Positions 1 through 33,370 of a stretch of 33,370 nucleotides of DNA are shown in pieces. Positions within the stretch are counted from its first letter, which is position 1; each line of letters opens with the position of its first letter. The notes under the pieces are model-generated. The model had not been told where the DNA came from, made no database searches, and worked only from the letters and a program-made list of their open reading frames with translations. A program made the translations under genes and the position numbers. The DNA comes from Acidimicrobiales bacterium (GTDB lineage Bacteria; Actinomycetota; Acidimicrobiia; Acidimicrobiales; MedAcidi-G1): positions 1-33,370 of the forward strand of contig JASLKB010000007.1 of NCBI GenBank assembly GCA_030747775.1. Direction: 5' to 3'.

Positions 1-324
1 GTCGTCATTTGTCACGGTTGCTCTGACCTGCTCGCCCTCGACGACCATGTTTTGGAAGTGGGCGCTCAGGCAGCCGTGGGAGAACCAGCGTTCGCCCCAC
101 CGGTTGACCAGCAGGGGATCGAACTGGCTGAAGTGGGTCGGGCCCTCAATGGGGCCAGCGGTCAGCCCGAGGGATGCCGCCGTGGCGTCGTCGTGGACGC
201 TCGTGTGCCCACCGTAGGACTGGTCGGCAAGCATCTGGACTGGAGCCCGCAGCGGCCCAGACACCAGACCGGGTATCGAGTGGTCGAGCTCGGTGGAGAA
301 CGCTTCGTTCCGATGGGCGGTCAT
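1..324 (-). CDS. MaoC-like / hotdog-fold acyl dehydratase family protein, partial (3' end outside window)
   Basis: An open frame of 108 codons runs on the minus strand from an ATG at 324-322 to the first base of the window without a stop, so the C-terminus is missing. The translation starts MTAHRNEAFSTELDHSIPG and contains YGGHTSVHDDATAASLGL, GPIEGPTHFSQFDPLL, and WFSHGCLSAHFQNMVVEGE. The spacing of HDD, the GP-x-EGPTHF segment and the terminal VEGEQV-RATV resembles MaoC-like hotdog proteins that hydrate or dehydrate acyl-CoA-like thioesters. Substrate and pathway cannot be told from this fragment. It is divergent from the PhyH-family gene, with 56 bases between the two starts. Family assignment is by memory of motif patterns, so it is moderate; that the frame is coding is better supported than its function. 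Confidence 0.6.
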   Translation of the reverse strand, partial: MTAHRNEAFSTELDHSIPGLVSGPLRAPVQMLADQSYGGHTSVHDDATAASLGLTAGPIEGPTHFSQFDPLLVNRWGERWFSHGCLSAHFQNMVVEGEQVRATVTNDD

Positions 325-380
325 CGCCTTGACCGTAGGGGGTTTGCACAGGTGCGGGCTACGCGGCGAGAGTGTCCACC

Positions 381-1223
381 ATGGCCGAACTCACCACGCT
401 GGACCGTGACGTGTCGGTCGACGAGGTGCTGGCACACCTGCACCGTGACGGTGGGGTGATCGTCAGGGACCTGCTCTCTGACGAGGCTCGTCTATCCATC
501 ATCGACGACCTGTCTGGCGCCATGGAGGTCATTGGCCCGGGATCCAAGAGCGGCCTCGAACAGTGGGAACTGTTCCACGGCCGCGAGACCATCCGCTTCT
601 GTGGTCTGGCCGCTCGGAGCCGAGCCTTTGTGGACCATGCCCTCCTCGAGCCCCTGTTCGGTGAGGTGACCGACCACGAGTTGTTGGGTGGTTGTGCCTC
701 GTACTGGTTGAACACCGGTCAGGTCATGGCCGTCGGCCCTGGGGAACGAGCCCAGTACCTCCACCGTGACGAGAACAACTGGCCTGAGGCCGTCACCGCT
801 GAACGGGAGATCACCCTCAGCTGCATGTTCGCGCTCAGTGAGTTCACCCGGGCCAACGGCGCCACGGTTGTCGTGCCCGGAACCCATACGCTGCCACCTG
901 GGCTGGTGCGCGGTCATGAGGCCACCGAAGACGAGGTGGCCTATGCCGAGATGCCGGCCGGTGCCGGGCTGATCTACTCGGGCAAGGTCATCCACGGTGC
1001 GGGGGCCAACACCACCGACGAGTTGCGGTACGGGATGCACGTGAGCTTTGTGGTCGGTTGGCTGCGCCCTGAGGAGGCCAGCCCACTGCACGTGGATCGG
1101 GCTCGAGCCGCCGAACTGCCCTCCGAGGCTCGCCGGCTGCTGGGATGGTCGTCGTACCTCCAAGATGGTGGTGGCCGCATTTGGCTGGTCGACTTCGAGG
1201 ATGCCGCCGACCTGTTTACCTGA
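381..1223 (+). CDS. Phytanoyl-CoA dioxygenase (PhyH) family protein
   Basis: This is a 280-residue protein of the Fe(II)/2-oxoglutarate-dependent PhyH family, which hydroxylates or halogenates diverse small molecules. The iron-binding triad is visible: H-x-D in the segment YLHRDENNW near residue 130, and a distal His in KVIHGAGANTT near residue 204. An Arg (ELRYGMHVSF) nearby is placed to hold 2-oxoglutarate. The segment ANGATVVVPGTH is the usual PhyH turn before the second half of the jelly roll. I chose ATG 381, with a GGCGAG ribosome-binding site about 10 bases upstream; GTG 372 in the same frame would add three residues. It ends 7 bases before the convergent decarboxylase gene. The substrate is unknown. 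Confidence 0.8.
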   Translation: MAELTTLDRDVSVDEVLAHLHRDGGVIVRDLLSDEARLSIIDDLSGAMEVIGPGSKSGLEQWELFHGRETIRFCGLAARSRAFVDHALLEPLFGEVTDHELLGGCASYWLNTGQVMAVGPGERAQYLHRDENNWPEAVTAEREITLSCMFALSEFTRANGATVVVPGTHTLPPGLVRGHEATEDEVAYAEMPAGAGLIYSGKVIHGAGANTTDELRYGMHVSFVVGWLRPEEASPLHVDRARAAELPSEARRLLGWSSYLQDGGGRIWLVDFEDAADLFT

Positions 1224-1230
1224 CCGGAAG

Positions 1231-2613
1231 TTATTCCAGGGTCGAGTAGGCCCCGGTCACAGGGTTGACCGGAGCGCTACCGGCCGACGACCGAACGTCA
1301 TCCACTGCTCCAGCCAGGTCGGACAGCCAGCGGTCCACGACGGGGGCGTTACCAGCGCTCACCGTGAGGTGTAGGCCGTCGGGTGGCCCCTGTCGATCGT
1401 GGTGCCAACCTCGGGCGGCCATGGCGTCGCCTACCGAGAACGGGTCAAGTGGATGGTCGGTGTAGGGATCGGCGGTGATGGAAAGGAGGTGGTGACGGCA
1501 GCTACTGGGCACTGCCAGCCCGTCCACGGCCCGCACCCCGGTCCGGATCTGGTCGGCTGCGCTAATCGTCGTGCGGACCAGTCGTCGGTAGCCGTCTGTG
1601 CCCAGGAACCGGACTACAGCCCATGCGGCGGCCATAGGCAGGCCCGAACGCGTGCCCTGCAGATTCGGTGTGACGTAGCGGCCACCTAGCCAGCCGTCGA
1701 AGTCAAATGTTTGGTACCGGCGCAGCGTCTTGGAACGGTGGAGCAGTACTGACACGCCCTTGGGTGCATAGCCCAACTTGTGGATGTCTGCGGAAATGCT
1801 GGTCACTCCCTCAATAGCCAAGTCCCATGGTGGCGCTGACCACATGTCGGGTTCCTCCATGGCGGCAAAGGGGAGTACGAACGCACCCATACAGGCGTCG
1901 ACGTGGCACGAAGCCCCGACGCTGGCAGCCATCTGCGCGATGTCTTCCACGGGATCGACCACACCTTGGGGATACTGGGGTGCCGAGGCCACCACCAGGG
2001 CTGTTCGGTCGTTCACCGCGTCGGCCATGGCATCCAAGTCAGGGGTCCAGTCGGCGGTCACATCCACCACCCGGGGCCGCAGTCCAAACAGGCGTGCCGC
2101 TTTGTGAAAGGCGGCGTGGGCGCTTGTCGCCAGCACAATCTCCGGTTCGTGGATACCCCGCTCGACCTGGGCACGTTCGCGAGCAGCCTCGACAGCGCAC
2201 AGGATGCTCTCGGTTCCGCCGCTGGTCACGAAGCCAGCGGTGCCTTCGGGGCCGTGGAGCAGGTCGGCTGTCCAGGCGCAAAGTTCGGACTGGATGGCAC
2301 CTAGTGACGGGAAGGCGGTCGTGTTCAGGGCGTTCTCGTGCAGGAAGGTTTGTGCTGCACTCTCCGCCACGTGGCGGACCTCGTCACCTCCGTCGAACAC
2401 CAAGCCGAACGTCCGTCCCTCATTCCATCGGACGTCGTCGCTTCTCTTGGCCTCCAGTTCGGCCAGTACTTGGTCCGCCGATGATCCACTTCCGGGGAAG
2501 TGTTTCGCTCGGCTGACAGGTTCCGTGGTGGGCGCGGGGGTGGGGGTGGCGATGGGATTGACAATAGGGTCGGATTGGCGGTTTTCGCTCTGCCGGAGGT
2601 GGCCTCCGTTCAA
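1231..2613 (-). CDS. Group II PLP-dependent decarboxylase / sphingosine-1-phosphate lyase-like aminotransferase-fold protein
   Basis: The protein is a fold-type I PLP enzyme of the group II decarboxylase branch, closest in motif to bacterial sphingosine-1-phosphate lyase-like proteins. Visible signatures are TAFPSLGAIQSEL, GFVTSGGTESIL (cofactor phosphate region), HVDACMGAF (Asp binding the pyridine nitrogen) and SADIHKLGYAPKGVSVLL, where the Lys after His is the Schiff-base residue. Such enzymes decarboxylate amino acids or cleave phosphorylated long-chain bases; the substrate is not predictable here. The start is uncertain. The frame stays open up to GTG 2697, but that lies 3 bases from the divergent prs start and the first ~60 residues look non-conserved and Pro/Thr-rich. 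The only other candidate is TTG 2613, used here; conserved sequence begins later, at RAKHFPGSG. Confidence 0.8.
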   Translation of the reverse strand: MNGGHLRQSENRQSDPIVNPIATPTPAPTTEPVSRAKHFPGSGSSADQVLAELEAKRSDDVRWNEGRTFGLVFDGGDEVRHVAESAAQTFLHENALNTTAFPSLGAIQSELCAWTADLLHGPEGTAGFVTSGGTESILCAVEAARERAQVERGIHEPEIVLATSAHAAFHKAARLFGLRPRVVDVTADWTPDLDAMADAVNDRTALVVASAPQYPQGVVDPVEDIAQMAASVGASCHVDACMGAFVLPFAAMEEPDMWSAPPWDLAIEGVTSISADIHKLGYAPKGVSVLLHRSKTLRRYQTFDFDGWLGGRYVTPNLQGTRSGLPMAAAWAVVRFLGTDGYRRLVRTTISAADQIRTGVRAVDGLAVPSSCRHHLLSITADPYTDHPLDPFSVGDAMAARGWHHDRQGPPDGLHLTVSAGNAPVVDRWLSDLAGAVDDVRSSAGSAPVNPVTGAYSTLE

Positions 2614-2652
2614 CTCATTTGTATCGACTGATCCGCGATGCGACTCGCGTCG

Positions 2653-2658
2653 TATGAT
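2653..2658 (+). promoter_or_regulatory. Candidate -10 box of prs
   Basis: TATGAT lies 41 bases before the prs ATG, in the divergent gap between the decarboxylase and prs. It would place a transcript start near 2665 and leave a leader of about 35 bases, which contains a GAGGA motif 14 bases before the ATG. No good -35 box is seen. Confidence 0.35.
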
Positions 2659-2699
2659 CGGATGCGGAACCGCCCCCGACGAGGATCTCGCCGCCACCC

Positions 2700-3680
2700 A
2701 TGGAACTGGTCACCCACAAGAAGTTGTACCTCGTATCCGGTCGGGCTACTCGCCCGCTGGCGGAGGCGATCGCCAATGAGTTGGGCGAGGCCCTCGGCGA
2801 ACCCAATATCGCCGAGTTTGCCAACGGGGAGATCCACTGCCGGTTCTCGGAGTCGATTCGAGGTTGTGACGCCTTCATCATCCAAACGCACTGCCACGTC
2901 GAGGGCTCGTCGATCAACGACACCCTGATGGAGCAGTTGATCATGGTTGATGCTGCTCGGCGGGCGTCGGCTAAGCGGATCACCGTGGTGTGCCCCCACT
3001 ACGGGTATGCCCGCCAGGACCGTAAGGCGTCAGGCCGTGAGCCCATTACCGCCAAGCTGGTGGCCAATCTGTTCAAGGAGGCCGGGGCCAGCCGCCTGGT
3101 CGGGGTGGACCTCCACTCGGGGCAGATCCAGGGCTTTTTCGATGGCCCGGTCGACCATCTGACCGCCATGCCGGTCCTCGTCGAACACCTTCGGTCCTTG
3201 GAGGGCGATCTAACCATCGTCTCGCCCGATGCCGGACGGGTGAAGGTCGCGGAACGCTACGCCATTCAACTGGGGGCCGACCTGGCCATCGTCCACAAGC
3301 GACGCAGCCACACGGCGTTCAATGCCGTTGAGGCTAAGGAGGTCGTCGGTGAGGTGGAGGGAAAGGTTTGCGTCGTCGTCGACGACATGATCGACACCGC
3401 CGGCACCATTTGCGCGGCCGCTGAACAACTGGTCGAACGGGGAGCGTCGCGAGTTGTCGCGGCCACCACACACGGCGTGTTCTCCGGTCCGGCCATGGAG
3501 CGTCTGTCGGCCTCGCCCATCGAGAAGGTCATCGTCACCGATACCCTGCCGATGCCAGCCGACGCCGACCATGACCTCATCGAGGTCCTCTCTGTCGCCC
3601 CGTTGATCGCGCGAGCTATCGACGCAGTGTTCGAGGATGCATCGGTTAGCGAGATCTTCGGTGGCGACAACCTCTCCTGA
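2700..3680 (+). CDS. prs: Ribose-phosphate pyrophosphokinase (PRPP synthetase)
   Basis: Prs makes 5-phosphoribosyl-1-diphosphate from ribose 5-phosphate and ATP, feeding purine, pyrimidine, histidine, tryptophan and NAD synthesis in the cytoplasm. The 326-residue length is normal for class I enzymes. Seen in order: the N-terminal EFANGEI substrate region (39-45), the catalytic flexible loop RQDRK at 105-109 followed by REPITAK, the allosteric/metal region DLHS at 137-140, and the PRPP-binding loop VVVDDMIDTAGTI at 225-237. It begins the core run prs-rplY-pth-mfd, an order known from Actinobacteria, although the usual neighbour glmU is absent upstream and a divergent decarboxylase gene sits there instead. 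The ATG at 2700 gives the expected N-terminus. Confidence 0.97.
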   Translation: MELVTHKKLYLVSGRATRPLAEAIANELGEALGEPNIAEFANGEIHCRFSESIRGCDAFIIQTHCHVEGSSINDTLMEQLIMVDAARRASAKRITVVCPHYGYARQDRKASGREPITAKLVANLFKEAGASRLVGVDLHSGQIQGFFDGPVDHLTAMPVLVEHLRSLEGDLTIVSPDAGRVKVAERYAIQLGADLAIVHKRRSHTAFNAVEAKEVVGEVEGKVCVVVDDMIDTAGTICAAAEQLVERGASRVVAATTHGVFSGPAMERLSASPIEKVIVTDTLPMPADADHDLIEVLSVAPLIARAIDAVFEDASVSEIFGGDNLS

Positions 3681-3691
3681 CCATTGACCCC

Positions 3692-3721
3692 CTGACTCCT
3701 CGAGGTCGTGCGCCGGTAGGC
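3692..3721 (+). promoter_or_regulatory. Candidate rplY promoter
   Basis: CTGACT (3692-3697) and TAGGCT (3716-3721) are separated by 18 bases and fit a housekeeping sigma-factor promoter. Transcription would start near 3728, leaving a leader of about 85 bases before rplY. Confidence 0.45.
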
Positions 3722-3730
3722 TTTTCGGCA

Positions 3731-3775
3731 GGTCCCCAGAGGACCGCTAGTCAGGAGTCGCCTGCGTCGCGCAGG
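3731..3775 (+). promoter_or_regulatory. Two-hairpin 5' leader of rplY
   Basis: Between the candidate promoter and the rplY start are two perfect stem-loops. The first pairs GGTCC (3731-3735) with GGACC (3741-3745) around CCAGA. The second pairs CCTGCG (3761-3766) with CGCAGG (3770-3775) around TCG. They end 37 bases before the start codon. Structured leaders of ribosomal protein genes are often autoregulatory; whether this one binds L25 is inference. Confidence 0.4.
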
Positions 3776-3812
3776 TGTCTCAGCAAGTCCAGAATCCCCA
3801 GAAAGCGTCCCC

Positions 3813-4517
3813 ATGAGCGAGATCGTCCTCACCGCAGAGACCACCCGGACCACCGGGACCCGGTCGAGCCGTCGCCTCCGTCGTGAGGGTCGGGTACCCG
3901 CTGTCGTCTACGGCCTCAGCCAGGACCCTGTAAGCATCGACGTGGACTGGCCCGAGCTGCGTCGTGTGCTCACTACCGACGCCGGCGTGAATGCAGTCAT
4001 CCATCTGGAGTTCGGTGGTGAGAAGCAGATGTCAATCGTCAAAGACATCCAGCGTCACCCCATTCGCCGCGATGTCACCCACATTGACTTCCTGCGAATC
4101 GACCCCAAGCAGGATGTGACCGTGGACGTGCCCGTGGTCATGGTCGGCGAAGCCAAGGAGGTCACCGACGCCGACGGCATGGTCGACCAGAACATGTTCA
4201 GCCTGAGCGTGAACGCGGCACCGGACAACATCCCCAACGAGCTCGAGATCGACATCTCCGACCTCACCGTCGGTAGTTCCAAGAGGGTTGGTGACATCTC
4301 CCTCCCGGTTGGCGTCACCACCGACGTGGACCTAGAGGAGACGGTGGCGGTCGGCATGATCACCCGCTCCACGTTGGAGGCCATGGCTGCCGAGGAGGCT
4401 GCTGAGGCTGCCGCCGAAGCCGCCGAGGGCGAGTTCGCCGAGGGCGCCGAGGGCGCCGAGGGCGAGGCTTCCGCCGCTGAGGGCGGCGACGCCAACGAGG
4501 CCGCCGACTCCGAGTAG
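3813..4517 (+). CDS. rplY: 50S ribosomal protein L25/CTC family (TL5-type)
   Basis: This is the 5S rRNA-binding protein L25 in its long CTC/TL5 form, 234 residues. Residues 1-95 are the L25 domain, with RSSRRLRREGRVPAVVYG and the RHPIRRDVTHIDFLRID segment that contacts 5S rRNA. Residues ~96-190 are the C-terminal beta domain of CTC proteins (VDVPVVMVGEAKEV, ELEIDISDLTVG). From ~188 the chain is a disordered Ala/Glu/Gly tail encoded by a small tandem repeat. It lies between prs and pth as in other Actinobacteria, 21 bases before pth, so the two are probably co-transcribed. The ATG at 3813 follows an AGAAAG motif. Confidence 0.95.
   Translation: MSEIVLTAETTRTTGTRSSRRLRREGRVPAVVYGLSQDPVSIDVDWPELRRVLTTDAGVNAVIHLEFGGEKQMSIVKDIQRHPIRRDVTHIDFLRIDPKQDVTVDVPVVMVGEAKEVTDADGMVDQNMFSLSVNAAPDNIPNELEIDISDLTVGSSKRVGDISLPVGVTTDVDLEETVAVGMITRSTLEAMAAEEAAEAAAEAAEGEFAEGAEGAEGEASAAEGGDANEAADSE
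4422..4463 (+). repeat. GCCGAGGGC 9-bp repeat inside rplY
   Basis: Four copies of GCCGAGGGC occur at 4422-4430, 4437-4445, 4446-4454 and 4455-4463; the last three are tandem. They encode Ala-Glu-Gly units in the acidic tail of L25. A 9-bp unit keeps the frame, so copy number could vary without disrupting the protein. Confidence 0.85.
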
Positions 4518-4538
4518 CGACCAGGGCCGGCACGAGAG

Positions 4539-5150
4539 ATGTTGCGTCGGTTCCGTACCGAACGGACTGGGGAACCGGCGGCCCTACTGGTCGTCGGCCT
4601 CGGGAATCCCGGAGACGACTACGACGGCACACGGCACAACGTGGGTGCCGACGCCGTCGCCGTGCTGGCCGAACGCCATGGTGGCTCACTACGCCGTTCC
4701 AAGGAGTTGGCTTTGTCCTGCGAGGTTCGCATCAGCGGTGAGCGGGTGGCCATTGCCTTCCCACAGACCTTCATGAATGAGTCGGGCCAGGCTGTCCGGA
4801 AGCTGGTTCGTCGCTACGGCCTGAATGACTCGACCCGCATCGTCATCGTGCATGACGAGCTGGACCTCCCTGTGGGTGCTCTACGGGTCAAGTCGGGCGG
4901 TGGACTGGCGGGCCATAACGGCCTGAAGTCCATCACCGCCCATCTGAAGACCCAGGACTACCTCCGGGTGCGCATTGGTGTGGGGCGACCACCCGGTCGC
5001 CAGTCGGGAGCCGACCACGTGCTACGTCGCCCCGGGAAGGCCGAAGCGGCCGAGTTGCGGGTGGTGGTCCAGGAGGCTGCCAACGCGGTGGAGTCGATCC
5101 TCACCAATGGTGTCGACACCACCATGGGTCGCGTCAACGCCCGCTCGTGA
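4539..5150 (+). CDS. pth: Peptidyl-tRNA hydrolase
   Basis: Pth cleaves the ester bond of peptidyl-tRNAs that drop off ribosomes and recycles the tRNA. The 203-residue protein shows the family signature VGLGNPGDDYDGTRHNVG with catalytic His33, the substrate-binding FMNESG (Asn80), Asp106 in VHDELDLP and GLAGHNGLKSI with Asn127. Length is typical. Ten extra N-terminal residues precede the usual start of the fold, as in several actinobacterial orthologues. It sits 21 bases after rplY, with which it shares 5S/tRNA biology and probably a transcript, and 25 bases before mfd. Confidence 0.96.
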   Translation: MLRRFRTERTGEPAALLVVGLGNPGDDYDGTRHNVGADAVAVLAERHGGSLRRSKELALSCEVRISGERVAIAFPQTFMNESGQAVRKLVRRYGLNDSTRIVIVHDELDLPVGALRVKSGGGLAGHNGLKSITAHLKTQDYLRVRIGVGRPPGRQSGADHVLRRPGKAEAAELRVVVQEAANAVESILTNGVDTTMGRVNARS

Positions 5151-5175
5151 CCCGACTGCAGGTCCGGCCACCACG

Positions 5176-8100
5176 GTGACGCCCACCCTGCTGGAGCGCC
5201 TTCCTACGCTCCTCGACGACGACCCGTCGGTGGCTGCCATCCTCGGTCGCCGGACGGGCTCGTTGGCCGTGGCCGAGCCAGCCCGAGCCGTGGTTTTGGC
5301 CTCCCTGGTCAGGCGAGCCGGCCGGACGCCACTCGTGGTGGCCGTCCCGACGGGGACCGAGGCCGAGCGCCTAGCCAACGACATGCGCCTGTACCTGGGG
5401 AACCAGTCCGTCGAGCTGTTCCCGGCGTGGGAGACGTTGCCCTTCGAACGTATCAGCCCGAATGTCGAGACCATGGGGCGGCGGCTTCGGGTGCTGCACC
5501 GGCTGGCATCCCTGGGGGATCGGCCCGCCGTGGTCGTGGCATCTGGTCGGGCCCTTGTCCAGCGCCTTGGTCCCGGTGCCGGCCTGATCGACCCTCTCCG
5601 GATCGGTCCTGGCGACACCATCGACCAGCAGGACCTAATTGCCAAGCTGGTGGAGGTCGGCTACCGCCGCGAGTACCAGGTCGAGCACCGTGGCGAACTC
5701 GCCGTACGCGGGTCGATCGTCGACGTCTGGCCGTCCACCGACGATGTGCCGGTCCGGATCGACCTATGGGGTGACGAAGTGGAGCGTCTCACCGAGTTCG
5801 GCGTGGCCGACCAGCGGGCCACCGTGTCACGGTCCGAGGTGGAGTTACACCCTTGTCGGGAGCTACTACCCGATACCGAGGTCCGGACCCGAGCCGGTCA
5901 GCTAGTGGCCGAACAGCCCTGGGGGCGCGAACAGTGGGATCGTCTCGCCGACGGAGAGCTGTTCGACGGCATGGAGTCGTGGTTGCCCTGGCTGGCCGGG
6001 AGGGAACGGGTTCTGTTCGACTTGGTCGACGACGACGCCCTCGTGGTGGCCGTCGAGCCCCGCCGCCTGCGTGACCGCATTGCCGACCTGCTGGCCGAGG
6101 AGGCCGATCTGACCACGACCCTGGCCACGACCTGGGGAGCCGACGACTCAGTCTTCCCCCGCCTGCACACCGACTGGGACCGCCTACTCATACACACCGG
6201 GGCCTCGGTCTGGACCATGGATGCCGTCCCAGATGGTCCCGCGGTGGAGACCGTCCAGGCCTCCGGCTGGGGACGGGACGCCGCCACGGCGGCAGCCACA
6301 GAGGACTCCGAGGGGCCGACAGGCCGGATACGCCGCTTGCTGGCCGATGGCCACCGGGTAGTGGTGGCCGCCGACGGGGAGGGGAGCGTCGACCAGCTGG
6401 CTCGCCGTTTACTGGAGGCCGAGGTCGAGGCCGTCCGCCCGGATCTCCAGTCCGTCGACTCTGGAGACGGCCCGGTCCCGCTCGGGGTGTCACTGATCGT
6501 GGCCCCCGTCGAGCGGGGCTTCGTACTTCCCGCCTCCCGATTAGCCCTGATAACTGAATCTGAACTGACCGGACGCCGCCGGACGAGGCGACGCACCCGT
6601 CCGCGTCGCCGGTCAGCAGTTCGGGTCTTCGAAGGCCTCTCGCCGGGTGACTACGTCGTTCACGAGCACCACGGCGTGGCCCGCTTTGCCGGCCTCACTA
6701 GTCGCTCCATGGGTGGGGTCGAACGTGACTACCTGCTTCTGGAGTACCGGGGTGACGACCGGCTCTACCTACCGACCGACCAGATCGACGCCATCCGACC
6801 CCACACCGGTGGTGAGGTGCCAACCCTCAGCCGCATGGGGGGTTCGGACTGGCAGAAGACCCGGGCGCGGGTTCGCTCGGAGGTGGCTGAGATCGCCCAG
6901 GAACTGGTGGTGCTCTATCAGCAGCGGGTCACCGCTACCGGCCATGCCTTCGCCGAGGACACCCCCTGGCAACGGGAGCTGGAGCAGGCCTTCCCGTTCC
7001 AGGAGACGCCCGACCAACTCCGGGCCGTCGAAGACGTCAAGGCTGACATGGAACGACCGGTGCCCATGGACCGTCTGGTCTGCGGCGACGTCGGGTTCGG
7101 TAAGACCGAGGTGGCCGTGCGGGCCGTGTTCAAGGCCGTGCAGGACGGACGTCAGGCCGCGGTGCTGGTGCCTACCACCCTGCTGGCCCAGCAGCACGGT
7201 CAGACCTTCCGTGATCGGTTCTCCCCGTATCCCGTGCGTGTTGAGGTCCTGAGCAGATTCCTAACTGCGGCCGATGCCCGTGCGGTCTCCAATGGCCTAG
7301 CTGACGGTTCCATCGACGTGGTGATCGGTACTCACCGACTGCTGTCCAGCGACGTTCGGTTCGCCCGTCTCGGCCTATTGGTGGTCGACGAAGAGCAGAG
7401 GTTCGGCGTCAGCCACAAGGAGTCGATCAAGAAGCTACGCGCGGACGTTGACGTACTGACTATGACAGCCACGCCCATCCCGCGCACACTGGAGATGTCG
7501 CTCACCGGGATCCGCGACCTCAGCTTGCTCGACACGCCGCCGGCTGACCGTCAACCCATCCTCACCTACGTCGGCGACTACGACGAGCGGCCAATCGCTG
7601 AGGCAATCCGTCGGGAACTGCTGCGCGAGGGTCAGGTGTTCTTCGTCCACAACCGAGTCCAGGACATCGATCAGGTGGCCGGCGGAGTGCGCGAGCTGGT
7701 CCCCGAGGCCAGAGTGGCGGTGGCCCATGGCCAGATGGACGAGGTCAGCCTCGAGTCGGTGGTGTTCGACTTCTGGGAGGGCCTCTACGACGTACTGGTG
7801 TGCACCACCATCATCGAGTCGGGCATCGATATGCCGACGGTCAACACTCTGGTAGTCGATCGGGCCGACCTGATGGGCCTCGGCCAGCTCCACCAACTCC
7901 GGGGCCGGGTGGGCCGGGCCGGCCAGCGGGCTTACGCCTACCTGTTCACTCCACCAGACCGGTCGCTCAGCGAGCAGGCTCACGAGCGACTCCGCACCAT
8001 TGGGGAGACCACTGAACTGGGTTCGGGGTTCCGCATCGCCATGCGAGACCTCGAGATCCGGGGGGCCGGCAACCTCCTGGGGACTGGCCAGAGTGGACAC

Positions 8101-8682
8101 ATAGCGGCGGTGGGCTACGACCTCTACTGCCAGATGGTCAACGAGGCGGTGGCCGAGTTGTCCGGCCGAGTCCCCGTTCAGCAGGCCGAGATCCGTGTCG
8201 AGCTGCCGTTGGATGCCTATCTGCCGGACGACTACGTGTCCCGCAGCGACCTGCGCCTCGAGGCCTATCGGAAGTTGGCGAACGCCGGAACAGAGTCCGA
8301 CCCCGCCGGTGTGGATGCCGTGCAGGCTGAGTGGGAGGACCGATACGGGCCCATCCCGCCGCCCGTGGCCACCCTGCTCTCAGTGGCCCGTCTCCGTTCA
8401 GCATGCGTGGCGCGTGGCATCACTGAGGTCACGGCGGTTAAGGGGTCGAGGCTCGGCGGACCTGACCACATCGCCCGGTGCTCGCCGGTGGTGCTGCCGT
8501 TGAGCCGTCAGACCCGCCTGACCCGCCTCCACCGGGACGCCCGTTACAAGGAGGCCCAGAAGCAGGTCCACCTGCCGTTGAAGAAGCCCAGCGAGGAGGA
8601 CTTGGCTAGCCAGCTGCTCGAGCTCCTCCAGGACCTGGTTCCAGTGTCGGCGCCTGTTGTCGTAGGCGACGGCCCGGGTTAA
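5176..8682 (+). CDS. mfd: Transcription-repair coupling factor Mfd
   Basis: Mfd is a DNA translocase that removes RNA polymerase stalled at lesions and recruits UvrA for excision repair. From the GTG at 5176 the protein has 1168 residues, the usual size. An UvrB-like N-terminal part contains ELFPAWETLPFERISP. The RNA-polymerase interaction domain starts near residue 492 (DYVVHEHHGVARF). The helicase core has Walker A GDVGFGKT at 637-644, Walker B DEEQ at 738-741, TATPIPRTLEMS, and RGRVGR in motif VI. The C-terminal TRCF domain follows GAGNLLG. The frame is open to 4975 inside pth, but homology starts only after 5176, so this start was chosen; no strong ribosome-binding site is seen. A short Arg-rich run (RRTRRRTRPRRR) precedes the RID. 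Confidence 0.96.
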   Translation: MTPTLLERLPTLLDDDPSVAAILGRRTGSLAVAEPARAVVLASLVRRAGRTPLVVAVPTGTEAERLANDMRLYLGNQSVELFPAWETLPFERISPNVETMGRRLRVLHRLASLGDRPAVVVASGRALVQRLGPGAGLIDPLRIGPGDTIDQQDLIAKLVEVGYRREYQVEHRGELAVRGSIVDVWPSTDDVPVRIDLWGDEVERLTEFGVADQRATVSRSEVELHPCRELLPDTEVRTRAGQLVAEQPWGREQWDRLADGELFDGMESWLPWLAGRERVLFDLVDDDALVVAVEPRRLRDRIADLLAEEADLTTTLATTWGADDSVFPRLHTDWDRLLIHTGASVWTMDAVPDGPAVETVQASGWGRDAATAAATEDSEGPTGRIRRLLADGHRVVVAADGEGSVDQLARRLLEAEVEAVRPDLQSVDSGDGPVPLGVSLIVAPVERGFVLPASRLALITESELTGRRRTRRRTRPRRRSAVRVFEGLSPGDYVVHEHHGVARFAGLTSRSMGGVERDYLLLEYRGDDRLYLPTDQIDAIRPHTGGEVPTLSRMGGSDWQKTRARVRSEVAEIAQELVVLYQQRVTATGHAFAEDTPWQRELEQAFPFQETPDQLRAVEDVKADMERPVPMDRLVCGDVGFGKTEVAVRAVFKAVQDGRQAAVLVPTTLLAQQHGQTFRDRFSPYPVRVEVLSRFLTAADARAVSNGLADGSIDVVIGTHRLLSSDVRFARLGLLVVDEEQRFGVSHKESIKKLRADVDVLTMTATPIPRTLEMSLTGIRDLSLLDTPPADRQPILTYVGDYDERPIAEAIRRELLREGQVFFVHNRVQDIDQVAGGVRELVPEARVAVAHGQMDEVSLESVVFDFWEGLYDVLVCTTIIESGIDMPTVNTLVVDRADLMGLGQLHQLRGRVGRAGQRAYAYLFTPPDRSLSEQAHERLRTIGETTELGSGFRIAMRDLEIRGAGNLLGTGQSGHIAAVGYDLYCQMVNEAVAELSGRVPVQQAEIRVELPLDAYLPDDYVSRSDLRLEAYRKLANAGTESDPAGVDAVQAEWEDRYGPIPPPVATLLSVARLRSACVARGITEVTAVKGSRLGGPDHIARCSPVVLPLSRQTRLTRLHRDARYKEAQKQVHLPLKKPSEEDLASQLLELLQDLVPVSAPVVVGDGPG

Positions 8683-8690
8683 CCGTCGCG

Positions 8691-8696
8691 TAGCCT
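8691..8696 (+). promoter_or_regulatory. -10 box for leaderless transcript of the SurA-like gene
   Basis: TAGCCT lies 9 bases before GTG 8706, just after the mfd stop. The 12-mer CGTAGCCTGCCC around it is repeated exactly before xdhC at 18749-18760. Confidence 0.45.
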
Positions 8697-8705
8697 GCCC
8701 CTCCT

Positions 8706-9653
8706 GTGCACCACATGACGCGCCTCCATCGCCCGTTGCTCGGATCTGCCACCCGATCACTCGTCGATGCTCTCAACAGGTCCTTTCTTCCGCTGCTGGC
8801 CGCGGCGCTGCTGGCCGCGGGCTGCGGCTCGTCGATTGAAGCGGTTCGAGTGGGTGACACCGCCCTGGATCGGAATGGCGTGGCCGAGCTGGTGGCCGAG
8901 GCCTCCGGTGAGCCGGTCGACGTCGACGCCGTGGACGCCTCGACTGCTGCCGCTGTAGTTGACCGGTATGTTCGCTACGAAGCATTGTCGGACCTACTGG
9001 CCGAGTATGACGTGGTGGTCGATGGCGAGGCGTTCACAGCGGCTCGGGATCGCCTAATCGCTGCAGGGATCGATGCTGGTGACCCCTCGTTGCCTCGTTT
9101 TATCGGCTGGCAGGCTGCCCTGGACGTGGTGGAGGCCGGCGGGTCAGGCATCCGGGCCGCCTATGAAGCCAACGCCCACCTTCTGGGTCATGAGCTGTGT
9201 ACCAGCCACATCCTCGTGTCCTACGAGGATGACGCTCACGCTGTCATGCACCTGCTGGCATCGGGTGATGACTTCGCTGAATTGGCTATCTCATATTCGC
9301 AGGATCCGGGGTCAGGTCAGGCAGGCGGTTCCCTTGGCTGCGTGGCCCTCGGTAGGTTCGTCCCTACTTTTGAACGGGCGACCCTCGGAGCTTTGGCCGC
9401 CGGCGAGACCCTCGTGGGGCCGGTGCCCAGCGAGTTTGGTTTCCATGTGATCCGGATCGACGAGGTGCGCCCTGTCTCGCCAGTGGTCTTCGATGATCTC
9501 GGCCCCCGACTATCCGCCGCCCTGCTCCAGATCGCTGGGCTGACCCGGACTGTCGAGGTGGACTCCCGCTTCGGGACCTGGGATCCGGTGGTCGGGCGCG
9601 TGGCGCCACCGGCCGGACCGATGGCTCCCGCCCTGGCCCGACTGGGTTCCTGA
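8706..9653 (+). CDS. Parvulin-type peptidyl-prolyl isomerase lipoprotein (SurA/PrsA-like)
   Basis: This is a probable secreted, lipid-anchored foldase of 315 residues. A signal peptide ends in the lipobox LLAAGC with Cys40 as the acylation site; the n-region is long (about 25 residues), so the true start could be later, such as ATG 8715. The second half is a rotamase domain: SHILVSYEDD, FAELAISYSQDPGSGQAGGSLGC, FVPTFERATLG, and FGFHVIRIDEV are the conserved parvulin blocks. It occupies the position near mazG-eno where Mycobacterium has the lipoprotein gene lpqU. It probably helps fold exported proteins at the outer face of the membrane; clients are unknown. Confidence 0.88.
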   Translation: MHHMTRLHRPLLGSATRSLVDALNRSFLPLLAAALLAAGCGSSIEAVRVGDTALDRNGVAELVAEASGEPVDVDAVDASTAAAVVDRYVRYEALSDLLAEYDVVVDGEAFTAARDRLIAAGIDAGDPSLPRFIGWQAALDVVEAGGSGIRAAYEANAHLLGHELCTSHILVSYEDDAHAVMHLLASGDDFAELAISYSQDPGSGQAGGSLGCVALGRFVPTFERATLGALAAGETLVGPVPSEFGFHVIRIDEVRPVSPVVFDDLGPRLSAALLQIAGLTRTVEVDSRFGTWDPVVGRVAPPAGPMAPALARLGS

Positions 9654-9676
9654 CCCGGGGGATCCACGAGGGCCCG

Positions 9677-12368
<2,692 letters not shown>

Positions 12369-12371
12369 TCC

Positions 12372-12698
12372 TTGCGGCAGGCTGTCTCCCGCCGGTTGGT
12401 CCTAGTTCTGGTGGTTGTTACCGCCGCTGCCGCCGCTCTACCGCTTGGGGTGGTGCCGTTTCGAAACTGGTTGGAACAGCGCGACCGAACCGAGGCGTTG
12501 CGGGTCGAGGTGGAGGCCGTGGAGGCCGTGAACCGGGGCTACGAGGAGCGGATCGACGCTCTGGGCACTGACGACGAGGTCGAGCGGTTGGCCCGGGAGG
12601 ACTACGGCCTCATCCGCCCTGATGAGGAGGCCTATGCCGTCGCCCCGTCCTCTCGGTCTAAGCAGGGGATCCCGGGGGTCTGGCCGTTCGGGGATTGA
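12372..12698 (+). CDS. ftsB: FtsB/DivIC-family septum formation initiator protein
   Basis: A small bitopic membrane protein of 108 residues of the FtsB/DivIC family, which bridges FtsL and FtsQ in the divisome. One transmembrane helix spans about residues 8-28 (RLVLVLVVVTAAAAALPLGV), followed by a short coiled coil rich in Glu/Arg (LEQRDRTEALRVEVEAVEA) and the family motif VERLAREDYGLIRPDEEAY. It starts at TTG 12372, 3 bases after the eno stop; no ATG is available in frame. In other Actinobacteria DUF501 and ppx follow directly; here that pair is 7.8 kb away. Confidence 0.88.
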   Translation: MRQAVSRRLVLVLVVVTAAAAALPLGVVPFRNWLEQRDRTEALRVEVEAVEAVNRGYEERIDALGTDDEVERLAREDYGLIRPDEEAYAVAPSSRSKQGIPGVWPFGD

Positions 12699-12720
12699 CG
12701 GGCATCCGGGACCGCTACCT

Positions 12721-15495
12721 TCAGCCGGTGTTGCGCATGCCCGCAGCGATGCCGTTGATGGTCAACAGCAGGCCCCGCTGAAGTTCCTCGTCGGCTGCCC
12801 GGCCCGCTGCGGCATCGGAACGAGAACGGTGCAGCATCTCCACCTGAAGCACGTTGAGCGGGTCCAAGTAGGCGTCACGGACGGCCAGTGTTCTGCGCAG
12901 CATGGGCTTTTCGGCGAGGAGTTCGGCGCCGGTTATGGCCTGGATCTCCTCCACGGTCCGGTGGTACTCGTCGACTACCGCTTCGAAGAGGTGGTGTAGT
13001 GACGGATCGACGAGTCGCTCGACGTAGTGGCGAGCGATCGGCAGGTCGGTCTTGGTGAGTGTCATCTCGACGTTGGAGACGTAGGTTCGGAAGAAGTTCC
13101 AGTTCTCATACATGTGGCGGAGTTCGTCACCCTGGCCGGCCGACCGGCACGACGCCAGACCACTGCCGGCGCCGAACCACCCCGGGATGATTTGACGGGA
13201 CTGCGTCCACCCGAACACCCACGGAATGGCTCGCAGGTCGGCTATTCCGGTGGTGGCCCCCTTTCGGCGGGCCGGGCGCGACCCGATGTTCATCTCGCCC
13301 AGTTCCTCGACGGGGGTGGAGGTGGTGAAGTACTCAACCAAGCCGGGCGCCTTGACGAAGCGCCGGTAGGCGGCGTACGCGCTATCGGCCATTCCGTCCA
13401 TGACCGAGTACCACCGGGCGATGGTGGCCTCGTCGTGTCGGGGGGCTCTGTGGGCGAGCGAGGCCTCGAGCACCGCGGTGAACGCCAAGTCGAGATTGCG
13501 GCGAGCGATCTCAGGATGGCCGTACTTGTCGGCGATGACCTCTCCCTGTTCGGTGAACTTCACCTCGCCGTCTAGTACGCCGTTGGGTTGACTGAGGATC
13601 GAGGCGTGCGTCGGACCACCTCCACGACCGATGGTTCCTCCCCGGCCGTGGAACACCCGGATGGGGATGCCCGTCTCCTCGGAAACTTCCCGGATGGCAC
13701 GAAGGGCCTTGTGGATCTCCCATTGGGAGGTGGTGATGCCGCCGTCCTTGTTGGAGTCCGAGTAGCCGACCATGACTTCCTGGTACCCGCCGCGAAGCTC
13801 CAGGATGCGGCGGTAAGGGGACACCTCGAAGAGGGATCGCAGAGTGGTTCCGATGGACCGGAGGTCGTCGATGGTTTCGAACAGGGGAACGAACCCGATG
13901 CGGGCCGTGTCGTGTGCTGGATCGATGAGGCCGACCTCGCGGGCCAGCACCACCGGGGCCAGTACGTCCTGGACCCCCTGGGTCATAGAGATGACGTAGC
14001 TCTCGATGACGTCGTCGCCGTCTCGGTCCATGATCAGGCGCAGTGTGCGAAACAGTGCCAGGACACCGGCGTCGTCCGGGGTACGGGGCGGAGCCAACGG
14101 CCGCCGGCTCTCCATCTCGTCAGCTAGCAGGGTGCACCGTTCGGTCGCGGTGAGGCTGGCGTAGTCGACGTTGTTGGCGGCGAAAAGTGTGGTCAGCGCC
14201 TCGTGGTGGCGATCGGAGTGCTCGCGCACATCCAGAGTGGCGAAGTGGAAGCCGATTACTTGCAGGATGCGGCGCACTCGGGCCACCGCACCGTCGGCCA
14301 GCAGTGCCCCGCCATGGGACCGTAGCGATTGGTCGATGACGTCGAGATCGGCGTGCAGTTCGGTAGGCGATGCGTATGGCTCGACTCGATCTGCCGAGGA
14401 TTCGTCGGTCGATCCTGCGGTCGCCTGTAGTCGTCGTCGAATCGCCTCACACCGAATTCGGTAGGGCTCTGAGTGGTCGACCCGGTGGCCAAGGTCGGCC
14501 AGAATTGGTGTGTCAGCCGAACTGGCCGCGGCCAGTTCAGCTGACACATCGTGGATTCGTGTGCTCACGCTGAGCTCGTGGCCCAGATCGCCCACCTCGT
14601 CGATCAGGATTTCTAGTGCCCGACGGCGCTGGAGGCCTAGCACCTCGTCGGTGGTCGAGGGAAGCACGTTGGGGTTACCGTCCCGGTCGCCACCAACCCA
14701 CGAGCCGAATCGGATAGGAACCCGGTGGTCGGGGATCGACTGCCCGATGGCAGCCAGGGTGGCCTGCATCTCGTCGAACAGGTCGGGTATGGCTTCGCGG
14801 ACGGTTAACCCGATGTAGTAGAGGATTGACCGTGCCTCGTCCATGGGTTCGGGGCGGGCGTGCCGGAGTTCGTCGGTCTGCCAGACGGCATCGATGATCT
14901 CTTCGATACGTCTGTCAATCCGCCGCTGGTCAGCTGGGGTGCGGCGTTGTTCGGACCGCTGTTCCAGAAGCTGACTTACTGTGGCCAGCTTGTCGAGGAT
15001 GGCCCGCCGGGAGGCTTCGGTGGGATGGGCGGTGAACACCGGGCGGACCTCAGCACGAGCAACGAGCGTGGCGATCTCTTCCGGGGCGATGCCCGATGCG
15101 ACTAGTGAGGGGACGGTCTCGTCGAAGTGATTTGCGGCGTTGGGTGAACCCGAGTTGAGATCCTCGATGCGATGGATCTGTTCGGCCACGTTGGCCAGGT
15201 GGAAGTAGACGGTGAAGGCTCGCACTAGGAGGATGGCGTCGGCCACGTCGGCGTCGTCGAAAAGATCGCGGAGCTCGGTGTTGCCCCGTTCCTCCAAGGC
15301 AGGGCCGTTGGGGTCGTCCTCGCGGAGGTGGCGGGTCAGGGTACGGACCCGCTCCACGGCGTCCAGTAGATCTTCGCCGTGCTGTCGGACCAGCGTGTTC
15401 CCCAGTTGGGTCCCCAGGCGCCGAATATCGGCTCGCAGCGCAGCGTCGGTGGGTTCGGGTCCCCGGTCAGGTGTGACCGATGTCAGCTGCGCCAT
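12721..15495 (-). CDS. ppc: Phosphoenolpyruvate carboxylase
   Basis: Ppc carboxylates PEP with bicarbonate to oxaloacetate and phosphate. The 924-residue protein is full length and carries all hallmark segments: VFTAHPTEASRRAI with the catalytic His, FGSWVGGDRDGNPNV, VGYSDSNKDGG, FHGRGGTIGRGGGPTHA, PWVFGWTQSR, and the invariant C-terminal MRNTG. It is oriented against ftsB (22 bases between the stops) and diverges from the malyl-CoA lyase gene, with 151 bases between. In Methylobacterium ppc lies with mtkA, mtkB and mcl in the serine-cycle cluster, and the same association here suggests it provides oxaloacetate for malate and malyl-CoA. On its own strand a TAGGTT box sits 6 bases before the ATG, so it is probably leaderless. 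Confidence 0.97.
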   Translation of the reverse strand: MAQLTSVTPDRGPEPTDAALRADIRRLGTQLGNTLVRQHGEDLLDAVERVRTLTRHLREDDPNGPALEERGNTELRDLFDDADVADAILLVRAFTVYFHLANVAEQIHRIEDLNSGSPNAANHFDETVPSLVASGIAPEEIATLVARAEVRPVFTAHPTEASRRAILDKLATVSQLLEQRSEQRRTPADQRRIDRRIEEIIDAVWQTDELRHARPEPMDEARSILYYIGLTVREAIPDLFDEMQATLAAIGQSIPDHRVPIRFGSWVGGDRDGNPNVLPSTTDEVLGLQRRRALEILIDEVGDLGHELSVSTRIHDVSAELAAASSADTPILADLGHRVDHSEPYRIRCEAIRRRLQATAGSTDESSADRVEPYASPTELHADLDVIDQSLRSHGGALLADGAVARVRRILQVIGFHFATLDVREHSDRHHEALTTLFAANNVDYASLTATERCTLLADEMESRRPLAPPRTPDDAGVLALFRTLRLIMDRDGDDVIESYVISMTQGVQDVLAPVVLAREVGLIDPAHDTARIGFVPLFETIDDLRSIGTTLRSLFEVSPYRRILELRGGYQEVMVGYSDSNKDGGITTSQWEIHKALRAIREVSEETGIPIRVFHGRGGTIGRGGGPTHASILSQPNGVLDGEVKFTEQGEVIADKYGHPEIARRNLDLAFTAVLEASLAHRAPRHDEATIARWYSVMDGMADSAYAAYRRFVKAPGLVEYFTTSTPVEELGEMNIGSRPARRKGATTGIADLRAIPWVFGWTQSRQIIPGWFGAGSGLASCRSAGQGDELRHMYENWNFFRTYVSNVEMTLTKTDLPIARHYVERLVDPSLHHLFEAVVDEYHRTVEEIQAITGAELLAEKPMLRRTLAVRDAYLDPLNVLQVEMLHRSRSDAAAGRAADEELQRGLLLTINGIAAGMRNTG

Positions 15496-15501
15496 GGGAC
15501 A

Positions 15502-15507
15502 AACCTA
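15502..15507 (-). promoter_or_regulatory. -10 box for leaderless ppc transcript
   Basis: Read on the minus strand, TAGGTT is followed by TGTCCC and the ppc ATG, a 6-base spacing typical of the leaderless promoters in this window. Confidence 0.45.
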
Positions 15508-15584
15508 GGGCCCTGCTCAGGCGCGCCTGATGTCATTTGAACCATGGGAAAACCTATCCTAATCACCCCTGTGGTTCTATTTAG

Positions 15585-15613
15585 TTGAATCTTAGGAAAT
15601 ATTCAGGCAGAAT
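15585..15613 (+). promoter_or_regulatory. Promoter of the mcl-mtkA-mtkB operon with a candidate operator in its spacer
   Basis: TTGAAT (15585-15590) and CAGAAT (15608-15613) stand 17 bases apart in an AT-rich part of the 151-base ppc/mcl gap. The spacer holds GGAAATATTC (15595-15604), which recurs inverted upstream of the glyoxylate aminotransferase. TCCTAA (15557-15562) and TTAGGA (15592-15597) form a further inverted pair 29 bases apart. Unlike ppc, mcl would have a leader of about 28 bases with a GGAG ribosome-binding site at 15639-15642. Confidence 0.45.
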
Positions 15614-15646
15614 ACGCACCAGATTTCCTCCCGGTATCGGAGCACC

Positions 15647-16594
15647 ATGAGCCACACCCGGTATGTCCCTGCCCGTCAGCGACTTCAGCGCAGCGAACTC
15701 GCTGTGCCCGGATCCAACCCGGGGATGTTCGAGAAGGCAGCGGCCAGTGAGGTTGACTACGTCTTCCTCGACCTGGAGGACGCGGTTTCCCCCGGCGACA
15801 AGGAGCAGGCCCGTCGCAACGTCATCGATGGCCTCCGGGACATCGACTGGCGGGGCCTGGGCAAAACCATCTCGGTCCGGATCAATGGCATCGACACCCA
15901 TTACATGTACCGGGACGTCGTGGACGTGGTCGAGCAGGCTGGGCACCACCTCGACACCATCCTCATTCCCAAGGTAGGTGTGGCCGCCGACGTCTACATG
16001 GTCGACGCCATGGTCAGCCAGATCGAGGAAGCCACCGGGATCGATGTGTCCGAGGGCGGTATCGGCATCGAGGTGCTGATCGAGACCACCCTTGGCATGG
16101 TCAACGTGGAGTCCATCGCCACCTCTAGTCGTCGTCTGGAGGCCATGCACTTCGGCGTAGCCGATTATGCAGCCAGCTGCCGGGCCCGAACCACCAACAT
16201 TGGTGGTCTGAACCCCGAGTACCCGGGGGACCAGTGGCACCAAGCCCTGTCCCGGATGCTGGTGGCCTGTCGGGCCTACGGCATCCGTCCGATCGACGGT
16301 CCCTTCGGGGACTTCAACGACCCCGACGGCTACCTCGACGGTGCCCGTAGGGCCGCCGCCCTGGGCTATGAGGGTAAGTGGGCCATCCATCCTTCTCAGA
16401 TCGAGCTAGCCAACCAGGTCTTCTCTCCACCTGCCGAGGAGGTCGACCGGGCCCATCGGATCCTCGTGGCCCTGGACGAGGCCGCGACCGAGGGTCGGGG
16501 GGCGGCCCAGCTCGACGGCCGCATGATCGATGCGGCGTCGGCTCGCATGGCCGCCAACGTGGTCGCTCAGGCCGCCGCCATCGTCGGCAAGTAG
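15647..16594 (+). CDS. mcl: L-malyl-CoA lyase (CitE-like superfamily)
   Basis: Mcl splits (S)-malyl-CoA into acetyl-CoA and glyoxylate, the key cleavage of the serine cycle; related enzymes also act on beta-methylmalyl-CoA. The 315-residue protein has the family blocks HRSELAVPGSNP-like QRSELAVPGSNPGMFEKAA, FLDLEDAVSPGDKEQAR (41-47 LDLEDAV), RINGIDTHYMYRD, ILIPKVGVAADVY, EVLIETTLGMVNVE (Glu142/Glu146), HFGVADYAAS (Asp173, probable Mg ligand) and GKWAIHPSQI. These match, from memory, the Methylobacterium malyl-CoA lyase much more closely than citrate lyase beta subunits, and no citDEF genes are near. It is the first gene of an operon with mtkA (42 bases later) and mtkB. ATG 15647 has a GGAG ribosome-binding site. 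Confidence 0.92.
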   Translation: MSHTRYVPARQRLQRSELAVPGSNPGMFEKAAASEVDYVFLDLEDAVSPGDKEQARRNVIDGLRDIDWRGLGKTISVRINGIDTHYMYRDVVDVVEQAGHHLDTILIPKVGVAADVYMVDAMVSQIEEATGIDVSEGGIGIEVLIETTLGMVNVESIATSSRRLEAMHFGVADYAASCRARTTNIGGLNPEYPGDQWHQALSRMLVACRAYGIRPIDGPFGDFNDPDGYLDGARRAAALGYEGKWAIHPSQIELANQVFSPPAEEVDRAHRILVALDEAATEGRGAAQLDGRMIDAASARMAANVVAQAAAIVGK

Positions 16595-16636
16595 TCCCAA
16601 CAGCACTAGTACCAGAGACCAGACGGAGACCGTCCA

Positions 16637-17809
16637 ATGGACATCCACGAGTACCAGGCCAAGGCCCTGCTCTCAGACTTCGGGGTGCCAATCGCCACCG
16701 GTGGCCTGGCCTACAGCCCCGAACAGGCCGCCTATCGTGCCAAGGAGATCGGTGGGGAAAAGTGGGTCGTGAAGGCCCAGATCCACTCTGGTGCCCGCGG
16801 TAAGGCGGGTGGCATCCGCATGTGCGATGACGAGAACGCGGTGTGGGAGGCCGCTGACGACATGCTTGGTCGTCGTCTGGTGACGAACCAGACTGGTCCG
16901 GGGGGCAAGGGTGTCTACCGCCTTTACATCGAGCCCGTGGTGCCTTTCGAGCGTGAGCTCTACCTGTCGATGGTGCTGGATCGCCAGACCGAGCGGATCG
17001 TGCTCGTCATGTCTGGCTCAGGTGGCATGGAGATCGAAGAGCTGGTCGAAACCGACCCCGGGGCCATCCACCGGATCCGTATCGAGCCGGCCGTCGGGCT
17101 CCAGGGCTTCCAGGCTCGCGAGGCCGCCTTCGCCTGTGGGCTGGGCGCCGGGCTCATCGCCCAGGCCGAGACGTTGCTGCTGGGTGCCTATCGGGCTTTC
17201 CGAACCATGGACGCCACCCTGCTGGAGATCAACCCCTTGGTGGTGACCGAGGAGGGTCGCCTACTGGCTTTGGACGCCAAGATGAGCTTCGACGACAATG
17301 CCCTGTTCCGCCACCAGAACGTGTCCGAGCTCCGGGACAAATCCCAAGAGGACCCCCGCGAGATGAACGCGGCCGATCGTGGCCTTAATTACGTGGGTCT
17401 CGAAGGCAACATCGGGTGCATCATCAACGGCGCCGGCCTGGCGATGGCCACTATGGACATGATCAAGCACGCTGGGGGCGATCCGGCCAACTTCCTCGAC
17501 ATCGGTGGCGGAGCGTCACCCGAGCGGGTGGCCAAAGCCTTCAAGCTGGTCTTGTCCGACGATCGGGTCGAGGCGATCCTCGTGAACATCTTCGCCGGGA
17601 TCAACCGCTGCGACTGGGTGGCTCAGGGTGTCGTAAAGGCCATGAATGAATTGGACGTCAAGGTCCCGGTGGTCGTAAGGCTGTCGGGAACCAATGTCGA
17701 GGAGGGGCGCCGCATCCTCGATGAGAGCAATGTCGATCTGATAACTGCAGAAACGCTGGCGGAGGCCGGGGAGAAGTCCGTGGCCGCGGTTTCCTGGGAG
17801 GCGAATTAG
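16637..17809 (+). CDS. mtkA: Malate-CoA ligase (malate thiokinase), beta subunit
   Basis: MtkA and MtkB convert malate, CoA and ATP to malyl-CoA, the substrate of the preceding lyase. The 390-residue subunit has the ATP-grasp fold of succinyl-CoA synthetase beta: [54 protein letters not shown], and a CoA-ligase part with [34 protein letters not shown] and [20 protein letters not shown]. The segments [17 protein letters not shown] and [11 protein letters not shown] are those I remember from Methylobacterium MtkA and differ from SucC (TGPMPYQGREL, FGGIVRCDLIA). With mcl directly upstream, the malate-CoA ligase reading is favoured over succinyl-CoA synthetase. ATG 16637 has GGAG 8 bases upstream. 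Confidence 0.9.
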
Positions 17810-17811
17810 TC

Positions 17812-18690
17812 ATGAGCATCATCGTCAGCGAGGAGACTCCCGTCATCGTTCAGGGGTTCACGGGACGCATGGGTACGTTCCACGCCGAGGAGATGATCGC
17901 GTATGGCACAAATGTGGTCGGGGGCATCGCCCCCGGCAAAAGCGGCTCCGATCACCTGGGCCTGCCAGTTTTCGACACCGTGAGGGATGCAGTCAGCGAT
18001 ACGGGTGCGGAGGCCAGCATCGTGTTCGTCCCGCCGCCCTTTGCTGCCGACGCCATCATGGAAGCCGTCGACTCCGGCATTTCGCACTGTGTGTGCATCA
18101 CTGACGGGATTCCGGCTCAGGACATGATGAAGGTCAAGCGCTACATGCGGACCAAGCGGGTCGAGAAACGGATGACCCTGATGGGCCCCAACTGCGCCGG
18201 CGTCATAAGTCCCGGAAAGGCCCTGCTCGGGATCATGCCGGGACACATCTACGCTCAGGGCCCGGTAGGAATCATAGGTCGTTCTGGCACGTTGGGCTAC
18301 GAGGCCGCCTCCCAGCTCAAAGCCATCGGCATCGGTGTGAGCACTAGCGTGGGCATCGGTGGGGACCCCATAAACGGGAGCTCTTTCACCGACCACCTCA
18401 AGGCCTTCGAGCAGGACCCCGAGACCAGCTTGGTGTGCATCATCGGTGAGATTGGCGGCCCCCAGGAAGCCCACGCCGCGGCCTTCGCCAGGGACCACAT
18501 GCACAAAAAGGTGGTGGCCTACATCGCCGGCCTGTCGGCTCCCAAGGGTCGGACCATGGGTCACGCCGGAGCCATCGTGACCGGTGCAGGGGAGTCGGCC
18601 GCTGAGAAGATCGAGATCATGCGAGACCATGGGGTCACCGTGGTCGAGCGCCCCTCGGACTTTGGTGCCGTCATCGCAAAGCTGTTGTAG
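17812..18690 (+). CDS. mtkB: Malate-CoA ligase (malate thiokinase), alpha subunit
   Basis: This is the CoA-binding, phosphohistidine-carrying subunit, 292 residues, starting 2 bases after mtkA. Visible are VQGFTGRMGTFHAEEMI (CoA-binding Rossmann loop), GGIAPGKSGSDHLGLPVF, FVPPPFAADAIMEAVD, ITDGIPAQDM, GPNCAGVISPGKALLGIMPGH split over neighbouring stretches, IGRSGTLGYEAASQL, SVGIGGDPINGSSF and the phosphorylated His251 in TMGHAGAI. The GIMPGHIY and FAADAIMEA stretches fit the MtkB branch. It pairs with MtkA in a heteromer and closes the mcl operon. A weak AGACC/GGTCT hairpin (18697-18714) follows the stop, without a T-run. Confidence 0.91.
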   Translation: MSIIVSEETPVIVQGFTGRMGTFHAEEMIAYGTNVVGGIAPGKSGSDHLGLPVFDTVRDAVSDTGAEASIVFVPPPFAADAIMEAVDSGISHCVCITDGIPAQDMMKVKRYMRTKRVEKRMTLMGPNCAGVISPGKALLGIMPGHIYAQGPVGIIGRSGTLGYEAASQLKAIGIGVSTSVGIGGDPINGSSFTDHLKAFEQDPETSLVCIIGEIGGPQEAHAAAFARDHMHKKVVAYIAGLSAPKGRTMGHAGAIVTGAGESAAEKIEIMRDHGVTVVERPSDFGAVIAKLL

Positions 18691-18749
18691 CCACATAGAC
18701 CTCTCGCCGGGTCTCATAGCCGGTACGGCCAGTGGCCATCGCTGGGCCG

Positions 18750-18755
18750 TAGCCT
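18750..18755 (+). promoter_or_regulatory. -10 box for leaderless xdhC transcript
   Basis: TAGCCT lies 6 bases before GTG 18762. The surrounding CGTAGCCTGCCC is identical to the sequence before the SurA-like gene. It suggests that the xdhC-mobA-ppx run has its own promoter, independent of the mcl operon. Confidence 0.45.
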
Positions 18756-18761
18756 GCCCGT

Positions 18762-19076
18762 GTGCGCGAGATCTTGAATGACTTGCAGCGTTGGCGCCGG
18801 CAGGGCCACCCAGTGGCGCTGGCTCGCGTGGTCGACGTGGAGGGATCTGGGCCGCGCCTGCCCGGGGCCGTCATGGCCGTCACCGCTGACGGTGAGGTGG
18901 CGGGGTCGGTCTCCGGGGGATGCGTGGAGGGCGCCGTGGTGTCCGAGGCTCTCGACGTGCTGGCGACCGGTGATCGTCGCATGGTCACCTTCGGCTACAG
19001 CGACGACGAGGCGTTCGCCGTGGGTTTGACCTGTGGTGGCACTATCCACCTGTTCATCGAACGCCTGGACTGGTAG
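18762..19076 (+). CDS. XdhC/CoxI-family maturation factor, N-terminal part (split gene)
   Basis: XdhC/CoxI proteins handle molybdenum cofactor and its sulfuration for xanthine dehydrogenase and aerobic CO dehydrogenase. This 104-residue product is the XdhC_CoxI N-terminal domain, with VALARVVDVEGSGPRLPGAVM, GEVAGSVSGGCVEGAVVSEA (Cys in GGCVEG) and FAVGLTCGGTIHLFIERL. Most actinobacterial relatives I recall are single proteins of ~370 residues in which this domain continues into a linker and a Rossmann domain. Here a TAG at 19074-19076 ends it exactly in the linker, and the rest follows in the same reading frame. The product may work as a separate subunit or be a truncated remnant. Confidence 0.8.
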   Translation: MREILNDLQRWRRQGHPVALARVVDVEGSGPRLPGAVMAVTADGEVAGSVSGGCVEGAVVSEALDVLATGDRRMVTFGYSDDEAFAVGLTCGGTIHLFIERLDW

Positions 19077-19079
19077 CCG

Positions 19080-19886
19080 GTGGGTGGGGTTTTCGACCGA
19101 TTAGCAGAGCTGCTGGTTGACGAGGTACCGGTGGCGTTGGCCACCATCGTTGAGGGTGTGGGAGTGGACGGACCGGATGGCCACCTCCTGGTGCGCCGGA
19201 GCACCGGCGATGGCGTGGAGGTGGTGGGGTCGCTGGGTGACCCCGACCTGAACCGGGTCGTTGCCCGGGACGCCCTTGGTGAACTATCGGCGGGGCGAAG
19301 TGGAGTCCGCCACTACGGCGAGCACGGTGAGGCCCGTGGGGAGTCGGTGTCGGTCTTCGTGGAGTCGTTTGCCGCCCCGCCGCGGATGCTGGTGTTCGGC
19401 GCCGTGGACTTCACTGCGGCGTTGGTCCGTGTGGCCAAGGTGCTCGGCTACCGGGTCACCGTCTGCGATGCCCGAGAGATCTTTGCCACCACCCAACGGT
19501 TTCCGTTGGCTGACGAGGTCGTGGTGGATTGGCCTGATCGGCTACTGGCTGAGGTGGGAGCCGACCTGCGGCGACGTGATGCGGTGTGCGTGCTGACTCA
19601 CGATGTGAAGTTCGACGTGCCGGCCATCGTCGGGGCGTTGGCCACGTCGGTCGGCTACATAGGGGTGATGGGGTCTCGTCGGACACATGACGATCGACTC
19701 AAACGGCTTCGCGAGGCGGGTATCACCGACGAGCAGTTGGCCCGCCTGCGGTCACCTATCGGACTGGACATCGGCGCCCGGACTCCCGAAGAGACGGCCG
19801 TGTCGATCGTGTCGGAGATCATCGCCCTACGGACCGGACGCTCGACCCGTGCTCTGTCAGCCACCGACGGCCCGATCCACGACTGA
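19080..19886 (+). CDS. XdhC/CoxI-family maturation factor, C-terminal part (split gene)
   Basis: The frame of the preceding xdhC continues past its TAG stop. The first available start is GTG 19080, 4 bases after the stop, with no ribosome-binding site, so expression would depend on reinitiation or readthrough. The 268 residues hold the linker region (LAELLVDEVPVALATIVEG) and the C-terminal Rossmann domain XdhC_C: PRMLVFGAVDFTAALVRVAK, YRVTVCDAREIFATTQRFP, VVDWPDRLL, VCVLTHDVKFDVPAI, GVMGSRRTHDDRLKRL and IGLDIGARTPEETAVSI. These are well preserved, arguing against a long-dead pseudogene. A sequencing error at the TAG cannot be excluded. MobA-like 19896 follows 9 bases later. Confidence 0.8.
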   Translation: MGGVFDRLAELLVDEVPVALATIVEGVGVDGPDGHLLVRRSTGDGVEVVGSLGDPDLNRVVARDALGELSAGRSGVRHYGEHGEARGESVSVFVESFAAPPRMLVFGAVDFTAALVRVAKVLGYRVTVCDAREIFATTQRFPLADEVVVDWPDRLLAEVGADLRRRDAVCVLTHDVKFDVPAIVGALATSVGYIGVMGSRRTHDDRLKRLREAGITDEQLARLRSPIGLDIGARTPEETAVSIVSEIIALRTGRSTRALSATDGPIHD

Positions 19887-19895
19887 GGTTGGAGA

Positions 19896-20480
19896 ATGGT
19901 GTCCCGGGCCGCCGTGGTACTGGCCGCTGGTGGCGGCTCCCGTTGGGACGGTGACGGCCACAAATTGCTGGCCGAAGTAGACGGGCGACCACTGGCCGCC
20001 CATGCCCTCACCGCCGCGGCCGATGCGGGCCTGGACGAGCTTGTCGTAGTGACAGGAGCCGTAGACCTGACCGGGGTTTTGGCTGGGGTGCTGGACGAGA
20101 CGCTGCCCGTCACGGTCAAGGTGCTGCACAACGAGCGGTGGGCCGAGGGACAGGCCGGGTCGCTCGGGTTGGCCGTAGCCCACGCGGCGGCCGTTGGCCA
20201 TGACGCCGTGGTGGTTGGTCTGGCCGACAGCCCCGGGGTGCCCACCGAGGCTTGGCAGGCCGTAGCCGCCGTTGAAGCGGAGCTCGCGGTGGCCACCTTC
20301 GCTGGTCGTCGACGACCCCCGACCCTCATTGGTCGAGCTCTCTGGGGCCAGCTCCCTCAAGTCGGTGACCAAGGCGCGCGCGTCCTATTGGACGAGCGGC
20401 CGGATCTGGTGGTGGAAGTTCCCTGTCCCGGTGATCCCACTGACGTGGACACCATGGAGGACCTGTGGCGATGGACCTGA
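19896..20480 (+). CDS. MobA/MocA-like nucleotidyltransferase (molybdenum cofactor cytidylyltransferase-like)
   Basis: The 194-residue protein has a MobA-like NTP-transferase fold that adds CMP or GMP to molybdopterin in related enzymes. The N-terminal AAVVLAAGGGSRWDGDGHKLLAEVDGRPL is the nucleotide-binding loop region (in the order GGGSRW then HKLL then GRPL); NERWAEGQAGSLGLAV and VVVGLADSPGVPTEAW follow, the latter replacing the usual GDxP metal site with ADSP. PPTLIGRALWGQL and GARVLL-DERPDLV complete the fold. Its place right after xdhC suggests preparation of the cytosine-dinucleotide cofactor for a molybdenum hydroxylase such as CO or xanthine dehydrogenase, none of which is in the window. 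It has a GGAG ribosome-binding site and overlaps the next gene by 10 bases. Confidence 0.83.
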   Translation: MVSRAAVVLAAGGGSRWDGDGHKLLAEVDGRPLAAHALTAAADAGLDELVVVTGAVDLTGVLAGVLDETLPVTVKVLHNERWAEGQAGSLGLAVAHAAAVGHDAVVVGLADSPGVPTEAWQAVAAVEAELAVATFAGRRRPPTLIGRALWGQLPQVGDQGARVLLDERPDLVVEVPCPGDPTDVDTMEDLWRWT

Positions 20481-21874
20481 ATGATGACCGGCCGACCGAG
20501 GGGTCGGTCGTCGAGGCGTTGTTGGGTCGCCGTCCGAAGGGGGCCTTCGAGGTCGTGGTCCGCGACCAGGGTGGTAGTCCGGTGGTCATCCGCAACCACC
20601 CGCTGCTTGACGACGGTCGACCCATGCCCACCCGCTTCTGGTTGGTGGGGGACGTGCTCCGGTCACGCATCGGTGCTCTCGAATCGATCGGTGGGGTTCG
20701 AGATGCCGAGGCCGCCTGCGACCCTGTCGAGTTGGCCGAGGCCCATGAGCGGTACGCCGAGGAACGGGATGCAGCGATTCCCGCCGACCATGTCGGGCAT
20801 CGACCGTCCGGTGGCGTGGGCGGCACCCGACAGGGCGTCAAATGCCTGCACGCCCACTACGCCTGGTACTTGGCGGGGGGCGATGATCCGGTAGGCCGTT
20901 GGGTTCACGATCGGCTTGCCTTGAGTCGGGACACGAGCGCTGTGGCTGCCATCGACTGCGGGACGAACTCCACCCGGCTCCTGATCGGCCAGGCGTCTGC
21001 GGGCGTGGGTCCGGCTGGGTTCGAGACCCTTGAGAGGCGGATGCACATAACCCGGATGGGAGAGAGGGTCAACGCCACCGGTCGGCTGGCTTCACAGGCC
21101 ATCGAACGGGTGCTGGCCGTCCTGGCTGAGTACCGCGAGGCCATGGACGCCCACGGCGTGACCAGGTGTCGTATCACCGCCACCTCGGCTGCTCGGGATG
21201 CCGCCAACCGAGATGAGTTCTTCGACGCAGCCCAGGCCGTCGTTGGATTCCGACCCGAGCTGCTGTCCGGTATGGCCGAGGGGCGCCTCGCCTTCGCCGG
21301 TGCCACCGCGGACCTCGATCCGAGGGACGGGCCGTTCCTGATCGTAGACATCGGCGGTGGCTCGACGGAGTTTGTGGTCGGGACCACCGAGGCCGAGGCG
21401 GCACGGTCGTGCGACATCGGGTGCGTCCGTTTGACCGAGCAGTGGATCGAGCATGACCCACCCCGACCCGAAGAACTGGTGGCTTGCCTATCGGTCACCG
21501 AGGCCCACCTCGACGAGGTGCTACGCGAGGTGTCGGGGGTGGCCGATGCCCGCACTCTGGTTGGCCTAGCCGGCACCGTGTCATGTGCAGCAGCCGTAGA
21601 AATCGGGCTGGCCGAGTATGACCGGGACCGTATCCACCACTTCCGCTTGTCCAAGGAGGCGGTAGAGGACGTCTACCGCACTCTTGCTACCGAGGATCGA
21701 GAGGAGCGTCTTGCCAATCCCGGTATGGAGGAGGCGCGGGCCGACGTGATCGTGGGCGGGCTATCGATCCTGGTCAAAGTGATGCGCCAGCTCGGCTTCG
21801 ACGAGTGCCTGGTCTCGGAGTCCGACATCCTCGATGGTCTGGTGGCGTCGCAACTGGGAGAGTCATCTGGCTGA
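20471..21874 (+). CDS. Fusion of DUF501 with Ppx/GppA-family exopolyphosphatase
   Basis: The 467-residue protein joins two genes that are separate neighbours in other Actinobacteria (in Mycobacterium Rv1025 and ppx2). Residues ~12-150 are DUF501, with LGRRPKGAFEVVVRD, PTRFWLVGDVLRSRI, ERYAEERDAAIP and the motif VKCLHAHYAWYLAGGDDPVG. Residues ~158-465 are Ppx/GppA: AAIDCGTNSTRLLIG (159-173), TATSAARDAANRDEFF, FLIVDIGGGSTEFVVG and GLAGTVSCAAA, the actin-like phosphate and adenosine loops. Ppx hydrolyses polyphosphate; GppA hydrolyses pppGpp. No stop or frameshift separates the parts. ATG 20471 has GGAGG 10 bases upstream; GTG 20465 is an alternative. It overlaps mobA. Confidence 0.9.
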   Translation: MDLNDDRPTEGSVVEALLGRRPKGAFEVVVRDQGGSPVVIRNHPLLDDGRPMPTRFWLVGDVLRSRIGALESIGGVRDAEAACDPVELAEAHERYAEERDAAIPADHVGHRPSGGVGGTRQGVKCLHAHYAWYLAGGDDPVGRWVHDRLALSRDTSAVAAIDCGTNSTRLLIGQASAGVGPAGFETLERRMHITRMGERVNATGRLASQAIERVLAVLAEYREAMDAHGVTRCRITATSAARDAANRDEFFDAAQAVVGFRPELLSGMAEGRLAFAGATADLDPRDGPFLIVDIGGGSTEFVVGTTEAEAARSCDIGCVRLTEQWIEHDPPRPEELVACLSVTEAHLDEVLREVSGVADARTLVGLAGTVSCAAAVEIGLAEYDRDRIHHFRLSKEAVEDVYRTLATEDREERLANPGMEEARADVIVGGLSILVKVMRQLGFDECLVSESDILDGLVASQLGESSG

Positions 21875-21885
21875 TCCGCCTACGA

Positions 21886-21916
21886 GGAATATTTCCCCAC
21901 AGGGAAGAAGTTTCCC
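21886..21916 (+). promoter_or_regulatory. Candidate operator cluster upstream of the glyoxylate aminotransferase
   Basis: GGAATATTTCC (21886-21896) is the inverse of the GGAAATATTC found in the mcl promoter. Five bases later GGGAA (21902-21906) and TTCCC (21912-21916) form an inverted repeat around GAAGT, so the region holds several GGGAA half-sites. It lies about 40 bases upstream of the -10 box, suitable for an activator. Function is inference. Confidence 0.4.
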
Positions 21917-21936
21917 ACCAGTAGTGATTTCTCAGC

Positions 21937-21942
21937 TAGGGT
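21937..21942 (+). promoter_or_regulatory. -10 box for leaderless aminotransferase transcript
   Basis: TAGGGT is followed by exactly 7 bases and ATG 21950, as at eno and the MFS gene. Confidence 0.5.
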
Positions 21943-21949
21943 CTGCACA

Positions 21950-23044
21950 ATGTCGCACGCAGACCGCATCCTCATGGGCCCTGGTCCGGGTAACCCGTAC
22001 CCCGAGGTCATGGAGGCCTTTGCCCGCCCGGTTCTGGGTCATCTCGACCCAGATTTCATCACCCTCATGGATGAGACCAACGAGCGCCTCCGTCAGGTGT
22101 TCCGCACGGCTAACCCGCTGACATTCCCGGTTTCGGCTACCGGCTCGGCCGGCATGGAGGCCACGTTCGTCAACGTGCTGGGCCCCGGTGACGTGGTCGC
22201 CATCGGTGTCAACGGTGTGTTCGGAGAGCGCATGTGTGATGTGGCCGCCCGTTGCGGCGCCGAGGTCGTTCGAGTCGAAGCCGAGTGGGGCACGGCCATC
22301 GACCCGCAGGCTCTGCTGGACGTCCATCCATCCCCCAAGGTCATCGCCGTGGTGCACGCCGAGACGTCTACCGGCGTCCGCAACGACATCGCTCCCATCG
22401 GCGCCGGAAAGGGCAACGCCCTCCTGCTGGTCGACTGTGTGACGTCCCTGGGTGGGATCCAGCTGGAGGTCGACGACTGGGGCGTGGACCTGGCCTACAG
22501 CGGTACCCAGAAGTGCCTAGGCGTACCACCCGGGCTCTCACCGGTCACCGTGTCCCAGGCCGCTATCGACGCCTTCGTTGAGAAGTCGCAGTCCTGGTAT
22601 CTCGACTTCACCATGATTGCGAACTATGTGACCGGTGGTGGCGCCCGTGTTTACCACCACACGGCCCCCATCTCGATGCTGTACGCCCTCCATGCCGGGC
22701 TTGGTGTCGTGCTCGAGGAGGGGCTCGACGAAGTGCAGGCCCGGCACCAAGCGTGTGGTGACCGGCTTCAGGAAGGACTGGTCAAGCGGGGCTTCCAGCT
22801 CTTCGCCCAGGAGGGCCACCGTCTGCCCGAGCTCACTTCGGTGATCGTCCCAGCCGACCGCCTACCCGATGGCGTCGACGAGGCGGGCGTGCGTCACCGC
22901 CTCCTGGTCGAGTACGGGATCGAGATCGGTGGTGGTCTCGGCCCCGTGGCCGGCAAGGTCTGGCGCATCGGCTGCATGGGCCACACTGCCCGAGAGCGCA
23001 ATGTCACCATGCTGCTGGGCGCGTTGGACGAGATCATGGGCTGA
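21950..23044 (+). CDS. Alanine/serine-glyoxylate aminotransferase (AGXT-like, class V)
   Basis: A PLP aminotransferase of 364 residues that should convert glyoxylate to glycine with serine or alanine as amino donor. It shows LMGPGPGNPYPEVMEA, GHLDPDFITLMDE, FPVSATGSAGMEATFVNVL (cofactor phosphate), HAETSTGVRNDI, VDCVTSLGG with Asp162, Lys188 in YSGTQKCLGVPPG as Schiff base, YHHTAPISMLYAL, and GGLGPVAGKVWRIGCMG. These follow animal/bacterial AGXT more closely than the Methylobacterium SgaA sequence I remember, so the donor is open; serine use would complete the serine-cycle link to hydroxypyruvate. It is transcribed alone, from a probable leaderless promoter, downstream of DUF501-ppx and 3.3 kb from mtkB. 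Confidence 0.9.
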   Translation: MSHADRILMGPGPGNPYPEVMEAFARPVLGHLDPDFITLMDETNERLRQVFRTANPLTFPVSATGSAGMEATFVNVLGPGDVVAIGVNGVFGERMCDVAARCGAEVVRVEAEWGTAIDPQALLDVHPSPKVIAVVHAETSTGVRNDIAPIGAGKGNALLLVDCVTSLGGIQLEVDDWGVDLAYSGTQKCLGVPPGLSPVTVSQAAIDAFVEKSQSWYLDFTMIANYVTGGGARVYHHTAPISMLYALHAGLGVVLEEGLDEVQARHQACGDRLQEGLVKRGFQLFAQEGHRLPELTSVIVPADRLPDGVDEAGVRHRLLVEYGIEIGGGLGPVAGKVWRIGCMGHTARERNVTMLLGALDEIMG

Positions 23045-23068
23045 CCGGTCTGGCTCCCGTCCGGTCAG
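23041..23068 (+). terminator. Stem-loop at the end of the aminotransferase gene
   Basis: CTGACCGG (23041-23048, containing the stop codon) pairs perfectly with CCGGTCAG (23061-23068) around a 12-base loop. There is no T-run, which is common in high-GC Actinobacteria, so terminator activity is plausible but not certain. Confidence 0.45.
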
Positions 23069-23136
23069 CCGGAGGTCAGGGGCGACCGCGTGGCCCGGCT
23101 TGCCGTCTGGCAGGCCGCCCCGGGGATGATGGACTC

Positions 23137-23802
23137 GTGGCCATCGAGGAGATCATCGACTGCCCCCTCGTTGAGGGCCGACGAGTGATCCTGCGCCCGT
23201 TGGAGGTAGAGGACTTCGACGAGTGGCGGGACGTTCGTCGACGGAACGCCGATTGGTTAAACGTCTGGGAACCTCGTCGTGGCTTCGGCCAGCCCGATCC
23301 GGTGGAAGACCTGCAGGCCTTCACCATGCGCTGCGCCGCCCGGCGGCGGGAACGTCAGTTGGGTACCGGTTGGGGGTTCGGCGTGTTCGTCCCCGGAGAT
23401 CAGGTCGTTTCCAGTGGTAGGCCGGGATCGGTCTTCGCCGGCGAACTCAATCTCTCCAACGTGGTCCTAGGAGCCTTTCGCAGTGCTCACGTGGGCTACT
23501 GGATGGACGAGTTCTGGGCCGGTAACGGCTACATCCCGGAGGCGTTGGTGGCGACCTGTCGATTCGCCTTCGAAGAACTCGACTTGCACCGCCTCCAGGT
23601 GTCGATCGTCCCCCGCAACATCAGGTCCCGGCGGGTCGTCGAGAAACTGGAGTTCCGTTGTGAGGGTCTGGCCGAGCGCTATCTGGAGATCGCCGGCGTT
23701 TGGGAGGATCATCTCCGCTACGCGGTGACTGCCGAGGAGTGGTCCTTCCGGCGAGCCGAGCTGGTCGCCGGATGGCTCGAGGGTCGGGTGGTGGGAGCCT
23801 AA
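23137..23802 (+). CDS. GNAT acetyltransferase, RimJ/RimL-like
   Basis: A 221-residue protein of the GNAT superfamily, RimJ/RimL branch, which transfers acetyl from acetyl-CoA to protein N-termini or small amines. N-terminal GRRVILRPLEVEDFDEW, the mid segment AHVGYWMDEFWAGNGYIPEAL (beta4 and the acetyl-CoA pyrophosphate loop; A-G-N-G-Y replaces the usual Q/R-x-x-G-x-G/A) and LHRLQVSIVPRNIRSRRVVEKLEF with the conserved Asn in V-x-P-x-N are visible. It starts at GTG 23137, preceded by GATGAT 6 bases upstream, a possible leaderless -10. In other Actinobacteria a rimJ-like gene often stands alone, and the neighbours give no hint of substrate. Confidence 0.86.
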   Translation: MAIEEIIDCPLVEGRRVILRPLEVEDFDEWRDVRRRNADWLNVWEPRRGFGQPDPVEDLQAFTMRCAARRRERQLGTGWGFGVFVPGDQVVSSGRPGSVFAGELNLSNVVLGAFRSAHVGYWMDEFWAGNGYIPEALVATCRFAFEELDLHRLQVSIVPRNIRSRRVVEKLEFRCEGLAERYLEIAGVWEDHLRYAVTAEEWSFRRAELVAGWLEGRVVGA

Positions 23803-23814
23803 CCCCAGGCCGGG

Positions 23815-24582
23815 TCAGCCCTTATCGGCTATCCGGGCCTTCAGCTTGGCCACCATCTCGGTGAAAGCCGGCTGGCGCATAGACCAGACTTGGGGCTCGA
23901 TTTCCAGCTGTACCGAGGGGATCGACTTGGTCACCGCCGCGGTGTCGTGCAGGGTCTGCTTGGTCACTGCCACGAGTTCCCGTGGGTGGCCGGCGGCCCT
24001 TTCCGCGTACTTCACGGCCTGGTCCAGTAGAACGTCGTCGTCGACACAGTCCCACGCCACGCCGCGGCGGGCGGCCTGCTCTCCGTCCATGATCTGCTCG
24101 AACAACACCATTGCCTTGGCCGTCTGGAGATCGGTGATGTTGCGGAGGCGCCAGGTGTGGCCGCCGCCGGGATGGATGCCGATGCTCAGGAACCGGGAGT
24201 CGAATCGGGCCGACCGCCCAGCGACTACCAGGTCGCAGGCCAGGATCATGTTCATGCCCGCGCCCACCGCCGCACCGTTCACGGCAGCCACCGTGGGTAG
24301 CGGGGTGTGGGCCACCCGGAGGAAGCCTCGGTAGATGTCGGGCAGCGCCCCATCGGCGCCACCTTTCCCGGCATCCAGAAGGTCGTCCAGTACGGCCCCG
24401 GCACAGAACGCCCGCCCCGCTCCGGTGAGCACAACAGCGCCCACCCTTTCGTCGGCTTCTAGTTCGTCGAAAGCAGCCAGCAGTTCTTCGTTCATCTCGT
24501 TGCTGATCACGTTTCGACGATCAGGGTCGTCGAAGGTGAGAATGGCCACCCGGTCACGTCGTTCGATTTGCAGCACGCTCAT
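23815..24582 (-). CDS. Enoyl-CoA hydratase/isomerase family protein
   Basis: A crotonase-fold protein of 255 residues. The ATG at 24582 starts MSVLQIERRDRVAILTFDDP, the classic beginning; the frame stays open to 24666, but that extension is not conserved. Oxyanion-hole segments are GAGRAFCAGAVLDDLL and VNGAAVGAGMNMILACDLV. The usual catalytic acids of enoyl-CoA hydratase would fall near FDSRFLSIGIHPGGGHTW, where the sequence has the G-I-H-P-G-G-G form found in many actinobacterial paralogues that lack the second Glu. It may be a hydratase or another crotonase; a beta-oxidation role is likely but not shown. It is convergent with the acetyltransferase gene, 12 bases apart, and divergent from the MFS gene. 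Confidence 0.87.
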   Translation of the reverse strand: MSVLQIERRDRVAILTFDDPDRRNVISNEMNEELLAAFDELEADERVGAVVLTGAGRAFCAGAVLDDLLDAGKGGADGALPDIYRGFLRVAHTPLPTVAAVNGAAVGAGMNMILACDLVVAGRSARFDSRFLSIGIHPGGGHTWRLRNITDLQTAKAMVLFEQIMDGEQAARRGVAWDCVDDDVLLDQAVKYAERAAGHPRELVAVTKQTLHDTAAVTKSIPSVQLEIEPQVWSMRQPAFTEMVAKLKARIADKG

Positions 24583-24651
24583 GGACGGGGAGTCTCGCGC
24601 GGACGGGTGGTCCCGGCGGTGCCCGCTGGCGGGCTCTGCAAGGGCCGCCCA

Positions 24652-24657
24652 TAGGGT
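24652..24657 (+). promoter_or_regulatory. -10 box for leaderless MFS transcript
   Basis: TAGGGT, 7 bases, then ATG 24665. The spacing equals that at eno and at the aminotransferase and decides the start of the MFS gene. Confidence 0.5.
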
Positions 24658-24664
24658 CGCCGAC

Positions 24665-25939
24665 ATGTCTGCCGGTAGCCCGATCGTTCCCGGCCGCCGC
24701 TATCCGGCCCTGGCCTACCGCAACTACAGGCTCTTTTGGATCGGTGGGGTTCTGACCAACAACGGGCGGTGGACCCAGTACGTGGCCACCTACTGGATCG
24801 TGTACCAGGTCACCGAGTCAGCGGCCTGGGTGGGCGTGGCCGCCTTCTCCTCGTTCATCCCGATGCTGCTTACCAACCCGGTAGCGGGCCATGTGTCGGA
24901 CCGCTTTGATCGCCGCAAAGTGCTGCTATGCACTAATTCGGTGTGCTCCCTGCTGGCCGCTCTCATGGCGGCCACCTGGGGGGTGGGGGGGCGGAGCATC
25001 GGGATCTGGATGGGCCTCCTACTGGCCGGCGGTTTCGTCTACGGGATCCAGTTGCCGGCTTGGCAGTCGTTCGTGGCCGAGTGCGTGCCCCGTGAACACC
25101 TTCGCAACGCCATTACCTTGAATTCCACCCAGTTCAATGCCGCCCGAACCTTTGGTCCAGCTCTCGGCGGCGTATTGATCGGAACGGTCGGACCCGGCTG
25201 GGCGTTGTTCGTAGCTGCGGCCTGTTATGGCCCGGTCCTTACTGCGTTGTTTCTGATCCGGGCCGGCGAACTCTTTCGGCCCGAGGGAGTGGCTGGGGGA
25301 CCGGTCGGGGGTGGCGGCGCCGATCATTCGCCGTCGATCCTCGGCGATTACAGGGAGTCGATCCGCTACGTCCTCGCATCGCCGGGCATCCGGGTGGCAA
25401 TCGGGACCACCGCCCTGGTGTCGACCATGGGCCAGCCGGTGGTCCAACAGATCGTGGTGTTCGCCGAGGAGGTGTTCGAGGTCTCGCCATTCTGGTTCGG
25501 AATGCTGGGCTCGGCCCAGGGGCTGGGTGCCCTGTTGGCCGCTCCACTGGTCATCGGCGAGATGGGGAGGATGCGGCGTTCGAGGATCCAGTTGCTGGCC
25601 ACTTGTGGTTACGGCGTTGCTCTCGTGTTGTTTGCTGCCGCACCCGTATTTTGGATGGGGTTCATGGGGTTGGGCTTGATCGGCTGCATGCACCTTGCCT
25701 CGGCGTCCAACCTGAACTCGACCGTGCAGCTCCAGGTGGACGATGCCATCCGTGGACGGGTCATGGCGCTATACCTGATGGGAGTCCTGGGGGTGTCGCC
25801 GTTCGCGAATCTGGCCATGGGGGCGGCGATAGCTTTGTTCGGCCCCCGCCCGGTGGTGGCCTTCGCCGGGTTGGTTGTGCTCATCGGGGGCGTATCCCTG
25901 CACCTGACTGGCAGGTTCCGGTTCCTCGACGCTGTCTAA
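24665..25939 (+). CDS. MFS transporter (MFS_3 / enterobactin-exporter-like)
   Basis: An integral membrane protein of 424 residues with about 11-12 hydrophobic helices, of the major facilitator type often annotated MFS_3 (EntS-like efflux). It starts RYPALAYRNYRLFWIGGVLTNNG-like with the R-N-Y-R-L-F-W motif of this subgroup, and has GHVSDRFDRRKVLL between helices 2 and 3, the MFS motif A (G-x-x-S-D-R-x-x-R-R). FNAARTFGPALGG matches the helix 5 motif of exporters. The start ATG 24665 is fixed by the leaderless promoter and by homology; the frame stays open to 24335 across the divergent gene. Substrate unknown. It converges with the nuclease gene 15 bases later. Confidence 0.9.
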   Translation: MSAGSPIVPGRRYPALAYRNYRLFWIGGVLTNNGRWTQYVATYWIVYQVTESAAWVGVAAFSSFIPMLLTNPVAGHVSDRFDRRKVLLCTNSVCSLLAALMAATWGVGGRSIGIWMGLLLAGGFVYGIQLPAWQSFVAECVPREHLRNAITLNSTQFNAARTFGPALGGVLIGTVGPGWALFVAAACYGPVLTALFLIRAGELFRPEGVAGGPVGGGGADHSPSILGDYRESIRYVLASPGIRVAIGTTALVSTMGQPVVQQIVVFAEEVFEVSPFWFGMLGSAQGLGALLAAPLVIGEMGRMRRSRIQLLATCGYGVALVLFAAAPVFWMGFMGLGLIGCMHLASASNLNSTVQLQVDDAIRGRVMALYLMGVLGVSPFANLAMGAAIALFGPRPVVAFAGLVVLIGGVSLHLTGRFRFLDAV

Positions 25940-25954
25940 CCGTCGGTTGGACGT

Positions 25955-26923
25955 TCAGTCATCGTCGAACTCAGCGCGGTGTGCCTGGCCGACGTCACAG
26001 TCGTCGTAGGCTGGGCACCATCGGCATGGCGGTCCCGGGACGCGGTTCGGGGTCCGGTGGCCATGGCGGAGTTCGACCAGTCGGCCAACGCCGTCGGCCA
26101 CCCGGACAACGGTTGCCTCGAGAGTCTCGAGCGAGACCGTCTCGGAGATGGGGTGTCCCCGATCCAGGTAGTAGGAGGAGAGCATCCGGGGCGGGACTCC
26201 GATACGGAGTGTCTCGACCAAGGCGTAAAAGCGGAGGTCCTCGCGGTGGACGGGGAGGGACGTGCCGGTCTTGAAGTCCACGATGACCTTGCCCGCCGTT
26301 CGACCATGGGCCGCGCCGAGGCTGAGGTCGACCTTCCCGTCGAGGATGACCAAGCCGTCGCAGAGTTCGGCCCGGAGGCGTGACTCGGTCACCGGACGCC
26401 ATGCCGGTCGGAGGGGAGGCCAGCATTCGAGGAACTTGGTGAACGAGTCCACGGCGAGGGAACGCAGCTCGGCCCGTTCGGCCTCGGACATCCCCTGAAG
26501 CCAGTGGCCCAGACCGCGGTCCTCAGCTTCAAGGCGAGCCAGGGCCTCATCGACAAGCGTCGGGGGCTCGAACTCGCGACGCCAATGGACGGCTAGTTCG
26601 ATGGCCTTGTGCACCACCGAGCCGCGGGCGATGGGGACACGCCACTCGAACTCCTGGGCCTCTTCGGCCAAGAACTTGGTCTCGCAGCCGTGGATCTGAC
26701 TGAGACGGTGCTTATTCAGGTAGATGTCCTCGTTGGATGGGAGGTTGTCGAGGTGCGGCTCGAGGACGGTCTCCAAGGCAGCCCGCAGGTGGGAGCCGAC
26801 GTCTTCGTCGAACTCCGGTCGGTCGGCGGCCGTGGCCCCGAGCTCGTCGAGCACCGCCTGCTGAGCGGGGTTCAACTCCGGCCGACCGGCGGTCTGGGCC
26901 GGAGGCTTCGTTTCTTGAGACAT
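25955..26923 (-). CDS. PD-(D/E)XK nuclease, RecB/Cas4-like, with probable iron-sulfur cluster
   Basis: A stand-alone 322-residue protein of the PDDEXK_1 group. Nuclease residues are His105 (GSVVHKAIE), Asp199 (LDGKVDL), and Asp216 with Lys218 (IVDFKTG). Four cysteines, Cys80 (IHGCETKF) and Cys300, Cys303, Cys309 (CRWCPAYDDC), have the spacing of the 4Fe-4S cluster in AddB, Cas4 and RecB-like nucleases. It is not accompanied by helicase, cas or addA genes. It may process DNA ends in repair. ATG 26923 was chosen because the upstream open extension to 27394 runs over another gene; CATACT lies 6 bases before it on its strand, a possible leaderless -10 box. Confidence 0.85.
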   Translation of the reverse strand: MSQETKPPAQTAGRPELNPAQQAVLDELGATAADRPEFDEDVGSHLRAALETVLEPHLDNLPSNEDIYLNKHRLSQIHGCETKFLAEEAQEFEWRVPIARGSVVHKAIELAVHWRREFEPPTLVDEALARLEAEDRGLGHWLQGMSEAERAELRSLAVDSFTKFLECWPPLRPAWRPVTESRLRAELCDGLVILDGKVDLSLGAAHGRTAGKVIVDFKTGTSLPVHREDLRFYALVETLRIGVPPRMLSSYYLDRGHPISETVSLETLEATVVRVADGVGRLVELRHGHRTPNRVPGPPCRWCPAYDDCDVGQAHRAEFDDD

Positions 26924-27024
26924 CAACCGAGTATGGCGCAGGGTTGGGACGCTCTCCGGGAGCGTTCGGACTTTGCTCGGGGTAGCTGGAGGGACTGTCA
27001 CAGGCGAGCGCGAAGATCTTCGAC

Positions 27025-27357
27025 ATGGAGCGGAGAATGAATGAGACGCCAGTGACAGGTCCCGGGGCCATTCGGTTCGCTGAGACGGCCCGATCGATCG
27101 GACGGGCCGCTCGGCTGCGGGGCCTAGAGGTGCCGACCTTCCGGAGCCCACCAGGGTTACTCGGGGTGCAGAGGACGATTCGTCGTAGGGGGGCGTCGGC
27201 CACTGTCTCGGTCGTGGTTCGAGGGCGACCCTGGGCGGCGGTGGTGGCCGATATGGTCGAGGGGGTGGTGGCTGCCAACCGACTTGATAGCCGCCGGGCC
27301 GACACTGTGCGGGCCGCCCTGTGGATGGCCGTTGACGAGCTAGCCCTCGCTGCCTGA
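27025..27357 (+). CDS. Small conserved hypothetical protein
   Basis: A basic protein of 110 residues with no function I can name. It is soluble, Arg-rich in the middle (QRTIRRRG), and has a hydrophobic helix-rich end (AVVADMVEGVVAANRL, VRAALWMAVDELALA). The pattern VPTFRSPPGLLGVQRTIRRR followed by RGRPWAAVVADMVEG is one I recall from other actinobacterial hypothetical proteins. It diverges from the nuclease gene (101 bases between starts) and lies just upstream of tRNA-Leu. ATG 27025 is used; ATG 27037 has a better ribosome-binding site (GGAG 6 bases upstream) and would shorten it by four residues. Confidence 0.7.
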   Translation: MERRMNETPVTGPGAIRFAETARSIGRAARLRGLEVPTFRSPPGLLGVQRTIRRRGASATVSVVVRGRPWAAVVADMVEGVVAANRLDSRRADTVRAALWMAVDELALAA

Positions 27358-27409
27358 CTCCTCGCCGAGTGACTCCTCGTTGCACAACCGTCACTACCGT
27401 GGCCCGGAC

Positions 27410-27495
27410 GCCCGGGTGGCGGAACTGGTAGACGCAGCGGGCTTAAACCCCGCGGCCCCTTCGGGGGCGTACAGGTTCGATTCCTGTCCCGGGCA
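27410..27495 (+). tRNA. tRNA-Leu, anticodon UAA
   Basis: The acceptor stem GCCCGGG (27410-27416) pairs with CCCGGGC (27488-27494). The anticodon loop CTTAAAC gives TAA at 27444-27446, which reads UUA and UUG leucine codons. The long variable arm GCCCC-TTCG-GGGGC-like hairpin and the GGTTCGATTCC T-loop show a class II tRNA. The discriminator base is A 27495; CCA is not encoded. Upstream, GTGACT (27369-27374) and TACCGT (27395-27400) could be its promoter. TGACTCCTCG occurs twice there (27355 and 27370). A T-rich GGGTTTTGATTT follows the gene. Confidence 0.96.
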
Positions 27496-27543
27496 CGGGT
27501 TTTGATTTCGTATCCCTTCTCGAAGCCAGGGGAGACTGGGCCT

Positions 27544-28290
27544 ATGAGCGACTCAGGGCAGAAAACCGATGGCGGCGTGCTGTATGAGCACCCCTATCCG
27601 TCGCCAGACCTGGCGGCCCAGTACCCGTTTGTGGCCCATGAGCACCAGCGGGTCGACGACCAGACGATGCGCGACCGCGCCGAGTCGTTCTGTGCGTCGG
27701 CCGACCGCCGACGCAGCGTTCGCATGTTCAGTTCCGACCCGGTGCCCAGGGACCTGATCGAGGCGGCGGTCGCAGCTGCTTCGACGGCTCCGTCGGGTGC
27801 CCATAAGCAACCGTGGACTTTCGTTGCGGTCTCTGATCCGGCAACGAAGTCACGGATCCGCGAGGCGGCCGAGGCCGAGGAGCACACCAACTACCTCGAT
27901 AACCGCATGAACGCTGAATGGCAAGAGGCTCTGGCCCCTTTGGGCACTGACCACCACAAGGAGTTCCTCGAAGTGGCCCCATGGTTGGTCGTGCTCTTTG
28001 AGCAGCGGTACGAGCTACGACCGGATGGCTCGACGCGTAAGAACTATTACGTCAAGGAGAGCACAGGGATCGCCGCCGGGCTCTTCGTGGCAGCCGTCCA
28101 CGAGATGGGCCTAGCCACTCTGCCGCACACACCGTCGCCCATGGCCTTCCTGCGGACAGTGCTGGATCGTCCAGAGAACGAGCGCCCGTTTGTGATGTTC
28201 CCTGTGGGTCACCCGTTGCCTGGCGTTTTGGTTCCAGACCTGGCCCGCAAGGCCCTTGAAGAGGTTCTCGTGGTGGTCGACGGCACCTGA
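27544..28290 (+). CDS. Nitroreductase family protein, iodotyrosine deiodinase-like subgroup
   Basis: A flavin-dependent 248-residue protein of the nitroreductase superfamily. RRRSVRMFSSDPVP and the FMN-binding AASTAPSGAHKQPWTFVAV are close to the IYD/deiodinase subgroup (R-S-V-R-x-F and A-P-S-G-x-x-x-Q-P-W). Further blocks are the lid KNYYVKESTGIAAGLFVAAVHEMGL (segment before and after the Glu) and LATLPHTPSPMAFLRTVL, and MFPVGHPL near the end. Bacterial IYD homologues can dehalogenate tyrosines, but the true substrate is unknown. ATG 27544 has GGGGAG about 9 bases upstream; the frame is open back to 27502. Confidence 0.88.
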   Translation: MSDSGQKTDGGVLYEHPYPSPDLAAQYPFVAHEHQRVDDQTMRDRAESFCASADRRRSVRMFSSDPVPRDLIEAAVAAASTAPSGAHKQPWTFVAVSDPATKSRIREAAEAEEHTNYLDNRMNAEWQEALAPLGTDHHKEFLEVAPWLVVLFEQRYELRPDGSTRKNYYVKESTGIAAGLFVAAVHEMGLATLPHTPSPMAFLRTVLDRPENERPFVMFPVGHPLPGVLVPDLARKALEEVLVVVDGT

Positions 28291-28342
28291 AGGCCGCAGT
28301 GGGTCGAGGCCCAGCGGTTGCCGTGAACTGGGTCAGGCCAAG

Positions 28343-29164
28343 TCAGAGCAGGAGAGCGGTGCCGACCACCGTAAGGGCGGCCCCTGTCCACGCCCCGAGC
28401 GCCGGCAACTGTCGCATTCGCAGCCACAGTAGGGGAAGCAGGATCACCGGAGTGGTTGCTGAGAGGATGGTGGCTACCCCGGTATCGCCGTGCCCCAACG
28501 ACCACAGCAGTAGCGACATGCCCAGCACCATGGCCACGAAACCGCTAGCGGCCAGTCGTAGGTGATCCATGGGGAGGAGGGCACCTCGCCGTGCGGGCCG
28601 GGCCAGCCTGTCGCCGGGTCGGGCTAGCACCCAGAGAGCGATAGTGGCTATGACTACCCGGGCCGCTGCCACGGCCAGAGTGTCGGCACCATCGTCCAGG
28701 ATTGGCTTGACGGCAAGCGCTCCGAGGGCCTGACCGACAGCGCCCACCCCCGCCCAGACTGCGCCTGCGACCATCGATCCCTCGACACGCTCGAAGACGT
28801 TGCTGTGGGTACCACTCCGAGATCCGAAGTTCACTGCTAGGACGATGCCGCCCATGGTGAGCACCGCTCCGACCAACGCCCAGGGGGCGAACGACTCGCC
28901 AAATAGCAGCACGCCGCCTATTGCGGCCAGCGGGGCGTTAGAGGTGAACAGCACTGAAGTTCGGCGCGGGCCGATCCGAGCCATGGCGGTGAATAGCGAC
29001 AGGTCACCCACCAGGATCCCGACCAGTCCCGATACGGCCAGCAGGCCCAGGTCCGATGAGTCGAGCGTCGACCAACCCCCGGTGGCGGTAGCCATCACGA
29101 TCAGCATGGCGCTGACGTAGAGCATCCGGATCCGACAGAACCGGGGCCCGCCGAGGCGGCGCAC
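28343..29164 (-). CDS. EamA-family (DMT) transporter, start uncertain
   Basis: A polytopic membrane protein of the drug/metabolite transporter superfamily, with two EamA repeats. The given start, GTG 29164, is the first canonical one, yielding 273 residues and about nine helices. Coding sequence clearly continues upstream on the same frame (IAALLAATSWAFSSLIAAEPV, the expected first helix) to a TGA, without ATG, GTG or TTG. The real start may be a CTG at 29236, or a frame error hides it. Conserved stretches include FTAMARIGPRRTSVLFTSNAPL (in two parts) and LATILSATTPVILLPL-like ATILSATTPVILLPL. It converges with the nitroreductase gene. Substrate unknown; such proteins export amino acids or metabolites. 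Confidence 0.8.
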   Translation of the reverse strand: MRRLGGPRFCRIRMLYVSAMLIVMATATGGWSTLDSSDLGLLAVSGLVGILVGDLSLFTAMARIGPRRTSVLFTSNAPLAAIGGVLLFGESFAPWALVGAVLTMGGIVLAVNFGSRSGTHSNVFERVEGSMVAGAVWAGVGAVGQALGALAVKPILDDGADTLAVAAARVVIATIALWVLARPGDRLARPARRGALLPMDHLRLAASGFVAMVLGMSLLLWSLGHGDTGVATILSATTPVILLPLLWLRMRQLPALGAWTGAALTVVGTALLL

Positions 29165-29317
29165 CGGTTCGGCGGCGATGAGGCTGCTAAACGCCCAGGA
29201 CGTGGCAGCAAGAAGGGCGGCGATCTGATACGGCAGGGTCGCAGTTCACCACCGGTTCCTGGTTGGCCCACCATTGGATTTTGGGAAGTCGGGGTCGGGT
29301 CGTGCGAGGATACGTGC

Positions 29318-29776
29318 ATGGCTTCTGACCCCGCCGCCGCATCGTCGAGCGCTGGTCGCCTCGTAGATCGTGCAGTGCGGGCTACCGGTGGCTGTGCTTG
29401 CGGTGGTGTCCGTTACCGGATCACCGGACACTTGCGCGACGTCGTCCACTGCCACTGCGAGCCGTGCCGACGGATCACCGGCCACCACATGGCGGCCACT
29501 GCTGCGCTCCGGTCCGACGTTCAGTTCGAGTCCGAGGACTCTCTCCGGTGGTACCAGCGCACCGACACCGTCCGGTACGGCTTCTGCTCGACGTGTGGTG
29601 CCACCCTGTTCTGGGAGGCCGCCGATAAGGCAGACATGGTCTCCATCGCCGGTGGGACCCTTGACCAGCCGACCGGATTGACCACCGTGCTGGCCATTTG
29701 GGCGGACGCCGCCTCCGACTACCACTGCCTGGATGACACCATCGAGACCTATGGGGTCGATCGGTCCGGCTACTAG
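29318..29776 (+). CDS. GFA / CENP-V-family zinc protein
   Basis: A 152-residue protein of the GFA (glutathione-dependent formaldehyde-activating enzyme) fold. Zinc-binding cysteines are visible in GGCACGGVRY, VHCHCEPCRR and CSTCGATLFWE, the order C-x-C, C-x-C-x-x-C, C-x-x-C of the family. Despite the name, most members have unknown activity, and mycothiol rather than glutathione would be expected in Actinobacteria. The presence of C1-type carbon genes in the window makes a formaldehyde link tempting but unsupported. A GAGGA ribosome-binding site is ~10 bases before ATG 29318. The 222 bases between this gene and the LysM gene show nothing but the LysM promoter. Confidence 0.87.
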   Translation: MASDPAAASSSAGRLVDRAVRATGGCACGGVRYRITGHLRDVVHCHCEPCRRITGHHMAATAALRSDVQFESEDSLRWYQRTDTVRYGFCSTCGATLFWEAADKADMVSIAGGTLDQPTGLTTVLAIWADAASDYHCLDDTIETYGVDRSGY

Positions 29777-29986
29777 CCGATATGACCCGGCCCGCAGGGT
29801 GGTGAACCGGACACGTCCAAATGGCCGTTGATATGACGTGCCCCGACCATCGCCTGGGTCGCCGATCATGTCGAGATCATTGGTTAGATGCTGTTGCCCG
29901 CCGAACTCCGAGTTATTGGACTGCGGACCGTTTCCTAGGCTGCCTCGACCTCTCGAGGGGTACCCAGTTGGGCGGGGGCTCGGACC

Positions 29987-29992
29987 TATGAT
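29987..29992 (+). promoter_or_regulatory. -10 box for leaderless LysM-lipoprotein transcript
   Basis: TATGAT, 6 bases, then ATG 29999. Confidence 0.5.
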
Positions 29993-29998
29993 CCGGCC

Positions 29999-30622
29999 AT
30001 GCGCAGGCTCGCCGTTTCCCTGACCGTCCTGGCCCTCGTGGCCACCGCCTGTGGCGGTTCCGATGACGATGATCCGGTGGTGGTCCAGACCACGACCACG
30101 GGCATCTTTAGCACGACCACCACGGCCGATGTCTCGGGCGATTCCGCTGCAGTGACCACCACGACCGAAGCCGTGTACCAGGCGACCACCACCACGGTCG
30201 CCGCTGCCACAACCACAGCGCCACCGGCGACCACCACCGAGGCTCCCCCCGAGGTGGCCGAGTCAGTGACCGTGGAGGCAGGGGACTCTCTGTCCAAGAT
30301 CGCCAAGCGGTTTGGCACCACTGTGGACACCCTCGTGCGCGTCAACGAACTCTGTGATGCCAACCAGATCTTCGTCGGCCAGGTCATCCTGCTGGAGGAT
30401 CTGGAGGCTGAGGAAACGGCCGAGGATGGTGACGTTCTCATCGTGACCGTCCTGGCTGGCGATTCGTTGTCCAAGATCGCCAAGCGCCACGACACCACCG
30501 TCGAGGACATCATGGCTCGCAACGCCATCGACGACCCGAATCTCCTGTTCGTGGGCCAAGAACTGGTAATCGATGGCGAGGTTCCGTCGGCTGACGAGCC
30601 CGAGGTCAACCCCAACTGCTGA
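29999..30622 (+). CDS. Lipoprotein with two LysM domains
   Basis: A 207-residue exported lipoprotein that probably binds peptidoglycan. The signal peptide RRLAVSLTVLALVATACGG has Cys18 as the lipidation site. A low-complexity linker rich in Thr, Ala and Pro (residues ~30-85) reaches across the wall. Two LysM repeats follow: VEAGDSLSKIAKRFGTTVDT to ~140 and VLAGDSLSKIAKRHDTTVED to ~195. Both carry the GDSLSKIAKR start, so they likely arose by recent duplication. It has no enzymatic domain and might anchor or scaffold. The next gene begins 28 bases after its stop. Confidence 0.9.
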   Translation: MRRLAVSLTVLALVATACGGSDDDDPVVVQTTTTGIFSTTTTADVSGDSAAVTTTTEAVYQATTTTVAAATTTAPPATTTEAPPEVAESVTVEAGDSLSKIAKRFGTTVDTLVRVNELCDANQIFVGQVILLEDLEAEETAEDGDVLIVTVLAGDSLSKIAKRHDTTVEDIMARNAIDDPNLLFVGQELVIDGEVPSADEPEVNPNC

Positions 30623-30650
30623 GGCCTCCTATTTTGGGGACTGGTGCCGG

Positions 30651-31919
30651 GTGACGCTGAGCCTCAGCGAACGCGACACAGAGCGGTTGTTGGGCAACGA
30701 GGGCCCGGCGTTGGCCCTCGCCATGAGGGTGGTGACCCGGGTTGCCGAGGCCATGGAGGCCGACCGACTGCTGGATATTGTCGGCGCCCACATTGACTCG
30801 TGCCTTTTCACCGGTATGGCCGCACTTGACTTCGCCAACCGCCTGGCCGACGGCGGTGCCCGGGTATCGGTACCAACCACGCTGAACGTCTCGTCATTGG
30901 ACCTGCTCCACCCTGAGCTCTCACTGGGTGATCCGGAGGAGCGACGCCTAGCACTTCGCCTGATGGAACGCTTCGAGGAGATGGGTTGTCGGCCCACCTG
31001 GACCTGTGCGCCCTACCAGCTTGAAGAGCGCCCTGCGTTTGGCGAGCACGTGGCATGGGCTGAGTCCAACGCCATCGTGTTCGCCAACTCGGTATTAGGT
31101 GCCCGAACCCACAGGTACGGAGATTTCATCGACCTCTGTTGTGCGGTGACCGGCCGGGCTCCGGCCGCCGGCCTGCACTTGGATGCCAATCGATTGGCCA
31201 CCGTGGTCGTCCGGATCGAAGGGGTGTCCGAAGACCTGCTCGATCGCGACGTCCTTTATCCGGTCGTTGGGGGCCTCCTTGGACCGCTGGCCGGCAAGGC
31301 CGTTCCCGTCCTCGTCGGTCTTCCCGTCGGGGTCTCCGAGGATCGGCTCAAGGCCCTCGGCGCAGCGGCGGCCGCCACGGGCAGCGTGGGGATGTTTCAC
31401 GTCGTGGGCAGTACGCCGGAGGCCCCAACGCTTGAGGCCGCCCTCGGTGGCCGTCCGGCGGGTACCGAAATCCGGGTCGGATCCGACGAAATCCGGGCGG
31501 CCCGGGACCGCCTGAGCACCACGGCTGACGTTGGGCTTCGTACGGTCAGTCTGGGTACGCCGCATTACTCGGTGGCCCAGTTGGGTCGACTCGTAGAACT
31601 GCTCGGTGACCGTCGGGTCCACGAGCAAGTCGCGGTTTACGCCTCCACTGGTCGCGACGTCCTGCACGAGGTCGAGTTGCGAGGTTGGGCCGATCGCCTC
31701 ACCGCGGCGGGCGTGCAGCTGGTTGCCGACACTTGCACCTATTTCACGTCGATCATTGAGGACACGTCGAGAACCACGATGACCGACTCCGCCAAGTGGG
31801 CCTACTACGCGCCGGGGAACCTCGGGGTCGAGGTGGTATTCGGCAGCGTGGAGGACTGCGTGGAGTCGGCTATTGCCGGCCGGGTAGTCCGGGACGAGGG
31901 GGTGTGGGCCAATGCCTGA
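30651..31919 (+). CDS. Aconitase X catalytic (large) subunit
   Basis: AcnX enzymes are aconitase-superfamily dehydratases; characterised bacterial ones dehydrate cis-3-hydroxy-L-proline, archaeal ones mevalonate 5-phosphate. The 422-residue large subunit shows LSERDTERLLGNEGPALALAM at its start, VGAHIDSCLFTG, PTTLNVSSLD, TWTCAPY (118-122), ESNAIVFANSVLGART (138-153), LDANRL and VADTCTYFTS; the cysteines at 119 and in ADTCTY are candidate Fe-S ligands. I chose GTG 30651, with TGGGGA about 10 bases upstream, because the earlier ATG 30573 would overlap the LysM gene by 50 bases and add non-conserved residues. It overlaps the small subunit gene by 8 bases. No proline racemase or other hydroxyproline gene is near. 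Confidence 0.88.
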   Translation: MTLSLSERDTERLLGNEGPALALAMRVVTRVAEAMEADRLLDIVGAHIDSCLFTGMAALDFANRLADGGARVSVPTTLNVSSLDLLHPELSLGDPEERRLALRLMERFEEMGCRPTWTCAPYQLEERPAFGEHVAWAESNAIVFANSVLGARTHRYGDFIDLCCAVTGRAPAAGLHLDANRLATVVVRIEGVSEDLLDRDVLYPVVGGLLGPLAGKAVPVLVGLPVGVSEDRLKALGAAAAATGSVGMFHVVGSTPEAPTLEAALGGRPAGTEIRVGSDEIRAARDRLSTTADVGLRTVSLGTPHYSVAQLGRLVELLGDRRVHEQVAVYASTGRDVLHEVELRGWADRLTAAGVQLVADTCTYFTSIIEDTSRTTMTDSAKWAYYAPGNLGVEVVFGSVEDCVESAIAGRVVRDEGVWANA

Positions 31920-32355
31920 CGAAGTGTCCCCCGGGCTGGCGCTGGAGGGGCGGGCCATGGTGCCCGGCGAGGCTCAGGGTGACGTGCTTTGCCTCGACGA
32001 GCCGCTGAGCTTCTGGGGTGGTCTGGATCCGGAGACCGGCCGGATCACCGACCGGCACCACCCCCAGTTAGACGAGTCGGTGGTCGGGCGGGTGCTGGTC
32101 ATGCCATCTGGGCGGGGATCAAGCTCCGCGAGTAGCGCCCTGTGCGAGGCAATCCGGGCCGGGACGGGTCCGGCGGCCATCGTCATGGCTGAACCGGACG
32201 AGATAATTGCCCTGGGCGCCGTCGTGGCCGACGAACTCTATGGTCGGCTCGTCCCGGTGGTGGTGCTGGCCGAAGGCCTGGACCGGCTTTGCACCGGGGT
32301 CAGGTGCACCGTGTCGGATCAGATGGTGATCGCGTACTCCGACAACCGTTCGTAG
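31912..32355 (+). CDS. Aconitase X swivel (small) subunit
   Basis: The 147-residue swivel domain (formerly DUF126) closes over the substrate on the large subunit. Seen are LEGRAMVPGEAQGDVLCLDEPLSFWGGLDPETGRI (in pieces), DRHHPQLDESVVGRVLVMPSGRGSSSASSAL with the phosphate-binding-like GRGSSSAS, and AIRAGTGPAAIVMAEPDEIIALGA. The start ATG 31912 lies inside the last codons of the large subunit, so the two are translationally coupled, giving the separate-subunit type of AcnX. Its last 37 bases overlap the 3' end of the convergent sulfotransferase-like gene. Confidence 0.88.
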   Translation: MPDEVSPGLALEGRAMVPGEAQGDVLCLDEPLSFWGGLDPETGRITDRHHPQLDESVVGRVLVMPSGRGSSSASSALCEAIRAGTGPAAIVMAEPDEIIALGAVVADELYGRLVPVVVLAEGLDRLCTGVRCTVSDQMVIAYSDNRS

Positions 32356-33038
32356 AGGCCACGAGCTTCGTCGATCACCGGTCGCAGGCGGCCGGGCGGC
32401 GCTTCGGTGCTGGGAACCCCGGCCTCGAACCCCGTCGATCGGTGGGTGCTGGCATACCAGTGCACCGCCCAGACACCGTCCTCGGGCTTGGGACCGGCTG
32501 GCCATGACAACATCGCCGGGTCGAAGGCCAGCCCGAGACGGTCGCAGAGCCGTCGGAGCACCGCTTCCGGTGCAGCCAGCAGCGTCGCGGAGTCGACCAC
32601 GATCGGATCCTCGCCACCGGCCAGCATGGCCTCCAGTAAGTCGACCTGGATGGGAAGTCCGGTATCGGCCACTCCCACGTCCGGCACGTTCTTGGCGAAC
32701 GAGGTCACCACCCGTTCAGGGTCCCGGATCAGCAGCATGTTCCGACATGACCTGAGAAATCCCAAGTCCAGATCGACAGCATGTTGCGCCATTTGCTTGA
32801 AGAAGGCGACCGGTGTCGGGTGGGCGCCCATGATGACTTCCCGCACCACAGCCTCGCCGTCGGAATCCTGGCTGGCGAGTACCTCGGAACGTCCAGGATG
32901 CTCCCGCCCGGTCACCCGCAGGTAGTGGGCGTAGATCGGCTCGTCGAACACCGTGGTGTCGGCTCGCTGTCCGAAGGCGTACATGAATGACGTCGATATG
33001 TTGCGCGGCCCCGACCAGCAATTGATGCGAAGTGTCAT
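32319..33038 (-). CDS. Sulfotransferase-like P-loop protein
   Basis: A 239-residue protein resembling the sulfotransferase family that often accompanies class IV aminotransferases. The N-terminal CWSGPRNISTSFMYAFGQR is the PAPS 5'-phosphate loop form (S-G-P-R-N-x-S-T), FDEPIYAHYL follows, then NMLLIRDPERVVTSFAK (3'-phosphate segment) and LSWPAGPKPEDGVWAVHWYASTH. Acceptor substrate unknown. It starts at ATG 33038, 38 bases downstream of the aminotransferase gene on the same strand, so the two likely form an operon. Its 3' end overlaps the AcnX small subunit gene tail to tail. Confidence 0.83.
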   Translation of the reverse strand: MTLRINCWSGPRNISTSFMYAFGQRADTTVFDEPIYAHYLRVTGREHPGRSEVLASQDSDGEAVVREVIMGAHPTPVAFFKQMAQHAVDLDLGFLRSCRNMLLIRDPERVVTSFAKNVPDVGVADTGLPIQVDLLEAMLAGGEDPIVVDSATLLAAPEAVLRRLCDRLGLAFDPAMLSWPAGPKPEDGVWAVHWYASTHRSTGFEAGVPSTEAPPGRLRPVIDEARGLYERLSEYAITI

Positions 33039-33076
33039 CAGAACAATGGGTTGTTAAGAGGCGCCGGGGCGCGATT

Positions 33077-33370
33077 TCAGGGGGCCGTGTCGGCTTCGAC
33101 GGCCGCCTGGTAGAGATTGCGCAGGTGGGCCGTGAGGGGCCCGGGCCGACCGCTGCCAATGGTCCGGCCGTCCACGCTGATCACTGGGGTCAACCCGGCG
33201 AACGTCCCGGTAACGAATGCCTCGTCGGCCGAGTAGACGTCGGTCAGCGAAAACGGCTTCTCGTGGGCGGTAAGTCCGGCGGTCGGGGCCACCTCAAGGA
33301 CCAGTTGCCGGGTGATTCCATTCAGGTTGTAGTGCCCGGTCGACGTCCACACGCCGCCCCCGCGTATAAC
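33077..33370 (-). CDS. Class IV aminotransferase (BCAT/D-amino-acid type), C-terminal part, cut by window edge
   Basis: The frame is open to the last base of the window, with no start visible; the GTG at 33352 is internal. The 97 residues correspond to the C-terminal domain of a fold-type IV PLP aminotransferase: VWTSTGHYNLNGITRQLVLE (the L-x-G-I-T-R motif), LTDVYSADEAFVTGTFAGLTPV (the S/Y-x-A-D-E-A-F-x-T-G-T motif) and GSGRPGPLTAHLRNLY. Known members are branched-chain aminotransferase, D-amino-acid transaminase and aminodeoxychorismate lyase; the GTFAGLTPV segment leans to BCAT-like proteins. It is upstream of, and probably co-transcribed with, the sulfotransferase-like gene. Confidence 0.85.
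   Translation of the reverse strand, partial: VIRGGGVWTSTGHYNLNGITRQLVLEVAPTAGLTAHEKPFSLTDVYSADEAFVTGTFAGLTPVISVDGRTIGSGRPGPLTAHLRNLYQAAVEADTAP

Follow-up and report, generated by a model that had tools for sequence, protein, structure and literature searches.

Does a reading frame that runs from DUF501, a domain of unknown function, straight into a Ppx/GppA phosphohydrolase encode a real two-part protein, and if so, do its parts work together, and on what substrate? The question is raised by one gene of the window, that is, of the whole 33,370-nucleotide stretch of DNA analyzed here. A first-pass annotation had read the gene as one uninterrupted 467-residue chain and had taken the fusion to mean that DUF501 works with exopolyphosphatase, for example in the turnover of polyphosphate or pppGpp.

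The fusion gene and its two domains

The single chain is borne out by the sequence: translation of 20471-21874 yields 467 residues with zero internal stops (469 aa from the GTG at 20465), and both domains are found above their Pfam cut-offs, DUF501 (PF04417) at residues 30-146 with 87.6 bits (cut-off 23.8) and Ppx-GppA (PF02541) at residues 183-462 with 191.9 bits (cut-off 27). The gene is composed as follows:

20471..21874, + strand: DUF501-Ppx/GppA fusion gene, 467 aa, ATG at 20471, alternative GTG start at 20465
20558..20908, + strand: DUF501 domain (PF04417), residues 30-146 by Pfam
20909..20938, + strand: short linker between DUF501 and Ppx, residues 147-156, without an in-frame ATG
20939..21871, + strand: Ppx/GppA two-domain phosphohydrolase core (Pfam stretch 21017-21856)
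21194..21196, + strand: R242 in the ATSAARDA motif, invariant, by motif the likely counterpart of Rv1026 Arg90
21278..21280, + strand: E270, invariant, by motif the likely counterpart of Rv1026 Glu123
21347..21370, + strand: D293 to E300 (DIGGGSTE), invariant, from motif and equal spacing the likely counterparts of Rv1026 Asp146 and Glu153

Both halves retain the residues that mark their families. Across 58 aligned DUF501 sequences, the window's included, the invariant positions are R20 (just N-terminal of the Pfam stretch), P37, V39, P53, T54, E71, R99, G118, K124, C125, L126, and H127, and the window protein has the family's KCLH motif (K124 to H127) together with R20, E71, and R99. In the Ppx half, R242, E270, D293, and E300 are invariant across 29 fused proteins and correspond, by motif rather than by alignment, to Arg90, Glu123, Asp146, and Glu153, which are given as catalytic in Rv1026 of M. 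tuberculosis in an excerpt of PMC3411833. Judged by these motifs, the gene product would be one two-part enzyme whose C-terminal part, a short phosphohydrolase of the Ppx/GppA type, retains its conserved catalytic positions.

Structure prediction gave confident models of DUF501 alone (pLDDT 95.2, pTM 0.89; 58 sequences) and of the full chain (pLDDT 95.2, pTM 0.80; 87 sequences in the alignment, two of them fused). Compared with our own estimate of ~0.65 for a chain with no preferred orientation, the full-chain pTM of 0.80 hints at a moderate preference in the predicted orientation of the domains. The 50 structure matches to the full chain among the matches listed all fall on the Ppx core (residues about 150-467), and the DUF501 model had no match above probability 0.05 in Foldseek against the PDB, none with Z of 2 or more among 111 chains by VIA-align, and none with E under 0.001 against the viral models of BFVD. 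The best match of the Ppx half in both sequence and structure is the exopolyphosphatase-like protein Q8G5J2 (3cer) of Bifidobacterium longum (phmmer E 3.9e-53 over residues 144-463; structure Z 45.9, rmsd 1.4, 309 residues over 154-467); 3cer matches the Ppx part alone, and the DUF501 part is without a solved relative in these searches. The Ppx half also resembles Aquifex Ppx, and it shares a common catalytic core with the long Ppx and GppA of the E. coli type (1u6z and 6pbz, Z 37.6 and 31.8). In those chains of ~490 residues, however, the extra domains are C-terminal, whereas the extra domain of the window fusion is the N-terminal DUF501.

Retention and recurrence of the fusion

The fused gene is the sole match to the protein, and the sole Ppx-GppA match, in the window's genome (2.26 Mb, 92% complete), and since the assembly is in 266 contigs, an assembly or frameshift artefact might be suspected. 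The genomes of the genus make this possibility negligible. The fusion is found in seven of the 17, the window's own included (L001 and L031-L036; the other 10 are split), these seven separate assemblies form one clade (support 99/92 in the careful tree), and their frames are open, with diverged linkers. The six fused proteins besides the window's are 81-91% identical to it; in three of the six, one stop is counted inside the match, with the frame open across the junction and ending within a few codons of the end of the window protein. With seven assemblies fused and the junction frames open, an artefact at the junction is excluded in practice.

The fusion protein has matches in 47 of the 48 genomes of the window's family, and three family members beyond the genus (L037, L038, and L039) are also fused, bringing the count to 10/47. 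On the family tree these three are placed among split loci, and the fusion state requires a minimum of four changes, a count that does not tell gain from loss. Three loci with full-length matches in the genome searches (L003, L040, and L041) have stops between the domains and were scored as split, as was L126, in which the domains are joined across a run of N. One genome (G313) has a fused DUF501-Ppx plus a second DUF501 match, on contigs C35 and C55, which could come from a duplicated gene, a mixture of strains, or contamination.

Sampled more widely, the class has matches in 284 of 296 genomes, and at least 11 fusions, confirmed by reading the loci, are scattered within the window's order, to which all of them belong. 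In a second lineage of class rank within the phylum (the class of G572), 24 of 27 genomes match, and in 17 of the 24 the whole fusion lies in one open frame over the full query; in three more (G455, G475, and G485) the junction is crossed by a truncated match, and the remainder are interrupted by stops or changes of frame (G359 and G446), lie on two contigs (G533), or have a distant Ppx only (G524). A further fusion, L106, has almost no linker. A quick tree was built from 175 loci that have both domains (37 fused), after weak or truncated Ppx rows, short DUF501 stretches, and identical pairs had been left out; it requires 13 changes of the fusion state, a rough figure because many forks are weak. 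(With L126 dropped, 38 of 126 loci are fused, a share that carries no meaning because the loci were partly picked as fused-looking.) The DUF501-Ppx fusion is thus recurrent and has arisen several times. A literature search returned no published description of it; domain databases such as InterPro may list one.

How the genes could be joined is suggested by the split relatives. DUF501 and ppx are adjacent in all 10 split genomes of the genus, and in nine of the 10 the stop of DUF501 and the start of Ppx share an 8-base overlap, so that a small indel is enough to join the frames. The fusion may have originated in such a small shift at the overlapping stop and start, although both the direction and the cause of the events are inferred. 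The same arrangement is the main argument for a neutral origin, in which translationally coupled, overlapping neighbors are joined by a small indel and the product is two independently working domains: the overlap of about 8 bases is usual in the split relatives throughout the family, fusions occur scattered through the order, and fused proteins have linkers of very different length and sequence, which means that no fixed linker geometry is conserved. Neutral joining sits less easily with the retention of the fusion through a clade of seven genomes and its frequency in the second class-rank group, and with the maintenance of DUF501-Ppx adjacency far outside the window's lineage; we regard it as unlikely, though with a real claim to attention.

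Two further measurements bear on this point. Among fused genomes (six of the genus's seven), the median dN/dS is 0.068 for DUF501 and 0.085 for Ppx (dS defined in 11/15 pairs each), and among the 10 split genomes of the genus it is 0.099 for DUF501 (42/45 pairs) and 0.138 for Ppx (45/45 pairs); both halves are thus under strong purifying selection when fused. As a control, we asked how often other close gene pairs of the same loci are fused, using 48 loci, namely the family's 47 and L138 (the same stretch of one genome as L112, so that each control count contains one duplicate). DUF501 and Ppx are fused in 10 of the 48 (11 with the N-run artefact L126), and two pairs that lie close by are never fused, XdhC-MobA (0/21 measurable) and Ppx-aminotransferase (0/30 measurable). 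These control pairs lack gene overlap and so have a smaller chance to fuse, and they are only suggestive of selective fusion of DUF501 with Ppx.

Gene neighborhood of DUF501 and ppx

Sampling of 396 genomes across the phylum finds DUF501 in 279, and two of the 14 control genomes, those of Thermotoga maritima and C. glutamicum, also have it. In a search that started from DUF501, Ppx adjoins it in 27 of the best 30 loci, many of which are close relatives; in a further set of 20 DUF501 loci, one from each family, chosen among the matches listed, Ppx follows within 300 bases in 18. In these one-per-family loci, divIC is found anywhere in the stretch in 16/20, and immediately upstream, or with an S1-like gene alone between, in 14/20, the divIC counts including some stretches that are short upstream. 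The usual gene order is eno-divIC-(S1)-DUF501-ppx; small custom profiles underlie the S1-like assignments and most of those of divIC and eno, and a Pfam check covered DivIC in four cases. The row extends outside the phylum to Halanaerobium saccharolyticum (Bacillota; L175, 855-5414), where divIC is followed by the gene of a 723-aa protein that has an S1-like match, and then by those of an S1-like protein, DUF501, and Ppx. In some lineages it is divIC that DUF501 keeps: Ppx lies at a distance of 0.6 to 2.7 kb in L147, L150, L169, and L173, and it was not found within the fetched stretch around DUF501 in L221 and L230.

The window has eno, divIC, DUF501, and ppx on one strand in the common operon order, but the four genes are not contiguous:

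about 11091-12368, + strand: eno (enolase)
12375..12698, + strand: DivIC/FtsB-like gene directly behind eno, DivIC by Pfam
19896..20480, + strand: MobA-like NTP transferase, its stop overlapping the fusion start by 10 bases; context, outside the fusion
21950..23044, + strand: class V aminotransferase, serine-glyoxylate aminotransferase-like by context, the next gene downstream of the fusion

The 7.9 kb between divIC and DUF501 encode PEP carboxylase, which is on the other strand, as well as a CoA lyase, a sucC/sucD-like pair, XdhC, and the MobA-like protein; as eno and divIC have stayed together, and DUF501 and ppx likewise, it is between divIC and DUF501 that the row was broken. The distance from ppx to the class V aminotransferase gene is below 150 bases in the 30 loci where it is measurable, and the two are never fused.

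Some features of the surrounding DNA deserve mention in their own right. The genes for PEP carboxylase, the HpcH/HpaI-type CoA lyase, the sucC/sucD-like pair, and the class V aminotransferase (12721-18690 and 21950-23044) resemble a serine-cycle set, and they sit between eno-divIC and DUF501-ppx and just past the latter. The CoA lyase and ligase pair is present between PEP carboxylase and XdhC in L241, L242, L244, and L246, and was unmatched there in the fetched stretches of two fused relatives (L240 and L243). XdhC of the window (18762-19886) consists of an N-terminal and a C-terminal frame split by a single in-frame TAG (19074-19076), and is one frame in L138. Family relatives mostly have about 550-860 bases between the MobA-like gene and DUF501, occupied by what is, judged by sequence, a CoxG/SRPBCC-like gene; in the window and four relatives this stretch is gone, and MobA nearly or truly touches DUF501. 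Just upstream of enolase, 9677-11080 encodes a MazG pyrophosphohydrolase joined to a domain of the tetrapyrrole-methylase type.

A similar neighborhood is reported from other actinobacteria. In M. tuberculosis, Rv1024 is FtsB, Rv1025 is DUF501, and Rv1026 is the Ppx-type protein, and a neighborhood legend places enolase, Ppx/GppA, and DUF501 around ftsB (excerpts of PMC10166564 and PMC3411833). Like Cg1113 and Cg1115 of C. glutamicum, Rv1025 and Rv1026 pair DUF501 with a short Ppx/GppA under adjacent or nearly adjacent gene numbers, but as separate polypeptides according to these excerpts, whereas the window has one chain. Essentiality of DUF501 is reported for C. diphtheriae, C. glutamicum, and M. 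tuberculosis, and synteny has led to the proposal that it acts in division (excerpt of PMC10166564); in M. smegmatis, it is stated to be fused to FtsB instead (excerpt of PMC9846249), which is also a fusion of operon neighbors but with the other neighbor and on the other side.

DUF501 could on this account be a factor of cell division or growth that belongs with FtsB/DivIC, its link to Ppx being a by-product of the shared operon. The commonness of the eno-divIC-(S1)-DUF501-ppx row, with a divIC-like gene in 16 of the 20 one-per-family stretches, the reported essentiality, and the M. smegmatis fusion all speak in favor of such a role. Yet Ppx is the more persistent neighbor (18/20 versus 14/20 for divIC, some stretches being short upstream), and in the window it was with ppx that DUF501 remained when divIC remained with eno. 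Seven DUF501 frames with long upstream extensions were also considered as possible FtsB-DUF501 fusions and rejected: none of the seven has a recognizable DivIC domain, and the extensions are probably mere open frame in GC-rich DNA. A division factor with an incidental Ppx neighbor is, in our judgment, improbable.

The wide adjacency of DUF501 and Ppx (18/20 loci, 27/30 loci, and Halanaerobium), together with the recurrent fusion and the constraint on both halves, instead supports a functional association, and the fusion is probably functional. This much of the proposal that DUF501 works with exopolyphosphatase stands; the part concerning polyphosphate turnover is not supported, as set out below. 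N-terminal DUF501 would be a partner domain that in most relatives is a separate protein from the neighboring, often overlapping gene, and the fusion may have been kept because the parts already worked side by side.

Candidate substrates and the probable part played by DUF501

A module for polyphosphate turnover would include a polyphosphate kinase in the same genome. The window's genome (92% complete) has no match to the kinases PPK1 and PPK2 (PF02503 and PF03976), and each profile is matched in 0/17 genomes of the genus. Within the family, PPK1 is above its cut-off in 1/48 genomes (G312), with one further weak match below the cut-off, and PPK2 is found in 1/48 (G301). The PPK1 profile works in the class, where it matches 147 of 198 genomes; the control of the PPK2 profile covered the named control genomes only. 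One RelA/SpoT gene is present in the window's genome. The Ppx half scores 217.9 bits against the NCBIfam model TIGR03706 (exo_poly_only), below the cut-off of 307.

Published work on the separate Ppx proteins is divided. Exopolyphosphatase and pppGpp hydrolase activities of recombinant Rv1026 were undetectable in vitro, a modest ATPase and a lesser ADPase activity were measured, and rv1026 is needed for optimal growth; the C. glutamicum Ppx2, Cg1115, assayed as a separate protein, is active on short polyphosphate (all from an excerpt of PMC3411833). A review, citing another group, describes PPX2/Rv1026 as an exopolyphosphatase acting on long-chain polyphosphate and deficient mutants as accumulating polyP (excerpt of PMC8529327).

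The fusion might accordingly be read as a polyphosphate-degrading enzyme with DUF501 as its polyphosphate-binding domain. This would agree with the matches of the Ppx half to solved exopolyphosphatases and with the raised polyP of PPX2-deficient M. tuberculosis in the review excerpt, but it runs against the 0/17 genus genomes with PPK1 or PPK2, the lack of exopolyphosphatase activity of Rv1026 in vitro (excerpt of PMC3411833), and the sub-cut-off exo_poly_only score, and we consider it quite doubtful. The kinase searches make polyphosphate unlikely as the main substrate in the window's lineage, and with Rv1026 inactive on both compounds in the same excerpt, the proposed role in polyphosphate or pppGpp turnover is not supported. 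Our preferred, if tentative, alternative is that the short Ppx probably acts on a small phosphoanhydride of the nucleotide type; in the window's lineage, this would probably be a compound such as a nucleotide rather than polyphosphate.

DUF501 would most likely bind the Ppx core and help in substrate binding or choice, a putative contact for which the predicted full-chain model gives indirect and moderate support. Whether DUF501 is, as a whole, a partner domain of a short Ppx/GppA enzyme that aids the binding or selection of a substrate other than polyphosphate is to our minds an even call. The reported essentiality of DUF501 (excerpt of PMC10166564) and the activity of Cg1115 as a separate protein (excerpt of PMC3411833) suggest that DUF501 may exceed the role of a Ppx helper and need not be required for Ppx activity. 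In a bolder and more tentative form, which we rate as rather unlikely, DUF501 would be a subunit of a widespread two-part Ppx/GppA enzyme that is coupled to the divIC cluster and hydrolyzes a nucleotide-type phosphoanhydride, with no service to polyphosphate. If true, such an enzyme would explain both why the two parts are under strong selection in a family nearly without polyphosphate kinases and why Rv1026 on its own is without polyphosphatase activity.

Apart from the choice between these readings, the natural, recurrent fusion is a ready construct for asking whether DUF501 is a Ppx/GppA subunit, a matter of some weight for a protein of no known function that corynebacteria and M. tuberculosis reportedly cannot do without (excerpt of PMC10166564). 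Lineages that retain Ppx where PPK1 and PPK2 are not found likewise offer a test case for the true substrates of short Ppx enzymes. As a side observation, in family f29, with genomes of ~1 Mb, PPK1 occurs only in G029, G116, and G136 among the matches listed, and 34 of the 42 genomes match the DUF501-Ppx protein.
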